Shown piece after piece: positions 1 through 64,000 of a stretch of 64,000 nt of DNA. Source of the DNA: Planotetraspora mira. Its GTDB lineage: Bacteria > Actinomycetota > Actinomycetes > Streptosporangiales > Streptosporangiaceae. The position numbers and the translations under genes are program-made. Position 1 is the first letter of the stretch. Each line of letters starts with the position of its first letter. The DNA lies in assembly GCF_016863275.1 (NCBI RefSeq), contig NZ_BOOO01000007.1, positions 56,345 through 120,344 on the forward strand, in the 5' to 3' direction. The notes below the pieces were generated by a model, which saw only the letters and a program-made list of their open reading frames with translations, searched no databases and was not told where the DNA came from.

Positions 1-321
1 GGCGAGGCGGGCATGCACCGGCTGCTCGCGGAGCATCCCGACATCGACGGGGTGTTCGCGGCCAACGACCTGATGGCGCAGGGGGCGCTCCTCGCGCTCC
101 GCGAGCACGGCCGCGCGGTGCCCGACGACGTCGCGGTGATCGGCTTCGACGACAGCAGCGCCGCGACGGCCTGCCGTCCGCAGTTGACCACGGTCCGCCA
201 GCCCATGGAGGACATGGCGGGAGAGATGGCCCGGCTGCTGCTGGCCCATATCGAGGACCCCGACTTCCAGGTGACCTCGGTCATCTTCCCGCCCGCCCTG
301 GTGGTCCGTCAGTCCGCCTGA
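1..321 (+). CDS. LacI-family transcriptional regulator, C-terminal part (5' truncated by window)
   Basis: The frame is open from base 1, so only the last 106 residues are visible. They form the C-terminal part of a periplasmic-binding-protein-like effector domain: the run GVFAANDLMAQGAL, the strand VAVIGFDD and the segment QLTTVRQPMEDMA are signatures of LacI/GalR regulators. The DNA-binding half lies outside the window. The next gene downstream, a secreted carbohydrate-surface type protein, carries a LacI-type palindrome in its leader, so this regulator is the obvious candidate to control it. The internal ATG at 13 is not the real start. Confidence 0.9.
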   Translation, partial: GEAGMHRLLAEHPDIDGVFAANDLMAQGALLALREHGRAVPDDVAVIGFDDSSAATACRPQLTTVRQPMEDMAGEMARLLLAHIEDPDFQVTSVIFPPALVVRQSA

Positions 322-425
322 GCGTCGCGGACACCTCTGGCCGACGGCGTCGACATGCCGATCCCGCCCGTTTTCCCGGTTTCGAGCGGATGAACCGGAA
401 ATTTCATCGAGTTGAAACGAGCTCC

Positions 426-472
426 TTGACAACCCCTGACAACCAGGTTCACTCTCGTGGAGAGCGCTCTCC
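426..472 (+). promoter_or_regulatory. Promoter-like hexamer and LacI-type operator
   Basis: A TTGACA hexamer (426-431) is followed by the perfect 14-bp palindrome GGAGAGCGCTCTCC (459-472). Palindromes centred on CG with a GAGCGCTC core are typical operators of actinobacterial LacI regulators. The site lies 105 bases after the LacI fragment stop and 53 bases before the start of the discoidin/DUF1996 gene. Assignment to that regulator is inferred from adjacency. Confidence 0.6.
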
Positions 473-525
473 CACCTCCTTTCGCCGTCGCCCTGCGACC
501 GGCACCCCCGTAGTGAGGAGAGAAC

Positions 526-1878
526 ATGCACCAACCCCGCAGTCCCGGCCGGTTACGGCTCGGGCTGGTCATCGCCGCCGTGGCCGCGACGGTCGCGGCC
601 CTCATCGCGATCGTCAGCCCCGCGGTCGCCGCCGACTCCCTGCTGTCGCAGGGCAGGCAGGCGACCGCGTCGTCCAGCGAAGGAGGGGCCTACGCCGCCT
701 ACCTCGCGGTGGACGGGAACCCGGGCACCCGCTGGGCGAGCACGTTCAGCGACCCGCAATGGCTGCAGGTCGACCTGGGAGCCACCGCCACGATCAGCCA
801 GGTGGTCCTGACCTGGGAATCCGCCTACGCCACCGCGTTCAAAATCCAGACCTCACCCAACGGCACGACCTGGACCGACGCCTACACCACCACCACCGGC
901 ACCGGCGGCACCCAGACCCTCGCCGTGTCGGGCACCGGCCGCTACATCCGCCTGTACGGCACCACCAGAGCCACCGGCTACGGCTACTCCCTCTGGGAGT
1001 TCAAGGTCTACGGGACCGGTGGCACACCGGCGCCGACCCCCTCGCCCACGGGCACCTCTCTGGTCACCCATCACGAGTTCCAGGCGAACTGCAGCGTGAC
1101 CCAGAGCCGTCCTGACGACCCGATCGTCTACCCCGGCCTGCCGGGCGCGTCGCACATGCACACGTTCGTCGGCAACGTGACGACCACCGCGAGTTCGACG
1201 CTGGCGTCGCTCCTCGCAGGAGGGACGTCGTGCGTCGTCCCCGCCGACAAGTCGAGCTACTGGTTCCCGCCGGTCTACAAGGGTGACCAGCTCATCGTGC
1301 CGGTAGGCCCGCAGGTGCTCTATTACAAGTCCGGCGTGCTCGACTACACCTCCGTGCGCCCGTTCCCCCAGGGACTCAGGTATGTGGTCGGCAGTCCCAC
1401 CGCGACCCAGGCCGACTTCCAGCGCGCCCCCGGCGCGGTCGAAGGCTGGGAGTGCGGGGAGAGCTTCCACAACTGGGACTTCCCGGCCTCCTGCCCCGCC
1501 GGAAGCCAGCTCAACATCCGCTACCAGGCCCCGAGTTGCTGGGACGGCGTGCACCTCGACAGCGCCGACCACAAGAGCCACATGGCCTACCCCGTCAACG
1601 GCGAGTGCCCGACGACGCACCCGGTCGCGGTGCCGATGCTCGAATACAAGATCGCTTTCCCGGCCGACGGCGACATGTCGCAGGTGAGGCTGTCGAGTGG
1701 CCGCGGCTACACCTGGCACTACGACTTCTTCAACGCCTGGGACCCCGCCACGCTGGCCGCCCTGGTCACCCACTGCATCAACGGCGGCCTGCAGTGCAAC
1801 GCCCGCGGCTACGACCTCTACAAGCCCGAGCGCGGCGCGGCTCTCGACGAGAACTACCGGTTGCCCGGACACCCGTGA
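526..1878 (+). CDS. Secreted discoidin (F5/8 type C) + DUF1996 protein
   Basis: This 450-residue protein begins with a signal peptide (basic start, hydrophobic run about 13-34, cleavage near AVAAD). Residues about 37-165 form a discoidin-type carbohydrate-binding domain, with LSQGRQATASSSEGG and WLQVDLGATATISQVVLTW as recognisable pieces. A Pro/Thr linker (about 168-182) leads to a DUF1996 domain (about 183-445) with HEFQANCSVTQSRPDDPIV and conserved Cys, His and Trp residues. DUF1996 has no established activity; linkage to a sugar-binding module suggests an extracellular polysaccharide role. The ATG at 526 has GAGGAG at 515-520. Transcription is probably controlled by the palindrome at 459-472. 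Confidence 0.9.
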   Translation: MHQPRSPGRLRLGLVIAAVAATVAALIAIVSPAVAADSLLSQGRQATASSSEGGAYAAYLAVDGNPGTRWASTFSDPQWLQVDLGATATISQVVLTWESAYATAFKIQTSPNGTTWTDAYTTTTGTGGTQTLAVSGTGRYIRLYGTTRATGYGYSLWEFKVYGTGGTPAPTPSPTGTSLVTHHEFQANCSVTQSRPDDPIVYPGLPGASHMHTFVGNVTTTASSTLASLLAGGTSCVVPADKSSYWFPPVYKGDQLIVPVGPQVLYYKSGVLDYTSVRPFPQGLRYVVGSPTATQADFQRAPGAVEGWECGESFHNWDFPASCPAGSQLNIRYQAPSCWDGVHLDSADHKSHMAYPVNGECPTTHPVAVPMLEYKIAFPADGDMSQVRLSSGRGYTWHYDFFNAWDPATLAALVTHCINGGLQCNARGYDLYKPERGAALDENYRLPGHP

Positions 1879-1959
1879 GGTCTCCGAGCCTGATGACTCC
1901 CGGGTCCCCGCCGTGCCGTACACGGCGGGGACCCGCGACGTCAGCCGCCTTGGAGACCG

Positions 1960-2754
1960 TCAGGGGAGGATGTGGTCGACGTAGCCGCCGTCCACGCGCA
2001 ACGCGCCCCCCGTCGTCGCCGAGGCGAGGTCGGAGCTGAGGTAGACCACCATGTTGGCGATCTCCTCGGGGTAGATCAGCCGCTTGATCAGTGAAGTCGG
2101 GCGCAACCGCGACATGAACTCGGCCTCGGCCCGCTTCCAGGGCAGCTCGTCGCCGAGGAGCCCACGGACGAACTCCTCGACGCCCTCGGTCCGCGTCGGG
2201 CCGGCGATCACGGCGTTGACGGTTACGCCGGTCCCCGCCATCGCCTTGGCGAAGCCGCGCGACACCCCGAGCAGCGCGGTCTTCGTGACCCCGTAGTGGA
2301 CCATCTCCTCGGGGATCACGACGGCGGAGTCGCTGGCCATGAACTGGACACGACCCCAGCCGCGGTCGCGCATGCCGGGCAGGTAGTGGCGCGCGAGCCG
2401 TATGCCCGACATGACGTTGGCGTTCCAGAAGCTCTGCCAGGTCTCGTCGTCGATCTCCAGCAGCGGCCGGGGCGCGTAGATCCCGAGGTTGTTGACGAGG
2501 ATGTCCACGGCGGGGAGCGCGGCGAACACGGCCGCCGCCCCCTCCGGCGTCGACACGTCGGCGGCGATCCCGTCGATCCGGGCCTGCGGATCGCCGGCCC
2601 GCAACTCCCCGATGACGGCGTCGACGCGATCCGCGGCCCTGCCGTTGATCACCGTGGCAGCCCCGGCGGCCGCCAGCCGCGCCGCGATCACCCGGCCGAT
2701 CCCCTGCGTGGAGCCGCTGACGAAGGCAGTACGTCCTGTGAGATCGATCTGCAT
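1960..2754 (-). CDS. SDR family NAD(P)-dependent oxidoreductase
   Basis: A 264-residue classical short-chain dehydrogenase. The cofactor motif GSTQGIG spans 14-20, the NNLG strand is near 88-91, and the catalytic set is Ser141, Tyr154 and Lys158 (motif YGVTK). The C-terminal RVDGGYVDHIL segment is the usual end of the fold. The substrate cannot be read from sequence. The gene is alone on this strand and divergent from the SnoaL-like gene at 2936, with which it shares about 180 bases of upstream DNA. Confidence 0.9.
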   Translation of the reverse strand: MQIDLTGRTAFVSGSTQGIGRVIAARLAAAGAATVINGRAADRVDAVIGELRAGDPQARIDGIAADVSTPEGAAAVFAALPAVDILVNNLGIYAPRPLLEIDDETWQSFWNANVMSGIRLARHYLPGMRDRGWGRVQFMASDSAVVIPEEMVHYGVTKTALLGVSRGFAKAMAGTGVTVNAVIAGPTRTEGVEEFVRGLLGDELPWKRAEAEFMSRLRPTSLIKRLIYPEEIANMVVYLSSDLASATTGGALRVDGGYVDHILP

Positions 2755-2935
2755 GCCGGATCCCTACCCACGTCGGTGGTGTCACCCCTGCGTGTCGGGC
2801 CGGCGGGGCTCGGTGCGGCACTGACCGCCGACCGCGACATCGGCGCAGGCGAGCGCCGTCAGCGGCAGATCTTGAACAGTACTTTGCATACGCCTGGATA
2901 CCTTGGGGCTCTGCATGGCTTCGAGGGGAGCGAGC

Positions 2936-3376
2936 ATGTCCGATGCTCGGCAACTGCCGGACCTTCTGTACGAGCTGTACGAATCGATCAACAAGCACGA
3001 CCTGGACGACCTGGTGCGCCACTTCCGGCCGAATGCCGTCCTCGTCTCACCCGCGGGCGTCGCGGAGGGCCACGAGGAGATCGCGTGGCACTACGAACAG
3101 ATATTCACCGCGTTCCCCGATGTCGCCTTCACGCCGTGGGAGTCGGCCGACCCCGGCGATCCCGCCCTGACCGAGTGGACCGCGAACGGCACGCACACGG
3201 GGCCCTTCCTGATGCCCAACGGACACGCGCTGGAAGCCACCGGCCGGCGCATCACCGTCCGCGGGTGCTCCGCGTGCGAGTTCGAAGACGACTTGATCCT
3301 CACCCACCGCGTGTACTTCGACCAGCTCGAGCTCTACTCCCAGCTGGGGTGCGACCTCTCCCCCACCGCCTCCTGA
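2936..3376 (+). CDS. SnoaL-like / polyketide-cyclase-like protein
   Basis: A 146-residue protein with the NTF2-like cone fold of the SnoaL/ester-cyclase group. YELYESINKHDLDDLVRHF is the usual first helix, then GHEEIAWHYEQIFTAFPDV, the W/G/T-rich strand EWTANGTHTGPF and a final RVYFDQLELYSQLG strand. Members include cyclases, isomerases and proteins of unknown function, so the reaction is undetermined. The ATG at 2936 is chosen because GAGGGGAG lies just upstream; in-frame TTG (2903) and ATG (2915) starts would add up to 11 residues. Confidence 0.8.
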   Translation: MSDARQLPDLLYELYESINKHDLDDLVRHFRPNAVLVSPAGVAEGHEEIAWHYEQIFTAFPDVAFTPWESADPGDPALTEWTANGTHTGPFLMPNGHALEATGRRITVRGCSACEFEDDLILTHRVYFDQLELYSQLGCDLSPTAS

Positions 3377-3407
3377 ACGTAGTCGCGCGCATCCCGCACC
3401 ACCCCGC

Positions 3408-4394
3408 TCAGACGGGCAGGAAGATCCACGCGGCCGATTCCCTCCCGGGCTCGTAAGCGGAGTCGAGCCGCTTGCCGACCACTCCTGGCAATCCCTGCTC
3501 TCGCGCCGCCTGCCGTACGGCGGGCAGTCCGCCGGGCCAGCTCGGCGCGGTCTGCCAGCGCGGGCCCGCGAGCCGAAGATCCTCCAGCGCGGTTCGGCGG
3601 CGCTCGTACGGCTCGGCGAGAAGAGACCGCCCGTCGTCGTAGACCAGGTCGTAGCAGACATAGACCGAGCTGCCCGCCAGCGTGACGATCTCGCCGTCGA
3701 GCACGACGGCCCTGCTGCCCAGGGCAGGTCCCATCGCGCGGAGCCATCCGTGCCCCGCGGTGATGTCGGCGCCTCCCGGGGAGCGGACCGCCACCCTGCC
3801 GCCCTGGACGTGGACCAGTGCGCGCGCGCCACCCCAGGCGAACTCCCAGGCGAAGCGGGCGGCGTCGCGAGGCGCCCGGCTGCGGGTCACCGCTTCCATG
3901 GGCGACAGGTCGGCGGGCGGCGGCTCCCACGAGCCGTTCGGGGGATCCATCCGGTGGATCATCCAGTTCCGTCCGTGCGTCTGGAACAGGACATAGCGGC
4001 CGGACGCGCGGGAGCCGTTCAGCACGATCTTGACTTCGCGGTCGCTCCACTTCTCCGTCTCGTAGCCGCCGCGGTCCCAGACCGTCATGGTGCCGCCGCC
4101 GTACTCCCCCTGCGGGATCTCTCCTTCGAAGTCGGCGTACTCCATCGGGTGGTCCTCGGTGTGGACGGCGAGGTGGTTCGTCGCGGGGTCGGGAGGCAGG
4201 CCCTTCGGGATCGCCCAGGAGACCAGCACGCCGTCACGCTCGAGGCGCAGGTCCCAGTGCAGCGACCGCGCGTGGTGCTCCTGGATCACGAAGGTGTCGC
4301 CGCCGCCGCCTTCCCGAGGCGCGGCCTCGGGGATCGGCTCGCGCGTGCGCCGGGGGTCGCGCTTCCCTCTGTAGGGCTCGAGTCTGTCCGCCAC
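3408..4394 (-). CDS. LigD-type 3'-phosphoesterase fused to a degenerate ATP-dependent DNA-ligase domain
   Basis: A 328-residue protein. Residues about 33-155 match the 3'-phosphoesterase domain of bacterial NHEJ ligase LigD. His40, His46, Asp48, Arg50, His82 and Tyr86 have the spacing of the Pseudomonas LigD active site, so end-trimming activity is plausible. Residues about 175-328 resemble a ligase nucleotidyltransferase domain (VVLDGEIV; GVVGKRLDSAYEPGRES), but the motif I KxDG is replaced by EFAWGGARA, so the AMP-accepting lysine is missing. It is therefore predicted to be a phosphoesterase with a non-catalytic, perhaps DNA-binding, ligase-like module. No Ku or ligD polymerase gene is adjacent. 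Confidence 0.85.
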   Translation of the reverse strand: MADRLEPYRGKRDPRRTREPIPEAAPREGGGGDTFVIQEHHARSLHWDLRLERDGVLVSWAIPKGLPPDPATNHLAVHTEDHPMEYADFEGEIPQGEYGGGTMTVWDRGGYETEKWSDREVKIVLNGSRASGRYVLFQTHGRNWMIHRMDPPNGSWEPPPADLSPMEAVTRSRAPRDAARFAWEFAWGGARALVHVQGGRVAVRSPGGADITAGHGWLRAMGPALGSRAVVLDGEIVTLAGSSVYVCYDLVYDDGRSLLAEPYERRRTALEDLRLAGPRWQTAPSWPGGLPAVRQAAREQGLPGVVGKRLDSAYEPGRESAAWIFLPV

Positions 4395-4439
4395 GCAGAG
4401 GCCCCTACCCCCGGAGCACGCTCCCGATCTCCCCGGCGG

Positions 4440-5600
4440 TCAGGCCCGTTTGGCGATGGCGGTGATGAACGGCTGGACCAGCCGCGCCGCCAGCGGGCCG
4501 AACGCCGCGAGGATGAGCACGTATGCGGCGGCCACCGGCCCGAGGTCCGGATGGGCCCCTGACGCGACCGCCAGACCGGCGATCACGATGTTGAACTCGC
4601 CCCGGGGGATCAGCGCGATGCCGGCGCGGGCCCATCCCGCTCTCGCGATGCCCGCCCGGCGGGCGGCGTACGCCCCGGAGAGCAGCTTAGTGATCATGCT
4701 GACCACCGCGAGCAGGGCGGCGAGTCCGGCGACCGGGCCGATCTTCGCCGGGTCGGTCTGCAGACCGAAGAAGACGAAGAACACCGCCGCGAACAGGTCC
4801 CGCAGGGGCGCGAGCAACGCCTGGGCGTCCTCGGCCAGTTTCCCCGACAGCGCGATGCCGACCAGGAACGCGCCCACCGCCGCGGACACCTGTAACTGCT
4901 GCGCGACGCCGGCGACGAGCAGGGCGAGGCCGACCACCTTCAGCAGGAGCACCTCGGAGTTCGGGCTGGCGACGAACGCCTGGATGAGCCTGCCGAAACG
5001 TAACGCGACCACCAGCACGACGCTGACCGTCGCCAGCGCGATCGCCACGGTGATCGCGCCGCCGACCAGGCTCAGCCCGGCCAGCACGGCCGTCAGGACC
5101 GGCAGGTAGATGGCCATGGTCAGGTCTTCGAAGACCAGCAGCGACAACACCACCGGCGTCTCGCGGTTGCCGATCCAGCCGAGGTCGGACAGGACCTTCG
5201 CCGTGATGCCGGAAGACGTGGCATAGGTGACGCCGGCCATCGCCAGGGCGGCGACCGGACCCCAGCCGAGCAGGAGTGCGAACGCCGCCCCCGGCAGGGC
5301 GTTGAGCACCACGTCCACGACTCCCGCGCGGGCGTTGCCCTTCAGGCTGGTCACGAGTTCGTCGGCGTTGTACTCCAGGCCGAGGGTAAGCAGCAGGAGG
5401 ATGACGCCGAGTTCGGCGCCGACGGAGATGAACTCCTCACTGGTCGCGAGCGGCAGGATGCCGCCCGTGCCGAACGCCAGCCCGGCGATCAGGTAGAGGG
5501 GAATGGGTGAGATGCCGACGCGCAGGGCCAACGCCCCGAGGATGCCGAGCCCGAGCACGACCGCGCCGAACTCCAGGAACAGTATTGCCGTTTCGTGCAC
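4440..5600 (-). CDS. Cation:proton antiporter (CPA2, KhtU/KefB-like)
   Basis: A 386-residue, almost wholly hydrophobic protein with the 12-13 helices of the Na+/H+ exchanger superfamily. PIPLYLIAGLAFGTGGILPL and the helix around TLGLEYNADEL are typical of K+/H+ antiporters. It lacks the C-terminal NAD-binding RCK domain of KefB/KefC. That role is probably taken by the separate RCK_C protein encoded 8 bases upstream, a two-gene arrangement like KhtT-KhtU, which expels K+ in exchange for protons. Transported ion is inferred. Confidence 0.85.
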   Translation of the reverse strand: MHETAILFLEFGAVVLGLGILGALALRVGISPIPLYLIAGLAFGTGGILPLATSEEFISVGAELGVILLLLTLGLEYNADELVTSLKGNARAGVVDVVLNALPGAAFALLLGWGPVAALAMAGVTYATSSGITAKVLSDLGWIGNRETPVVLSLLVFEDLTMAIYLPVLTAVLAGLSLVGGAITVAIALATVSVVLVVALRFGRLIQAFVASPNSEVLLLKVVGLALLVAGVAQQLQVSAAVGAFLVGIALSGKLAEDAQALLAPLRDLFAAVFFVFFGLQTDPAKIGPVAGLAALLAVVSMITKLLSGAYAARRAGIARAGWARAGIALIPRGEFNIVIAGLAVASGAHPDLGPVAAAYVLILAAFGPLAARLVQPFITAIAKRA

Positions 5601-5608
5601 AAGCCGGC

Positions 5609-6091
5609 CTAACCGTTGGACAGGATGTCGGCGACGGCGGCGGTGCTCTCCGGGCTGCCCACCACGACGACGACGTCACCGTCGGCCAGCGGGAAGTCGG
5701 GTCCGGGGCTGGCGGCCACCTGTCCCGAGTGGACGATCGCCACGATGGAGGCGCCGGTCCGGGTGCGCACGCGGGCGTCCCCCATCGCGCGGCCGGCGTA
5801 CGGCGAGCCGGGCATGATCGGCAGTTGCAGGCTGACCAGCCCCTCGACCTCGCGGTGCAGGTCGTTGAGGCGCTGAACGATACGAGGAGCGCCGAGCAGC
5901 TCGGCCAGCGCGTCGGCCTCCTCGTCGTTCAGCTTCACGGTCTCGCAGGCGCGGTCGGGATCGTCGGGGTCGTAGATCACCAGGTCACGGCGGCCGGTCC
6001 GGTGGGAGACCACTCCGATCCGCCGTCCGGACCGTGTCGTGAACTCGTGCCGCAGCCCGATCCCCGGCAGCGCCGTCTGCTCGACCTCCAC
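5609..6091 (-). CDS. TrkA-C (RCK_C) regulatory subunit, KhtT-like
   Basis: A 160-residue cytoplasmic protein. The N-terminal part (about 1-65) contains GIGLRHEFTTRSGRRIGVV, matching KhtT-type antiporter regulators. The C-terminal RCK_C domain (about 80-158) ends with FPLADGDVVVVVGSPES, a standard TrkA-C signature; this domain in relatives binds ligands such as nucleotides including c-di-AMP. The length equals that of KhtT (about 165). It precedes the antiporter by 8 bases in one transcript and probably gates it. Confidence 0.85.
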   Translation of the reverse strand: MEVEQTALPGIGLRHEFTTRSGRRIGVVSHRTGRRDLVIYDPDDPDRACETVKLNDEEADALAELLGAPRIVQRLNDLHREVEGLVSLQLPIMPGSPYAGRAMGDARVRTRTGASIVAIVHSGQVAASPGPDFPLADGDVVVVVGSPESTAAVADILSNG

Positions 6092-6171
6092 CTGTACCTA
6101 CCGCCTCACTTGATCTCGGACCTTTCGGACCACCGTACCTAGACGGGCAAGTCGGCGGCGCACCCGCGCGT

Positions 6172-9100
6172 CTACGGTTTCCTGGCCCTCTGGATGACCT
6201 CCTCCGTCGTCAGCGGGCTTCTCGGATGGTGACTCAGGCACATGGGGGCCTGGATCCTGGCGAACGCCGTCCCCTCCACGCCCGCGTAGAACTCACCGGG
6301 GCCGAGGTGCCCCACATCCCCGATGGTGCTGTTCTTGGACCGCGCCACCTCCTTCGCCGCCTCGATCTGGGCGGGGCTGTTGAGCAGCCCGAAGAACTGG
6401 GTGGCGGAGTTCCCCGGGATCCGGTTGTGCAGCCCCTTCGGTGCCTGCGTCGCGAAGACGAGGCCGAGGCCGTACTTGCGGGCCTGCGAGGCGAGCGCCA
6501 GCGTGCTGTGCGTGCACGCGGTCATCGCTCCGGACGGCGCGAACGTCTGCGCCTCGTCCATGACGAACAGCCCGCCCAGCGGGCGATCGCCGGCCGGGTG
6601 CCTCCTGATCCAGGAGAACAGCGCCAACTGCAGCAGGTTGACGAAGCTCTGCCGTTGCTCGTCGGACGGCAGCCCGACGAAGCTGATCACTGATATCCGG
6701 GCCCTCTTGCCGGGCGGCGGGGTCAGCAGCACGCCGGGGTCGGCCGCCGCGCCCTCGCCGCCGAACAGCGGATCGCTGACCATCGTCGCCGTCAGGTTCT
6801 GCGCGACCTCCGCCGCGATCTTGTCGGCGTTGGCGAGCGCGCTGACCCCTTCCGGCAGTTCGGAGAGCAGCGCGATCAGGCCGTGGAGGCCGGCGGTGCC
6901 GTGTCGCCCGTAGTACTCGACGGCCTCCTTCAGGACCGCCCGGCCCAGATGCGCCTTCTGCGTCTTCGCGTCGAGTCTCGCCCGGGGCACGAGGGACGCG
7001 ACGGCGGCGCCGACCGCCTCCTTGAACTCGTCGGCGTCGTCCATCAGTCCGCTGAAATCCGGGAGCGGCTGGAAGGCCAGCGGGCGTCCCCCGACCCTGC
7101 CCGGCGTCCAGACCGTGACGTCGGTGTCCGCGAGGTATCGCTGTGCCCTGGCCGCGTCGCCGTCCCGCCATCCGGCGGGCGGTTCCGGCCAGCCGTCACC
7201 CAGGCGCGCGAGGTCGTTGTTGGGGTCGAGCACGATGGCCGACACCCCCTGGAGCGCGCACTCCTCGATCAGCCGGCGGATCAGCACGGTCTTCCCCGAG
7301 CCCGAGCCGGCGAAGATCGCGGTGTGCTTGCGCAACGCCTCCAGGTCCACCCGGGCGGGAGCCTGGTCGGCGGTCGTCCCGATCACGATCGACGGGGCGT
7401 CCGCGCTCCCGTCTGAGACGGCCGGCGCCCGTTTCGCCGCCGGCACGGCCGGGGTCTCTGGCGCGAGATCCCCAGCTGGGACGTCCGTCCTTCCTCTTCC
7501 TGAATCACCGCTCGTGGCGGCCACCGGGTCCGGCGTCGCGGTGTCCCCTCCTGCGTCGGGCATGCCGTACGGAACGGTCCACACGTCGCCGAGTGCGTCG
7601 CCGAGCAGCTTGATCTCACCGGTCGGCCGCCGGGCGGCGAGCCACGCATGGAGGTCGGGCGGGTTGTCCTTCAGCAGAGCGCGAAGGGCCGCGAGGATCT
7701 TCAGGTCCTCCTCCTCGACCTGCAGGGTCCTGCCGCCCGCCCGCTCGAAGGCCGCGACGGCCTCGCGCGTCTTGGCGCCGCCCGACCACTCCGTATTGCG
7801 CAGCAGGAACAACCGTCGTTTGCGGTCACCGATGATCAGGCCTGCCGCGACGGAGGCGTTGCGCATCCGGGTGAGCGCGGCGACCGCGTTCGTCGCCGCT
7901 ATCGCGCGGAAGCTCCAGTGCTCCTCATCCTCGGTGGCCTCATCGAGGCTTCGTCGTAGCCGAGCGTGCAGTGGCGGCTTCGCACTGGGCGGCGCGTCCT
8001 GGCTGTACACGCCTCCCGTCTCGCCCTGCTCAACGATCCACGCGCTCAGGCCCGCCGCCAGGAGTGCGGGCATCGCCGTGTCCTCCGTGGCCGGATCGAG
8101 CGCGGCCGCTGCGTCCGCCGCGACCTGCGCCGTGCTCCTCAGCTCGGCGAACCGCGTGTCGAGGTCCTCCAAGGCGACTCCCGGCGGCACGGGGATCCGC
8201 ACAGGCGGACGCGAGGTGACGCCGCCGACGACTTCGTCGTCCGCCACGGCCTCGAAGCTCTCCAGCTCCGTGATCTCTCCTCTGATCCGGCAGACCCTGA
8301 TATGGGCGTCGATCGCCTTCAGCAGTTGTCGGGGAGTGAGGCCGGGGGCGGTGGCGAACGCCGACGGGCTGACCGGCCAGGTGGGGTGGGGCGCGCGGAA
8401 GCCCATCGAGCGGAACTGGGTTCCGAGCCGCGTCTCGACCAGGGCCCGGCCGGTCTCCGCGTCGGGGATGGCATGGAGCGAGATCGGCCGGCGGAAGCGG
8501 TCCTGGACCGTGTCGGTGGCCTCCTTCTTGATGATCACCCAGGTAGCGGGGATGCACGAGACGACGGTGAGGGTCCTCCGCGTGAAATCCCTGAGCGCCA
8601 TCAGGCCGGCAGCGATCTGGTCGATGGCCAGCGCGTCGTGCCGGCGTCCTCCCAGGTGGACCACGGTCCTGGTCGTGGCGGTCGTGATGAGGGGGTCGAT
8701 CTGGTCAACCGCGACGACGGACGGGCCGGTGAGCGCGAGCAGGCGCGACAGGTCCCTGACGACCTCCTGCGGCGACTTCTGCCCTCGTCGTATGCCCCAC
8801 TTGGCACGTTCCCCCGGTTCCTCTTCCGGCTGGGAGCCGAGGAGGGTGTCCGCGACGTCCTGGGCGTGACGGTCCGCCGAGGCGCGCAGGACGAGGGCCC
8901 GCGCGACATCGCGGCTCTCCCGGCCCACGTGCCCGTCGAAGCTGATCAGCGAGTCGATGAAGCCGTCGAGGGCCTCCGTCGTGAGAGGCGCGTCACCGAT
9001 CACCGTGCGCCGCACCATGCGCGGGACGCCGATCTGCGACGACAGGCGGCGCAGGAACGCCTTGAGCTGGCTCTCGCCGTCCAGCTCGCGGGAAAGGCCG

Positions 9101-9429
9101 TCGAGCATCGCCACGACGACGCTGTCCCAGAAGATCCCGGCGTCGAGCAGTTCGACGAGGAAGAAGTAGCCTCCCTCGTCCTGCACCTTCTCCCGGATCC
9201 AGCCCAGCAGGTGCGTCTTGCCCGCGCCTCGCTGCCCCTGTACGACCAGGCCGATCGGGCTCGTGTCGGGACTGCGCGTCGCCTCGCCCACTCCGTCGAG
9301 GACGGCCTGAACCGTCTGTAGATTCAGCGCTTCGACATGGAACGGCGACGGATGCCACACGTCCTCGGTTCCGCTGACCCAGTTGAAGTCGAGTCTCTCC
9401 AGAGCGCCGTGCTCGTCGACCGCCATCAT
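6172..9429 (-). CDS. Double P-loop ATPase: N-terminal AAA domain + C-terminal HerA/DUF87-like domain
   Basis: A 1085-residue protein. The N-terminal AAA module has Walker A GQRGAGKTH (65-73) and a Walker B-like strand VVAVDQIDPL near 240. A central helical and linker region (about 400-680) contains a low-complexity stretch. The C-terminal module is HerA-like: Walker A GSGSGKT near 708, LDPNNDL shortly after, Walker B LFVMDEAQTFAP near 955, the ATQAPKG segment near 994, and an LNSPAQIEAAKEVA helix typical of DUF87 translocases. HerA proteins form hexameric DNA pumps that work with nucleases. It is the last gene of a three-gene operon; its ATG overlaps the preceding stop by 4 bases. A defence or DNA-processing role is inferred. 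Confidence 0.85.
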   Translation of the reverse strand: MMAVDEHGALERLDFNWVSGTEDVWHPSPFHVEALNLQTVQAVLDGVGEATRSPDTSPIGLVVQGQRGAGKTHLLGWIREKVQDEGGYFFLVELLDAGIFWDSVVVAMLDGLSRELDGESQLKAFLRRLSSQIGVPRMVRRTVIGDAPLTTEALDGFIDSLISFDGHVGRESRDVARALVLRASADRHAQDVADTLLGSQPEEEPGERAKWGIRRGQKSPQEVVRDLSRLLALTGPSVVAVDQIDPLITTATTRTVVHLGGRRHDALAIDQIAAGLMALRDFTRRTLTVVSCIPATWVIIKKEATDTVQDRFRRPISLHAIPDAETGRALVETRLGTQFRSMGFRAPHPTWPVSPSAFATAPGLTPRQLLKAIDAHIRVCRIRGEITELESFEAVADDEVVGGVTSRPPVRIPVPPGVALEDLDTRFAELRSTAQVAADAAAALDPATEDTAMPALLAAGLSAWIVEQGETGGVYSQDAPPSAKPPLHARLRRSLDEATEDEEHWSFRAIAATNAVAALTRMRNASVAAGLIIGDRKRRLFLLRNTEWSGGAKTREAVAAFERAGGRTLQVEEEDLKILAALRALLKDNPPDLHAWLAARRPTGEIKLLGDALGDVWTVPYGMPDAGGDTATPDPVAATSGDSGRGRTDVPAGDLAPETPAVPAAKRAPAVSDGSADAPSIVIGTTADQAPARVDLEALRKHTAIFAGSGSGKTVLIRRLIEECALQGVSAIVLDPNNDLARLGDGWPEPPAGWRDGDAARAQRYLADTDVTVWTPGRVGGRPLAFQPLPDFSGLMDDADEFKEAVGAAVASLVPRARLDAKTQKAHLGRAVLKEAVEYYGRHGTAGLHGLIALLSELPEGVSALANADKIAAEVAQNLTATMVSDPLFGGEGAAADPGVLLTPPPGKRARISVISFVGLPSDEQRQSFVNLLQLALFSWIRRHPAGDRPLGGLFVMDEAQTFAPSGAMTACTHSTLALASQARKYGLGLVFATQAPKGLHNRIPGNSATQFFGLLNSPAQIEAAKEVARSKNSTIGDVGHLGPGEFYAGVEGTAFARIQAPMCLSHHPRSPLTTEEVIQRARKP

Positions 9430-10034
9430 GCTCCGATCGAGATGAGGTGCTTGTCCTGATCGCCGATGATCAGCGCCGCTTCCCGGTCCCGCCGGGTGAG
9501 GGCCTTCTGATTCGACTCGGGGACGATGTTCACGTCGGGCATGGCGGCCATCCGCCGCAGCGTCTCATCGGCCTTCGTCCTGGTGACATCGCGGAGAAGG
9601 ACGCGCAGTTCCGTGAGGCTCACCCAGCCTCCCGGTTCCATGACGAGCTCACCGTAGGCCTCGCGGATGAGGGCCTCGACATCGGACGCGGGCCCGAAGA
9701 CGTCGGCGAGCCTGCGATCCGTCCGCTCCATGAACCCCTGGACACCGCCCATCAGGGCCCGGGCCATCGCCCAGGGCGACCCGGTCGCCTTGACCGTCCC
9801 GGTGCGGAACTCCTCGGCCACGCGCGCCCAGCCGGCGTCGGTCAGCATGTGAACGTACGCACGGCCCTGCTTCCAACTGTCGACGAGTTTCAGCTCGTTC
9901 AACGTCCGGCGGTTGGCGCCGTCGAGCGTGATGCCGTGGCGCGCCCTCATCTCGGTGTTGGAGATCTCACCCGCCTCCACCATGAGCACGACGAGGGCGG
10001 CGATCTGGGGCAGGGACAGATTCGTGTCAGACAT
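9426..10034 (-). CDS. Conserved hypothetical protein with helix-turn-helix-like start, middle gene of HerA operon
   Basis: I do not recognise a named family. The 202-residue protein is soluble and mostly helical. Residues about 8-60 (ALVVLMVEAGEISNTEMRARHGITLDGANRRTLNELKLV) look like a winged-helix domain. A middle segment with an FMERTDRRLADVFG helix is followed by a C-terminal helical bundle. It overlaps the nuclease gene upstream by 8 bases and the HerA-like gene downstream by 4, so the three are translationally coupled and probably act as a complex. AAGGA lies 8 bases before the ATG. An adaptor or DNA-recognition subunit is the most economical guess. Confidence 0.7.
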   Translation of the reverse strand: MSDTNLSLPQIAALVVLMVEAGEISNTEMRARHGITLDGANRRTLNELKLVDSWKQGRAYVHMLTDAGWARVAEEFRTGTVKATGSPWAMARALMGGVQGFMERTDRRLADVFGPASDVEALIREAYGELVMEPGGWVSLTELRVLLRDVTRTKADETLRRMAAMPDVNIVPESNQKALTRRDREAALIIGDQDKHLISIGA

Positions 10035-11181
10035 GGCGTGATCCTTCGAACGTTCCAGCGCGGCGGCTCACGACGAACCGCTCCAACTGGCGGACGACCG
10101 TTTCTAAATCGGAGGCGATCTGGGCGTTGGTGAAGCGCAGCACGGCGTAGCCGTCCAACTGGAGTTGCACGTCGCGGCGCCGGTCGGCCTCGAACCTGAC
10201 CGCCTCCCGGTGTTCGGGGCCGTCGATCTCGACCACACATCGCTCCTGCCGCCAGAGGAGATCCAGCCGTATCGACAGGGCGAGCGGATGCGACTGGTGG
10301 GTCTGGTTCCAGGCCCGCCCGGCGGCCCAGTCGCACACGGCCAGCGCCCGCTCCAGGGCCTGCTCGGCGGCGCTCGCCGGGTGCGGACGCCCGGCGACGG
10401 CCGGATATCGCACAGCCGGTCGCCTCAGATCTGGTTCCCGCATGCCGGACGGCGGCAGGAAGGCGCCCCGGTACGCCGCCGGAGCGGATCCGGCCCGTGC
10501 GGGTCCTTCGGACGCGTGAGCGGTCACGGTCGGCCGTACAGAGGTCTCCGGCACGTCGCGGGCGATGGCGGCGACCTCGGCCGGCAGCCTCACCATCACG
10601 GTCTCCAGGCGATCGACGGAGGCGAGGCGAGCGCCGGTGAGCCACACGCCCATCCCGGCACGGTGGGCCAGCCACTCACCGCCCGCGAGCAGCACGTCCT
10701 CGTCCCGGGCGGAAAGGCCCTCAGGCACGTCGATCAGCAACGCCACCCGCGGGCGGCCGAACGCCGCCGCGAGGACACGGGCGAGGCCGGCGGCCCGCAC
10801 CTCAGGGGGAAACCGAGTGGGTCCCGGCGCCTCACCTCTGAGGGACGTCTGCGCGAGGTCGGCCACGAAGGGGCCGAAATGATGCGTGCCGGAGGCCATC
10901 TCCAAGGCGAGCGCACGGACCGCGCCGACGCCTGCTCCCCCGGGCGCGATGCCTTCGGCGTCCGGCAGCCAGGCCGGATAGAGGGCGACGGCGGCCGTCT
11001 CGAGCTCGGACAACACCGACTCGACCATGGCGGACGCGGTGGGTGCGGCGGTCGCGGCGTAAGTGAGGACGGCGGGGGCCCCGTCGGGCAGCGGTTCCAG
11101 GGACAGGGCGAGGGCCTGGGGACTCGCTCCCGTCAGCCCTATGACGCGGTTGGTCGGCAGCTCCGCCCACGAACGCGCCAC
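10027..11181 (-). CDS. DUF559/Vsr-like endonuclease with an N-terminal P-loop-like domain lacking Walker A
   Basis: A 384-residue protein. The last ~115 residues are a DUF559 restriction-endonuclease-like domain: SIRLDLLW (Asp307), VVEIDG (Glu318, Asp320), FEADRRRDVQLQLDGYAVLRF and an aliphatic terminal helix, giving the D...ExD metal-binding set of this fold. The first ~210 residues alternate strands and helices as in P-loop NTPases (VALLIDVPEG at 147-156; VWLTG at 179-183) but I find no Walker A. A proline/arginine-rich linker (about 215-265) joins them. GTG start with AGGTGA upstream. First gene of the operon; it probably supplies the nuclease activity of the HerA system. Confidence 0.75.
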   Translation of the reverse strand: MARSWAELPTNRVIGLTGASPQALALSLEPLPDGAPAVLTYAATAAPTASAMVESVLSELETAAVALYPAWLPDAEGIAPGGAGVGAVRALALEMASGTHHFGPFVADLAQTSLRGEAPGPTRFPPEVRAAGLARVLAAAFGRPRVALLIDVPEGLSARDEDVLLAGGEWLAHRAGMGVWLTGARLASVDRLETVMVRLPAEVAAIARDVPETSVRPTVTAHASEGPARAGSAPAAYRGAFLPPSGMREPDLRRPAVRYPAVAGRPHPASAAEQALERALAVCDWAAGRAWNQTHQSHPLALSIRLDLLWRQERCVVEIDGPEHREAVRFEADRRRDVQLQLDGYAVLRFTNAQIASDLETVVRQLERFVVSRRAGTFEGSRHV

Positions 11182-11201
11182 GCCGCTTCACCTGATTTCT
11201 G

Positions 11202-11245
11202 GTGATCCCCGGGTAACTCGACCTGCCGACGCTATAGGGGATCAC
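11202..11245 (-). promoter_or_regulatory. Inverted repeat flanking a -10-like hexamer upstream of the nuclease-HTH-HerA operon
   Basis: GTGATCCCC (11202-11210) and its exact complement GGGGATCAC (11237-11245) face each other across 26 bases. On the minus strand a TATAGC hexamer lies between the arms, next to the distal one. The arrangement is that of an operator controlling the operon whose GTG is at 11181. The binding protein is unknown; the middle HTH-like protein is a candidate. Confidence 0.45.
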
Positions 11246-11388
11246 TCACCCGCGCAGGGACTTTCCCGAAGAGCCAGACATTTTGTTATTTCCGCAGGGA
11301 GTCCCCGAGCGTGCGGCCCGGGACTCCGGTCAGGTGACCGTCGGGCGCCTCATCCGGCAAGTCGCCCGACGACGCACCTGACCAGGCA

Positions 11389-11802
11389 TCAGACGGCCAA
11401 CAGCACCGACGTGGGCGTGTGCAGCGCGACCTTCTCGCTCACGCTCTCGCCGATCAGCACGCCGATCTGGGTGTGATGGGCGGGGCCGAGCACGATCAGG
11501 TCAGTGCCGAACTCCTGCGCCCGGTCGACGATGATGTCGGAGATGTCGCCGCGAAGTCCCGTCAGCAGTTCGCCCCGGGCCGCGACACCCGCCTCCTTCA
11601 GCCGGGCCAAGGCGTTGTCGATGACCGCCTGGGCCTCCTTTTCGTCCTCGACCTGGACCACCGTGTCGTACACCACCTGAGACGCGCCGACGTGAACCAC
11701 GTCGACGGCCGCACCGGTGAGCTTGGCAAGGTTCTCGACCGTTTCCAGGACCCGGTCCGAGCGCGGGGAGTTGTCGACCGCCGCGAGGATGCGCTTGTAC
11801 AT
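11389..11802 (-). CDS. Universal stress protein (UspA family), degenerate nucleotide motif
   Basis: A 137-residue single-domain Usp. MYKRILAAVDNSPRSDRVLE is the first strand-helix, VDVVHVG the second, and the end carries GTDLIVLGP and VALHTPTSVLLAV. The ATP-binding motif G-x2-G-x9-G-S/T is incomplete: GPAHHTQIGVLIGES lacks the second glycine, so ATP binding is doubtful. The ATG at 11802 is preferred over an in-frame start at 11844 because the Usp domain starts there and AGGA precedes it. Stands alone. Confidence 0.85.
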   Translation of the reverse strand: MYKRILAAVDNSPRSDRVLETVENLAKLTGAAVDVVHVGASQVVYDTVVQVEDEKEAQAVIDNALARLKEAGVAARGELLTGLRGDISDIIVDRAQEFGTDLIVLGPAHHTQIGVLIGESVSEKVALHTPTSVLLAV

Positions 11803-12085
11803 GGCTGTTCCTGTCCTCGACGCCTTTTCAGGCGAGAGCTTCATTTAACGGATTAGAGTCTCCTCCACCACCAGAGACCGGCTCATATCGGGCGGCCGAT
11901 AAGGCCGTCCTGAGGATCATCCGAACCGGCGGCCCGCCTCTTTACCCAGTTGACCGGTAGGTTCCCGGCACCTTGAGGTACGCGCCTTCCACGGCTCGAA
12001 CCGAGGGCGGACGTTACTTACCGTAGACACGCGAACGGATAGCGTCATTTCGGACAGCACGCCCGATCCAACCGAAGGCGCGCAT

Positions 12086-12430
12086 ATGACTGCTCAGCTC
12101 GACATCACCATAAATGATCATCCGGCCGTCACCGTGGTCGCCGTAGCGGGCGAACTCGACATCGCGACCGGCGGACAGTTGCGCGGCACGCTCAGGCAAC
12201 TCGTGTCCGAGGGACGCGTCAGGCTCGTGGTGGACACCTCAGGCCTGCGGTTCTGCGACTCGACCGGACTGGAGGTCCTCCTCGATGGTCTCGACGACAG
12301 CGTGAGAGCGGGCGGGACGCTCCACCTCACCGGCGTGCACGGCACACTGGGCGTGGTTCTCGACGCCACCCGGCTCCGTGACGCCTTCCGGATCGAGGAC
12401 GCACCGATCGAGTCCCTCGCCCGACGCTGA
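12086..12430 (+). CDS. STAS-domain anti-sigma factor antagonist
   Basis: A 114-residue STAS protein of the SpoIIAA/RsbV type: GELDIATGGQL (22-32), VVDTSGLRFCDSTGLEVLL (48-66), C-terminal GVVLDATRL. Ser59, in the DST motif, is the expected phosphorylation site for a serine kinase anti-sigma factor. Partner-switching control of a SigB/SigF-type stress sigma factor is the usual role; no kinase or sigma gene is next to it. GAAGG precedes the ATG. Confidence 0.9.
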   Translation: MTAQLDITINDHPAVTVVAVAGELDIATGGQLRGTLRQLVSEGRVRLVVDTSGLRFCDSTGLEVLLDGLDDSVRAGGTLHLTGVHGTLGVVLDATRLRDAFRIEDAPIESLARR

Positions 12431-12474
12431 ACTCGCACGCCGCTGAACCCGCACACCCGCTGAACCCGCACACC
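12425..12474. repeat. Three imperfect 16-17 bp tandem repeats at the end of the STAS gene
   Basis: Units start at 12425, 12441 and 12458 and share CGCTGAAC(C/T)CGCAC. The first covers the stop codon of the STAS gene. Probably slipped-strand duplication; no function is apparent. Confidence 0.6.
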
Positions 12475-12516
12475 GCCGGATGACCGGCATGATCCCCCCG
12501 AAGATCCCCCATCGGA

Positions 12517-12534
12517 CTGGACTGTTGAGTCCAG
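12517..12534. promoter_or_regulatory. Candidate TetR operator (CTGGACT-N4-AGTCCAG)
   Basis: A perfect 7-4-7 dyad lies 17 bases before the TetR start at 12552. TTGTAT follows it and only about 10 bases separate this hexamer from the ATG, which suggests a leaderless or very short-leader transcript. Autoregulation by the TetR protein is inferred. Confidence 0.55.
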
Positions 12535-12551
12535 GCTTGTATCCTCCTGGC

Positions 12552-13154
12552 ATGACCCGTGCTCTCACCGCCAAGGGCGCCGCGACACGGCAACGGATCG
12601 TCGCCGGAGCGGCGGAACTGGTCCGCACCAGGGGCGCCGACCAGGTCGGCCTCGACGACATCCGCGCGGCGACGGCCACCAGCAAGAGCCAGCTGTTCCA
12701 CTACTTCCCCGACGGGCGCGCCGAACTGCTCCGGGCGGTCGCCGCACACGAGGCCGGTGAGGTGCTGAACGACCAGCAGCCCTTTCTCGACGAGCTCGGC
12801 CCCGCTGGAACCTGGAAGGCCTGGCGTGACGCGGTCGTGCAGAAATACCAGGAGCAGGGCATCCACTGCCCGCTGAGCGCGCTGACCACTCAGCTCGGGC
12901 CGGCCGATCCGGGCATCCGCGTCATCGTGGCAGACCTGCTCGAGACATGGCACACCCGGATCGCCGACGGAATTCGCCGCGCGCAGGGAGAGGGACTCGC
13001 CGAGCCGTCCCTCGAGGCGGAGAAGACCGCGTCCTCGATCCTGGCGGCGATCCAGGGCGGTGTGGTCATGATGCAGGCCACCGGGAACATCGAGTTCCTG
13101 AAGGTGCCGCTCGACGCGGCCATCGCCGATGTCGAGCCCGTGGCCGGCGCCTGA
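12552..13154 (+). CDS. TetR-family regulator (LmrA/YxaF-like C-terminal domain)
   Basis: A 200-residue repressor. The DNA-binding domain covers about 5-52 (AATRQRIVAGAAELVRTRG; DIRAATATSKSQLFHYFPDG). The ligand domain contains GIHCPLSALTTQLG, a conserved segment of the LmrA/YxaF subgroup that often controls multidrug or quinone-responsive genes. The start is set by the domain boundary and the dyad just upstream; an in-frame ATG at 12480 would place the dyad inside the gene. No obvious target is adjacent except the gene itself. Confidence 0.85.
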   Translation: MTRALTAKGAATRQRIVAGAAELVRTRGADQVGLDDIRAATATSKSQLFHYFPDGRAELLRAVAAHEAGEVLNDQQPFLDELGPAGTWKAWRDAVVQKYQEQGIHCPLSALTTQLGPADPGIRVIVADLLETWHTRIADGIRRAQGEGLAEPSLEAEKTASSILAAIQGGVVMMQATGNIEFLKVPLDAAIADVEPVAGA

Positions 13155-13191
13155 CCCGCGTCACCTGCCGCGCCCCCGGACCAGCGCCGTC

Positions 13192-13935
13192 CTAGCGCAG
13201 CGTGTCCAGAGGAGTCGTGGGGATCGCGATCCAGCCTTCCGTGACGGCGTTCGCCGCCTGCGCCGGCCCGGGCACGGTGACGAGTCCGCACGCGGCGGCC
13301 CGGGCCGTCAGAGCGGCGATGACCGCGTCGGCGGCGTCGTCCGATCTCCGGCAGGCGCCCTCATGATCGCCCAGGCTCAGCCACGGCGCCGCAGCCAGCA
13401 GAGCGTCGATCATCCTGCCCAGCGCCTCGGCGTTCTCCGTCCGCTTGTACCCGCGGTACGGCAGGCCCCATTCCTTGAGCGACGCGGCCGGATAGACCTC
13501 GACGACGGGGCCGCCGCCGTCGCGGGCCACCGCCGTGCCCGTCTCCCCCGCGAGTCTGGCCAGCAGTGCCGCACACCGCATCGCGGGATGGGCGATGCGG
13601 TCGGCCGAGACGCTCAGCGGGCGGAGGCCGGTCCGCTCATGGACGGCCCGGTCGGTCACCCGGAGCGCCAGATCCCTGCGCCAGTCACGGCCCAGACCGC
13701 CGGGCACGGCGACGTCGCCCGCGCGATGCGCGGAGACGAACGACACGAACAGATCCGGCCAGCCCAGCGGGCAGTCGATCCCCGCCTTGCCGGCTCCTTT
13801 GATCGCCTCGACGATCAGGTCGTCGTCCGCGCCCACGGCGACCTCCTTGACGAAGGCCCGTCCCGCCGACCATTCCACCCAGGCCACGGCCGTCCGTACC
13901 GCCTCCGCCGCGAGATCCACCCCGACCGTCAGCAC
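13192..13935 (-). CDS. DUF429 protein (predicted RNase H-like fold)
   Basis: About 247 residues. The N-terminal strand GVDLAAEAVRTAVAWVEW, the KGAGKAGIDCPLGWPD segment, the VVEVYPAASLKEWGLPYRGYK segment and a late DDAADAVIAALTARAA helix are diagnostic of DUF429. This family has an RNase H-like fold with several acidic positions, but no activity is established. The GTG at 13935 is the most likely start because it lies next to the first core strand. The frame is open upstream to 14061, so the start is uncertain. Confidence 0.75.
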   Translation of the reverse strand: MLTVGVDLAAEAVRTAVAWVEWSAGRAFVKEVAVGADDDLIVEAIKGAGKAGIDCPLGWPDLFVSFVSAHRAGDVAVPGGLGRDWRRDLALRVTDRAVHERTGLRPLSVSADRIAHPAMRCAALLARLAGETGTAVARDGGGPVVEVYPAASLKEWGLPYRGYKRTENAEALGRMIDALLAAAPWLSLGDHEGACRRSDDAADAVIAALTARAAACGLVTVPGPAQAANAVTEGWIAIPTTPLDTLR

Positions 13936-14087
13936 CCCTTCACCGTACGGCCGGGCGGACACCGGCGCCCTCGGCTTCGCCGTACGGATATCCGGGACCG
14001 GTGCCCACGGATCGGTTCCTGGCCATCGCTTGGTCGGGCGTACGGTACGGCCAGGCCGCACGACTTACCGACAACTTCTTATGCGTT

Positions 14088-14103
14088 GACAATTGTTATT
14101 GTC
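14088..14103. promoter_or_regulatory. Candidate ArsR operator (GACAAT-N4-ATTGTC)
   Basis: A perfect 6-4-6 dyad in an unusually AT-rich patch, 17 bases upstream of the ArsR-family start. TTGACA (14086-14091) overlaps its left arm and could be a -35 element, so binding would block the polymerase. Autoregulation is inferred. Confidence 0.5.
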
Positions 14104-14120
14104 GGTGGAATGGTGGGGTC

Positions 14121-14711
14121 ATGTTCGAGGTGGCGGTGATCGAGGATCCGGCGGCGGCCGAGGTGTCGCTGGATCCGGTGCGGGCGCGGTTGCTGGCGGA
14201 GTTGGCGGAGCCGGGGTCGGCGACGATGCTGGCGGCGAAGGTGGGGTTGCCGCGGCAGAAGGTGAATTATCACCTGAAGGCCTTGGAGCGGCATGGCCTG
14301 GTGGAGTTGGTGGAGGAGCGCCGCAAGGGCAACATGACCGAGCGGGTGATGCGGGCGACGGCGGCCTCGTATGTGATCTCGCCGGCGGCGTTGGCGGCGG
14401 TGCAGCCGGATCCGTCGCGGTCGCCCGACCGGCTGTCGGCGCGGTGGCTGCTGGCGGTGGCGGCGCAGTTGGTGCGGGATGTGGGCGAGCTGATCACCGG
14501 CGCGACGGCGGCACGGAAGCGGGTGGCCACGTTCGCACTCGACGGGGAGGTCCGCTTCGCTTCGGCGGCCGACCGGGCGGCGTTCGCGGAGGAGTTGGCG
14601 GGCGCGGTGGCGGCCCTGGTCGGCAAGTATCACGACGAGACCGCCGAGGGCGGGCGTGACCACCGGGTGATCGTCGCCGTCCATCCCAGCGTCAAAACAC
14701 ACGGCGCGTGA
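14121..14711 (+). CDS. ArsR-family (HTH_20-type) transcriptional regulator
   Basis: A 196-residue protein with an N-terminal winged helix (about 15-80): LDPVRARLLAELAEPGSATMLAAKVGLPRQKVNYHLKALERHGLVELVEER. The C-terminal ~110 residues are helical, as in activator-type regulators of the YdfF/HTH_20 kind. The DNA encoding the first half uses far more G-ending codons than its neighbours, so that part is strikingly G-rich on this strand. No metal-binding cysteines are present. The targets may be the two SDR genes downstream (15017-16709), although a terminator separates them. Confidence 0.85.
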   Translation: MFEVAVIEDPAAAEVSLDPVRARLLAELAEPGSATMLAAKVGLPRQKVNYHLKALERHGLVELVEERRKGNMTERVMRATAASYVISPAALAAVQPDPSRSPDRLSARWLLAVAAQLVRDVGELITGATAARKRVATFALDGEVRFASAADRAAFAEELAGAVAALVGKYHDETAEGGRDHRVIVAVHPSVKTHGA

Positions 14712-14738
14712 GACCGACCCGAGACCCGGCCCACCGTC

Positions 14739-14781
<43 letters not shown>

Positions 14782-14851
14782 TGAAGCCGAGATCACGAAG
14801 GCCCGGCGACTCCTGACACGCGCATCCTCCTGAACCTTCAAACCCTCCGTC

Positions 14852-14890
14852 TGCCCGATGAGCACCGCGCTCATCGGGCAGGCCTTTTTT
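14852..14890 (+). terminator. Rho-independent terminator after the ArsR gene
   Basis: A perfect 12-bp stem (14852-14863 with 14869-14880), 5-base loop, then GGCC and six T residues (14885-14890). With the hexamer repeat it fills most of the 305-base gap before the next gene. Confidence 0.85.
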
Positions 14891-14965
14891 ACGCCCGGCA
14901 ATCGGGCGAGGGGCCGTTAGCGGCGATACGAAGATCGAGTAGCAACGGTTCCACGTCTCTGATAT

Positions 14966-14998
14966 CGTTGATAACGTAAACGCGAAAGCGATGTTACG
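14966..14998. promoter_or_regulatory. Dyad-rich operator region before the SDR pair
   Basis: CGTT-N3-AACG (14966-14976) adjoins a larger imperfect dyad (14975-14998) with outer CGTAA/TTACG and inner CGC/GCG arms. It lies just upstream of the SDR start at 15017 and is AT-rich relative to its surroundings. A TetR- or ArsR-type site is plausible; the regulator is unknown. Confidence 0.35.
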
Positions 14999-15016
14999 AA
15001 ATTGTGGGAGACCTCG

Positions 15017-15775
15017 ATGTCCATCACCACGGACAACGAATCCGGCCAGGCACGCGTCGCCGTCATCACCGGAGGATCGCGCGGCATCGGCAATCAGGTG
15101 GCCAGGAGCCTCGCGGCGGACGGCCTCGCCGTCGTCGTGGTCTACGGGGGCAACCAGGCCGCGGCGGAGGCCACGGTGCAGGAGATCCGCGAGGCGGGCG
15201 GGCAGGCGATCGCCGCCCAGGCCGACGTCGCCGACGAGAACGACATGGCCGCGGTGTTCGACCTGGCCGAGCAGACGTTCGGCGGAATCGACGTCGTCGT
15301 GAACGCCGCCGGCCGGATGGTCCTGTCCACCCTCGCCGAACTCGACCTCAAGGTGCTTGACGAGATGCACCGCACCAACATCCGCGGCACGTTCGTCGTC
15401 TCCCAGCAGGCCGTCAGGCGCCTGCGGCCCGGCGGCGCCCTCATCAACTTCTCGTCGTCGGTCGTCGGGCTCGCATTCCCGCGTTACAGCGGATACGCCG
15501 CCAGCAAGGGCGCCGTGGAGGCCATGACGCTCATCCTCGCCCGTGAGATGCGCGGCCGCGACATCACCGTCAACGTCGTGGCCCCCGGCCCGACCGCCAC
15601 CGACCTGCTCTACGAGAACAACACCGAGGAGAACCTCGGCCGGCTGGCCGCCGCGCCTCCGCTGGAGCGCCTCGGCACGGCGGAGGACATCACCGCGGTC
15701 GTCGCCTTCCTCGCGAGCCCCGAGGGCCACTGGGTGAACGGCCAGGTCGTCCGCGCCAACGGCGGCGCCATCTGA
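15017..15775 (+). CDS. SDR family oxidoreductase (FabG-like)
   Basis: A 252-residue classical SDR. Cofactor motif TGGSRGIG (18-25), NAAG near 96-99, catalytic Ser147, Tyr160 and Lys164 (YAASK), and C-terminal WVNGQVVRANGG. Substrate unknown. The ATG at 15017 has GGGAGA 5 bases upstream; a TTG at 15002 would add five residues. The next gene is a second SDR 31 bases downstream, so the two probably form one transcript and act on related carbonyls. Confidence 0.9.
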   Translation: MSITTDNESGQARVAVITGGSRGIGNQVARSLAADGLAVVVVYGGNQAAAEATVQEIREAGGQAIAAQADVADENDMAAVFDLAEQTFGGIDVVVNAAGRMVLSTLAELDLKVLDEMHRTNIRGTFVVSQQAVRRLRPGGALINFSSSVVGLAFPRYSGYAASKGAVEAMTLILAREMRGRDITVNVVAPGPTATDLLYENNTEENLGRLAAAPPLERLGTAEDITAVVAFLASPEGHWVNGQVVRANGGAI

Positions 15776-15806
15776 CGCGCGGCCGAACACCAGAGGAGAA
15801 CTCCCA

Positions 15807-16709
15807 ATGAACGCCGAAAAGATCATCGTCGTCACCGGCGCGTCGAGCGGCTTCGGCGCCCTGACCGTGCGCGCCCTCGCCCGCGCCGGTCACACCGTGT
15901 ACGCGGGGATCAGGGAGACCGGGGGCCGGAACGCCCCCGCGGTCGCCGATCTCGCGCAGTACGCCCAGAGCAACGGCGTCGACCTGCGCCCCATCGAACT
16001 CGACGTGTCCTCGCAGACATCGGCGGACGACGCTCTCGCCGAGATCACTCATGCGCACGGGCGTCTCGACGTCGTCGTGCACAACGCCGGGCACATGGTG
16101 CTCGGCCCCGCCGAGGCGTTCACCCCCGAACAGATCGGCCAGGTCTACGACACGAACGTGCTGGGGACCCAGCGCGTCAACCGCGCGGCTCTGCCGTACA
16201 TGCGGAGGCAGAACGAGGGACTGCTCGTGTGGGTCGGCAGTTCCAGCACGCGGGGCGGCTGCCCGCCGTTCCTCGGTCCCTACTTCGCCGCGAAGGCCGC
16301 GATGGACGCCCTCGCCGTCAGCTACGCCGGTGAGCTGATCCGGTTCGGCGTCGAGACCGCGATCGTCGTCCCGGGCGCGTACACCGAGGGGACCAACCAC
16401 TTCCTCCACGCCGGGCGGCCCGACGACGCCGAGCGCGCCGCGGCGTACGACGAGAAGTACGCGAGCCTGATGGACGACGTCAACGTCCGACTGGCCGGGT
16501 TGCTGCCGCCGACGGCCGACGTCGCGGAGGTGGCGGAGGCCATCGTGCGAGTGGTGGACATGCCCGCCGGGACCAGGCCGCTGCGCATCCACGTCGACCC
16601 GAGCCGTGACGGCAGCGAAGTGGTCTCCGCGGTCGCCGACCGCATACGGACGGACTTCTTCCGCCGCATCGGCCTGGACGACCTCCTGACCCCCGGCAGC
16701 AGCCTCTAA
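15807..16709 (+). CDS. SDR family oxidoreductase
   Basis: A 300-residue SDR, longer than its neighbour. Cofactor motif TGASSGFG (10-17), HNAG near 92-95, catalytic Ser146, Tyr159 and Lys163 (YFAAK), then an extended C-terminal substrate region (about 190-300), as in many SDRs acting on larger substrates. GAGGAG precedes the ATG. It is the last gene before the 53-bp repeat array. Confidence 0.9.
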   Translation: MNAEKIIVVTGASSGFGALTVRALARAGHTVYAGIRETGGRNAPAVADLAQYAQSNGVDLRPIELDVSSQTSADDALAEITHAHGRLDVVVHNAGHMVLGPAEAFTPEQIGQVYDTNVLGTQRVNRAALPYMRRQNEGLLVWVGSSSTRGGCPPFLGPYFAAKAAMDALAVSYAGELIRFGVETAIVVPGAYTEGTNHFLHAGRPDDAERAAAYDEKYASLMDDVNVRLAGLLPPTADVAEVAEAIVRVVDMPAGTRPLRIHVDPSRDGSEVVSAVADRIRTDFFRRIGLDDLLTPGSSL

Positions 16710-16737
16710 CCTCTCACCCCCATCCCCACCCTTGGGC

Positions 16738-17090
16738 GTGATCATGCACACCTTCGGAGAATGCCCGGTTGAGCTGCGAAAACCCGTTTCGTGATCATGC
16801 ACGGATTCGGAAAAACCTACGGTGAGCTGCGACGACTCTTGGCGTGATCATGCACGCGACCTGGAAGTGCATGATCAGGCCCGGCATACGGCCAGGTCAG
16901 CGGCGCTCCATCCGAAGGTGTGCATGATCACGCTCGGCGTATGGGCAGGTCGGCCTGGCTTCACCCGAATCTGTGCATGATCACGACCAGGGAAAGGCCA
17001 GGTCGCCGCGGATACGGCAGAACCTGTGCATGATCACGGCCAGGGAAAGGGCAGGTCACTGGGGGTGCGGCCGAGCCTGTGCATGATCAC
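16738..17090. repeat. 53-bp-period repeat array with central inversion (eight GTGATCATGCAC elements)
   Basis: Three copies of GTGATCATGCAC start at 16738, 16791 and 16844. Five copies in the opposite orientation (GTGCATGATCAC, the first ending in G) start at 16867, 16920, 16973, 17026 and 17079. Within each block the period is exactly 53 bases. The 41-base intervals are partly alike (for example CCAGG/GCAGGTC blocks and ACCTTCGG flanks), so the true unit is a diverged 53-bp repeat. The two innermost copies form an 11-bp stem with an 11-base loop (16845-16877). No ORF is supported. It fills the 510-base gap before the DyP gene. Confidence 0.9.
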
Positions 17091-17220
17091 GCGGGGGTTT
17101 TGTTGTGGGGAGTGGGGCTTACCCCACCGCCACATGGGCGGACCTCGCTGACATATCCTCCCCTGAGTGGTCCCCCACCAGACGGAGCAGCACCGACCGG
17201 AGAAGGGCGAGGCACAGGAC

Positions 17221-18291
17221 GTGACGGATCGACCACCCGTACCGCAGGCGGTGCTGTCCCCGCTCACCAGCTCCGCGATCTTCCTGGTGGTGACGGTCGA
17301 CCCCGGCGGCGAGCCCGTCATCCGCGAGTTGCTGCCCGACGTGGCGGGGCTGGTGCGATCGGTGGGGTTCCGCATCCCCTCCGGCGCGCTGACCTGTGTC
17401 ACCGGCATCGGATCGGCCGTGTGGGACCGGCTGTTCGCGGGCCCCCGACCTGCCGAGTTGCATCCCTTCCGCGAGGTGACCGGTGCGCGGCACACGGCCG
17501 TCGCAACACCGGGCGACCTGCTCTTCCACATCAGAGCCGGCCAGATGGACCTGTGCTTCGAGCTCGCCTCGCAGATCATGGAGCGCCTGCGCGGGGCCGT
17601 GACGGTGTGCGAGGAGGTGCAGGGGTTCAAGTACTTCGACGAGCGCGACCTGCTCGGCTTCGTCGACGGCACGGAGAACCCCGAGGGAGTCGACGCGTAC
17701 GCCGCCGTGAGCGTCGGCGCCGACGATCCGGACCAGGACCCCGACTTCACGGGCGGCAGCTACGTCATCGTCCAGAAGTACCTCCACGACCTCGCCGCAT
17801 GGAACGCCCTGCCGGTCGAGGCGCAGGAGCGGGTCATCGGCAGGACCAAGCTGTCCGACATCGAGCTTCCCGACGACGTCAAGCCGGGCGACTCCCATGT
17901 GGCGCTCACCACCATCACCGACCCCGACGGCACGGAGCGCCAGATCGTACGGGACAACATGCCGTTCGGCGCTCCCGGCCGCGGCGAGTTCGGCACGTAC
18001 TTCATCGGCTACTCCAACACGCCCGCGGTGACCGAGCTGATGCTGGAGCGGATGTTCGTCGGTGATCCGCCGGGAGACCACGACCGGATCCTCGACTTCT
18101 CGACCGCGGTCACCGGCGGCCTCTTCTTCGCACCGTCGGCCGACTTCCTGGACGACCCGCCTCCGCCTCCCGGGCCACGGCTCGAAGCCGCGCGGGCGAC
18201 CGACGGGCCCCAGGCCGAGCCCACGCACGCGTCCGACGGTTCCCTGGCGATCGGCGACCTCAAGAACCTGAAGAGGAGCACACCTCGATGA
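17221..18291 (+). CDS. DyP-type peroxidase, encapsulin cargo
   Basis: A 356-residue heme peroxidase. The GxxDG motif appears as FVDGTENPEG (Asp near 148). The proximal heme histidine is in PGDSHVALTT (near 225), and the distal arginine is in PGRGEFGTYFIGYSN (near 253). The C-terminus DGSLAIGDLKNLKRS is a canonical encapsulin-targeting peptide, joined by a proline-rich linker. It uses H2O2 to oxidise dyes and phenolics and should be packed inside the shell encoded next. GTG at 17221 is chosen because GAGG lies 8 bases upstream; an in-frame GTG at 17167 lacks a good site. Overlaps the encapsulin ATG by 4 bases. Confidence 0.95.
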   Translation: MTDRPPVPQAVLSPLTSSAIFLVVTVDPGGEPVIRELLPDVAGLVRSVGFRIPSGALTCVTGIGSAVWDRLFAGPRPAELHPFREVTGARHTAVATPGDLLFHIRAGQMDLCFELASQIMERLRGAVTVCEEVQGFKYFDERDLLGFVDGTENPEGVDAYAAVSVGADDPDQDPDFTGGSYVIVQKYLHDLAAWNALPVEAQERVIGRTKLSDIELPDDVKPGDSHVALTTITDPDGTERQIVRDNMPFGAPGRGEFGTYFIGYSNTPAVTELMLERMFVGDPPGDHDRILDFSTAVTGGLFFAPSADFLDDPPPPPGPRLEAARATDGPQAEPTHASDGSLAIGDLKNLKRSTPR

Positions 18292-19082
18292 ACAACCTCC
18301 ACCGCGAACTCGCGCCCATCTCGGAGGCGGCCTGGGCCGACCTGGAGAGCGAGGTCCGCCGGACGTTCATCCGGCATCTCGCGGGACGCCGGCTGGTCGA
18401 CGTGCCCGAGCCGGGCGGTGTCACCCTCTCCTCGGTCTCCACCGGCCATCTGTCACCGGTCGAGTCGCCCGCACCGGGGGTCGCGGCCCGCCTGCGCGAC
18501 TCCCAGGCGCTCGTCGAGCTGCGTGTGCCGTTCACGGTGGACCGCCAGGCCGTCGACGACGTGGAGCGCGGGGCCAAGGACTCGGACTGGGACCCGGTCA
18601 AGGAGGCCGCGCGGCAGATGGCCTACGCCGAGGACCGTGCGGTCTTCGAGGGGTACGCCGCCGCGGGCATCGAGGGCATCCGGCGCGGTTCGACCAATCC
18701 CGCGCTCACGCTGCCGGCCGAGGCGCGCGACTACCCCAACACGATCAGCCAGGCGATCACCACCCTGCGCCTGGCCGGAGTCGACGGCCCCTACTCGCTC
18801 GCGCTCAGCGCCGACGCCTACACCGCGGTCAACGAGACGTCCGACCACGGCTACCCCATCCACGAGCACCTCGCACGGCTCATCGACGGGGAGATCATCT
18901 GGGCTCCCGCCATCAGCGGCGCGTTCCTGCTGACCACCCGTGGCGGAGACTACGAGCTGCGCATCGGCCAGGACCTGTCGATCGGATACGAGTCGCACGA
19001 CGCGACCAGCATCCGGCTGTACCTCCAGGAGAGCCTGACCTTCCTCGCCTACACCGGCGAGGCCGCCGTCGCCCTCACCTGA
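18288..19082 (+). CDS. Family 1 encapsulin shell protein
   Basis: A 264-residue HK97-fold nanocompartment shell. Start MNNLHRELAPISEAAWADLE, motif GRRLVDVPEP, the E-loop region ELRVPFTV, the helix EDRAVFEGY, and the C-terminal RLYLQESLTFLAY are family hallmarks, and the length is typical (about 265). Sixty or more copies form a hollow shell. Its ATG overlaps the peroxidase stop (ATGA), so shell and cargo are translationally coupled. The role is probably oxidative-stress protection. Confidence 0.95.
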   Translation: MNNLHRELAPISEAAWADLESEVRRTFIRHLAGRRLVDVPEPGGVTLSSVSTGHLSPVESPAPGVAARLRDSQALVELRVPFTVDRQAVDDVERGAKDSDWDPVKEAARQMAYAEDRAVFEGYAAAGIEGIRRGSTNPALTLPAEARDYPNTISQAITTLRLAGVDGPYSLALSADAYTAVNETSDHGYPIHEHLARLIDGEIIWAPAISGAFLLTTRGGDYELRIGQDLSIGYESHDATSIRLYLQESLTFLAYTGEAAVALT

Positions 19083-19108
19083 GCCCGCGTACGGCGGAGG
19101 CCGCCAAA

Positions 19109-19128
19109 GGTCGGTCCGCGGACCGACC
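19109..19128. terminator. 20-bp perfect palindrome between convergent encapsulin and TetR genes
   Basis: GGTCGGTCCG followed directly by its reverse complement, midway between two convergent stop codons. It probably acts as a bidirectional transcription barrier; no T-run follows. Confidence 0.5.
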
Positions 19129-19169
19129 GGCGAGGGGTACGCGCTGGACGAAGGCGGCGCCGCCGCGCG

Positions 19170-19814
19170 TCACGTCAGGGCGCCGGCATCCCCGAAGAGC
19201 GCGTGACTCGAGGCCTCGAGCAGCCACCGCTCCGCCTTCTCGTATGACCATTTGTTGTCGTCCACGAGGGCGAAGAATCCGGCGTAGCCGAAGTAGAGCC
19301 ACAGGATGTCCTCGGCGTCCCGGGCGTCGAGACCCGGACGCAGCGCGCCCAGATCGGCCATGCGCCGCGCGGCGAACCCGTTCCCCGCGCGATAGCGCGC
19401 GGTGGCCGTCGCCAGGCTTTCCGCGACCCCCGGGTCGTGCGGCGCAGTGGCGATCATGACGCGCATGATGTCCCCGAACTCCTGCCGCATCTCCCGGGTG
19501 ACCGTGGCGACCGTGCGCAGGATCGCGTGCGCGTCCTCGAGCCTCCCGATGCGCTCGATGTTGTCGGCCACGATCGGCGCCGTGGTCCAGACGTCCATCA
19601 GCGTCCCGAGCAGCCCCTGCTTCCCGCCGCCGACCGCGTAAACGGTGGCCGGGGCCACCCGGGCGGCGGCCGCGATGTCGTCCACCTTGGTGGCGAAGAA
19701 CCCCTTCTCGCCGAAGAGTGTGCGGGCCGCGTCGATGATCGCCTGTCGCGTCGCCTCGGCATACTCGGCCCGCCGGCTGACCGGCCTCCGACCTGCGGCC
19801 GTGTTGTCACTCAT
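19170..19814 (-). CDS. TetR-family regulator
   Basis: A 214-residue repressor with the DNA-binding domain at about 18-66 (RQAIIDAARTLFGEKGFFATKVDDIAAAARVAPATVYAVGGGKQGLL). The ligand domain has no specific signature that I recognise. It is divergent from the flavin oxidoreductase at 19946; the dyad at 19870-19887 in the shared spacer makes that gene its probable target. Confidence 0.85.
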   Translation of the reverse strand: MSDNTAAGRRPVSRRAEYAEATRQAIIDAARTLFGEKGFFATKVDDIAAAARVAPATVYAVGGGKQGLLGTLMDVWTTAPIVADNIERIGRLEDAHAILRTVATVTREMRQEFGDIMRVMIATAPHDPGVAESLATATARYRAGNGFAARRMADLGALRPGLDARDAEDILWLYFGYAGFFALVDDNKWSYEKAERWLLEASSHALFGDAGALT

Positions 19815-19869
19815 ATCACCACCCTAGGACTATTCTCATCGGAGTCGCACTCTGGTAAGCATGTCCGGA

Positions 19870-19887
19870 GTGTTCTCAATAGAGCAC
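19870..19887. promoter_or_regulatory. Candidate TetR operator between TetR and FAD oxidoreductase
   Basis: GTGTTCT-N4-AGAGCAC, a 7-4-7 dyad with one mismatch, in the 131-base divergent spacer. A second short dyad, GAGT-N3-ACTC, lies about 25 bases to its left. Confidence 0.45.
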
Positions 19888-19945
19888 AGATCCACCTCGA
19901 CTGCGGCGGCCCGGCGACCGGGCCCGCCACGCGAAGGGAGTGATC

Positions 19946-21307
19946 GTGGGCACACATGACAGGGCCCGCGCCGCCGCGCGCGACCTGGAGACGAGACTCG
20001 GGCCCGGGCGAGTCTCGACGTCCGGCCCCGCCTACGACCAGGCCATCCGCATCTGGAACGGTGCGGTGGCTCATCGCCCCGCGGTGATCGTGCACTGCGC
20101 GACGCCGTCCGACGTCCAAGCCGCCGTCGACGCGGCCCGCGCGCACGGCCTGCCGCCATCCGTCCGCGCGGGCGGGCATGACTGGGCGGGCCGGGCGTTG
20201 CGGCACGACGGGCTGGTCATCGACCTGACCGGAATGACCGCCGTCGCCGTCGACCCGGATTCCTCCGTCGCCACAGTCAGCGGCGGCGCCACCGTGGCCC
20301 ACGTCATCGCGGCCGCCGCACCGCACGGCCTCGTCGCGGTGACCGGCACCGTGGGGCACGTCGGCATGGCGGGCCTCACTCTCGGCGGCGGATACGGGCC
20401 GCTCGGCGGGCGATTCGGCCTGGCGCTCGACAACCTGCTCGCCGCCGAGGTGGTCCTCGCGGACGGGCGTCTCGTGGTCGCGGACGAGACCCACGAAAGC
20501 GAGCTCTTATGGGCCCTGCGCGGCGGAGGCGGCAATTTCGGCGTCGTCACGTCGATGCGCCTCCGGCTGCACGAGATCCCGGGGCTGATCGCCGGGCTCA
20601 TCGTCTACCCGTGGTCACAGGCGGCCTCCGTGCTGCGCGGCTTCGCCGACCTGATCGCCTCCGCGCCGGACGAGCTGACCGTCCAGACCGGCGTCCTGTC
20701 GGGGCCGGACGGCTCCCCCACGCTCTTCCTGTCTCCGGCGTGGAGCGGCCCGCCGTCGGAGGGCGCCAAGCACATCGACGAGCTCACCGGGCTCGGCACG
20801 CCGCTGTTCTCCCAGGTCGCGCCGATGAGCTATGGGGACATGCTCGGCTTGTTCGATGCGCACATCGCCACAGGCAGGCACTACTCGATCCGCACCCGGT
20901 CGCTCCCGGCCTACGCCCCCGAAGCGATCGCCGCGATGGTGTTCGCCGGCGACACGCGGACGTCCCCGCTGTCCGGCATCGCCGTCCACCACTTCCACGG
21001 CGCGGCCGCCGCGGTGCCTCCCGGCGACACGGCGTTCGGCGAACGGCGTGACCACTTCGCAGCCGAGATCGTCGCGGCCTGGGAGCCGGACGGCGATGGC
21101 AGCGCGCACCGCGCGTGGGCGGGGGCCGTCTCCTCCGCGCTCGAACCCTGCGCGCTCCCCGGCGGATATCCGAACCTGCTCGGCCCGGACGACCGGGACC
21201 AGGCCGAGCTGGCGTACGGCGGCAACGCGGGGCGCCTGCGCGCGGCGAAGAGGCGGTACGACCCCGACGCTGTCTTCTCCGCCATCCCCCTCCCCCACGC
21301 CGACTGA
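19946..21307 (+). CDS. FAD-binding oxidoreductase (BBE-like, PCMH fold)
   Basis: A 453-residue flavoprotein of the berberine-bridge-enzyme group. SVRAGGHDWAGRAL contains His78, the expected site of covalent 8-alpha attachment. GLTLGGGYGPLGGRFGLALDNLL is the FAD-binding signature. The usual second attachment cysteine is replaced (GMAGLTLGGG), so a single covalent bond is predicted. GGGGNFGVVTSMRLRLHE marks the end of the FAD domain, and YDPDAVF the BBE tail. Family members oxidise sugars, alkaloids or polyketides. GTG 19946 has AAGGGAG 5 bases upstream; the GTG at 19940 lies inside that site. Confidence 0.88.
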   Translation: MGTHDRARAAARDLETRLGPGRVSTSGPAYDQAIRIWNGAVAHRPAVIVHCATPSDVQAAVDAARAHGLPPSVRAGGHDWAGRALRHDGLVIDLTGMTAVAVDPDSSVATVSGGATVAHVIAAAAPHGLVAVTGTVGHVGMAGLTLGGGYGPLGGRFGLALDNLLAAEVVLADGRLVVADETHESELLWALRGGGGNFGVVTSMRLRLHEIPGLIAGLIVYPWSQAASVLRGFADLIASAPDELTVQTGVLSGPDGSPTLFLSPAWSGPPSEGAKHIDELTGLGTPLFSQVAPMSYGDMLGLFDAHIATGRHYSIRTRSLPAYAPEAIAAMVFAGDTRTSPLSGIAVHHFHGAAAAVPPGDTAFGERRDHFAAEIVAAWEPDGDGSAHRAWAGAVSSALEPCALPGGYPNLLGPDDRDQAELAYGGNAGRLRAAKRRYDPDAVFSAIPLPHAD

Positions 21308-21373
21308 GATCGCCGAGCCGGCCGGGTTCCCCGACCGGCCGAGCCCGGCGCCCGCGGATCCGGACGCCGCCCC

Positions 21374-23038
21374 TCAGGCGGCCGCGGCCTCACGCACGGC
21401 GGCCCTCGCCGCGCCCGGATCGGCGGCCGCCAGTGCGAGCCGGGCGTGCTCCCGGCATTGGTCGAGCGTGTGGCGGGCGAGCGCGTCCCGTACGGCCGGC
21501 ACGCTCCTGGCCGACATCGACAGGCTCGTGACGCCGAGCCCGACCAGCACGGTGGCCAGCAACGGATCGGCCGCGGCCTCTCCGCAGACCCCGACGGGCT
21601 TGCCTGCCGCGCGCCCCGCCTCCGCGCACTGCGCGATCAGCTGGAGGAGGGCCGGCTGCCACGGGTCGAGGAGATCGGCCAGCTCGCCGTGCTGCCGGTC
21701 GGACGCGAAGGTGTACTGGCTGAGGTCGTTGGTGCCGATGCTGAGGAAGTCCAGCTCGTCCAGGAGCCGGTGGGCGTGCAGTGCGGCGGCGGGTACCTCC
21801 ACCATGACGCCCACGTCGGCGAGCCCCCGCGCGCGAGCCCGCCGGGCGAAGTCGGCCGCCTCCCCCGGCGTCGTGACCATCGGCGCCATGACCCACGGCG
21901 AGGTGCCGCTCGCCCGGGCCGCCTCGGCCAGAGCGTCGAGTTGGGCGTCGAGCACCTCGGGCGACCGGCGCGACACCCGCAGCCCGCGCACGCCGAGCGC
22001 GGGGTTCAGCTCCTCGGGCAGGCCGAGGAAGGGCAGCGGTTTGTCGGTGCCGGCGTCCAGGGTGCGGATGACGACCGTGGCCTCGGGGAAGGCCCGCAGG
22101 ACAGCCTCGTACGCGCCGGTCTGCTCCTGGTGGGTGGGGGCGGTCCTGCGGTCGAGGAAGAGGAACTCGCTGCGGAAGAGCCCGACTCCCTCGGCTGGTG
22201 AGCCGGCGGGGATGTCCGCCACGGATCCGATGTTGAGCAGCAGCTTCACCGGGTGCCCGTCGGCGGTGCGTCCCGGGCCGGTCGCCGTCGCGAGGCGGTC
22301 GCGGGCGGCGCGGGCGGAGCGCTCGACCTCCGCGGCCGTCTGCTCGTCGATGCCGGCGCGGACCTCGCCGGTGCCGCCGTCGACGGACGACCAGGTGCCG
22401 TCGGCGATGGACATCACCCCGGGACAGGCCACCACCGCGGGGATCCCGAGGGCCCGCGCGAGGATGGCGGTGTGGCTGGTCGGCCCGCCCTTCTCCGTGA
22501 CCAGCGCGACCACCACGCCCGGGTCGAGGTTCACGGTGTCGGCGGGGGCGAGGTCGTCGGCCGCCAGGACGAACGGGTGGCCCGGTGCCGGGAGGCCCGG
22601 CATGGGCAGGCCGAGCACGGCCGCGACGGCGCGGTTCTTGATGTCGTCGAGGTCGCTCGCGCGTTCCGCGAAATAGCCCCCCGCGGCCAGCAGCGCCTCC
22701 CTGTGCTCGGCGCACGCGGCGTCGATGGCGTGGGCGGCGTCGGACCCGGCCGCGACCCGCTGCTCGACCGACTCGCGCAGCAGGGGATCGGCCGCGATCA
22801 TGGCCTGCGCCTCGAGGATCTCCCGAGCCGCGGGCTCGGCCGCGCCTTCCGCCCGTGCGGTCAGTTCCCCTGCCGCCGACTCAAGGCCGCGCACGGCCCG
22901 AGCGGTCTCCACGCCCGTGTCCGCGACCGCCACGGGCGCGGGCAGCAGGGGCGGGCCCGCCATCTTGTGCACCCGCCCGGCGGCGCGGCCCGGGCTGATG
23001 CCCAGACCGCGCAGGGCGTCGAGCACCGGCTCAGGCAC
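21374..23038 (-). CDS. ptsI: PTS Enzyme I (phosphoenolpyruvate-protein phosphotransferase)
   Basis: A 554-residue Enzyme I. The phosphorylated histidine is His189 in EKGGPTSHTAILARALGIPAVV. The C-terminal PEP domain has EGVGLFRSEFLFL, LDFLSIGTNDLSQYTFASDR and PVGVCGEAA, which carries the catalytic cysteine. It transfers phosphate from PEP to HPr. The GTG at 23038 is chosen because GAGGAGG lies 6 bases upstream; it overlaps the HPr stop by 8 bases. It is the last gene of the polyol PTS operon. Confidence 0.95.
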   Translation of the reverse strand: MPEPVLDALRGLGISPGRAAGRVHKMAGPPLLPAPVAVADTGVETARAVRGLESAAGELTARAEGAAEPAAREILEAQAMIAADPLLRESVEQRVAAGSDAAHAIDAACAEHREALLAAGGYFAERASDLDDIKNRAVAAVLGLPMPGLPAPGHPFVLAADDLAPADTVNLDPGVVVALVTEKGGPTSHTAILARALGIPAVVACPGVMSIADGTWSSVDGGTGEVRAGIDEQTAAEVERSARAARDRLATATGPGRTADGHPVKLLLNIGSVADIPAGSPAEGVGLFRSEFLFLDRRTAPTHQEQTGAYEAVLRAFPEATVVIRTLDAGTDKPLPFLGLPEELNPALGVRGLRVSRRSPEVLDAQLDALAEAARASGTSPWVMAPMVTTPGEAADFARRARARGLADVGVMVEVPAAALHAHRLLDELDFLSIGTNDLSQYTFASDRQHGELADLLDPWQPALLQLIAQCAEAGRAAGKPVGVCGEAAADPLLATVLVGLGVTSLSMSARSVPAVRDALARHTLDQCREHARLALAAADPGAARAAVREAAAA

Positions 23039-23315
23039 CGGGGGCCTCTTCGGCGTCGAGGTCACGCGAGAGCAGGTCGGCGAGCGAGTCCAGGACCTCT
23101 TCCGCACCCGGCCCGTCCGCGTCGAGCGTGACCTCGGTGCCGTGCCCGGCCCCGAGCGACAACACTGCCAGCATGCTGTTGGCGGGGACCGGCTTGCCGT
23201 CCCCGACACGGATGCGGACCGCCGTGCCCTGCCTGGCCACCGCCTGGACGAAGATCTTGGCGGGCCGCGCGTGCAGACCGGACCGTGAGGCGACGGTCAC
23301 TGTCCTTTCCGGCAT
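23031..23315 (-). CDS. ptsH: PTS phosphocarrier HPr
   Basis: A 94-residue HPr. His15 in SRSGLHARPA is the phosphorylation site, and PANSMLAVLSLGA carries the regulatory-type Ser47. It carries phosphate between Enzyme I (overlapping, downstream) and EIIA of this operon. The dedicated ptsHI pair inside a substrate operon is less common than separate housekeeping genes. Confidence 0.95.
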   Translation of the reverse strand: MPERTVTVASRSGLHARPAKIFVQAVARQGTAVRIRVGDGKPVPANSMLAVLSLGAGHGTEVTLDADGPGAEEVLDSLADLLSRDLDAEEAPGA

Positions 23316-23330
23316 CTGGACTCCTCCTTC

Positions 23331-24371
23331 TCAGGGTTCGATCGTGACCTTGATCGCGGCACCGCGGCTCACGATGTCGATGGCGTCGAGGACCTCGGCC
23401 AGCGGGAGGCGGTGGGTGATGAGATCGGCCACCGGCACCGATCCGTCGGCGATGAGCCGCAGCGCCCGCTTGTTGTGCGCCGGGCTCGATCCGTTGGCGC
23501 CGACGATCGTGAGCTCGCGGTAGTGCACGAGGTTGGAGTCGAGCCGGATGATCGGGTCGTCCTTGGGCAGGCCGCCGAAGAAGCTGATGCGTCCCTGCCT
23601 CGCCGTCATCTGCAGCGCCTGCTCCTGAGCGGCTCCGGAGGCGGCGGCGGTGATGACGACGTCGGCTCCCCTCCCCCCGGTGAGCTTCAGCACCGCGTCC
23701 ACGACGTCCGTGTCGGCGCCGCAGATCGCCGCGTCCGGCCGTACGAGATCGGCCGCCATGGCCAGCCGCTCGGCGTTGAGGTCGACGAGGAACACGCGGG
23801 ACGCGCCGCGCGACCGGGCCAGCCGTACGTGGAGGCAGCCGATGGGGCCCGACCCCACGACGACCACGTCGTCGCCCTCGCCGACGCGGGCCAGTTCCTG
23901 GCCGTTGAGGACGCAGGCGAGCGGCTCGGCCACCGACGCCTCGGCGAAGCCGAGCCCGTCGGGGATCCGGTTGAGTCCGTCCACGGCCAGGATCTTGGCC
24001 GGGACGATCATGTACTGCGCGAAACCGCCGTCGTAGTGGTAGCCCATCGACTCCTGGTTCGGGCAGACCGTCATGTGGCCCCGGCGACACTCCTCGCACT
24101 CGCCGCAGGGGATCGCGGCGATCACCTGGACGCGGTCCCCCGGCGTCCAGCCGGTCACGCCCTCCCCTACGTCGACGACCTCACCGGCGATCTCGTGCCC
24201 CATGACCCTCGGCGGCCTGATGTGGTGGTGGCCGAACTTGAAGATCTTGACATCGGTGCCGCAGGTCGAGCAGTTGCGGACACGGATCTTGACGTCGCCG
24301 GGGCCCGCGACGGGTTCCGGCACATCCTCGATGCGGATGTCGCCGGGAGCGTGGAAACGGGCGACCTTCAC
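23331..24371 (-). CDS. Zinc-dependent medium-chain dehydrogenase (sorbitol/L-threonine dehydrogenase-like)
   Basis: A 346-residue MDR enzyme. Catalytic-zinc ligands include Cys37 (STCGTD) and His59-Glu60 (MGHE). The structural-zinc cysteines are in PCGECEECRRGHMTVC. The NAD fold shows VVVGSGPIGCLHV. Its place between PTS EIIA and HPr suggests oxidation of the sugar alcohol phosphate delivered by this PTS, or of a product from it. It overlaps EIIA by 4 bases. Confidence 0.9.
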   Translation of the reverse strand: MKVARFHAPGDIRIEDVPEPVAGPGDVKIRVRNCSTCGTDVKIFKFGHHHIRPPRVMGHEIAGEVVDVGEGVTGWTPGDRVQVIAAIPCGECEECRRGHMTVCPNQESMGYHYDGGFAQYMIVPAKILAVDGLNRIPDGLGFAEASVAEPLACVLNGQELARVGEGDDVVVVGSGPIGCLHVRLARSRGASRVFLVDLNAERLAMAADLVRPDAAICGADTDVVDAVLKLTGGRGADVVITAAASGAAQEQALQMTARQGRISFFGGLPKDDPIIRLDSNLVHYRELTIVGANGSSPAHNKRALRLIADGSVPVADLITHRLPLAEVLDAIDIVSRGAAIKVTIEP

Positions 24372-24826
24372 TCGGATGGTTCCTCTCTGGAGGGTTGCAG
24401 CAGGCGGATGACGTCGGAGACCTCGGTCGCCTCCCGCAGGGCCTGTGCCTGCTCCGGTTCGAGCAGGATCTGGGCGAGTTCGGACAGCAGCCTGATGTGG
24501 CCGTCGCCGCGCGCGGCGATGCCGACGCAGACGGCGACCTGCTCGCCGTCCCAGTCGACGCCGCCGGGAAAGCGCAGCACGCAGATCGCGTCGTGGTGGA
24601 CGGCGTCCTTGGCGACCAGGGTGCCATGTGGGATGGCGACGCCCTCGCCGACGTAGGTGGAGATCGAGCGCTCGCGTTCGAGCATCGCGTCGATGTAGCT
24701 CGCCTCGACGGCGCCCACCTCGACGAGGACCTCACCGCAGCGGCGGATCGCGTCGTCGCGGCCGTCCGCCTCCTCGTTGAGGCGGACGGCGCGCGGGTCG
24801 AGCGGCAGCGGTGCCGTCTCAGCCAT
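24368..24826 (-). CDS. PTS EIIA component (fructose/mannitol family)
   Basis: A 152-residue EIIA. His67 in GVAIPHGTLVAKDAV is the phosphorylated residue, and HIRLLSELAQIL is the conserved C-terminal helix. It accepts phosphate from HPr and passes it to EIIB (overlapping by 8 bases upstream). A stand-alone EIIA with separate IIB and IIC matches mannitol-type systems split into single genes. Confidence 0.93.
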   Translation of the reverse strand: MAETAPLPLDPRAVRLNEEADGRDDAIRRCGEVLVEVGAVEASYIDAMLERERSISTYVGEGVAIPHGTLVAKDAVHHDAICVLRFPGGVDWDGEQVAVCVGIAARGDGHIRLLSELAQILLEPEQAQALREATEVSDVIRLLQPSREEPSE

Positions 24827-25127
24827 TGATGGTGCCGCCGCTCTTGATGGTGCTGACCAGCTTGGTGACCGCCGGGTCCCCGATGAAGACCTGGAAGGGG
24901 ATCAGCACCACGTCGGGAGCCGTGGCGCGGGCGCGGGCGGCCAGCCCCACGTGGCAGACCACGACGTCGGCGTCGGCCGGGATCGAGTTGACCGGGGTGT
25001 GCTCCACCTGGACCTGCGCGCTCTTCAACTGCTTGCGGAGTTGGCTGGCGAGCATGACGCTGCTGCCCATGCCCGCGTCGCAGGCCACGACGATCTTGTG
25101 GACGTCCTTGCTCTCGATGCTGGACAT
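24819..25127 (-). CDS. PTS EIIB component (mannitol type)
   Basis: A 102-residue EIIB. Cys16 in KIVVACDAGMGSS is the phosphocysteine of the P-loop-like motif. The remaining fold matches mannitol IIB (VNSIPADADVVVCHVGLA). ATG 25127 has AGGAG 8 bases upstream; the GTG at 25133 is too close to that site. Phosphorylates the incoming polyol with EIIC. Confidence 0.92.
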   Translation of the reverse strand: MSSIESKDVHKIVVACDAGMGSSVMLASQLRKQLKSAQVQVEHTPVNSIPADADVVVCHVGLAARARATAPDVVLIPFQVFIGDPAVTKLVSTIKSGGTING

Positions 25128-25129
25128 GG

Positions 25130-26299
25130 TCACGTCTCCTTGGTGGCGGGCACGGACTCGCTGCCGATCGCGCCGTCGGTGTGGGTGGCTGTTCCGGTGC
25201 CGGTCTCGTCCTCGGGCAGGGCGCCGGGCTCGGCCTCCGCCCGCTCGTCGCCGTTCTTCCTTCCGAAGCCCAGCAGTGCCGACGCGACCGCGAACGAGAC
25301 CGCGGCGGCCACGACGATTCCGGCGATGACCCCGAAGTAGCCGCCCTTCGGGGTGACCGCGAAGTAGGCGAAGATGCTGCCCGGTGACGGCGAGGCGATG
25401 AGCCCGGCACCCGTGACCAGGAAGGTGAGGATGCCCGCGGCGCCACCGGCGATCGTGGCGAGGATGAGACGGGGCTTCATGAGCACGTACGGGAAGTAGA
25501 TCTCGTGAATGCCGCCGAGGAACTGGATGACTATCGCCGCCGGCGTGCTGGCCCGCAGCGCCCGAGGCCCGAACAGCATATACGCCAGGAGGAGGCCCAG
25601 ACCGGGGCCGGGGTTTGACTCCAGCATGAACAGGATCGACTTGCCGACGCCGGCCGACTCCGCCACGCCGAGCGGGGTGAGCACGCCGTGGTTGATCGCG
25701 TTGTTGAGGAACAGGACCTTGGCCGGCTCGATCAGGACCGACGCCAGCGGCAGCAGGTCATGGTGGACCAGCCACTCCACGACGTTGCCCGCGGCGTCGG
25801 TGATCGTGCGGACGACCGGCCCGATGGCCCAGACGCCCAGGATGGCCATGATTCCGCCGACGATGCCCGCGGAGAAGTTGTCGACGAGCATCTCGAAGCC
25901 CGCCTTGATGCGGTCCGCGAACAGCCTGTCGACCTGCTTGATCACGAACGCCCCGAGGGGACCCATGATCATGGCGCCGAGGAACATCGGGACGTCCGCG
26001 CCGACCACGACGCCCATGGTCGCGACGGCGCCGACGACGGCGCCGCGCTGTCCGTGCACCATGCGGCCACCGGTGTATCCGATCAGCACGGGAAGCAGGA
26101 CGGTGATGATGGGGCCGACCAGTTCGGCCAGGGTCGCGTTGGGCACCCAGCCTGTCGGGATGAACAACGCGGTGATCAGGCCCCACGCGATGAACGCGCC
26201 GATGTTGGGCATGATCATGCCGGCGAGGTGACCGCCGAATCGCTGGACGGTCGCCCGAATCCCGGTCCCCTGGACCGGCGGTGTATAGGGAGTGGCCAA
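25130..26299 (-). CDS. PTS EIIC component, mannitol family permease
   Basis: A 389-residue membrane permease. RFGGHLAGMIMPNIGAFIAWGLITALF opens the first helices, NNAINHGVLTPLG is the conserved cytoplasmic loop, and QFLGGIHEIYFPYVLMKPRL carries the GGIHEIYFPY motif of mannitol IIC. A hydrophilic tail of ~55 residues follows the last helix where MtlA has its IIB domain. TTG start with GGAAGGAG 9 bases upstream. Substrate is inferred to be mannitol or a related polyol. Confidence 0.92.
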   Translation of the reverse strand: MATPYTPPVQGTGIRATVQRFGGHLAGMIMPNIGAFIAWGLITALFIPTGWVPNATLAELVGPIITVLLPVLIGYTGGRMVHGQRGAVVGAVATMGVVVGADVPMFLGAMIMGPLGAFVIKQVDRLFADRIKAGFEMLVDNFSAGIVGGIMAILGVWAIGPVVRTITDAAGNVVEWLVHHDLLPLASVLIEPAKVLFLNNAINHGVLTPLGVAESAGVGKSILFMLESNPGPGLGLLLAYMLFGPRALRASTPAAIVIQFLGGIHEIYFPYVLMKPRLILATIAGGAAGILTFLVTGAGLIASPSPGSIFAYFAVTPKGGYFGVIAGIVVAAAVSFAVASALLGFGRKNGDERAEAEPGALPEDETGTGTATHTDGAIGSESVPATKET

Positions 26300-26320
26300 C
26301 TGAATGTGCTCCTTCCGGGG

Positions 26321-26341
26321 AGCCGGCCTGGCAGGCCGGCT
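26321..26341. repeat. GC-rich hairpin between PfkB and EIIC genes
   Basis: AGCCGGCCTG and CAGGCCGGCT, a perfect 10-bp inverted repeat around one base, in the 72-base spacer. In a long operon such a stem could tune the level of the kinase mRNA relative to the transporter mRNA. Confidence 0.6.
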
Positions 26342-26371
26342 GGGTGGTGCCGGGTGGTTACGTGCCGCTTC

Positions 26372-27313
26372 TCATCCCCCGGACATAAGCGGCTGGGCCG
26401 GATCAGGAGTGCTGATCCGGACGGCTGAGCGATCGATGTCGGCTGGGGCTGGCATCCGGCTTCCCGGCAGGCCCACGGCGGCGCTCGCCCAGGCGAGACC
26501 TTCCGCCAGGGCCGTCTCGCCGGTCGCGCCCGCGGCCAGAAAGCCGGCGAGCATGGCGTCGCCCGCCCCCACACTGCTGCGCGGCTCCTCGACGGGGCAC
26601 CTGCCGTACCAGACCCGGTCGCCCTCCAGGAGGAGCGCGCCGTCCGCGCCGAGGCTGGTGAGCACGGAGCGCGCGCCCATCGCACGCAACTTCTCGGCGG
26701 CGTCGATGACGTCGCCGAGGCAGGCGATCGGCGTCCCGGTCGCCTCCGCGAGCTCCTCGCGGTTGGGCTTGACGAGGGTGGGGCCGGCGGCGACGGCCGC
26801 GACGAGGGCGGGCCCGCTCGTGTCGATCGCCGTCTCGATGCCCGCGGCGGCGAACCTGCGGCACAGTCCCGCGTACACCTCGACGGGCACTCCGGGCGGC
26901 AGGCTGCCCGAGGCGACGACCCAGTCGGCCGACTCCGCCGCGTCGAGCACCGCGCTCGCCAGCGTGTCGAGCTCGGCCGGCGTGAGCGCCGTGCCCGGCT
27001 CGTTGATCTTGGTGACCGTTCCGTCGGGCTCGGCGAGCGTGACGTTGGACCGGGTCGCCCCGCCCACGGGAACGGGGATCATGTCGATGCCCTCGGCGGA
27101 CAGCAGGCCGACGAGCTGCCGCCCCTCGTCGCCCCCGAACGGGATGACCGCGCACGAACGCACCTGATTGGCCAGCAGCGCGCGCGAGACGTTGACGCCC
27201 TTGCCGCCGGGGTCGAGATGGGCGGCGGCCGCCCGGATGACCGCTCCCCTGGTGAGCGAGCCGACCTCTATCGCACGGTCCAGGCTCGGGTTCAGCGTCA
27301 GTGTGAGGATCAT
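26372..27313 (-). CDS. PfkB-family 1-phosphofructokinase-like kinase
   Basis: A 313-residue sugar-phosphate kinase. MILTLTLNPSLDRAIEV is the standard FruK/LacC start, GGKGVNVSRAL the first PfkB signature, and SSVGAGDAMLAGFLA the second, containing the catalytic base Asp. It would phosphorylate a ketose phosphate such as fructose-1-phosphate or tagatose-6-phosphate. Stop and start codons overlap with the DeoR gene by 4 bases, so kinase and regulator are co-translated. Confidence 0.92.
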   Translation of the reverse strand: MILTLTLNPSLDRAIEVGSLTRGAVIRAAAAHLDPGGKGVNVSRALLANQVRSCAVIPFGGDEGRQLVGLLSAEGIDMIPVPVGGATRSNVTLAEPDGTVTKINEPGTALTPAELDTLASAVLDAAESADWVVASGSLPPGVPVEVYAGLCRRFAAAGIETAIDTSGPALVAAVAAGPTLVKPNREELAEATGTPIACLGDVIDAAEKLRAMGARSVLTSLGADGALLLEGDRVWYGRCPVEEPRSSVGAGDAMLAGFLAAGATGETALAEGLAWASAAVGLPGSRMPAPADIDRSAVRISTPDPAQPLMSGG

Positions 27314-28071
27314 GCGCGGACGACCTCCGGTCCGGCGGCGGCGAGGTCCGCCGCCAGCTCGAGATCGAGGCCGGCGTCGCTGACGATCACGTCGATGTCC
27401 GACAAGGTCGCGAACCGGGCCAGGTAGTTGCTGGAGAACTTCGTGTGGTCGGCCAGGAGCACGGACCGCTGCGCCGAGGCGACCATGGCCCGCTTGATCG
27501 CGGCCTCGGACGGGTCGGGCGTCGTCAGCCCCCGGGCGACCGAGCAGCCGTTGGTCGCCATGAAGGCCACGTCGACGTGCAGTTGCGAGAGCTGCTGGAG
27601 CGCCCAGTCCTCGACGGTCGCCAGCGTCCTGCCGCGAACCCTGCCGCCCAGCAGGAACACCGTCAGGTTGGGGCGGGTCGCCAGCACGGTCGCCAGGGGC
27701 GGCGAGTTGACGATGACGGTGAGCTCGCGGTCGGGCGGAAGCGCCTGGACCAGGCGGCCGGTGGTGGTGCCCGCGTCGATGACGATGGCTCCGTCCTGGG
27801 GCAGCTCGGCGAGGGCGGCCTTGGCGATGCGCTCCTTCTCGGCGGTCATGACCTCGTCACGCGTCGCCACGGCCGGCTCGAAGCCGAGCCGTTCGACGGG
27901 GATGGCGCCGCCGTGCACGCGTCGCAGCACGCCCGCGCGTTCGAGGACGGTCAGGTCCCTGCGGATCGTCTCGGTCGTGACGCCGAACTGCTCCGCCAGG
28001 GTCACCACGTCGACACGTCCGGCGGCACGGGCCTCACGGAGGATTTCCTGCTGCCGTTCCTCGGCGTACAT
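27310..28071 (-). CDS. DeoR-family repressor of the PTS operon
   Basis: A 253-residue DeoR regulator. MYAEERQQEILREARAAGRVDVVTLAEQFGVTTETIRRDLTVLERAGVLRRVHGGA is the diagnostic N-terminal helix-turn-helix. The C-terminal sugar-phosphate sensor has IDAGTTTGRL and LADHTKFSS. First gene of the operon and probably its repressor, relieved by a sugar phosphate. Phased half-sites in front of it fit autoregulation. Confidence 0.93.
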   Translation of the reverse strand: MYAEERQQEILREARAAGRVDVVTLAEQFGVTTETIRRDLTVLERAGVLRRVHGGAIPVERLGFEPAVATRDEVMTAEKERIAKAALAELPQDGAIVIDAGTTTGRLVQALPPDRELTVIVNSPPLATVLATRPNLTVFLLGGRVRGRTLATVEDWALQQLSQLHVDVAFMATNGCSVARGLTTPDPSEAAIKRAMVASAQRSVLLADHTKFSSNYLARFATLSDIDVIVSDAGLDLELAADLAAAGPEVVRA

Positions 28072-28088
28072 CCTGTTGGTTCACCGCC

Positions 28089-28138
28089 GTTTCATGTTGT
28101 TTCGCCTTTGTTTATACCCGTCTCTGTTGGGCCGTCAA
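28089..28138 (-). promoter_or_regulatory. Promoter and phased DeoR half-sites of the PTS operon
   Basis: On the minus strand TTGACG (28133-28138) and TATAAA (28111-28116) are 16 bases apart, the best promoter in the window. Three AAAC half-sites (on the plus strand GTTT at 28089, 28099 and 28110) repeat every 10-11 bases across and downstream of the -10 hexamer, in an AT-rich patch. This matches phased direct-repeat operators of DeoR-type regulators. Assignment to the DeoR protein is inferred. Confidence 0.65.
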
Positions 28139-28370
28139 GAGGTCGACACATGGTGTTTGCAGGGTCGTAATACAGGGGCGTAAGTAGGAGCCCCGGATGT
28201 CTCCGCACTCGGCCCGGTGGGCCGGCCGCCGGGCCCGTACGATGGGCGAGCCCGTTGAGGGCGCGTCCACTACGGCTTATGCGCCGCCCGCACGTGCCGT
28301 CGCCTCGGCGCCCCGCGGAGCGGAGGATGAGGAGATCACATGGCGGGCCCACGGGTGGGCGGCTGAGTCC

Positions 28371-30107
28371 ATGACCTCTTCGCACCTCATCGAGACCGTT
28401 CCCGAGGCGACTCCCCCGCGCCGCTGGTTACGCCGGACCCTCCTCGGCCTCGGGGTGGCCGCCGCGGCGGGGACGGTCGGTTACTGCGCGGCCGCGGGTG
28501 CGCTGGCGGGCGAGGTCCTGCCGGGCACCCGTGTCGCTGGCGTCGACATCGGCGGCCTGTCCCCCGCGTCCGCGGAGGCGGCACTGCGGCAGGGAATCGC
28601 GAAATCGGCCGAACGGCCGCTGATCGCCCACCTCGGGCCCGCCGGCTCGGACACCGTCGACGGGCGCGAAGTCCTCCCGCCGGGCGAGATCGGACTGTCG
28701 GTGGACGTCCCGGGAACCGTGGCGGACGCCGGAGCGGGATGGCCGACCCCGGTCGCGGTGGCCCGCGTGCTGCTCGGCGGGCAGGAGGTCGCCCCGCGCG
28801 TGGCCGTCGACGGTGAGCGCCTCACCGCACGCGTCGCCGAACTGGCCGCGGCGATCGACGTCCCGGTGCGGGAGGGCTACGTCGGCTACCGGGGCCTCGA
28901 ACCCCGCGTCACGCTTCCGAAGGACGGACGCGCGCTCGACCAGGCGGCGGCCGCGCGGTCGCTCCGCGCGGCCTATCTGCACTCGCAGGAGCCGGTCCGG
29001 CTGTCTGTCGGCGTCGTCAGCCCCCAGGTCTCCGCCGCGGTGATGCGCCGTGTCGCGCAGACCACCGCGCGTACGGCCGTCGCGGCTCCCTTCACCCTGA
29101 GGAACGGTTCACGCGAGGTGGTGCTGAGCCGGCAGGACCTCGCGGCCGACCTGCGCTTCGTCGCGGCCGGCAGGGACGTGATGCGCCCGTCGTTCGACGC
29201 GGACGAGGCCGCCGCGGCCTTCAGGTCGGGGCTCATCGGCGACGACCGCGCCCCCAGGGACGCCACCTTCGAGATCGTCGAGGGCAGGCCACGTGTGGTC
29301 CCGTCGCATACCGGGCAGGCGATCGACGCCGACGGCCTCGGCCGCATCGTCTCCGGCGTTCTCACGGACGGCGGGAGCCGGACCGTCGACGTGCCGGTCA
29401 CGAAGGGCGCGCCACGGCTGACCACCGCGCAGGCGCGCAAGCTCGGGGTCGCCGAGCAGGTGAGCTCCTTCACCACCTACTATCCGTGTTGCGCCCCGAG
29501 AGTCACCAACATCCACCGCATCGCCGAGATCGTGAACGGTCACCTGGTCAGGCCCGGGGAGACGTTCTCCCTCAACGGGCTGGTGGGCAGGCGCGACCTC
29601 GCGCGGGGGTTCGTCGAGGCTCCGATGATCCTCGACGGCAGGTACGTGAACGACGTCGGCGGCGGCGTCTCCCAGTTCACCACCACGATGTTCAACGCCG
29701 TCTTCTTCGGCGGCTTCCAGGACGTCCAGCACACGCCGCACTCGTTCTACATCTCCCGGTATCCGGCGGGGCGGGAGTCGACGGTCTCCTTCCCGCAACC
29801 CGACTTCCGGTGGCGCAACGACTCTCCGTACGGAGTCTTCATCACGACGTCGTACACGAACACGTCCGTCACGGTGCGGTTCTGGAGCACCAAGCGGTTC
29901 GACGTCGAGGCGGAGAGTTCCGCGCGCTACGACGTGAAGGGCTTCCCCACGCTGGCCGACGACGGTCCCGAGTGCATCCCGATGACGGGCGTCGACGGAT
30001 TCACGATCGACGTGTGGCGGATCTTCAAGAAGGACGACGAGGTGGTCCGCAGGCAGAGGTTCCGGACGACCTACACGCCGGAACCTCAGCTCACCTGCCG
30101 TCCGTGA
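28371..30107 (+). CDS. VanW-family membrane-anchored protein
   Basis: About 578 residues. One transmembrane helix (about 25-45) anchors a large extracellular part. Two repeats of the YoaR-like peptidoglycan-binding module follow, beginning GTRVAGVDIGGLSPASAEAALR. The VanW domain is C-terminal: SSFTTYYPCCAPRVTNIHRIAEIVNG, GETFSLNGLVGRR, GGGVSQFTTTMFNAVFFGG. VanW is linked to vancomycin-resistance clusters but its biochemical function is unknown. The frame is open to 28197, so the start is uncertain; 28371 places a natural N-terminus before the membrane helix. Confidence 0.85.
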   Translation: MTSSHLIETVPEATPPRRWLRRTLLGLGVAAAAGTVGYCAAAGALAGEVLPGTRVAGVDIGGLSPASAEAALRQGIAKSAERPLIAHLGPAGSDTVDGREVLPPGEIGLSVDVPGTVADAGAGWPTPVAVARVLLGGQEVAPRVAVDGERLTARVAELAAAIDVPVREGYVGYRGLEPRVTLPKDGRALDQAAAARSLRAAYLHSQEPVRLSVGVVSPQVSAAVMRRVAQTTARTAVAAPFTLRNGSREVVLSRQDLAADLRFVAAGRDVMRPSFDADEAAAAFRSGLIGDDRAPRDATFEIVEGRPRVVPSHTGQAIDADGLGRIVSGVLTDGGSRTVDVPVTKGAPRLTTAQARKLGVAEQVSSFTTYYPCCAPRVTNIHRIAEIVNGHLVRPGETFSLNGLVGRRDLARGFVEAPMILDGRYVNDVGGGVSQFTTTMFNAVFFGGFQDVQHTPHSFYISRYPAGRESTVSFPQPDFRWRNDSPYGVFITTSYTNTSVTVRFWSTKRFDVEAESSARYDVKGFPTLADDGPECIPMTGVDGFTIDVWRIFKKDDEVVRRQRFRTTYTPEPQLTCRP

Positions 30108-30123
30108 CCCGGGACCGGGGCGC

Positions 30124-31599
30124 TCAGCCCTTCCACTGGGCGCCGCGGGCGTCCCAGTCGGTGTAGGTGTAGGGGTTGTCGAACACCTTCGTCTCGGGGA
30201 CGTCGGGGTTCATGCCCTTCGCCCACGCCTCCTCGCCCAGCGCGCCGACGAGGTGCTCGACGGTGCTCTCGACGCTTCGCCTCGCGGCGGCGAGGTCGAT
30301 TCCGACCAGCCGGTGGTCGAGCTTGACGATCCGCCCGTTGACCACGACGGTGTGCACGTCGCCGCGCTGCGCCTGGAAGGCGACGTGCCCGTACGGGTTG
30401 AACAGCGGGAACATCACCGGCGAGTGGTCGTTCTTGATGAGGACGACGTCGGCCTTCTTGCCCACCTCCAGGCTGCCGACCGCTCCGTCCAGGCCCAGCG
30501 CCCGGCTTCCGCCGCGTGTGGCCCAGTCGACGACGTGTTCGGCGCGGAGATGGGCGTGGGTGATCGTCTCCTGCTTGCCGTGCGCCTCGAAGTGCTCCCT
30601 CGACCTGTCCGCGCCGAGCGTGGTGCGCATCGCGGAGAACAGGTCGCCGCTCCACCACACGCTGGTGTCCATCGACAGGGACACGGGGATGTCGTGCCGG
30701 CGCAACCGCCAGGTGGGCGGGTAACCCTGGCCCGCGCTCTGCTCGCTCTCCGTGGACACCGAGACCGAGCCGCCGGTGGCGGCGATCCGGTGGTAGGAGT
30801 CGGGGCTGAGCGTCGCGGCGTGGACGTAGACGGTCTCCGGCGTCATGAAGCCGTTCTCGTGCATCAGGCGGATGCCGTCGTCGTTGGTCGCGCCCCAGAC
30901 GCCCGCGTGGGTGGTGACGGGGACGCCGAGCTCACGGGCGACCTCGAAGGCGGCCCGTTCGGGGAACTCCGGGTCGCCGGTGACGTCGAAGGCCATCTGG
31001 AACCCGAGCATGTCCCCGCGCCCGTGGATCCGGCGGCCGACGAAGTCACGGAACTCGGGAGTGGTGGACCACGCCCACGGGCCCTGCTGGATGTTGCCGT
31101 AGGCGAGGACGAAGCGGCCGGGGACCGCCTCGAGCGCGTCGACCGCGGCGTCCGCGTGGTCGACGGTCTGCAGGCCGTGGGACCAGTCGACGGTGGTGGT
31201 CACGCCCGAATCCAGGGCCTCGATCGCCGCCAGCAGGTTGCCCGCGTGGACGTCCTCGGGGCGGAAGACCTTCCCCCATTCGAGGTAGTACCAGACGAAA
31301 TACTGGGTGAGCGTCCAGTCGGCGCCGTATCCGCGCATCGCCGTCTGCCACATGTGGCGGTGCGTGTCGATCATGCCGGGCATGACGATCCCGCCGGCGG
31401 CGTCGATCTCGAGGGTGCCCTCGGGGACCTCCAGGCCGTGCCCGACGGCCGCGATGCGCTCGCCCACCACCAGCACGTCGGCGTCGCGCAGAATGTCGTG
31501 CCGGTCGTCCATCGTCAGGACGGTGCCATTCCGGAACACCACCGGCCGTCCCGGTCCGAGGTCACCGCGGCTCGTGTCGTGGGTGGTCGTCGTGCTCAT
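30124..31599 (-). CDS. Amidohydrolase-family deaminase/hydrolase (AtzB/8-oxoguanine deaminase-like)
   Basis: A 491-residue metal-dependent hydrolase. Metal ligands are expected at His80 and His82 (DTHRHMWQ), the His in VPVTTHAGVWG, the His in VYVHAATLSP and the Asp in SLSMDTSVWW. The C-terminal composite domain ends GSLEVGKKADVVLIK. Relatives remove amino or chloro groups from triazines or purines. The ATG at 31599 is preferred over 31665, which lacks family similarity before it. Divergent from the IclR gene with a shared dyad, so probably part of the same catabolic regulon. Confidence 0.88.
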   Translation of the reverse strand: MSTTTTHDTSRGDLGPGRPVVFRNGTVLTMDDRHDILRDADVLVVGERIAAVGHGLEVPEGTLEIDAAGGIVMPGMIDTHRHMWQTAMRGYGADWTLTQYFVWYYLEWGKVFRPEDVHAGNLLAAIEALDSGVTTTVDWSHGLQTVDHADAAVDALEAVPGRFVLAYGNIQQGPWAWSTTPEFRDFVGRRIHGRGDMLGFQMAFDVTGDPEFPERAAFEVARELGVPVTTHAGVWGATNDDGIRLMHENGFMTPETVYVHAATLSPDSYHRIAATGGSVSVSTESEQSAGQGYPPTWRLRRHDIPVSLSMDTSVWWSGDLFSAMRTTLGADRSREHFEAHGKQETITHAHLRAEHVVDWATRGGSRALGLDGAVGSLEVGKKADVVLIKNDHSPVMFPLFNPYGHVAFQAQRGDVHTVVVNGRIVKLDHRLVGIDLAAARRSVESTVEHLVGALGEEAWAKGMNPDVPETKVFDNPYTYTDWDARGAQWKG

Positions 31600-31674
31600 C
31601 GTGCCCCACTTCTTCCCTGGGCCTTCATCCGCCGCCGCGGGGGATCGCGGCACACGGGCCTCCACGGACGAATG

Positions 31675-31687
31675 TCCGTAGAGCGGT
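31675..31687. promoter_or_regulatory. IclR-site candidate 1 (TCCG-N5-CGGT)
   Basis: Located 76 bases upstream of the amidohydrolase start. It overlaps a second dyad, ACGGAC-N4-GTCCGT (31664-31679). It shares the TCCG-N5-CGG pattern with the sites at 31779 and 32789. Confidence 0.4.
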
Positions 31688-31778
31688 CAACGCAATGTGG
31701 ATGTAACAATGAGGTGAGCTACCGCCCCTGTCAAGGGTGCCGGGGGAGCACAAATCGCGGCCTCACCCTCTCCTCCGA

Positions 31779-31791
31779 TCCGACATACGGA
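31779..31791. promoter_or_regulatory. IclR-site candidate 2 (TCCG-N5-CGGA)
   Basis: Located 60 bases upstream of the IclR start. TACGGACAT here is the exact inverse of ATGTCCGTA at 31672-31680, so the two promoter-proximal sites face each other across the divergent spacer. Confidence 0.45.
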
Positions 31792-31851
31792 CATCACGCC
31801 GCACCACGGTTAGAGTCGGATGGCCAGCGAACCGACACGAAAGAAGCCCAC

Positions 31852-32652
31852 ATGGCGCGCAAGGACACCGGACCGGACTTCATCGAGGCGCTCGCGCGCG
31901 GCCTCGATGTGATCAAGGCGTTCCAGCCGGGGCGGCCCGTCATGTCCCTCACCGAGGTGGCGACCGCCGCGGAGCTGGCCCGCCCGACGGCGCGCCGGAT
32001 CCTCCTCACTCTCGAGGAGCTCGGTTACGCCAGGAGCGAGCAGGGCGGCTTCGCCCTCACGCCGCGCATCCTGGAGCTCGGGGTCTCCTACGTGCACTCC
32101 ACCGGGCTGTGGGAGATCGCCCGCCCGCACATGGAACGGCTCGTGACGAGGACGCGGGAGTCGTCGTCCATCGCCCAGCTGGACGGCTCCGACATCGTCT
32201 ATGTCGCACGCGTGGCCGTGCCGAAGATCGTCACCTTGTCGGTGAGCATCGGGACGCGCTTCCCCGCCCTGCAGACGTCGCTCGGGAAGGTCCTGCTGGC
32301 GGGCCTCACCCCCGCCGAGGTCGCCGAGGTGCTCGCGGAACCCAGCCGGTCGGGGATCTCCGCGCGCCGTCAGCCCTCGCCAGACGAGCGGGAGGCCGAG
32401 CTCCGGGACGTGCGGGCCAAGGGCTGGGCGCTGACCGACCAGGAACTGGCGCTCGGCATCCGGTCCGTGGCCGTGCCCCTGCGCGACGGGACCGGCCGGG
32501 TCGTCGCGGCGCTCAACGTCAACGCCCACGCCGCCGAGACGCCGGTCGAGAAGCTCACCGAGGAGCACCTGCCGCTCCTGCTCAGGACGGCCGGGGCGAT
32601 CAGCGCCGACTGGGCGCTCTACGAGTCGATCCCGCAGGTGACCGCGTCCTGA
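31852..32652 (+). CDS. IclR-family transcriptional regulator (PcaR/PcaU-like)
   Basis: A 266-residue IclR protein. Winged helix at about 8-70 (EALARGLDVIKAF; SLTEVATAAELARPTARRILLTLEELGYA). The effector domain has GTRFPALQTSLGKVLLAGL and LRDGTGRVVAALNVNAHA. Subgroup features match regulators of aromatic-acid degradation (PcaR, PobR). The ATG at 31852 is the natural start; the long open frame running in from 30253 is antisense to the amidohydrolase. It is divergent from the amidohydrolase and precedes the CoA-transferase operon. Confidence 0.92.
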   Translation: MARKDTGPDFIEALARGLDVIKAFQPGRPVMSLTEVATAAELARPTARRILLTLEELGYARSEQGGFALTPRILELGVSYVHSTGLWEIARPHMERLVTRTRESSSIAQLDGSDIVYVARVAVPKIVTLSVSIGTRFPALQTSLGKVLLAGLTPAEVAEVLAEPSRSGISARRQPSPDEREAELRDVRAKGWALTDQELALGIRSVAVPLRDGTGRVVAALNVNAHAAETPVEKLTEEHLPLLLRTAGAISADWALYESIPQVTAS

Positions 32653-32743
32653 CGCCGCGCGGGTCCCTGAGCGGTCCCGGCGCGGGCGGCGGGCGGCCCT
32701 CGTCCCATCCCCCGAAGTGCCAGGAAACGGGCGCGCCGGCACC

Positions 32744-32833
32744 TTGACAGGACGGTTGGCGGCGCGCAGACTGCCAGACGGACAGTCGTCCGCTCAACGG
32801 ACGAGCGGGTCGATCGGCCAACGATCAATCGTT
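32744..32833 (+). promoter_or_regulatory. Promoter and operator region of the CoA-transferase/extradiol dioxygenase operon
   Basis: TTGACA (32744-32749) and CAGACT (32767-32772) are 17 bases apart. Downstream lie a perfect 7-5-7 dyad (32786-32804) containing TCCG-N5-CGGA, and a second dyad AACGAT-N2-ATCGTT (32820-32833) next to the ribosome site AGAGGGG. Roadblock-type repression by the neighbouring IclR protein is inferred. Confidence 0.55.
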
Positions 32834-32854
32834 CAGAGGGGAACCCGCTTCTTC

Positions 32855-34039
32855 ATGACCGCCGCCAGCGCCGCGATCCCGCCCGCCGCGTCCGGACCGT
32901 TGTCGGGCCTGCTCGTGGCCGACTTCTCGCGCGTCCTCGCGGGGCCGTACGCCACGATGCTCCTGGCCGACCTCGGAGCGGAGGTCGTCAAGGTGGAGAG
33001 CCCCGCGGGAGACGACACACGCACGTGGATGCCCCCGGTCCGCGACGACGTGTCCACGTACTACCTGGGCGTGAACCGCAACAAACGATCGATCGCGCTC
33101 GACCTGAAGGACTCCGGTGATCTCGCGGCCGCCCAGGAGCTCGCCCGCAGGGCCGACATCATGGTCGAGAACTTCAAGCCCGGCGGCCTGCGCAGGTTCG
33201 CGCTGGACTACGAGGCCGTGAGCGGTTCCAACCCCGGCGTCGTCTACGCCTCGATCAGCGGGTTCGGCTCGGGCGGCGGCGCGGCCCTGCCCGGCTACGA
33301 CCTCATCGTGCAGGCCATGTCCGGGCTCATGAGCCTCACGGGCGACCCGGACGGGTCGCCGTACCGGGCCGGGATCTCCGTCTTCGACGTGATGGCCGGC
33401 CTGCACGCGAGCATCGGCATCCTCGCGGCGCTGCACCACCGGGCGGCGACCGGCGAGGGCCAGCACGTCGAGGTCAATCTGCTGAGCACCGCGCTGTCCG
33501 GGATGGTCAACCACTCCAGCGCGTACGTCGCCGCCGGTGTCGTGCCGCTGCGCATGGGCAACGCCCACCCCAGCCTGTTCCCGTACGAGCCGCTGCCCGC
33601 GGCCGACGGCGAACTCATCATCGCGGCGGGCAACGACGGCCAGTTCCGGAAGCTCTGCGAGGTCCTCGGGGTCCCCGAACTCCCCGACGACCCGCGGTTC
33701 GCACGGACCAGGGACCGCACGGCCAACCGGGAGGCTCTGCGCCCGCTCCTGCTGGAGCGGCTCGGCCGCCGGTCGAAGATGGAGTGGTTCCACGAGCTCA
33801 CCGCGGCCGGCGTGCCCTGCGGCCCGATCAACACGATCGACGAGGGCGTCGCCTTCGCCGAAGGGCTGGGCCTCGATCCGGTCGTGACGCCCGGCGACGG
33901 CGACCAGGCCGTCCCCTCGGTGCGCAACCCCATCACCTTCTCCCTGACCGAGCCCTCCTACCGGCTGCCCCCTCCGGCGCTCGACGAGCACGGCGCCGAG
34001 ATCCGCAAATGGTTGAGCGAGCCGGAGCATGCTCCCTGA
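32855..34039 (+). CDS. Class III CoA-transferase (CaiB/BaiF family)
   Basis: A 394-residue CoA-transferase. LLVADFSRVLAGPYATMLLADLGAEVVKVE is the family start, RNKRSIALDLK the CoA-binding signature, and Asp149 in LPGYDLIVQAMSGLMSLTG is the catalytic aspartate. It moves CoA between carboxylic acids. First gene of a five-gene set with a lyase and an extradiol dioxygenase, it probably activates a ring-derived acid. The ATG at 32855 marks the family N-terminus; the frame is open upstream from 32717. Confidence 0.92.
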   Translation: MTAASAAIPPAASGPLSGLLVADFSRVLAGPYATMLLADLGAEVVKVESPAGDDTRTWMPPVRDDVSTYYLGVNRNKRSIALDLKDSGDLAAAQELARRADIMVENFKPGGLRRFALDYEAVSGSNPGVVYASISGFGSGGGAALPGYDLIVQAMSGLMSLTGDPDGSPYRAGISVFDVMAGLHASIGILAALHHRAATGEGQHVEVNLLSTALSGMVNHSSAYVAAGVVPLRMGNAHPSLFPYEPLPAADGELIIAAGNDGQFRKLCEVLGVPELPDDPRFARTRDRTANREALRPLLLERLGRRSKMEWFHELTAAGVPCGPINTIDEGVAFAEGLGLDPVVTPGDGDQAVPSVRNPITFSLTEPSYRLPPPALDEHGAEIRKWLSEPEHAP

Positions 34040-34121
34040 CGTGCCCCACGACACGTACGGCAGGTGCGGTACGGCGGCAGCGGTGACAACGACGATGACG
34101 GCGACAGCGAGGGACAGACAT

Positions 34122-34913
34122 ATGGACGGCGCGACGTTTCCCACCTCGATCGGGACCTCCGATCCGACCAGCATCCGGTTGCTCGGGCAGGACCTGGCGG
34201 CCGACCTCATGGGGAAGGTCGGTTTCGGTGAGCTCGCGTTCTGGCTGGTGGCCGGGCGCCGCCCCAGCCCGCAGGAGACCCGGGTCTTCGAGACCGTCCT
34301 GGTGGCGCTCGCCGACCACGGATTCACCCCGACGGCGATCGCCGCCCGGCTGACCTACCTCAGCGCGCCCGAGTCCGTGCAGGGGGCGCTCGCCGCCGGT
34401 CTGCTCGGCGGCGGCTCGCGGTTCCTGGGCGTGACCGAGGACAGCGGGCGGTTCCTCGCCGGCGTCCTCGCCGCGAACGAGGGCCCCGTGCCCACCGACG
34501 ACGAGGGCTGGGACGCGCTCGCGCTCGCGGCCGTCACCGAGGCGCGCGAGGCGCGCCGCCTGGTTCCCGGGCTCGGCCACCCCGTCCACAAGGTGCAGGA
34601 CCCCCGGACGCCCGTGCTGCTCGCCATCGCCGACGAGGAGGGCCTGCGGGGACCGCACCTGCGGCTGTTCGAGGCCATCGGCCGGGTCCATCCGCGGGTC
34701 CTGGGCAGGACGCTGCCGCTGAACGGCGCCGGAGTGTGTGGGGCCGCACTGGCCGACCTGGGCCTGCCGGTCGACCTGCTGCGCGGATTCGCCCTGCTGG
34801 CACGGGCCGCGGGACTCCTCGGCCACCTCGCCGAGGAGCACCGCCGGCCGATCGGCATGGACGTTTACATGACCGTCGACCGGAACGCGACGTACGTGCC
34901 GGACGAGGACTGA
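34122..34913 (+). CDS. Citrate synthase-superfamily protein, citryl-CoA lyase-like
   Basis: A 263-residue protein, much shorter than citrate synthase (about 430) and equal to the lyase domain of ATP-citrate lyase-type enzymes. GLGHPVHKVQDPR carries His153 and Asp160-Pro-Arg of the superfamily. The citrate-synthase histidine of the HGGAN motif is absent (GLLGGGSRFLG instead), as in citryl-CoA lyases. It is therefore more likely a C-C lyase acting on a CoA thioester than a synthase. ATG 34122 has GAGGGA 7 bases upstream. It follows the CoA-transferase, which would supply the thioester. Confidence 0.8.
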   Translation: MDGATFPTSIGTSDPTSIRLLGQDLAADLMGKVGFGELAFWLVAGRRPSPQETRVFETVLVALADHGFTPTAIAARLTYLSAPESVQGALAAGLLGGGSRFLGVTEDSGRFLAGVLAANEGPVPTDDEGWDALALAAVTEAREARRLVPGLGHPVHKVQDPRTPVLLAIADEEGLRGPHLRLFEAIGRVHPRVLGRTLPLNGAGVCGAALADLGLPVDLLRGFALLARAAGLLGHLAEEHRRPIGMDVYMTVDRNATYVPDED

Positions 34914-34943
34914 TCGATTTCCCATCCCGCCCCGGGAGGTCTC

Positions 34944-35807
34944 ATGGCAGAACTGGTCGCGGTGATCGCGTCCACGCATCACCCCTTCTACTACCGGGCG
35001 AGCACGGCCCCGCCGGAGGAACGCCCGCCGTTCGCCGACGCCTGGGTCGCCAAGATCGCGGCCTTCCGCGAGACGCTGACCCGGGCGAACCCCGACGTGC
35101 TGGTGATGGTCGGCTCCGACCACTTCCACCAGTTGTGGCTGGACAACATGCCGCAGTTCCTCGTCGGGAAGGCGCCGTTCTACGACGCCAACTTCTACAA
35201 CGAGGAGCGCGAGTTCGGCCTGCCGCGCATGTTGCTGCGGGGCCAGGAGGACCTGTCCGCCCACGTGCTCCGCGAGGGACTCGACGCCGGCTTCGACCTC
35301 GCCTTTAGCAACGAACTGCGCATCGACCACAGCGTGACGTGCCCGATCATCACGCTCAGGCCCAAGGCCGACCTGCCCATCGTGCCGATCTACACGAACA
35401 TCTTCGCGCCGCCGCTTCCCCGGCCCAAACGCTTCGTCGACCTCGGCAGGACGATCCGGCAACTCGTCGAGTCGTGGCCCAGCGACAAGAGGGTCGCCGT
35501 CATCGGCACCGGCCACCTGTCCCTGGAGCTCGGCGGGCCGCGCCAGTTCGGCCCGCACGGGCCGGATCCGGAGTTCGACCGGAAGGCCGTCGAATGGATC
35601 GCCTCCGGCGACATCGAGGGCTGTCTGTCGGAGGTCACGCTCGACAGCCTCTGGGAGCCGGGCAACGCCACACACGGCTTCATGGACTTCATGCTCATGA
35701 TGGGCGTCGCCGGAGAGGGCGCGAAGGCCGACTACGTGGACACGCTCGACCTGTTCCACACCATGGAGGCGTACTTCACCTGGTATCCCAATGGGGTGAC
35801 GGCATGA
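34944..35807 (+). CDS. Class III extradiol ring-cleavage dioxygenase, catalytic subunit (LigB superfamily)
   Basis: A 287-residue LigB-type enzyme. Expected Fe(II) ligands are His12 (ASTHHPF), a histidine in VGSDHFHQLW (60 or 62) and the Glu of SLWEPGNATHG near 238; the catalytic His is in VIGTGHLSLEL near 191. It opens catecholic rings next to a hydroxyl using O2. It overlaps the small subunit gene (ATGA), a LigB-LigA order. Whether the substrate is protocatechuate, gallate or a nitrogen-bearing ring is not visible. Confidence 0.88.
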   Translation: MAELVAVIASTHHPFYYRASTAPPEERPPFADAWVAKIAAFRETLTRANPDVLVMVGSDHFHQLWLDNMPQFLVGKAPFYDANFYNEEREFGLPRMLLRGQEDLSAHVLREGLDAGFDLAFSNELRIDHSVTCPIITLRPKADLPIVPIYTNIFAPPLPRPKRFVDLGRTIRQLVESWPSDKRVAVIGTGHLSLELGGPRQFGPHGPDPEFDRKAVEWIASGDIEGCLSEVTLDSLWEPGNATHGFMDFMLMMGVAGEGAKADYVDTLDLFHTMEAYFTWYPNGVTA

Positions 35808-36166
35808 GCAAGTACCTGATCGACAAGTTCCTGTTCACCGTCGACCGCGATCCCGACCTCGTCGAGCGCTACCGGGAGGACCCCCGCGGCACCGTCGACT
35901 GGTGGGAGACGGAGCGGGCCAACTCGATCCTCGGCTGCCACTCCGGCGAGGCGAGCACCTGGCTGCGGTTCGAGGACACCGAGCGCGAGGCCCTGGCGAG
36001 CCACGACTACGTGCGGCTGTTCGAGCTGGGCGCCCACCCGTTCCTCACACTCACGCTGTTCATCGCCATGTTCGAGCGTGACTACGACGAGCCGCTCGCC
36101 TTCCAGAAGGAGTACGGCATGCGGCTCCAGCACTTCAGCCTGCCGTACCCCGACATCGCGACGTGA
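35804..36166 (+). CDS. Extradiol dioxygenase small subunit (LigA-like)
   Basis: A 120-residue helical protein of the protocatechuate 4,5-dioxygenase alpha-subunit (LigA) type. MSKYLIDKFLFTVDRDPDLVERY is a diagnostic opening, and GAHPFLTLTLFIAMFE the later helix. It caps the active site of the LigB subunit and helps bind substrate. Overlaps both neighbours by 4 bases (ATGA and GTGA), so the three are translated together. Confidence 0.85.
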   Translation: MSKYLIDKFLFTVDRDPDLVERYREDPRGTVDWWETERANSILGCHSGEASTWLRFEDTEREALASHDYVRLFELGAHPFLTLTLFIAMFERDYDEPLAFQKEYGMRLQHFSLPYPDIAT

Positions 36167-37206
36167 GCGACGCCAGAGACATGGACGACGTGGGCGGCAT
36201 GGACGACGTGATGCGCGCGGCGGTCATCCGGGCGTGCGGGGACGCGCCGGCAGCGGGAGAGCGCGACCGGCCTCGGCGGGAGAAGGGCCGGGCCGTCGTG
36301 AGCGTGCTGGCGGCGCCGATCACGCCGCTCGACCTCCTGTGCGCCTCGGGCACGTCGTACTTCGGCGTCCCGGAGTTGCCGTACGTGCCGGGCGTGCAGG
36401 GCGTCGGGTTCGTCACGGAGGACACCGAATGGGGACCCGCGGGGACTCGCGTCTGGTTCCCCACCCCGGCCGGGATGCGGCCCGGTGACGGCAGCCTGGC
36501 GCAGTACTGCTCCGTCCCCGAGGACGACCTCGTGCCGCTCCCCGACGGCGTCGGGGAGGCCCAGGCCGCGGCGCTCGGTCTGTCCGCGGTCGCGGCCTGG
36601 ATGGCGCTGACCTGGAGGGCCGCCCTCCAGCCGGGCGAGCAGGTGCTCGTCCTCGGAGCGGGCGGCGTCGTCGGGCAGGTGGCGGTGCAGGCCGCGCGTC
36701 TGCTCGGCGCGCGCCGGGTGGTCGCCGCCTGCCGGTCCGACGCGGCGCAGGAGACGGCCCGCGCCGCCGGAGCGGACGCCGTCGTCCCCATCAAGGCCGG
36801 CGACGACGCCGCGACCCTGGCGGAACGGATGGCGGCGGCCTGCGACGGAGGGGTGGACGTCGTCATCGACCCGCTGTTCGGAGTGCCCGCCGAGGCGGCT
36901 GTGCGAGTGCTCGCGCAGGGCGGCCGTATGGTCAACCTCGGCGGGTCCGCCGGGGAGACCGCGACCTTCGGCTCCTCGGCGCTGCGCAGCCGCTCGGCCT
37001 CGGTGCTCGGGTACACGAACAACGACCTCACCAAGGACCAGCGGCGGACCGCCTTCTCGCAGGTCATGGAGCACGCCGTCGCCGGTCGGCTGAAGGTCGC
37101 GTTCGACACGGCCCCGCTCGACCGCGTCTGGACGGCCTGGTCGAGTCAGGCCGCCGCCACCGCACCCCGCCGGATCGTCGTCCTCCCCTGGTCGACCTCT
37201 CTGTGA
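36163..37206 (+). CDS. Zinc-free MDR oxidoreductase (quinone reductase-like)
   Basis: A 347-residue medium-chain reductase. The NADPH motif is VLVLGAGGVVGQVAVQAARLLGA. The zinc ligands of alcohol dehydrogenases are missing, so it is of the quinone-oxidoreductase or enoyl-reductase type. A 15-residue Asp/Met-rich start before the fold is unusual, so initiation further in is possible. As the last gene of the dioxygenase operon it could reduce a conjugated ring-fission product. Confidence 0.85.
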   Translation: MSDARDMDDVGGMDDVMRAAVIRACGDAPAAGERDRPRREKGRAVVSVLAAPITPLDLLCASGTSYFGVPELPYVPGVQGVGFVTEDTEWGPAGTRVWFPTPAGMRPGDGSLAQYCSVPEDDLVPLPDGVGEAQAAALGLSAVAAWMALTWRAALQPGEQVLVLGAGGVVGQVAVQAARLLGARRVVAACRSDAAQETARAAGADAVVPIKAGDDAATLAERMAAACDGGVDVVIDPLFGVPAEAAVRVLAQGGRMVNLGGSAGETATFGSSALRSRSASVLGYTNNDLTKDQRRTAFSQVMEHAVAGRLKVAFDTAPLDRVWTAWSSQAAATAPRRIVVLPWSTSL

Positions 37207-37401
37207 TCGTTCCGACGGCACGCACATCGATGTGTCATGCGCACATCAATGTGCCTTTTGCGCCACCTGTGATCATGGGGCATCATGAGCATGCGTACAA
37301 ACAGTAACTAATAGCGCCGACCTGCGCTTATTTGGTTGCCGCCGCCTGCGCTTCGCACCCGCCGGCCGCCTCGCGCGGCGGGCCTCCCCCACGGAGATTC
37401 C

Positions 37402-37773
37402 ATGAACGTCGTCCTGTGGGTGCTGCAGAGCATCCTCGCCCTTCTGTATCTGTTCGCGGGCATCAAGAAGACCTTCCAGTCCCGGGCCGCACTCTCCCCG
37501 CAGATGGGCTGGGTGGACGACCTTTCCGACGGCCAGGTCAAGCTCATCGGCATCGCCGAGTTGCTGGGCGCGATCGGCCTGATCCTGCCGGCGGCCCTCG
37601 ACATCGCGCCGATCCTCACACCGCTCGCGGCGACCGGCCTGGTGATCGTCCAGATCGGGGCCATCCCGGTTCACCTGCGCCGCGGCGAGACGAAGCTCGT
37701 GCCGTTCAACGTGGTCCTGCTCGTCCTCGCCGCGATCATCGCCTGGGGACGCTTCGGACCCTGGGCCTTCTGA
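37402..37773 (+). CDS. DoxX-family membrane protein
   Basis: A 123-residue protein with four predicted helices: LWVLQSILALLYLFAGIKK, KLIGIAELLGAIGLILPA, ILTPLAATGLVIVQIGAI and NVVLLVLAAIIAWGRFGPWAF. This is the DoxX/YphA pattern. DoxX-like proteins are linked to thiol stress and quinone reduction, but the function is not settled. ATG with GGAG upstream. The HxlR regulator ~200 bases downstream is the usual partner. Confidence 0.88.
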   Translation: MNVVLWVLQSILALLYLFAGIKKTFQSRAALSPQMGWVDDLSDGQVKLIGIAELLGAIGLILPAALDIAPILTPLAATGLVIVQIGAIPVHLRRGETKLVPFNVVLLVLAAIIAWGRFGPWAF

Positions 37774-37801
37774 GACCCGGTTCCGGGAACGAGACAAGAC
37801 G

Positions 37802-37859
37802 CGCGGCCGTCCCCGCGTGCCGGCCGAATCAGGTCGGCCGGCACGCGGGGACGGCCGCG
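37802..37859. terminator. 26-bp perfect stem between DoxX and HxlR genes
   Basis: Left arm 37802-37827, loop ATCAGG, right arm 37834-37859, with no mismatch. It begins 28 bases after the DoxX stop. There is no T-run, as is common in actinomycete terminators. Confidence 0.75.
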
Positions 37860-37968
37860 TTAGTCATATCTAGGGATTCTCAGCTTGATGTACGCAATAG
37901 GATGATATTTGAGTATTAGGAGACGGGCCGAATTCACCATTCTCTGCCCTCACGGACCTGGAGATGCG

Positions 37969-38349
37969 ATGGCGGACCGGAAACAGTCGCCGAACCCATG
38001 CGACCGCATCTCGAGCGAGGGTCCGATGGTGCGCGAGGTCCTCGACCGGGTGGGCGACAAGTGGAGCCTGCTCATCATCGGCACGCTCCAGCGGGGGCCG
38101 CGGCGGTTCGGCGAACTCCACCAGGCCGTCGAGGGGATCTCCCAGCGCATGCTGACCCTCAACCTGCGCCATCTGGAGCGCGACGGACTGGTGACCCGAT
38201 CGGCCTATGCCGAGGTTCCCCCGAGGGTGGAGTACGAGCTCACCCGGCTGGGCGAGACCCTGCTCGAACCCGTTCTCGCCCTCGCCGCCTGGGTCAGCGA
38301 GAACCACTCCGCGATCGAGGCGAACCGCAAGGCGTTCGACGCCCGCTGA
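37969..38349 (+). CDS. HxlR-family transcriptional regulator
   Basis: A 126-residue winged-helix protein. VLDRVGDKWSLLIIGTLQRGPRRFGEL and GISQRMLTLNLRHLERDGLV are the HxlR core; YELTRLGETL follows. HxlR proteins sense aldehydes or redox state, often through a cysteine; one cysteine (PNPCDR) lies near the N-terminus. GGAG precedes the ATG. Likely controls itself and the DoxX gene. Confidence 0.92.
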   Translation: MADRKQSPNPCDRISSEGPMVREVLDRVGDKWSLLIIGTLQRGPRRFGELHQAVEGISQRMLTLNLRHLERDGLVTRSAYAEVPPRVEYELTRLGETLLEPVLALAAWVSENHSAIEANRKAFDAR

Positions 38350-38641
38350 CCCCACGGGAAGCCCTCGGGCCCCGATCCCGCCCGCCCTCGGCCTCGCCGG
38401 GAAACCGAAACGAAAAAGGTCCTCGACATCGGCACATGATGTTCGCTTGCGTTCAGCAATTGTCCGATTGAATTCGCGCGCGACTCAGAGCATTGTGCAG
38501 ATGACCATGTCTTCGCACATAATTGCCGTTAAATGAGCATTTCTCGGCAACGATGCCGCGGTCACGCCTGCGCCGTCACGCTTCCTGATGGGAAGGCCAC
38601 GGCCGCGTTCCCGGTCGGCCCTCTCGGTCGGGCACGCCGGT

Positions 38642-39370
38642 TCAGCTCTGGGCCGGCAGGTGCGCAGCCAGACCGTCCAGTATCCGCTCCAGCCCCGCCT
38701 CGAAGCCCCGGTCCTGACGGTCGGCCGCGTGCGGGGTCTCCGCCTCGATGATCACTCTGGTGAACCGCGGGTAGAGGCCGCTGTTCACGATCGTCGGGCC
38801 GTACTCGCCCTGCTGCTCCAGCCACTGCTCATGGGTCAGCCCGGACCGTCGCGCCGCCTCCTGGTCGCCCAGTTCCCCGAGCACGTGGCCGAGCACGAAC
38901 GCCGAGAGCGTGCCGAGGTTGGCCAGCATCTCGTCGGTGTCCAGGTCCATGCCGTCGAACACCGACAGCGTCAGCTCCATCCAATGGAGGCTGTTCGGGC
39001 CGTGGTTGGCGCGGCCCGAGGACAGCGCCGGCAGCCACGGGTGCCGCAGCCCCGTCTGCCGCAGCAAGCGCGCGATGGTGCGGAGGTCGGCCCGCCAGTC
39101 GCCCGACAGCGTCGTGCCGCGCAGCTCTCCCATCACCTCGTCGCCCATCAGCTCCAGCACGTCGTCCTTCTTCGACACGTACCGGTACAGCGACGTCGTC
39201 CCGGTGCCGAGCTCGGCGGCGATCCGGCGCATGGACACGGCGTCGAGCCCCTCCGCGTCGGCGATCCTGATCCCGGCGGCCGCCACGTCCCGCCTGCTGT
39301 GGGTGGGTTTCGGACCACGCGTCCCGTGTTCGGGGCGCATCCAGATCACCGGGTGGTCATTCGCGGGCAC
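38642..39370 (-). CDS. TetR-family regulator (TetR_C class)
   Basis: A 242-residue regulator. DNA-binding domain at about 25-75: SRRDVAAAGIRIADAEGLDAVSMRRIAAELGTGTTSLYRYVSKKDDVLELM. The C-terminal domain (LRTIARLLRQTGLRHPWLP; FVLGHVLGELG) belongs to the tetracycline-repressor type C-terminal group. GTG 39370 has AGGAGG 6 bases upstream and is chosen over the GTG at 39397, which lacks a site. It is divergent from the flavin monooxygenase, its likely target, as in antibiotic-modifying TetR pairs. Confidence 0.88.
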   Translation of the reverse strand: MPANDHPVIWMRPEHGTRGPKPTHSRRDVAAAGIRIADAEGLDAVSMRRIAAELGTGTTSLYRYVSKKDDVLELMGDEVMGELRGTTLSGDWRADLRTIARLLRQTGLRHPWLPALSSGRANHGPNSLHWMELTLSVFDGMDLDTDEMLANLGTLSAFVLGHVLGELGDQEAARRSGLTHEQWLEQQGEYGPTIVNSGLYPRFTRVIIEAETPHAADRQDRGFEAGLERILDGLAAHLPAQS

Positions 39371-39393
39371 TCCCACCTCCTCGCCTATTGCGA

Positions 39394-39437
39394 ACACTGT
39401 ACTCAGTTGGCTAGCGTGACAATACCGAGAACAGTGT
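39394..39437. promoter_or_regulatory. Paired operator arms between TetR and flavin monooxygenase
   Basis: ACACTGT (39394-39400) and its exact inverse ACAGTGT (39431-39437) lie 30 bases apart in the 89-base divergent spacer. A shorter dyad, ACTG-N4-CAGT, overlaps the left arm. They fit two half-sites for the TetR protein. Confidence 0.45.
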
Positions 39438-39459
39438 GCCCGGGTTTTGAGGTGGAGAA

Positions 39460-41001
39460 ATGGACTACGACGTGGTGGTGGCGGGCGCGGGTCCGGTGGG
39501 CCTGCTGCTGGCCTGCGAACTCCGGTTGGGCGGCGCTCGTGTGCTGGTCCTCGAACGCGAGGCGGACACGCCGCCGTCCCGGTTCGGGTCCATGGGTGCC
39601 CGTGCTGTCAACACGCCATCGGTGCACACGCTGCACCTGCGTGGTCTGCTGCCCGCCGTCGAGAAGGCCGCCATCATGTGGATCGGCGCGACCTCCGAGG
39701 CCCCCGCCGAGTTCGCGGCCGGCGAATCGGGCGAACGTCCGGAGATCTTCGCCGGGCACTTCGCCGGAATCGGCATCCGCGTCGACCGGCTCAAGCCACC
39801 CGGCCCCGGCGAGGAATTCCTCGGCGCGGGCGTGATCAGTCAGGCCGACCTGGAGGCGATCCTCAGCGAGCGGGCCTCGGCACTGGGCGCGCAGATGCGT
39901 CGGGGAGTCGCGCTGACCGGGTTCGACACCGACGCCGAGGGCGTGACCGTCCACACCGGAAACGGCGATGTCCGGGCGGCGTGGCTGGTGGGCGCCGACG
40001 GCGGGCGCAGCACCGTGCGCGCACTCGCCGGGTTCGACTTCCCTGGCGTGGACCCGGTGTTCACCGGCCGCCAGGCCGTCGTGGACCTCGATGCCCCGGA
40101 GAAGCTCATCGCAGGCGGCTGGCAGCAGGGCGAGAACGGCTCCTACACGCTGGGCGGCTGGGCCGACGGCGACGGCCCGCCCCGCGTGCACACCGTCGAG
40201 TACGACGCCGCGCCCGCCGACCGCAAGGCCCCCGTCACGGCAGAGGAGATGCAGGCCAGTCTGCGCCGGGTCAGCGGCACCGACGTGCGGGTCACCCACG
40301 TGTACGTCGCCACCCGCTACGCCGACACGACCCGGCAGGCCGCCACCTACCGGCGGGACCGGGTGCTGCTGTGCGGGGACGCGGCGCATGTGCACTCACC
40401 AGCGGGCGGGCAGGGCATGAACCTGGGCATCGGCGACGCGGTCAACCTCGGGTGGAAGCTCGCGCTCGTCGCGCGCGGCGCGGCGCCGGACTCGCTCCTC
40501 GACACATACACGGCCGAGCGTCACCCGATCGGCGCGTGGGTGCAGAGGTGGAGCATGGCGCAGACCGCGCTGAGCGCGGCACAGGGGCCGCGCGCGGACG
40601 CGCTGCGCGACGTGATGGCCGACCTGCTCGACACGCCCGACGGGGCCACACACGTGGTGTCGATGATCAGCGGGGACTGGCAGCTCTACGACCTGCCCGG
40701 CGATCACCCGCTGATCGGCCGCCGGGTGCCCGACCTGCCGCTCGACGACGGCACCACCCTGGCCGGACGCTTCCGTGACGGCCGCGCGGTGCTGCTCGAC
40801 GTGGACACGGGCGCCGCCGCGGTGGCCGAGGCGTGGGGCGACCGGGTCACGGTCGTGACCGCGCGGCCGACCGCGTTCCCCGATCAGCCGATGGCCGCGC
40901 TGGTCCGTCCGGACGGCCACATCGTGTGGGTCGCGTTCGGCGAAACCGACACAGACGGCCTCCGCACGGCGTTGACCACCTGGCTCGGCACGCCCGCCTG
41001 A
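39460..41001 (+). CDS. FAD-dependent aromatic monooxygenase (RdmE/PgaE/OxyS-like)
   Basis: A 513-residue class A flavin hydroxylase. GxGxxG motif AGAGPVG (8-14), the DG motif GADGGRSTVRALAGF, and the GD motif LLCGDAAHVHSPAGGQGMNLGIGDAVNLGWKLA are intact. The C-terminal ~110 residues form the thioredoxin-like domain of this subgroup. Relatives hydroxylate aromatic polyketides, or inactivate rifamycin or tetracycline. Together with the divergent TetR this could be a resistance or detoxification pair; no biosynthetic genes are adjacent. Confidence 0.92.
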   Translation: MDYDVVVAGAGPVGLLLACELRLGGARVLVLEREADTPPSRFGSMGARAVNTPSVHTLHLRGLLPAVEKAAIMWIGATSEAPAEFAAGESGERPEIFAGHFAGIGIRVDRLKPPGPGEEFLGAGVISQADLEAILSERASALGAQMRRGVALTGFDTDAEGVTVHTGNGDVRAAWLVGADGGRSTVRALAGFDFPGVDPVFTGRQAVVDLDAPEKLIAGGWQQGENGSYTLGGWADGDGPPRVHTVEYDAAPADRKAPVTAEEMQASLRRVSGTDVRVTHVYVATRYADTTRQAATYRRDRVLLCGDAAHVHSPAGGQGMNLGIGDAVNLGWKLALVARGAAPDSLLDTYTAERHPIGAWVQRWSMAQTALSAAQGPRADALRDVMADLLDTPDGATHVVSMISGDWQLYDLPGDHPLIGRRVPDLPLDDGTTLAGRFRDGRAVLLDVDTGAAAVAEAWGDRVTVVTARPTAFPDQPMAALVRPDGHIVWVAFGETDTDGLRTALTTWLGTPA

Positions 41002-41017
41002 CCACGCCACCGGCATG

Positions 41018-41054
41018 CCGCGGGGCCCGGCGACGGATGCGCCGGGCCCCGCGG
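41018..41054. terminator. Bidirectional terminator hairpin between monooxygenase and L32 genes
   Basis: A perfect 15-bp stem (41018-41032 with 41040-41054) and 7-base loop between two convergent stop codons (41001 and 41065). Confidence 0.75.
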
Positions 41055-41064
41055 GTGTCGCGGA

Positions 41065-41235
41065 CTACGCCCGGGGGGCGATGAGTCCGGCGTGGTAGGC
41101 CTTCACGAGGCGCCGGGGCACGAGCATCCGCTGCCCGTCGACCACGATGGGCACCAGGTCGAGGGCCTTCGCCTTCCACTGGGAGCGACGGCTGCGGGTG
41201 TTGCTGCGGGAGGTCTTCCGCTTGGGGACGGCCAT
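41065..41235 (-). CDS. rpmF: Zinc-free ribosomal protein L32 paralogue
   Basis: A 56-residue L32. [22 protein letters not shown] is the family start. The later half has no cysteine, so the four-cysteine zinc ribbon of ordinary L32 is missing. It is the last gene of the L33-L31-L28-S14-L32 set and would replace the zinc form during zinc starvation. ATG at 41235; the frame is open upstream but unrelated. Confidence 0.92.
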
Positions 41236-41242
41236 GTCTCTC

Positions 41243-41542
41243 CTACCAGCTCGACTTGGTGACACCGGGGAGCTCTCCCCGGTGGGCCATCTCACGGAAG
41301 CGGATCCGCGACAGCCCGAACGTGCGCAGGTAGCCCCGAGGCCGGCCGTCGACCGAGTCCCGGTTCCGCACGCGCGTGGCGCTGGCGTCACGCGGCTGCC
41401 TGCTCAGCTCCCGTACGGCTCTCGCACGCTCCTCGGCGGAACCCGTCCTGACGACCTCCTTGAGCTCGGCACGGCGGCCGGCGTAGCGGGCGGCGACCGC
41501 CTTCCTGCGCTCGTTGGCCGCGATCTTGCTCTTCTTGGCCAT
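41243..41542 (-). CDS. rpsN: Zinc-free ribosomal protein S14 paralogue
   Basis: A 99-residue long-form S14, against 61 for the zinc-binding short form. [24 protein letters not shown] opens it, and [27 protein letters not shown] is the universal C-terminal S14 motif. No CxxC pairs. The ATG shares one base with the L28 stop (TGATG). Confidence 0.95.
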
Positions 41543-41778
41543 CAGATCTTCTCTCCCCTGGCCCGGATCCGCGCGACGGCCCGCTCGATGCCGATCTTGT
41601 CGATGGTCTTGATCGCCTTGGCGGTCAGCGTGAGCCGTACGAACCGGCCCTCGCTCGGCAGCCAGTAGCGCTTGCGCTGGACATTGGGCTCCCATCGGCG
41701 CCGGGTGCGCCGGTGGGAGTGGGAGACGTTGTTACCGAAGACCGGTGCGGCCCCGGTGAGCTGGCAGCGAGCCGACAT
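41542..41778 (-). CDS. rpmB: Zinc-free ribosomal protein L28 paralogue
   Basis: A 78-residue L28. [29 protein letters not shown] is the family start, and [16 protein letters not shown] the end. Only one cysteine remains, so the zinc site of the C+ form is not complete. It overlaps both neighbours by about one base, so the cluster is coupled. Confidence 0.95.
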
Positions 41779-42023
41779 CACCGGCTCCCGTAGCGCTGCC
41801 GGAAACGCTCGACGCGGCCCTGGGTGTCGAGCACGCGCCCGCGACCGGTGTAGAACGGGTGGCTCGCGGAGGACACGTCGACGTCGACCACGGGGTAGAC
41901 GTTGCCGTCCTCCCATTCGACGGTCTTGTCACTGGTGACGGTCGACCTCGTCAGGAAGGCGAAGTCCGCGCTCGGGTCGCGGAAGACGACCGGACGGTAC
42001 TCGGGGTGGATGCCCTTCCTCAT
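41778..42023 (-). CDS. rpmE: Ribosomal protein L31 type B (zinc-free)
   Basis: An 81-residue L31. [16 protein letters not shown] and [28 protein letters not shown] are the type B signature. The CxxC cysteines of type A L31 are absent. In other bacteria this form displaces zinc-L31 from ribosomes when zinc is scarce, and the gene is repressed by Zur. Confidence 0.95.
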
Positions 42024-42025
42024 GG

Positions 42026-42190
42026 TTATCGGTCCTCTCTGAACAGCACGTGCTGCCGGGCGATGGGGTCGTACTTGCGCAGGGTCATCCGGTCGGGATC
42101 GTTGCGCCGGTTCTTGCGGGTCACGTAGGTGTAGCCGGTTCCCGCGGTCGAACGCAGCTTGATCACGGGACGCACCTCGTTTCTGGCCAC
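42026..42190 (-). CDS. rpmG: Zinc-free ribosomal protein L33 paralogue
   Basis: A 54-residue L33. The start reads [19 protein letters not shown], then [23 protein letters not shown], and it ends HVLFREDR. There is no cysteine, so this is the C-minus form. GTG start at 42190 with AAGGAG 5 bases upstream. It is the first gene of the set and ends 2 bases before the L31 start. Confidence 0.93.
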
Positions 42191-42212
42191 TCCAGCTCCT
42201 TTCGAGTCGTAG

Positions 42213-42236
42213 AATGAAAATGATAACCGTTTTATT
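42213..42236. promoter_or_regulatory. Zur-box candidate between L33 and CobW genes
   Basis: An AT-rich imperfect dyad, with AATGAAAA on the left and TTTTATT on the right around TGATAACCG, in a 62-base divergent spacer. TGAAAATGATAA closely resembles the left half of actinobacterial Zur boxes. Both flanking operons encode zinc-starvation proteins, which supports the assignment. Confidence 0.75.
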
Positions 42237-42252
42237 CCTGAAGGGAGACCTC

Positions 42253-43404
42253 GTGTCCGTCCCTGTTGTCCTCGTCGCGGGGCTGCACGACTCGGCCAGG
42301 ACCGCCGCCGTCGATCGGCTGCTCCGCGCCCACCCCGGCTCCGTCGCGGTCCATCACGACCTCCGCGACGTGACTCGCGGCCGGGTGGAGCGGGTCGTCC
42401 GCGACGCCTCCCGGATACGTGACAGGACCGACGTCCGGCTGGCCCACGGCTGCGTCACCTGCACGGTCCGCGAGGATCTCGTCCCCGAGCTCGTACGGCA
42501 GGCCGCCTCGGCCTCGCTGCTGATCGCTGACCTGTGGGACTCGGTCGAGCCCCGATCGGTCGCCGAAGCGCTCGACTGCGAGGAGGCGCGCGACCTTCTC
42601 CGGGTCACCGCCGTGCTGACCGCGCTGGACTCCGTGCACATGCCCGTCGACATCGCCCGGGCCGATCGTCTCTCCGAGGTCGGCCGGCAGGCCGCGCAGG
42701 GCGACCAGCGCTACCTGGCCGAGGTGCTCGCGCGGCAGATCGAGTACGCCACGGGCCTGATGGTCCACCGCGGCGACGGTGACGAGGGGGACGTGGAGCT
42801 GACGCGCGCGGTGCTGGGCCACCTCACCCCGCTGACCCCGGTCACTCTGGTGGACGGACCGCTTCCCGAGGTGACGGGCGCGGCCGTGCGGGCCGAGGAA
42901 CTGGCGGCGCGCGTCGACCCGGCGACCGCGCAACTGCCGTGCGAGGCGGTGACGGACGAGATCACCACGGTCGTCTGGCACCGCCTGCGCCCGCTCCACC
43001 CGGACCGCCTGTTCGAGGCCGTCGACGAACTGGTGACGGAATCGGTCCGCAGCCGCGGCCGCTTCTGGCTGGCCACACGGCCGGAGCGGTTGCTGGCCTG
43101 GGACGCGGTGGCCGGCGTGGTCTCCGTCGAGGACGCGGGCCCGTGGCTGGCGGCGCTGCCCGACGCGGCGTGGGAGCTGATCTCACCCGCGCGCCGGACG
43201 GCCGCCGCCCTCGACTGGGCGCCGACGGTGGGCGACCGCGTCCAGCACCTGGTCTTCACCGGTCCCGAGCTCGACCGCGAGCGCATCCACACGCTGCTCG
43301 ACTCCTGCCTGCTCACCCCCGAGGAGTCCCTCGCCGGGCCCGATGTCTGGGCCGCCTACGACGACCCGTTCGCCGCCGTCCTCGATCTGGAGGAGATCGC
43401 ATGA
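42253..43404 (+). CDS. CobW/ZNG-family protein with degenerate P-loop
   Basis: A 383-residue protein of the CobW GTPase family by context and C-terminal domain ([21 protein letters not shown]; the CobW_C strand RFWLATRP). The metal motif CxCC appears as [10 protein letters not shown]. The Walker A GxxGxGKT is degenerate: [16 protein letters not shown] has arginine for lysine, so GTP hydrolysis may be lost. Typical relatives are zinc metallochaperones induced by Zur. GTG 42253 has AGGGAG 5 bases upstream. Overlaps S18 by 4 bases. Confidence 0.82.
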
Positions 43405-43625
43405 AGCCCCGTCGCGTCCCGCGGAAGAAGTCCAACCCCCTGCTCGGCGTCGGCTACATCGACTACAAGGACACCGACCTGTTGCGGAAGTTCATCTCCG
43501 ACCGCGGGAAGATCCGCAGCCGCCGGGTCACGGGGGTGACCGTCCAACAGCAGCGGCAGGTCGCGCGGGCCATCAAGAACGCTCGCGAGATGGCTCTGCT
43601 CCCCTACTCCTCCCGCGCCCGCTGA
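43401..43625 (+). CDS. rpsR: Zinc-free ribosomal protein S18 paralogue
   Basis: A 74-residue S18. [24 protein letters not shown] then [43 protein letters not shown] is the complete S18 core. The N-terminal cysteines found in zinc-type actinobacterial S18 are missing. ATG overlaps the CobW-family stop (ATGA). Completes the zinc-sparing ribosomal set. Confidence 0.95.
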
Positions 43626-43627
43626 GC

Positions 43628-43654
43628 CCTCGGCGTTCCGCCGCCGAGGCCTTT
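43628..43654 (+). terminator. Terminator after S18
   Basis: An 8-bp stem (43628-43635 with 43642-43649), 6-base loop, then CC and TTT. It starts 3 bases after the S18 stop. Confidence 0.65.
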
Positions 43655-43673
43655 ACATCGTAGATTCATAAGC

Positions 43674-43706
43674 GGATCCCGCCGGGACGATGTTCCGGCG
43701 GGATCC
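43674..43706. terminator. Second hairpin in the S18/HEAT intergenic space
   Basis: A perfect 12-bp stem (43674-43685 with 43695-43706) and 9-base loop. It may terminate transcription from either side; the rest of the 218-base gap shows nothing else. Confidence 0.5.
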
Positions 43707-43843
43707 ACGTGTGGCGTCGCCACGGCCGCGAGGCGTCTCAGTACGGGTAGTGGACGGGCACGTCCGTGCTGGTGAGCCGGCGACGCTGAGCGAACCCCCA
43801 CACCGCTCTTGCGCCCCTGGACCGATGAGGGACAGGGGTTCTG

Positions 43844-45817
43844 CTACAGGCGGGCTCTCTCCACGGTTGCCTGGAGGACGGCCCGAAGTTCCAGATCGTC
43901 GTGAATGGCTGCCCAGCCGCCGTCCCAGCTGTGGCGGCGGTCGTCAGCGAGGACCGCTTCCATCGTCGAGAGGTACCTACCGGGGAGATCCTCGTGCCCG
44001 GCCAGGTAACGGACGCAGGCCCGGACGACGGGCATCGCCTTGCCCTCGAGCAGATCCGCTACAGGACGTATGAGGACGTGGCCGCCTTCGGCGATGTCAC
44101 CGGTGATCCTGATGAGGGCATGGGCCGCCTCCACGGCGGTCCATGGTTCGAGGGCCCCGGCGAGCAAGCGGAGAGTCGACACGTGCCCGGACGCGTGCGC
44201 GCCGAGGTCGGCCAGGCGGCGGGTGGCCAGGTGCCATTCGCCGAGCCGGGGGCCGAGGGCCCGCAGGGCGGGTTCGGGATCGCCAGTCACCCGCCAGTAG
44301 GCCCACGGGACGGCGACGGCCGCTCCACTACGGAACGCCGAATTGTCGAGGCCCGCTTCGGGGTCGCCCAGCAGGTCCCGCAGGGCCGGTCCGGCGGACG
44401 CTGCGTCCGGGCCGATCGCACCGAGCGCTTCAGCCGCCCAATGCCGCAGTCGCCCGTCGAGCAGCCCGGTGATGTGGGAGACCGCCGGGGCCGCGGAGGG
44501 ACCCCAGGCTTCGAGGGTCTGCAGGAGTGCCCTTCCCAACTGCGTCTCCACATCTGGGTGGAGCCGCCGGAGGATCACAGGGAGCAGCGTCTGCGCCCAG
44601 CCGGAGCAGGGAGCGAGGATCTCCTGGAGCGACGGGGTCCACATCGGGTACCCGAGGGTCTTCCCGGTGCGCATGGACGACAGAGGCAACCCCGGCCGCT
44701 CCCGGCCGATCCGTTCCGCCAGTTCTGGCACGCAGCGTTCATCGCCCGACCAGGCCAGGCCCCAGACGGCCACGTCAGCGACCACCGGAAGTCTGGAGAC
44801 GTTCGCCTGGTCGTCCAGGCGCCCGGCGAACAGGTCCGCGTCCTGCCCTCCGGGCTGGGCGTGCGCGGCGAGAAGATGCAGTGCTCCGGTGCGTGTCTCC
44901 GCGTCGGGATCGACGGCGCCTTCCCGCAGAGCCGGGAGGAGACGGCGAGGACGACGCGAGACCGAGAGCAGACTGGCCGCGGCATGGACGGCACCGCGAC
45001 GGCGGCCGGGATCGGGATGCGCGATCAGCGCGAGGCAGACCTCCTCCCTGGCGTCCAGGTCATCGCCCAGCCGATCGATCGCCCACCGGACCGATAATGC
45101 GGGAGTCCCTGAGAAGCGTTCGCTGCCGGACCAGGCCGACAGGTCCCCGGATAGAGCCGTCACGACCGGTTCGACTTCGATGGGGCGGCCCGGCAGAGCC
45201 TCTTTGAGGGCCGAAGCGGCGGCGAATCTCAGCTGCTCGTCCGGATCGTGAGTGAGCTCGCGGAGCCAGAGCAGGGTTTCGGGGAGGGTTGCTGCCGTCA
45301 GAGAGCGGGCGAGCGAGCCCACCACGAGCACCTGATCCAGCCGGGTGACTCCGTCCTGCGCGGACCATCGGCGACGGATGGCTGCAACGACCTCGTCGGC
45401 CCAGGCGACGGCCTCCTCCAGCACCGAGGTCGCAGCCCGGCGCACCTTGGGGTCGCCGTCGTCCAGGAGAACGAGCAGCCGGGGCACGGCCTCCGCCCAC
45501 GCCTCCGCCCAGCCGTCGGCGATCCAGCGCGCGGCGACCTCGCGCGCCGTCAACGCGAGACTCCCCACGATCTCCAGAACCTCGCCGCGGCAGGGAACCC
45601 GGGCCGACTCCGCGGCTTCCAAGAGGAACGGCATAGCGGCCACCGCTGCTGAGCACACGAACCCGCCCTGGTGGTAGAGCTCGTTCAGCAGTTCGTCCGC
45701 GGCCTGGAACGCCTCGTCCTCGTCCAGCAGGGCACGGAACAGGGACGGCATGTCAGCCTTACCCCAGTAGGCGTAGACAAGGTCATGCCAGGGCACGTGA
45801 TCGAGACCGTCGAACAT
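43844..45817 (-). CDS. HEAT-repeat protein
   Basis: About 657 residues of helical repeats. Repeating segments such as GDPKVRRAATSVLEEAVAWA, DPDEQLRFAAASALKEALPG, HPDPGRRRGAVHAAASLL and LRHWAAEALGAIGPDAAS are HEAT/PBS-lyase-type units. No catalytic domain or membrane segment. Such proteins are scaffolds; the partner is unknown. The first ~60 residues (FDGLDHVPWHDLVYAYW; PSLFRALLDEDEAFQAADEL) recur at the start of many actinobacterial HEAT proteins. ATG 45817 is preferred to GTG 45841, but neither has a strong ribosome site. Confidence 0.8.
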   Translation of the reverse strand: MFDGLDHVPWHDLVYAYWGKADMPSLFRALLDEDEAFQAADELLNELYHQGGFVCSAAVAAMPFLLEAAESARVPCRGEVLEIVGSLALTAREVAARWIADGWAEAWAEAVPRLLVLLDDGDPKVRRAATSVLEEAVAWADEVVAAIRRRWSAQDGVTRLDQVLVVGSLARSLTAATLPETLLWLRELTHDPDEQLRFAAASALKEALPGRPIEVEPVVTALSGDLSAWSGSERFSGTPALSVRWAIDRLGDDLDAREEVCLALIAHPDPGRRRGAVHAAASLLSVSRRPRRLLPALREGAVDPDAETRTGALHLLAAHAQPGGQDADLFAGRLDDQANVSRLPVVADVAVWGLAWSGDERCVPELAERIGRERPGLPLSSMRTGKTLGYPMWTPSLQEILAPCSGWAQTLLPVILRRLHPDVETQLGRALLQTLEAWGPSAAPAVSHITGLLDGRLRHWAAEALGAIGPDAASAGPALRDLLGDPEAGLDNSAFRSGAAVAVPWAYWRVTGDPEPALRALGPRLGEWHLATRRLADLGAHASGHVSTLRLLAGALEPWTAVEAAHALIRITGDIAEGGHVLIRPVADLLEGKAMPVVRACVRYLAGHEDLPGRYLSTMEAVLADDRRHSWDGGWAAIHDDLELRAVLQATVERARL

Positions 45818-45929
45818 GCGGGAAAGGCTATCCAGCACCACGAGTTCCGTCGCGCCGACGGAGTCCGGATGGCACCCAGGCTCCGCCGTACGAGCCCGGC
45901 CTGGACGGAGAACCGGGGCCGTGCGGCCG

Positions 45930-46742
45930 TCAGCGGGAAGCGGGGAAGCGCCGCGCGAACTCGGCGGTGTACGCAGGCCACGCCACCGGGTCGTGCCCCG
46001 GTATCAGCGGATACCCCTTCGCCTCGGCGATCTTCTTCAGTTTCCTGATCTGCTCGACGGTGGCCTCCGGCTCGCAGTCGATGAATCCGCCCACCGCGAG
46101 TTCCCCGTCGATGTTCTCGGTGAGGTCGGCCGCGTCGAAGGCGAAGACGAAGCCGCCGCCGCCCACGGACTCGTCCAGGTCGACGACGAAGCTCTGGTGT
46201 CCCGGGGTGTGGCCCGGCGTCGGCACGGCGGTCACCCCCGGAGCGATCTCCGCCTCCCCGTCGGCGAGGCGCCAGTCGATGCGCGGGTCGTCGAAGTCGA
46301 TGCGGAAGATGGCGTGCGCCTCCGCCGCGTCGGACAGGCCGTACCGCAACTCGGTCCGCTGGGCGTGCACGGGCACGCGGCCGGCGAAGTGTTTAAGCCC
46401 TCCCGCGTGGTCGAGGTGCAGATGGCTGACGGCCACCGCGTGGATCTCCTCCATCGGGATGCCCGCCTCGGCGAGCGTCTCCTCCAGCGGCTCACCCGGG
46501 CCGGGGAGGAGGGGAAGGTACTCCGGCCGCTGGTAGAACCGCCGGGCGAGAGCCGTGTCGCGGATGAGCGCGGTGTTGAACCCGGTGTCGAGCAGCACCC
46601 AGCCGCCGTCGACCTGGAGCAGCACCCCGGGCACGGGCTCGCGCAGCCGCGCCCCCGAGGTGTCGCCGTGCACCGAGACCGTCTTGGGCAGATCCTCCCA
46701 GCCGAGTGTCAGCAGGACGATCCGCCGGACTCCGCTTCCCAT
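45930..46742 (-). CDS. Metallo-beta-lactamase-fold hydrolase (N-acyl-homoserine lactonase-like)
   Basis: A 270-residue MBL-fold enzyme. The two-metal motif is SHLHLDHAGG (His107, His109, Asp111, His112), followed by TPGHTPGHQS, the bridging Asp of FAFDAADL and the final His of IPGHDPVAWP. Order and spacing match AiiA/AttM-type lactonases, which open the lactone ring of quorum signals or gamma-butyrolactones. In an actinomycete, gamma-butyrolactone-type substrates are plausible. Activity is inferred from family only. Confidence 0.82.
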   Translation of the reverse strand: MGSGVRRIVLLTLGWEDLPKTVSVHGDTSGARLREPVPGVLLQVDGGWVLLDTGFNTALIRDTALARRFYQRPEYLPLLPGPGEPLEETLAEAGIPMEEIHAVAVSHLHLDHAGGLKHFAGRVPVHAQRTELRYGLSDAAEAHAIFRIDFDDPRIDWRLADGEAEIAPGVTAVPTPGHTPGHQSFVVDLDESVGGGGFVFAFDAADLTENIDGELAVGGFIDCEPEATVEQIRKLKKIAEAKGYPLIPGHDPVAWPAYTAEFARRFPASR

Positions 46743-46746
46743 GGCC

Positions 46747-46860
46747 TCAGCCCACCCGTCCGGCGGCCGGCGCCGCCAGGTCGAGAGAGGTCGGCGCGAG
46801 CGTGACCAGTGCGCTCGTGTCGTGCGGGATGTTCTGCGGGGCCTGATCCTCGGGCGTCAT
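46747..46860 (-). CDS. Possible 37-residue ORF upstream of the lactonase-like gene
   Basis: An ATG ORF starting MTPEDQAPQNIPHDTSALVTL and ending RVG, 4 bases before the lactonase start codon. No family is recognised and there is no clear ribosome site. It could be a coupled leader peptide or a chance ORF in GC-rich DNA. Confidence 0.3.
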   Translation of the reverse strand: MTPEDQAPQNIPHDTSALVTLAPTSLDLAAPAAGRVG

Positions 46861-46933
46861 GTGCGCAGGGTACCCCCGGGCTCCGCAGGGCCGCGGACCG
46901 CGTGCACCTGCCCGGACAGAGTGCGACCATCAT

Positions 46934-46950
46934 GTACCCCTGGGGGGTAT
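46934..46950. promoter_or_regulatory. CsoR-type copper operator
   Basis: GTACCCCTGGGGGGTAT, closely matching the ATACCCCC-TGGGGGTAT operators of copper-sensing CsoR/RicR repressors. It lies 35 bases upstream of the His-rich DUF4396 gene. A partial GGGTACCCCC sits about 60 bases further upstream. Confidence 0.7.
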
Positions 46951-46985
46951 ATTGAGCACGTCGACGGAGCCAGAGGGAGATCATC

Positions 46986-47573
46986 ATGTCCGGATCCGCA
47001 CCCGAGCCGACCCCCACTCACGACCCCGCACCGGGCGGTTCACCGGCCGTCCACGCCGAGCACCGCCACGCGGGGCACCCGCACAGCGAGCACACGGAGC
47101 ACGGGCACGGGGAGCACGAGCACGGGCACGGGCCCCAGCCGGCGACCTGGCGGACGGCCGCCTCGGCGACCCTCCACTGCCTCACCGGATGCGCCATCGG
47201 CGAGGTGCTCGGGATGGTGATCGGCACGGCGCTGTCCTGGAGCAACGCGGCGACGCTGATCCTTTCGGTCGCCCTGGCGTTCTTCTTCGGCTACGCGCTG
47301 ACCCTGCGGGGCCTGCTCCGCGCCGGCGTGGACTGGCGGCAGGCCGTACGGCTGGCGATCGCGGCGGACACGCTCTCCATCCTGATCATGGAGATCGTGG
47401 ACAACGGCTTCATCGTGGTCGTTCCCGGCGCCATGGACGCGGGCCTGGCCACCGGGCTGTTCTGGGGTGCACTCGCGGCCTCGCTGGCGCTGGCCTTCGT
47501 CGTCACCACGCCGGTCAACAAGTGGATCATCGGCAGGGGCCGGGGCCACGCCGTCGTACACGCCTACCACTGA
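46986..47573 (+). CDS. DUF4396 membrane protein with His-rich N-terminus
   Basis: A 195-residue protein. Residues about 22-50 are packed with histidines alternating with Glu and Gly (HAEHRHAGHPHSEHTEHGHG), a likely metal-binding tail. About four transmembrane helices follow, beginning ATLHCLTGCAIGEVLGMVIG, the DUF4396 signature, which also contains two cysteines. The CsoR-like box upstream points to copper induction and perhaps copper binding or transport. AGAGGGAG precedes the ATG. Convergent with the next gene, 3 bases apart. Confidence 0.85.
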   Translation: MSGSAPEPTPTHDPAPGGSPAVHAEHRHAGHPHSEHTEHGHGEHEHGHGPQPATWRTAASATLHCLTGCAIGEVLGMVIGTALSWSNAATLILSVALAFFFGYALTLRGLLRAGVDWRQAVRLAIAADTLSILIMEIVDNGFIVVVPGAMDAGLATGLFWGALAASLALAFVVTTPVNKWIIGRGRGHAVVHAYH

Positions 47574-47576
47574 TGT

Positions 47577-48617
47577 TCAAGCTGTGACCGGCAGAGCCGC
47601 CAGATCGACGGGGTGGCGCAGCGGCTCGCCGTCGATGACCCGGAACACCTCGTCCAGGGCCTGCGAACCTAGCCGAGCCAGTTCGTTGCCCAGTGATCCG
47701 GCGACATGGGGCGTCAGGACCACGTTCGGAAGCTCCCACAGCGGCGAGTCCGGCGGGGTGATCTCGGGTTCCGTCACGTCGAGCACGGCGGAGATGCGGC
47801 CGCGCCGCAACTCGGCGACGAGGGCGTCGTGGTCGACCAGCGACCCCCGCGCGGTGTTGATCAGTGTCGCGCCCGCGCGCATGGCCGCGAGGCGCGACGC
47901 GTTCACCATCCCCCGCGTCTCCTCGATCGCGGGCGCGTGCAGGGACACGACGTCGCAGGACGCGAAGAGGTCGTCGAGACCGGCCTTCCGCACCCCGAGC
48001 GCGGCGGCTCCGGCCTCGTCGAGGTAGGGGTCGCTGACCAGCACCTCGAGATCGAACGGCCGGAGCAGTTCGGCGACCCTGCGGCCGATCTTCGACGCCC
48101 CCACCAGGCCGACGGTCTTGCCGTGGTTGCCGATGTCGGGATACTCGCCGATGAGGTCGATCGCCTCGCGCCGTGCGCGATACTCGCGGGCCATCGCGGG
48201 GACCGCCTTGTTGGCGAGCAGGATCATCGCCACGGTGTACTCGGCGACCGGGACCGCGTTCGCGTCGGCCGCCGAGCTCACCAGGACGCCTCGCTCGAAC
48301 ACCTCGGCGCAGACGTGGCTCTTCACCGTGCCCGCCGCGTGGACGACGGCCCGCAGGCGCGGCGCGTGGTCGAGCACCCTGTCGTCGATCACCGGGCTGC
48401 CCCAGCCGGTGAGCAGGACGTGTGCCCGCGCGAGCCGGTCGAGGGCCTCAGCGGAGTCGAACCCGGTGAGGGGCGGCCCCCAGTCGGGGCCGACCAGAGC
48501 GCGGAGCCGATCCGCGCCCGGTCCCCGGAAGAGCCTGTCGGGCAGGCCGGGCGGCATCGCCAGCACGACGGCGCCGGGATCGGCGCGGCCCGCCGAACCG
48601 CCCAGCGGGGCGCTCAT
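47577..48617 (-). CDS. D-2-hydroxyacid dehydrogenase family protein
   Basis: A 346-residue NAD-dependent dehydrogenase. The cofactor motif is VGLVGASKIGRRVAELL. Catalytic Arg is in INTARGSLVD, Glu in LDVTEPEITP and His in LTPHVAGSLG. Overlap with the ThuA gene (ATGA) and the aldehyde dehydrogenase before it indicates one catabolic operon, probably for a sugar-derived hydroxy acid. The exact substrate is unknown. Confidence 0.92.
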   Translation of the reverse strand: MSAPLGGSAGRADPGAVVLAMPPGLPDRLFRGPGADRLRALVGPDWGPPLTGFDSAEALDRLARAHVLLTGWGSPVIDDRVLDHAPRLRAVVHAAGTVKSHVCAEVFERGVLVSSAADANAVPVAEYTVAMILLANKAVPAMAREYRARREAIDLIGEYPDIGNHGKTVGLVGASKIGRRVAELLRPFDLEVLVSDPYLDEAGAAALGVRKAGLDDLFASCDVVSLHAPAIEETRGMVNASRLAAMRAGATLINTARGSLVDHDALVAELRRGRISAVLDVTEPEITPPDSPLWELPNVVLTPHVAGSLGNELARLGSQALDEVFRVIDGEPLRHPVDLAALPVTA

Positions 48618-49279
48618 CGTGCCGCCCAGACGAGGCCGCGCTCGGTGAGCGTCCGGACGACCGGCTGCTCCAGGTCGGCCACCCGGTGGCCGATCGCCGA
48701 GAAGAAGATCTTTCCGGCGCCCCATCTGCGGGTCCACACCACGGGCATGTCGACGGGCTCTCCCCCGTGCTCGCCGTCCTCGGGCGTGAAGGTGGTGCCG
48801 GCCAGGACGGTGTTCAGCGAGTCGGTGAGCATCCAGTACTGCTCGGTCGTCACGGTGAAGTCCGCGAGACCCGCGACGATCGGGTGGGCGGCCTGGCCGG
48901 GGACGATCGTGACCTCGTAGTCGAGGAAGTTTTCGGGGTGCCAGAGGAACAGCCCGCCCACCATCCTCAGGTAGTCGTGGCTGTCGCCGAAGGTCCCGAC
49001 CACGCCTCCGTGCCAGCCGGCGAAGCCAGTGCCGGCGTACACGGCCGAGACCAGGCCGGCACTCTGCTCCCTGGTCAGCCTGCCGATCGACCAGCACTGG
49101 ACGACCAGGTCCGTCGCGGCCATGAGCTCCGGATCGGTGTAGACGTCCAGATCCTCGCTGACGGTCACGTCGAACCCGGCCTCGGTGAGCGACGGGATGA
49201 AAAGCTCCGTGGCCTCGACGGGCACGTGGCCCTCCCAGCCGCCGCGGACGACCAGGGCCCGGCGGCTCCCGTCGCTCAT
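48614..49279 (-). CDS. ThuA-like protein
   Basis: A 221-residue protein of the ThuA/glutamine-amidotransferase-like fold. ALVVRGGWEGHVPVEATELF, GFAGWHGGVVGTFGDS and DMPVVWTRRWGAGKIFFSAIGH are the ThuA family marks. ThuA takes part in trehalose or other sugar oxidation, with an uncertain reaction. Both ends overlap neighbours by 4 bases (aldehyde dehydrogenase upstream, hydroxyacid dehydrogenase downstream). Confidence 0.9.
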   Translation of the reverse strand: MSDGSRRALVVRGGWEGHVPVEATELFIPSLTEAGFDVTVSEDLDVYTDPELMAATDLVVQCWSIGRLTREQSAGLVSAVYAGTGFAGWHGGVVGTFGDSHDYLRMVGGLFLWHPENFLDYEVTIVPGQAAHPIVAGLADFTVTTEQYWMLTDSLNTVLAGTTFTPEDGEHGGEPVDMPVVWTRRWGAGKIFFSAIGHRVADLEQPVVRTLTERGLVWAAR

Positions 49280-50709
49280 TGCCGGCCCGCCGGGTCGGCG
49301 GTCCAGGCGGGAACGTCGAGCGGCGTGCGCTGGACGCCGATCCACTGGCGCCGGGTGAAGCCCGGCATCTGGTTCTCGGCGCCGTGCCGGGCGTGCGCGT
49401 CGTTGACGTGCACCTCGCCGGCCTGCAACCGCTCGGCCACCTGCATGCCCCGCATGAGGTCGGCGGTGAACACCGAGTTCATCAGCATCGGATACCCGTT
49501 CGTCAGGGCGACGGCCTCCTCCTCGGTGTCCACGACCGTGATCGGGACGACCGGGCCGAAGATCTCCTCGGTGAAGGCCGGCATGTCCGGCGTGACGCCG
49601 GTCAGCACGGTCGGCCGGTAGAACAGGCCGTCGTAGGTCCCGCCCGCGACCAGCTTGGCGCCCATCGCGATGGACGGCTCGACGATCGTCTGGTGCACCC
49701 GGTCGCGCTGCGCGGCGCTGATGAGCGGGCCGAGGTCGGCCTCGCCGGACAGCGGGTCGCCCACGCGCAGGGCCTCGACCCGGCGCGTCACCGCCGCGAT
49801 GTACTCATCGGCCACGTCGCGGACCACGATGTGCCTGCTCGAGCTGATGCAGGTCTGGCCCTGGAACTCGAGGGAGGCGACCATCGCGAGGGAGGCGGCC
49901 AGGTCCACGTCCGCGTCGGCGAGCACGAGGAAGGCGTTGTCACCCCCGAGCTCGAGGCGGATGGGCCGCAGGGTCGCGGCGGCCGACGCGGCGATGTCCA
50001 GGCCGACCTTGCGCGAGCCGGTGAAGTCGATCAGGTCCAGGCCGTCATGGGTGGCCAGCGGCCATCCCGCTCCGGGCCCGTCGCCGGTGACCACGTTGAG
50101 GACGCCCGGCGGCAGGCCCACGTGGTCGGCCGCCTCGGCGAGCACCTGCCCGCCGATCACGGGCGTGAGCTCCGCGGGCTTGAGCACGATCGTGTTGCCG
50201 AACGCCAGGCCGGGCGCCACCGCGCGCATGGCCAGGTTCATCGGGTAGTTCCACGGCGTGATGATGCCGAGCACGCCGAGGGGCACCACCCGGGAGAGCG
50301 AGAGCTTGCCCGCCTTGTAGGGCGGCAGGATCTCCCCGGCGTTCTCCGTCGCCTGCACCGCCGAGATGCCGAGCTGGCGGATCGTCGTGGAGACCTCGTC
50401 CTCACCCTTGGCCCGCACCCCTCCGGTCTCCCGCATGCTCAGGGTGACGAGCTCCTCGAAACGGCCCTGGAGGTGCTCGGCCATCCGGCGCAGGTAGCCG
50501 GCGCGCTCGGGCGCGGACAGGGCCGCCCATCCGGGCTGCGCGGCGCGGGCCGCGGCCACGGCCTGGTCGACGTCTGTCGCGTCGCCCAGGGCGTAGCGCC
50601 CGATTCGAGCGCCGGTCGCCTTCTCCTCCACATCGGCGAAGCGGCCCGACGTGGAAGGACGCCAGGCGCCGTCGATGTAGAGGTGGCCGTCGGCATGACG
50701 AGATGGCAT
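49276..50709 (-). CDS. NAD(P)-dependent aldehyde dehydrogenase
   Basis: A 477-residue ALDH. Catalytic Cys near 287 (GQTCISSSR), general base Glu near 253 (LELGGDN), cofactor segment IITPWNYPMNLAMRAVAPGLAFGNTIVLKPAE and the late EEIFGPVVPI motif are intact. It is the first gene of the ALDH-ThuA-hydroxyacid dehydrogenase operon, preceded by an AT-rich dyad. Sequence resembles benzaldehyde/salicylaldehyde-type ALDHs, but the operon context favours a sugar-derived or small aldehyde. Confidence 0.92.
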   Translation of the reverse strand: MPSRHADGHLYIDGAWRPSTSGRFADVEEKATGARIGRYALGDATDVDQAVAAARAAQPGWAALSAPERAGYLRRMAEHLQGRFEELVTLSMRETGGVRAKGEDEVSTTIRQLGISAVQATENAGEILPPYKAGKLSLSRVVPLGVLGIITPWNYPMNLAMRAVAPGLAFGNTIVLKPAELTPVIGGQVLAEAADHVGLPPGVLNVVTGDGPGAGWPLATHDGLDLIDFTGSRKVGLDIAASAAATLRPIRLELGGDNAFLVLADADVDLAASLAMVASLEFQGQTCISSSRHIVVRDVADEYIAAVTRRVEALRVGDPLSGEADLGPLISAAQRDRVHQTIVEPSIAMGAKLVAGGTYDGLFYRPTVLTGVTPDMPAFTEEIFGPVVPITVVDTEEEAVALTNGYPMLMNSVFTADLMRGMQVAERLQAGEVHVNDAHARHGAENQMPGFTRRQWIGVQRTPLDVPAWTADPAGRQ

Positions 50710-50753
50710 TCGAACTCCGATGGATCTTCCGGTGCGCGGCACCAGGGTCGCGA

Positions 50754-50780
50754 TACTTAGTCCACGACTTAAGCTAAGTA
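50754..50780. promoter_or_regulatory. AT-rich dyad upstream of the ALDH operon
   Basis: TACTTAG (50754-50760) and its inverse CTAAGTA (50774-50780) around a CTTAAG core. The AT-content stands out strongly. The right arm overlaps the stop codon of the alpha/beta hydrolase. Likely operator for the ALDH-ThuA operon; the regulator could be the ROK protein two genes upstream. Confidence 0.5.
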
Positions 50781-51682
50781 CCATTCGTTCGAAGGTCAAC
50801 CGCCGATCCCGGCTGCCCCTCCTCTGCGGCGGACGGCCCGTCCGCGTCGAGGAACGCCGCCACGACACGGGTGAGGCCACGCGGGTCGTCGAGCCACGGG
50901 AAGTGGCCGGCGCCCGGCAGGACGGCCAGTTCAGCCCGGTGGAACATCCCGGCGACGACGGCGGCGACGCGGGGAAGCGGGGTGCCGTCCAGCTCGCCCG
51001 CGAGGACCAGGACCCGCGCGTCCAGCGCGGCCGCGGCGGCGCACGCGGCACCGGGGTCGAAGGCGCCGGCGGACGCGTACAGCTCTCCCGCCTCCAGGTT
51101 GCTCTGTTCGAGGTCGGCCGCGGCGTGCGCCTGGGCGGCCGCGTCCCAGCGGCCGTAGAAGAACGGGGCGACGGCGTCCCAGTCGGCGTCGGTGGCCGAG
51201 CCGGCCCAGACGGCTTCGTAGGCGTCGTACGCGGCGCCGTACCAGGGCTCGGCCACGCGCAGGGCGGCCGCCTCCCGCCGGTGTTCTTCGGTGAAGTCCA
51301 CGCCCAGGGCGCGGGCGCGGGCCGTGACCAGGATGAGCGTCCGGACGCGACGCGGATGCGCGGCCGCGTACAGCAGGGCGAGATCGCCGCCGGCGGAGTG
51401 CGCGAGGACGTCGACGCGGTCCAGCCCGAGGTGCTCGCGCAGGGCCTCGACGTCGGCGACCTGCCGGTCGCACCGATACGTCGCCGGGTCCGCAGGGACG
51501 GCGGAGTCGCCGGTGCCGCGCAGGTCGAGCATGATCAGGCGGCGGTGCTCCGACAACCCGCCGAGGTCGCCCAAGTAGGCGGAGGCCCGCATCGGGCCGC
51601 CGGGCAGGCAGATCAGCGGCTCGCCCTCACCCGTCACGTGGTAGACGAGCTCGGTGCCGTCGGGAGCGGTGAAAGCAGGCAT
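50774..51682 (-). CDS. Alpha/beta hydrolase (proline iminopeptidase-like)
   Basis: A 302-residue serine hydrolase. The nucleophile elbow is AHSAGGDLALL, the oxyanion-side motif is LPGGPMRAS, the acid is likely in LAGELDGTPLP, and the histidine is in LPGAGHFPWLD. The LDLRGTGDS segment and cap domain resemble proline iminopeptidases and related hydrolases. Substrate undetermined. ATG 51682 is preferred over 51697 by fold start. It ends where the ALDH operator dyad begins. Confidence 0.88.
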   Translation of the reverse strand: MPAFTAPDGTELVYHVTGEGEPLICLPGGPMRASAYLGDLGGLSEHRRLIMLDLRGTGDSAVPADPATYRCDRQVADVEALREHLGLDRVDVLAHSAGGDLALLYAAAHPRRVRTLILVTARARALGVDFTEEHRREAAALRVAEPWYGAAYDAYEAVWAGSATDADWDAVAPFFYGRWDAAAQAHAAADLEQSNLEAGELYASAGAFDPGAACAAAAALDARVLVLAGELDGTPLPRVAAVVAGMFHRAELAVLPGAGHFPWLDDPRGLTRVVAAFLDADGPSAAEEGQPGSAVDLRTNGT

Positions 51683-51793
51683 GGCCCCCATCCTCACGAC
51701 CGCGTGACGATCATGGCAAGTGGGTTTCGCCGACCGCCGGGCGGGACGGCGGGCGCCGTGCCGCTCAACGCCGTTTCGCTGGACGCCGTGCCG

Positions 51794-53011
51794 CTAGGCG
51801 CGGAGCGATCCTCCGCTCGCCAGCACCTGGACCACCGGCAACGTGGCGGCCCCCAGCGCCACGGCCTCCTGCCCGAGCTGGCCGAGCTCGATGCGGGCCT
51901 GGCCGTACATGTAGGTGAGCGCGTGGCGCCGCACGGTCTCCCGGACGGCGGGCAGGATCGCGGGGCCCATGGTCTCCCCCGCCCATCCGGACAGGACGAC
52001 CCGGTCGGGGCTGAGCAGGTTGATCAGGTTCGCGATGCCGATGCCGAGATACTCCGCGGTCTTGCCGAGGACCTGGGACGCGCCGCCGCCGTCCTCCGCA
52101 CGCGCCACGAGCTCCGCGAGGCGCGCCTCGGTGCCCTCCGACTCGAACGGCCGGGCGTCCGGGAGCGCCAGGTAGTCGTCGAGGACCGCCTCCGCCCCCA
52201 CGTAGGCCTCCAGGCAGCCGCGCGACCCGCATCTGCACGGCCTGCCGTCCACGTTGATGACCGTGTGGCCCCATTCGCTGGTCGTGCTGGTCGTGCCGGC
52301 CATGTCGCGGAACGACTCCGACGACGTCGCCACGGCGGCTCCCACACCGACGCCGAGGAGCGCGACGACCGCCCGCCGCGCCCCGCGGCCGGCTCCACGC
52401 CACATCTCGGCCTGCCCGAGCGTGCGGGCGCAGTTGTCGAGGTAGACGGGCACGGGAAGATCCCTGCGCAACATGTCGGCCAGCGGCACCGCCGACCAGC
52501 CGAGGGTCGGGGCGTACACCAGCTCGCGCCCGCCGATCTGCACCGCGCCGGGGACGCCGACGCCGATCCCGAGCAGGCTGCCCGTCTCGACGCCGACCTG
52601 GGAGACGACCTCCTCGACCCCGGCGAGCACGAGGCCGGCGACCGACTCGGGCTCCAGCCTGGTGGCGGCCACGGAGTAGGTGGCGGTCGCCAAGGTCTCG
52701 AGCGTGTAGTCGAACAGCCCGATCTGGACATGGGTCTCACCGATGTCCACCCCGACGACGTGGCCGAACTCGCCGCGTACCTGGATGAGGGTGCGCGGAC
52801 GGCCGCCGTCCGAGCCCACCAGCCCCGCCTCGGCGACCACGCCGTCGTTGATCAGGTCGGAGACGACGTTGCTCACCGTCGCCGAGCTCAGCCCGGACGC
52901 CTTCGTCAGATCCTGGCGGCTCGTCGGCCCCTGGACGTACAGGCGGGAGAGCACCGCGGACCGGTTGTGGCGACGCAGGTCGCGTGTCGTCTGCTGCACC
53001 GCGCGGGTCAC
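51794..53011 (-). CDS. ROK-family transcriptional repressor (NagC/XylR type)
   Basis: A 405-residue ROK repressor. Winged helix in the first ~75 residues (RHNRSAVLSRLYVQGPTSRQDLTKASGLSSATVSNVVSDLINDGVV). The sugar-kinase-like domain has GVDIGETHVQIGL and the zinc motif CRCGSRGCLEAYVG. Catalysis is not expected; it senses a sugar. The GTG at 53011 is set by the domain start; the frame is open to 53119. Likely controls nearby sugar-oxidation genes. Confidence 0.92.
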   Translation of the reverse strand: MTRAVQQTTRDLRRHNRSAVLSRLYVQGPTSRQDLTKASGLSSATVSNVVSDLINDGVVAEAGLVGSDGGRPRTLIQVRGEFGHVVGVDIGETHVQIGLFDYTLETLATATYSVAATRLEPESVAGLVLAGVEEVVSQVGVETGSLLGIGVGVPGAVQIGGRELVYAPTLGWSAVPLADMLRRDLPVPVYLDNCARTLGQAEMWRGAGRGARRAVVALLGVGVGAAVATSSESFRDMAGTTSTTSEWGHTVINVDGRPCRCGSRGCLEAYVGAEAVLDDYLALPDARPFESEGTEARLAELVARAEDGGGASQVLGKTAEYLGIGIANLINLLSPDRVVLSGWAGETMGPAILPAVRETVRRHALTYMYGQARIELGQLGQEAVALGAATLPVVQVLASGGSLRA

Positions 53012-53202
53012 ACGGTGAATTCTGCCAGAGCACCGGCCGCGTCCGAGATCCCCGCCCGGCCCGTGGATCCGGCCCTCCCCCCGGTGCGTCAACGAGGCGT
53101 CAGCGTTCGCGCGGATCACGTCGGAATTCCGTAGCGAACGGGCTTTAGACGGAAATCCGGGTCTAGCGTCCTCTTTGTACGAGTTCTCCCTGGAGGCGAC
53201 CC

Positions 53203-53463
53203 ATGCTGGAAGATCCTTTATATGTGCCCGTCAACCACGGCACGCTCTCCCTTTCCCTTCGCCTGTTCCGTACGGCATCGGGCAAGAAGACCTCAGTGGC
53301 CTTCACCTCGCCGCTACGGCTGGCCAAGGTGCTCGGCACTGACCAGGAATGGATCCGCCTCAGCGAACCCGCCCTTCGGTGCATGATCAACGATCTCGAC
53401 GTCATCGGGATCGTCATCGACCCCGCCGGGACCATGTCCCGGCCCGTCGCCCGTACCGCCTGA
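53203..53463 (+). CDS. SAV_915-type small protein
   Basis: An 86-residue protein: MLEDPLYVPVNHGTLSLSLRLFRT, KTSVAFTSPLRLAKVLGTDQEWIRLSEPALR, then IGIVIDPAG. This matches the actinobacterial SAV_915 group of small secretion- or sensing-associated proteins; function unknown. GGAGG precedes the ATG. The next ORF starts at its stop (TGATG). Confidence 0.75.
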   Translation: MLEDPLYVPVNHGTLSLSLRLFRTASGKKTSVAFTSPLRLAKVLGTDQEWIRLSEPALRCMINDLDVIGIVIDPAGTMSRPVARTA

Positions 53464-53579
53464 TGTGCGTCCTCGAACAGGACCTGGCCGACCAGGACGA
53501 GGATTCCACGTCGATCGCGACGCTCCTGACCGCTCGCCTCGGTGAGCCCTCGGTGAGCGAACCCGAGCCGCAGGGCTGA
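53463..53579 (+). CDS. Possible 38-residue acidic peptide coupled to the SAV_915-type gene
   Basis: The ORF starts within the previous stop codon (TGATG), an arrangement that allows re-initiation. It begins MCVLEQDLADQDEDSTSIA and ends EPEPQG: acidic, one cysteine, no family that I recognise. It could be a small partner or peptide precursor, or a chance ORF. Confidence 0.45.
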   Translation: MCVLEQDLADQDEDSTSIATLLTARLGEPSVSEPEPQG

Positions 53580-53609
53580 GCCGCGGCGCTAGCAGAACAG
53601 CCCTGCAGA

Positions 53610-53639
53610 GGACATCACCGCCTTTTGGCGGTGATGTCC
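53610..53639. terminator. Bidirectional terminator
   Basis: A perfect 13-bp stem (53610-53622 with 53627-53639) with a TTTT loop between convergent genes. It overlaps the last codons and stop of the minus-strand gene. Confidence 0.75.
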
Positions 53640-54178
53640 TTCCATTCTTGCTCCCAACCGGCCACGGCCCGCCGCGCCGTCCACGACCGCCGTCCGATGC
53701 GCAGGAGCTGACCGGCCGACCATGCGGCACTCGCCGCGGCGAGTCCCCCGAGCACCGATCCCAGGATGATCGTGCCGTTTCCCGGGGGACCCCAGTCCAG
53801 CCGTTCCCCCGCGTCGGTCCACACGCGGACGGGACCGTTCAGGTCCGGAAGCGGGCCCATATGCGTCCTGCCGGTGTGAACGGCCCCGTCCCGGCCCGTC
53901 CACGACACTTCCACATCCGCTCCCGGCGCCGGCAGTGACCGCCCGCCGCCGCCCGGAGGCCCGACCACCCGCACGATGCGGGCGGTGACCCGCCGGTGGC
54001 TCGCGGGATACGCGTCCGCTGCACGCGTCATGACGAAGCAGGCGACGACACCGGTCACACAGCCGACGAGCACGATCACCATGGCCGCCACGCTCCACCG
54101 CGCGCCCGCGTTCGTCCCCGCTCCCGGAGACCCTCCGGCGGAGTCGCCGAAGTCATGCCCGGAGATGCGGGGACTCAT
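53615..54178 (-). CDS. Two-helix membrane protein (Rv1733c-like)
   Basis: A 187-residue protein. Helix 1 at about 30-50 (VAAMVIVLVGCVTGVVACFVM), an extracellular domain with VTARIVRV and ADVEVSWTGRDGAVHTGRTHMG, helix 2 at about 136-156, and a basic tail. This is the layout of mycobacterial Rv1733c-type proteins, of unknown function. It overlaps the KimA-like gene by 4 bases (ATGA), so it belongs to the potassium transcript. Confidence 0.75.
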   Translation of the reverse strand: MSPRISGHDFGDSAGGSPGAGTNAGARWSVAAMVIVLVGCVTGVVACFVMTRAADAYPASHRRVTARIVRVVGPPGGGGRSLPAPGADVEVSWTGRDGAVHTGRTHMGPLPDLNGPVRVWTDAGERLDWGPPGNGTIILGSVLGGLAAASAAWSAGQLLRIGRRSWTARRAVAGWEQEWKDITAKRR

Positions 54179-56031
54179 CTGACCGTCTTCTCGCGCCGGC
54201 CGCCTTCCACGTCCTCGCCCGGACCGCCGATCCGGAACCGCATGCGGCAGACCACGACATCGGTACGGCGGCGCAGCGCGCGGGCCAAGATCACGCCGCG
54301 CTGGTTCTGCAGCAGCCGCTGCCAGACGTGCTCGGGCTCGACCTCGGCGATCAGCACGAACACGTGGGGTTCCGGAACGCTCGCGAGGTAGCCGACGAGG
54401 GGCTCGTCCAGCCGCCAGTGGGCGTCGAAGAGCCGCACCAGTTCGACGTCGGGCGCCCAGCGTGCCCAGTCCTCGCCGAATCGGCGGCTCCCCTCCTCGT
54501 TCTCGGGATGGGCGATGTTGACCGCCACCACGCGGTCGCCGAGGGAGAGCGCGGCGGACAGCGCGTCACGCGTGAGCCGGTTGACCTGCTGAACGGGGAC
54601 CACCACGAGCGACCGGCGCGGCCGGGGCGGGGCGGGGGTCCTGCCGAGCTCGAGGCGCGTCCCGATCCGGGCGTACGACCGGTTGATCCGCGTCATGACC
54701 AGCACGATCACCGGAAGCGCCACCACGATCAGCCAGCCGCCCTCGGCGAACTTCGAGATCGTCACCACGATCGCGGCGACGGACGTCAGCAGCGCGCCGA
54801 ACCCGTTCAGCGCCGCGTGCCGCCGCCACCCGGCGGGCCGGTTCGTCACCCAGTGCCTGACCATGCCGGCCTGGGACAACGTGAAGCTGACGAAGACCCC
54901 GATGGCGAACAGCGGGACCAGCAGGTTCATCTCGCCGCGGGCAGCGACCAGCAGCGCGGCCGAGGTCACCGCGAGGAAGGCGATGCCGTACCGGTGGACG
55001 TTCCTGTCGGCGCGCACCGCGAACAGGTGCGGCAGGTTGTTGTCCTGGGCCAGCAGCCGGGCCAGCACGGGCAGGCCGCCGAAGGAGGTGTTGGCCGCCA
55101 ACGCCAGCAGGATCACGGTGACGAACTGCACCAGGTAGAACAGCGGCCCGTCGCCCACGGACGCCTGGGTGACCTGCGCGAGCACGGTGACCCCGCCGAC
55201 GGGATGAATGGCGAACTTGCCGATCAGGACGGCGATGCCGATCAGCATGAGCGCGAGCAGCGCGCCCAGGGCGACCTCGGCGTTCTGCGCCCTCCTGACG
55301 CGCGGCGTCCTGAAGGACGGGACCGCGTTGGCGATCGCCTCGACGCCGGTCAGCGCCGCGCAGCCGTTCGCGAACGCCTTGAGCAGTAGCAGGACGCCCA
55401 CAGCCTCCAGGTTGTGCGCCTGCGCGGTGTGCTCGACGGCCGTCGCCGGTTCGCCGCGGACCAGACCGGCGACGATCACCAGCAGGATCGCCCCGACGAA
55501 GAGGGCGGTGGGCGCCATGAAGGCGCGGGCGCTGTGCGCGATGCCCCGCAGGTTGATCGCGGTGACCACGGCGAGGACCGCCAGGCACAACCAGACGGTG
55601 TACGGCAGAAGCCCGGGGAACGCGGAGGTGAGCGCCGCCACGCCCGCGGCCACGGAGACCGCGACGTTGAGCACGTAGTCCACGATGAGACTCGCCCCGG
55701 CGACGAGGCCCGCCGGACGGCCGAGGTGGGTCCTGGCCACGCCGTAGGCGCCGCCGCCCTGAGGAAAAGCCGCGATGACCTGCCGGTAGGACAGGGTCAG
55801 CACGGCCAGGAGCAGAGCGATCCCCAGCGTGATCGGGAGGGCGAAGCCCAGTCCCGCACCCCCCGCGACGGCGAGCACCACGACGATCGCCTCGGGGCCG
55901 TACGCCACCGACGCCATCGCGTCCAGCGAGAGCGCGGCCAGGCCCCCGACCACTGTCAGCCGGTGCCTCTCACCGGTATCGGCAGGCTCGTCTCCGGCGG
56001 GCGCGACCGCCGGGGTCGCTACTGCGGACAT
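54175..56031 (-). CDS. APC-family permease, KimA-like potassium importer
   Basis: A 618-residue permease with 12 helices (about 30-460) and a cytoplasmic C-terminal domain (about 480-600) of Usp-like fold (SLVVVPVQQVNRLTRDAL; VVAVNIAHPENEE). DAMASVAYGPEAIVVVLA in the first helix is the KimA/KUP-type signature, and the length equals B. subtilis KimA (607). KimA imports K+ with H+ and is inhibited by c-di-AMP. Location 9 bases after KdpE and next to kdpFABC strongly supports a potassium role. Confidence 0.85.
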   Translation of the reverse strand: MSAVATPAVAPAGDEPADTGERHRLTVVGGLAALSLDAMASVAYGPEAIVVVLAVAGGAGLGFALPITLGIALLLAVLTLSYRQVIAAFPQGGGAYGVARTHLGRPAGLVAGASLIVDYVLNVAVSVAAGVAALTSAFPGLLPYTVWLCLAVLAVVTAINLRGIAHSARAFMAPTALFVGAILLVIVAGLVRGEPATAVEHTAQAHNLEAVGVLLLLKAFANGCAALTGVEAIANAVPSFRTPRVRRAQNAEVALGALLALMLIGIAVLIGKFAIHPVGGVTVLAQVTQASVGDGPLFYLVQFVTVILLALAANTSFGGLPVLARLLAQDNNLPHLFAVRADRNVHRYGIAFLAVTSAALLVAARGEMNLLVPLFAIGVFVSFTLSQAGMVRHWVTNRPAGWRRHAALNGFGALLTSVAAIVVTISKFAEGGWLIVVALPVIVLVMTRINRSYARIGTRLELGRTPAPPRPRRSLVVVPVQQVNRLTRDALSAALSLGDRVVAVNIAHPENEEGSRRFGEDWARWAPDVELVRLFDAHWRLDEPLVGYLASVPEPHVFVLIAEVEPEHVWQRLLQNQRGVILARALRRRTDVVVCRMRFRIGGPGEDVEGGRREKTVR

Positions 56032-56040
56032 CGTGTCCTC

Positions 56041-56709
56041 TCAGGGTTTGAAGCGGTAGCCCATGCCCGGTTCCGTGATGAGGTGGGCAGGATGCGCCGG
56101 ATCCCGTTCGAGCTTCCTGCGCAACTGGGCCATGTACTGGCGTAGGTAGTTGGTCTCCTTGACGAACCCCGCGCCCCAGACCCGGGTCAGCAGTTGCCGC
56201 TGGCTGACCAGCTTGCCGGGGTTGCGCACGAGGATCTCCAGGAGATGCCATTCCGTGGGCGTGAGCCGTACGGAGCCGGAGACCGTCTTGTCGACGAGGT
56301 CGATCGCGTGATCACCGATCTGGATCACGGCCGGTCCCGGTTCCTGGGCCACGACACGGCGGCTGACCGCCCGGACACGGGCGAGCAGTTCGTCGATCCC
56401 GAAGGGCTTGGTGACGTAGTCGTCCGCGCCGGCGTCGAGGGCGTCGACCTTGTCCTGGTGCCCGGTGCGACCGGAGAGCACGATGATCGGGACGCTGGTC
56501 CACCCGCGCAGGCCGTGGATGATGTCCACACCGTCGATGTCGGGCAGCCCGAGGTCGAGCACGACCAGGTCGGGATGCCAGTCGGCGGCCTCGCGGAGCG
56601 CCGACGCGCCGTCGGACGCGACGGCGACCTCGTAGTGGCGGGCGACCAGGTTGATCCGCAGCGCCCGGATGATCTGGGGCTCGTCGTCGACGACGAGAAC
56701 GCGCGTCAC
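56041..56709 (-). CDS. kdpE: KdpE response regulator
   Basis: A 222-residue OmpR-type regulator. Receiver: LVVDDEPQI (acidic pair Asp8-Asp9), phosphorylated Asp52 in VVLDLGLPDIDG, Lys in YVTKPFGIDELLAR. DNA-binding winged helix ends LRRKLERDPAHPAHLITEPGMGYRFKP. GTG 56709 has GGAGG 5 bases upstream. No KdpD kinase gene lies between it and kdpC, where it normally sits; only 160 bases remain there. It is followed by the KimA-like gene, so KdpE may drive that importer as well as kdp. Confidence 0.93.
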   Translation of the reverse strand: MTRVLVVDDEPQIIRALRINLVARHYEVAVASDGASALREAADWHPDLVVLDLGLPDIDGVDIIHGLRGWTSVPIIVLSGRTGHQDKVDALDAGADDYVTKPFGIDELLARVRAVSRRVVAQEPGPAVIQIGDHAIDLVDKTVSGSVRLTPTEWHLLEILVRNPGKLVSQRQLLTRVWGAGFVKETNYLRQYMAQLRRKLERDPAHPAHLITEPGMGYRFKP

Positions 56710-56727
56710 GAGGGCCTCCGCACCTTC

Positions 56728-56752
56728 CCGCGCGGCGTCAGGCGCCGCGCGG
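56728..56752. terminator. Hairpin between kdpC and kdpE
   Basis: A perfect 10-bp stem (56728-56737 with 56743-56752) and TCAGG loop inside the 160-base space where kdpD is missing. It could end the kdp transcript and make kdpE-kimA a separate unit. Confidence 0.5.
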
Positions 56753-56869
56753 AGCACCGGGCGGGCCGCCGCCGGGCGTCGCCGCCCGGCACGCGCCCGC
56801 CGCGGAGGCCCGCGCCGGCCCCGGAAACGAGTCCGGAGCCGGTGCGGGAGCGTCCCCCTGGCACCGCGG

Positions 56870-57756
56870 TCACTGTCCCGTGCCGGAGGCCAGGTCGTCG
56901 AGGGCCAGGTTGAGCTCCAGGACGTTGACTGCGGGCTCGCCCATGAAGCCGAGAGCCCTGCCGGTGGTGTTGTCGGCGATGAGCGACCGCACCTTCGTCA
57001 CGTCGAGTCCGCGCTCCTTGGCCACCCGAGGCGCCTGAAGGTCCGCGTAGGCCACCGAGATGTGCGGGTCGAGCCCGCTGCCGCTCGCGGTGACCGCGTC
57101 CGCGGGGACCGCGGGCGTGGGCGCGTCGCCCCGGACGGGCACGGTCCTGCCGGCCGAGTAGTCCTCGGCGGGCTTGCCGCACTCCACCTTCACGCCCTGG
57201 TAGTCGGCGATGAAGGGTGTCGCGGGGCAGGCCTGGTTGACACTGACCGCCCGGGTGGGCGTTCCGACGGCGGGGAAGACCTTCAGCACCGCGCCGACCC
57301 CGTCGGCGGTGCAGTACGGCCGGGCGCCGCTGACGCCGTCCAGCTCGCCGATCGCCTTGGAGCGGGCGCAGACCGTGGTGAGCAGCGACTGGCTGCCCGC
57401 CTTCGCGTCGTCGTCGGCTCCGTTCGGGTCGGGCAGGGTGTCGACGACGTCCTCGGGACCGAGGTTGCTCGCGGCGGTCGAGAGCATGTCGTACCCGTCG
57501 CCCGCGGCGGACGGACGGCTCTGGAAGTACTTCCCGATCGGGTTGCCGTCCTTGTCGGTGAAGAGCTGGCCGATGATGGCGCTGCCGACGTCGGCGCCCT
57601 TCTTCTCGATGATCTGGCCGTTGGCGTTGGAGTTGAACAACGCCTGGGCGACACCGGTGACGACCAGTGGGTAGATCCCGCCGAGCAGCAGGGTCAGCAC
57701 GATGACTGCCCTGAGCGCGGCGAGGTGCTGGCGGATCCAGCTGGGCAGACGGTCCA

Positions 57757-57757
<1 letters not shown>
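56870..57757 (-). CDS. kdpC: K+-transporting ATPase subunit KdpC
   Basis: A 295-residue KdpC, longer than the ~190 of E. coli. One N-terminal helix (about 12-38, AALRAVIVLTLLLGGIYPLVVTGVAQ) and the conserved GSAIIGQLFTD, YFQSRPSAA, TASGSGLDPHISVAYADLQAPRVAKERGL and NVLELNLALD motifs. The extra ~90 residues (about 115-210) form an extracellular insert with several cysteines. It stabilises the KdpFABC complex. Start and kdpB stop share one base. Confidence 0.96.
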
Positions 57758-59919
<2,162 letters not shown>

Positions 59920-59921
59920 TT

Positions 59922-61583
59922 CTACGAAAGTCCTTCTGCGAGAGGACCCAGCGCCAGAGCGGGGAGGAAGGTGAGGGCGACCACGATGATCGTGACGCCG
60001 ACCACCATGCCGACGAACTGCGGCCGGTGGGTGGGCAGCGTTCCCGCCGACACGGGCACGGGGGCCTGCCTGGCCAACGACCCGGCGAGACCGAGCACGA
60101 AGATGATCGGCAGGAACCGGCCGAAGACCATGCACAGGCCGAGCGCCACGTCATACCAGGGGGTGTTGACGGTGACACCGCCGAACGCCGAGCCGTTGTT
60201 GTTCGACGCGCTGGTGAAGGCGTAGAGGATCTCCGAAAACCCGTGGGGGCCGCTGTTCAGCATCGCGGCGAGCCCCGACTGGTTGCCCATGGCCGCGGCG
60301 GTGCCGACGAGCACCAGCGTGGGAGTGGTGAGGAAGTACAGCGAGGCGAGCTTGATCTCGCGCGAGCCGATCTTCTTGCCCAGGTACTCGGGCGTCCGGC
60401 CGACCATGAGCCCGGCCACGAAGACCGTGAGCACCGCGAGGACGAGGATGCCGTACATGCCGGCGCCGGCGCCTCCCGGCGCCACCTCGCCCAGCATCAT
60501 GTTGAACATCGTCATCATGCCGCCGAGCGGGGTGAAGGAGTCGTGGAACGAGTTCACGGCTCCGGTCGAGGTCAGCGTGGTGGCTGCGGCGAACGTCGCG
60601 GAGTCGGGTACTCCGAATCGCACGTCCTTGCCCTCCATCGCCGAGCCGATCGCCTGGGTCACGGTGGCGTGCCCGCCGATCTCGAAGACGTTGGTCAGCA
60701 CGATGCTGGCGAGGGCGAGCGTCCCCATGACCGCGAGGATCGCGTAGCCCTGCCGGTTCTGGCCCACGAGCCGGCCGAAGGTGCGCGGCAGAGAGAACGG
60801 GATCAGGAAGATCAGGAAGATCTCCAGCCAGTTCGTCCAGGTGGTGGCGTTCTCGAACGGGTGGGCGGAGTTGGTGTTGTAGAAGCCGCCGCCGTTGTTG
60901 CCGAGTTCCTTGATGACCTCCTGGCTGGCCACGGGGCCGCCGGTGATCGACTGGGTGCCGCCCGCGAGGGTCGCCACGTCATGGGGAGAGGCGAAGTTCT
61001 GCACCACGCCGCCCGCGACCAGCACCAGGGCGCCGATGACGGCGATGGGCAGCAGGATGCGCACGGAGCCGCGGACGAGGTCCACCCAGAAGTTGCCGAT
61101 GTTCTCGGTCCGGTTGCGGGCGAACCCGCGGACCAGCGCGATCGCGACGGCCATGCCGACCGCCGCGGAGACGAAGTTCTGCACCGCCAGGCCGGCCATC
61201 TGGACCAGGTGGCCCATGGTGGACTCGCCCGAGTACGCCTGCCAGTTGGTGTTGGTCACGAAGCTGATCGCGGTGTTCCACGCGACGTGGTCGGTGACGG
61301 GGGCCATGCCGAGGCTCAGGAACAGCTTGTCCTGGAGGCGCTGCATGCCGTACACGAAGAGGATCGAGATCACCGAGAACGCCAGCACGCTGCGCGCGTA
61401 CGCGCCCCAGCGCTGGTCCCGGTCGGGGCGCACGCCGATCAGGCGGTAGATGCCGCGTTCGGCGGCGTTGTGCCTGGTGCCGCTGTAGACCCGGTACATG
61501 TAGTCACCGAGCGGCTTGTAGACCACAGCCAGCGCGACGACGAGGGAGACGATGAAGATTATTCCGGCCGCGGTAGGACTCAT
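59922..61583 (-). CDS. kdpA: K+-transporting ATPase channel subunit KdpA
   Basis: A 553-residue membrane protein with about ten helices. Selectivity-filter regions include [50 protein letters not shown] and [14 protein letters not shown], all well conserved. It forms the K+ channel of the KdpFABC pump. Start overlaps the kdpF stop by one base (TGATG); kdpB starts 2 bases after its end. Confidence 0.97.
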
Positions 61584-61672
61584 CAGAACCGCTCCGGGAA
61601 CAGCAGGGCCGCGATCACGAAGATCACAAGTGCGGCCGACACCGCCAGGCCGATGGCATTGATGGCGCTCAC
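61583..61672 (-). CDS. kdpF: KdpF small subunit
   Basis: 29 residues: [19 protein letters not shown] then ending ALLFPERF, the KdpF signature. One transmembrane helix. GTG start at 61672, overlapping the stop of the 27-residue ORF by 4 bases (GTGA). It stabilises the Kdp complex. Confidence 0.9.
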
Positions 61673-61752
61673 AGGCGCTCCACCGCCTTGACGACCAGCC
61701 CGAAGATCACGAAAATCGCGATCGTCAGGGCGACGAAGATGACGTCCGCCAT
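61669..61752 (-). CDS. 27-residue membrane peptide at the head of the kdp operon
   Basis: The ORF begins [20 protein letters not shown] and ends KAVERL: a short start, one hydrophobic helix and a basic end. ATG with GAGGAG upstream. It is the first ORF of the kdp transcript, coupled to kdpF by a GTGA overlap. From memory, similar MAD(V/L)xFVA peptides occur before kdpF in other actinobacteria. A second KdpF-like accessory peptide is the likely role. Confidence 0.75.
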
Positions 61753-61783
61753 CCCCACTCCTCAGATCCGTAAGGATTACTCC

Positions 61784-61805
61784 GCGCCACCAGGACAGGT
61801 GGCGC
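61784..61805. promoter_or_regulatory. Leader hairpin of the kdp operon
   Basis: GCGCCACC and GGTGGCGC form a perfect 8-bp stem with a 6-base loop, about 30 bases upstream of the first ORF. It could be part of the 5' leader; I see no match to a known riboswitch. Confidence 0.35.
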
Positions 61806-61897
61806 AGACAAAGCAAAGACCTATATTTCGGGCCTTCCGCACTCCTTGACGGGTTCCATACGGGCGCTGCTCGCGTATTGACGCGATCTCTACGGCG

Positions 61898-61930
61898 GTG
61901 ATCCGCCACACACCCCGGCGGACGGATCAC
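61898..61930. promoter_or_regulatory. Inverted repeat in the kdp/DUF2264 divergent spacer
   Basis: GTGATCCG (61898-61905) and CGGATCAC (61923-61930) form an exact 8-bp inverted repeat in the 291-base spacer. A further GGTGATA follows at about 61937. It may be an operator for the DUF2264 gene or for kdp. Confidence 0.4.
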
Positions 61931-62043
61931 TCCGGGCGGTGATACCGAGACGTTATGATTCCCGGGCATTGACGGCCGAAATCAGCACATTCGTGGCACT
62001 TGTCCATTCGGCCGTCGCCGTCGACACTCCCCGAGAGAAGGCC

Positions 62044-63951
62044 GTGATCCCGTCACCGTCTGGCCCCCGGAAACCGACCGCCTCCATACGCGACCGGGAC
62101 GACATGCGGCGGCTCGTCCGTGAGCTGACGGAGCCGCTGATCCCCCATTTCAGCGCCGGCCGGGCCCGCCTCAGGCTGGGGGTCAACACCGCGCACCACG
62201 ACGACGCCGCCGCGGAACTCGAGGCCTTCGCCCGGCCTCTGTGGGGGCTCGCCCCGCTCGCCGCGGGCGGTGGCGAGTTCGCCCACTGGGACCTGTGGCG
62301 GCGCGGGCTCGCCGCAGGAACCGATCCCGGCGACCCCGAGTTCTGGGGGGCGGTGGGCGACACCGACCAGCGACTGGTGGAGACGGCCGCTCTCGGCCTC
62401 GCCCTCGCCCTCGCGCCCGAGGAGGTCTGGGATCCCCTGACCGGCCGCGAGAGGGACGCCCTCGCCGCCTGGCTGCTGGCCGCCCTCGACGCTCGGCCCG
62501 TGGACAACAACTGGCAGTTCTTCCCCGTGATGGTGGGGTCGGGCCTGGACCGCGTCGGCGTCGCCTTCGACCGCGGGCCGAACGCCGCGCGCCTCGACCG
62601 GCTGGAGTCATTCGACCTCGGCGGCGGCTGGTACAGCGACGGCCCGACCGAGCAGCGCGACTACTACGTCCCGTTCGCGATGCACTACTACGGGCTGATC
62701 TACGCGCGGCTCGCCGGAGACCGTGACCCCGGCCGAGCCGGCCGTTTCCGGGAGCGGGCCGCCGCCTTCGCGGAGGACTTCCAGCACTGGTTCGCGTCGG
62801 ACGGCGCCGCCGTGCCGTACGGCAGGAGCCTGACGTACCGGTTCGCGCAGGGCGCGTTCTGGGGGGCGCTCGCCTTCGCCGGCGTCGAGGCGCTCCCCTG
62901 GCCGGTGGTCAAGGGGCACCTGATGCGGCATCTGCGCTGGTGGCTCGACCGGCCGATCCGCGACGCGAGCGGGCTGCTGACCGTCGGGTACGGCTACACG
63001 CAGCCCATGCTGGCCGAGCAGTACAACGCACCGGGCTCTCCGTACTGGTCGATGAAGGCGTTCCTGCCTCTCGCGCTGCCCGCCGGGCATCCCTTCTGGG
63101 CGGCGGAGGAGCGCGAGGCGCCCGGCCTCGCCCCGGTCAGCACCCAGCCGCAGGCGGGCGCGGCGCTGATCCGCGACGAGGGTGGGCGGCACGTGGTGCT
63201 GCTCAGCGCGCGGCAACACCACAACTGGGTACGGCACGGCGCCGCCAAGTACGCCAAGTTCGCCTACTCGACGCTCTTCGGCTTCAGCGTCCCCGCCGGA
63301 TCGTGGGGACTCGAACAGGGCGCGTTCGACAGCACGCTGGCGCTCAGCGACGACGGGGCACACTGGCGGCCGTGCGAGGTCCCGGGAGACTCCTCGGCGT
63401 CGGACGGCGTGCTCCACACCCGCTGGACCCCCTGGCCGGACGTGGAGGTCGAGACCTGGCTGCTCGCGCTCGCCCCCTGGCACGTCCGCGTGCATCGCGT
63501 CCGATCCGGCCGGGTCCTGCACGCGGCCGAGGGGGCGTTCGCCGTGGACCGCGATCCCGCGCCCCATCGGACCGGGTCCGGCCCCGGTCACGCGAGGATC
63601 GACTCCCCCGCCGGGCTGTGCGTGATCGAGGACCTGCGCGGCGGCCGGGCGGGTGAACTCGTCCGGGCGCTGCCCGGCACCAACGTCCTCGCCCGCCGCA
63701 CGGTGATCCCCACGCTCGTCGGCGACCTCGGTCCTGGCGAGCACCTGCTGGCCTGCGCCGTCCTGGGCTCGGCGGGCTCCTCCGGCACCTCTGACGGCTC
63801 CGGCGGTCCCGGCTCCGGCTCCGGCGGCTCCGGTTCGCCGGAGACGGGGCCGCCCGGCGCGTGGCCGGCGCCTCCGACGTGGGAGGCCGTCGGCGCCCTC
63901 CTCCACGCGTTCCGCGAGCGGGGACACCCCGGTCTTCCCGAGGACCGCTGA
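62044..63951 (+). CDS. DUF2264 protein
   Basis: About 635 residues. FARPLWGLAPLAAGGGEFAHWDLWRRGLAAGTDP, DNNWQFFPVMVG, LESFDLGGGWYSDGPTEQRDYYVPFAMHYYGL and AEQYNAPGSPYWSMKAFLPLAL are DUF2264 hallmarks. The fold is an alpha/alpha toroid like unsaturated glucuronyl hydrolases, followed by beta-rich C-terminal parts, so a polysaccharide-lyase-related role is plausible but unproven. A Gly/Ser-rich linker lies at about 63767-63840. The start is uncertain: the frame is open from 61939, and GTG 62044 follows AGAAGG closely. Nothing is visible after its stop to the window end. Confidence 0.8.
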   Translation: MIPSPSGPRKPTASIRDRDDMRRLVRELTEPLIPHFSAGRARLRLGVNTAHHDDAAAELEAFARPLWGLAPLAAGGGEFAHWDLWRRGLAAGTDPGDPEFWGAVGDTDQRLVETAALGLALALAPEEVWDPLTGRERDALAAWLLAALDARPVDNNWQFFPVMVGSGLDRVGVAFDRGPNAARLDRLESFDLGGGWYSDGPTEQRDYYVPFAMHYYGLIYARLAGDRDPGRAGRFRERAAAFAEDFQHWFASDGAAVPYGRSLTYRFAQGAFWGALAFAGVEALPWPVVKGHLMRHLRWWLDRPIRDASGLLTVGYGYTQPMLAEQYNAPGSPYWSMKAFLPLALPAGHPFWAAEEREAPGLAPVSTQPQAGAALIRDEGGRHVVLLSARQHHNWVRHGAAKYAKFAYSTLFGFSVPAGSWGLEQGAFDSTLALSDDGAHWRPCEVPGDSSASDGVLHTRWTPWPDVEVETWLLALAPWHVRVHRVRSGRVLHAAEGAFAVDRDPAPHRTGSGPGHARIDSPAGLCVIEDLRGGRAGELVRALPGTNVLARRTVIPTLVGDLGPGEHLLACAVLGSAGSSGTSDGSGGPGSGSGGSGSPETGPPGAWPAPPTWEAVGALLHAFRERGHPGLPEDR

Positions 63952-64000
63952 CACCGGACCGCGACGCGACGACGGTACGGCGGGCCCGCCGAGTGGGCCC

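Follow-up and report, generated by a model that had tools for sequence, protein, structure and literature searches.

A HerA-based three-gene module with a changing partner slot in actinobacteria, likely a defence system against invading DNA

What task would bring together a predicted nuclease, a small conserved protein and a protein with two predicted ATPase domains, encoded by three overlapping genes of the soil actinobacterium Planotetraspora mira? The genes, designated N, H and A, lie on the minus strand of the window, the whole 64-kb stretch of DNA analysed here (G000:C7:56345-120344). The trio is likely an anti-invader defence system in which a motor would capture foreign double-stranded DNA and a nuclease would cut it. 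This reading draws on gene overlaps, invariant residues, predicted folds, occurrence in two phyla, a patchy distribution that includes an empty site, and exchange of the partner gene, in some loci for a defence candidate listed in PADLOC.

Anatomy of the three genes

Gene N (10027-11181, 384 aa) overlaps gene H (9426-10034, 202 aa) by 8 bases, and H overlaps gene A (6172-9429, 1085 aa) by 4. The earlier note had described one operon with exactly these overlaps and these lengths for H and A, and the coordinates agree in full. A scan for promoters and terminators found none. Neighbours of the trio in the window are ordinary genes by Pfam (LigD-like, Na/H exchanger, TrkA-C, Usp), and in the Planotetraspora loci fetched with their flanks the trio occupies one constant place, so that it sits in no obvious defence island in the window. 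The third gene downstream of A (3408-4394, minus strand, 328 aa) encodes a LigD 3'-phosphoesterase domain with a partial DNA ligase match.

N joins two domains, both foreseen by the earlier note. Residues 1-198 (10588-11181, minus strand) form an alpha/beta domain that resembles P-loop NTPases and lacks a Walker A motif. A PD-(D/E)XK/Vsr-like nuclease domain is predicted at residues 268-375 (10057-10380, minus strand), where a nuclease fold had been proposed for residues 270-384; the Pfam match is to DUF559 (E 2.4e-11). The proposed active-site residues D307, E318 and D320 (codons within 10222-10263, minus strand) are invariant in all 73 members of the N conservation set, from which proteins shorter than 281 aa were excluded. 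H has two conserved halves separated by a linker of variable length. The H protein of the window has no Pfam match; in its family HTH_27 matches weakly (E 0.086) in one of 16 members, and the source annotation calls some relatives "MarR family".

In A an AAA+ domain at the N-terminus is followed in the same chain by a C-terminal HerA/FtsK-type motor, and the expectation of two complete P-loops, the second HerA-like, holds throughout the 115 proteins used for both conservation and the tree (L138 and L139 are included; L046, L047, L048 and L053, with A under 1000 residues, are not). The AAA+ domain spans residues 1-385 (8275-9429; this and all further positions in A are on the minus strand), matches AAA_22 (E 8.5e-9) and AAA_16 (E 2.1e-5) in Pfam, and appears, in our reading of the secondary structure of the AlphaFold model, to include a helical lid. 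Its Walker A (residues 65-72, 9214-9237) has G65, G70, K71 and T72 in 115 of 115 proteins. Its Walker B (residues 238-245, 8695-8718) has D242, Q243 and D245 equally without exception, the Methylobacterium relative included, so that Gln stands in the usual place of the catalytic Glu in D242-Q243-x-D245. A middle alpha/beta domain, residues 417-617 (7579-8181), is modelled with high pLDDT and shows the element order alpha-beta-beta-beta-alpha-beta with no recognised catalytic motif; possibly it is an inactive nuclease-like fold.

The HerA/FtsK motor occupies residues 677-1076 (6202-7401) and matches DUF87/HerA in Pfam (E 3.4e-11). K713 and T714 of its Walker A (residues 706-714, 7288-7314) and D958 and E959 of its Walker B (residues 954-961, 6547-6570) are invariant, as are R984 (6478-6480), which may be an arginine finger and lies shortly ahead of the core strand that AlphaFold places at 988-994, and Q995 (6445-6447), the Gln that ends this strand; each is found in 115/115 proteins. 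PMC10853773 names a Gln in this position as a HerA/FtsK hallmark. A fold search with the full-length model of A is filled by this HerA part and says nothing on residues 1-676. The search against a defence-system collection that had been suggested returns, from PADLOC models at E < 0.001, matches confined to the motor of A, with mad8 best (3.2e-19) and HerA next (9.1e-10), and in NCBIfam the trio reaches no cut-off. The closest named relatives are from Planotetraspora, at 85% identity in A.

Some copies of A are broken. L053 (G039) has A in two overlapping frames, called as 888 and 343 aa, which points to gene decay or else to a sequencing error. Short fragments at G022:C56:62957-63394 and G201:C4:213446-213736 (open frames of 161 and 163 aa) are apparently decayed copies; G022 has a full A elsewhere, and the G201 fragment is the sole A match there.

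A constant H-A pair and its changing partner

H stands directly before A in 114 of 117 distinct loci, overlapping it by 4 bases in 69 and by 1 base in 33. (The set excludes L001-L014, short and mostly duplicates; L055-L057, also short; and four duplicates recognised from the C-terminal 300 residues of A.) No H was called in the remaining three: A is fragmentary in L047 and L048, and L136 contains the H frame (E 8.7e-62), miscalled.

The gene before H varies. It is N in 70 of the 114 H-A pairs. In 14 loci the slot is filled by a gene pair, C4-C3, with no detectable relation to N; at L043 PADLOC recognises C4 as PDC-M02A (E 1.9e-71; also DUF4365) and C3 as PDC-M02B (E 5.4e-141). Six loci have there, 6-63 bases away, a gene for a protein of 600-730 aa with weak AAA or TPR matches (c22; Pfam E 0.009-0.033), which we read by eye as STAND-like. 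A single locus, L133, has a TIR gene and a ParA-like/CATASP gene 9 bases before H-A, and five have a divergent WD40-repeat gene with a Trypco1 gene about 300 bp from H-A. The functional link of this trypsin/WD40 partner is weak, given its distance and its place on the other strand; in the c30 protein the trypsin and STAND parts were read by eye, and the Pfam rows are of WD40 type. The divergent gene encodes about 1350 aa, and its five loci (L072, L078, L082, L086, L101) are all from Micromonosporaceae whose A proteins group in a single clade (SH-aLRT 100). Partners were identified mostly from cluster profiles, with Pfam or PADLOC applied to representatives, and the counts lean to close relatives because the genome scan contributed the best 80 of 306 confirmed loci, drawn from Planotetraspora, Micromonospora, Actinoplanes, Frankia, Kribbella, Pseudonocardia, Amycolatopsis, Rhodococcus, Mycobacterium and others.

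The remaining 18 of 114 pairs, many of them mycobacterial, have another or no recognised partner, which suggests that H-A may act without N; one of these (L130) lies at a contig end and another, L110, has an intact H-A immediately preceded by remnants of both PDC-M02 genes (5484-7391; E 9e-6 and 5e-9). Among the partnerless mycobacterial pairs (L111, L115, L116, L118, L121, L125-L128, L131, L136), some share a neighbourhood in which their relatives L119, L123, L132 and L137 have N-H-A; here N was either lost or replaced by something in trans.

PDC-M02 is a defence candidate of PADLOC that exists independently of H-A. PDC-M02B occurs in 44 of 200 genomes of the order, and by coordinates it adjoins A in 13 and has no H-A beside it in 31. 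At 14 PDC-M02 places fetched from other genomes both PDC-M02 genes are present every time, and A, H and N never. Several stand-alone pairs (within L140-L146) lie, as judged by eye, near defence-looking genes such as helicases, AAA ATPases and McrBC-like genes. One genome, G108, has an N-type and a PDC-M02-type locus at different places.

On a quick tree of the 115 A proteins, for which the program issued a long-branch warning (L108 with L133), partner labels require 18 changes against a mean of 41.8 for shuffled labels, and the PDC-M02 label changes at least four times on starred branches. The partner is thus inherited over long stretches, yet swapped repeatedly. At not quite an even chance, we propose that H-A is an effector-agnostic immune chassis, from actinobacteria to proteobacteria, which reads or captures invader DNA and works with interchangeable, unrelated executioners; these would comprise the DUF559 nuclease, PDC-M02, and the STAND-like, TIR and trypsin/WD40 partners.

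Distribution, mechanism and rival explanations

Among 120 genomes of the family, 46 have A and 37 have N. In 33 of the 37 N is of the full type, and A adjoins it by coordinates in every one, with the pair in G118 lying across contig ends; the other four match residues 306-377 only and have no A. Thirteen A-bearing genomes of the family lack a full N. A is present in 78 of 200 genomes of the order and in 46 of 394 of the class, where it reaches 18 of 138 genera. Within one genus, G095 has about 0.33 kb in place of a 5.2-kb N-H-A stretch of G058, between collinear flanks of 82-89% identity, and no match to the three proteins at the empty site; the difference is a gain or a loss.

No match was found among 50,697 phage records or in viral contigs, and only three of 72,556 plasmid records match. 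Two of these look chromosomal, the Nonomuraea record by its size (11.85 Mb) and the Tsukamurella record by its ribosomal genes. The third, the megaplasmid pMaq22A_1p of the alphaproteobacterium Methylobacterium aquaticum, carries all three genes in the same order, N with 353 aa (DUF559 E 4.5e-13), H with 226 aa (profile E 2.3e-21) and A with 1084 aa, and so takes the trio across phyla. The co-occurrence that the earlier note asked about thus extends well beyond close relatives, and its reading of a HerA-based system is supported. In Tsukamurella tyrosinosolvens (L138, NZ_LR134464.1, 3529-12567), VapBC, N-H-A and a helicase lie between rplN and rpsQ, a block that splits the ribosomal protein operon; the record, labelled a plasmid, is probably a piece of chromosome.

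How might such a trio work? The HerA part of A would form a hexameric translocase, as HerA does, and its ring would run along double-stranded DNA, while the AAA+ part, with its invariant Asp-Gln Walker B, may be an ATP-bound switch or loader rather than a fast ATPase. H could be an adaptor linking the motor with DNA or with the effector. N would be silent alone and would become active, and cut, once docked on the loaded motor. Such activation by assembly is described for DUF4297-HerA in the abstract of PMC11291478, from which the analogy is taken, and interception of invader DNA has been proposed for HerA/FtsK capture systems (PMC10853773, section 26). In other lineages the same H-A pair would take up a different effector.

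A housekeeping machine for DNA ends like archaeal NurA-HerA, resecting or repairing the cell's own DNA, would also pair a HerA motor with a nuclease, and the single chromosomal place in the Planotetraspora loci fetched, the lack of phage matches and the LigD-like gene nearby would suit it. A core repair function fits poorly with the presence of A in only 46 of 394 genomes of the class, with its absence from an otherwise collinear site in a congener, and with unrelated genes, a TIR gene and defence candidates among them, in the nuclease slot; nor does NurA match in Pfam (trio and six neighbours) or NCBIfam (trio). We regard this explanation as unlikely. Still less probable is a module for conjugation or transposition, domesticated or still mobile, in which A would be a coupling-protein-like pump and the unit would mainly serve its own transfer: the inserted Tsukamurella locus has no integrase, relaxase or transposase among its annotated genes, no repeats flank the unit in the two loci checked, and the nuclease active site is retained in 73 of 73 proteins.

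The remaining alternative is a version of the defence reading and overlaps with it. A and H would sense replicating or translocated DNA, and N would then cut host and foreign DNA alike, killing the cell ahead of phage release. The swapped partners, including the TIR gene and the divergent trypsin/WD40 gene, speak for such suicide, TIR and trypsin-type genes being known from suicide systems. The same link is made in parts of PMC8195603; DUF4297-HerA acts by abortive infection, according to a section heading of PMC11291478, and the P-loop-like domain of N could keep N inactive. Against this, no antitoxin or self-marking methylase is seen by Pfam among the six neighbouring genes scanned, and nothing here separates selective cutting from suicide. 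Suicide has an appreciable chance, if one well short of even.

If the defence reading is right, the trio belongs to a widespread actinobacterial platform (Streptosporangium, Micromonospora, Frankia, mycobacterial relatives) that PADLOC sees only through its generic models for HerA and mad8. One motor pair combined with as many as five kinds of partner, two of them in G108, would provide modular immunity with a natural experiment and make the activation of different effectors by a HerA ring open to test. The AAA+ domain has an invariant Asp-Gln Walker B, in one chain with an intact HerA motor, and would offer a clean test of a naturally slow ATPase as an infection switch.

Comparison with known systems

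By its components, as judged from sequence matches, the trio is not DndFGH, MADS, Sir2-HerA, DUF4297-HerA or NurA-HerA. Its nuclease is a separate gene of DUF559 type, unlike that of DndFGH, and PADLOC models for DndF and DndG leave it unmatched at E 1. From MADS, which works with DNA methylation according to parts of PMC12904381, it matches mad8 in the motor of A and no other PADLOC model, and it has no methylase among the six neighbours scanned by Pfam. DUF4297-HerA and Sir2-HerA (Nezha) differ in lacking the extra AAA+ domain and the extra constant gene H, and neither Sir2 nor DUF4297 is matched in N or H by Pfam or PADLOC. NurA-HerA shares a HerA motor and a nuclease, and the trio differs in its AAA+ fusion and patchy distribution as well as in lacking NurA. 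PDC-M02 can fill the nuclease slot, yet mostly stands without H-A.

In the open-licence literature, preprints aside, we found no report of DUF87 together with DUF559 and, supplements also aside, none of a single-chain AAA-HerA fusion with a DUF559 effector or of a PDC-M02 swap; among the matches listed there, no paper concerns PDC-M02. DUF559 comes up there beside HerA only incidentally, and beside phage defence in work on a Vsr-like protein. BREX-related capture (BRC), as set out in parts of PMC12839542, shares an AAA+ protein, in BRC of the ORC/Cdc6 type, a HerA/FtsK translocase and an effector, and differs in having seven components with PglZ, DUF6079, STAND, DUF4007, GNAT and TGT; its main text does not name DUF559.

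The nearest likeness is to HerA/FtsK capture systems of the ORC/CDC6 class, for which Rakesh, Aravind and Krishnan (2024, PMC10853773) predict interception of invader DNA. Like these, the trio combines in one operon an AAA+ ATPase, a HerA/FtsK motor and a nuclease predicted to be active, and H may correspond to their wHTH-type component. The class further calls for an AAA+ ATPase of the ORC/CDC6 family and for an inactive nuclease domain inserted between the AAA+ core and a C-terminal wHTH, for which the AAA_22/AAA_16 domain and the middle domain of A are candidates. In contrast, the trio has AAA+ and HerA in one chain with a middle domain, and its nuclease is a DUF559 type, absent from the main text of that paper, fused to a P-loop-like domain and swapped elsewhere for PDC-M02, STAND-like or TIR genes. 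Two of the five features of the class were found, namely a HerA/FtsK motor whose core strand 4 ends in Gln and is closely preceded by an Arg finger, and a restriction-type endonuclease predicted to be active, and none of the five is contradicted. The trio is predicted to work like these capture systems, as a resemblance rather than a proven membership.
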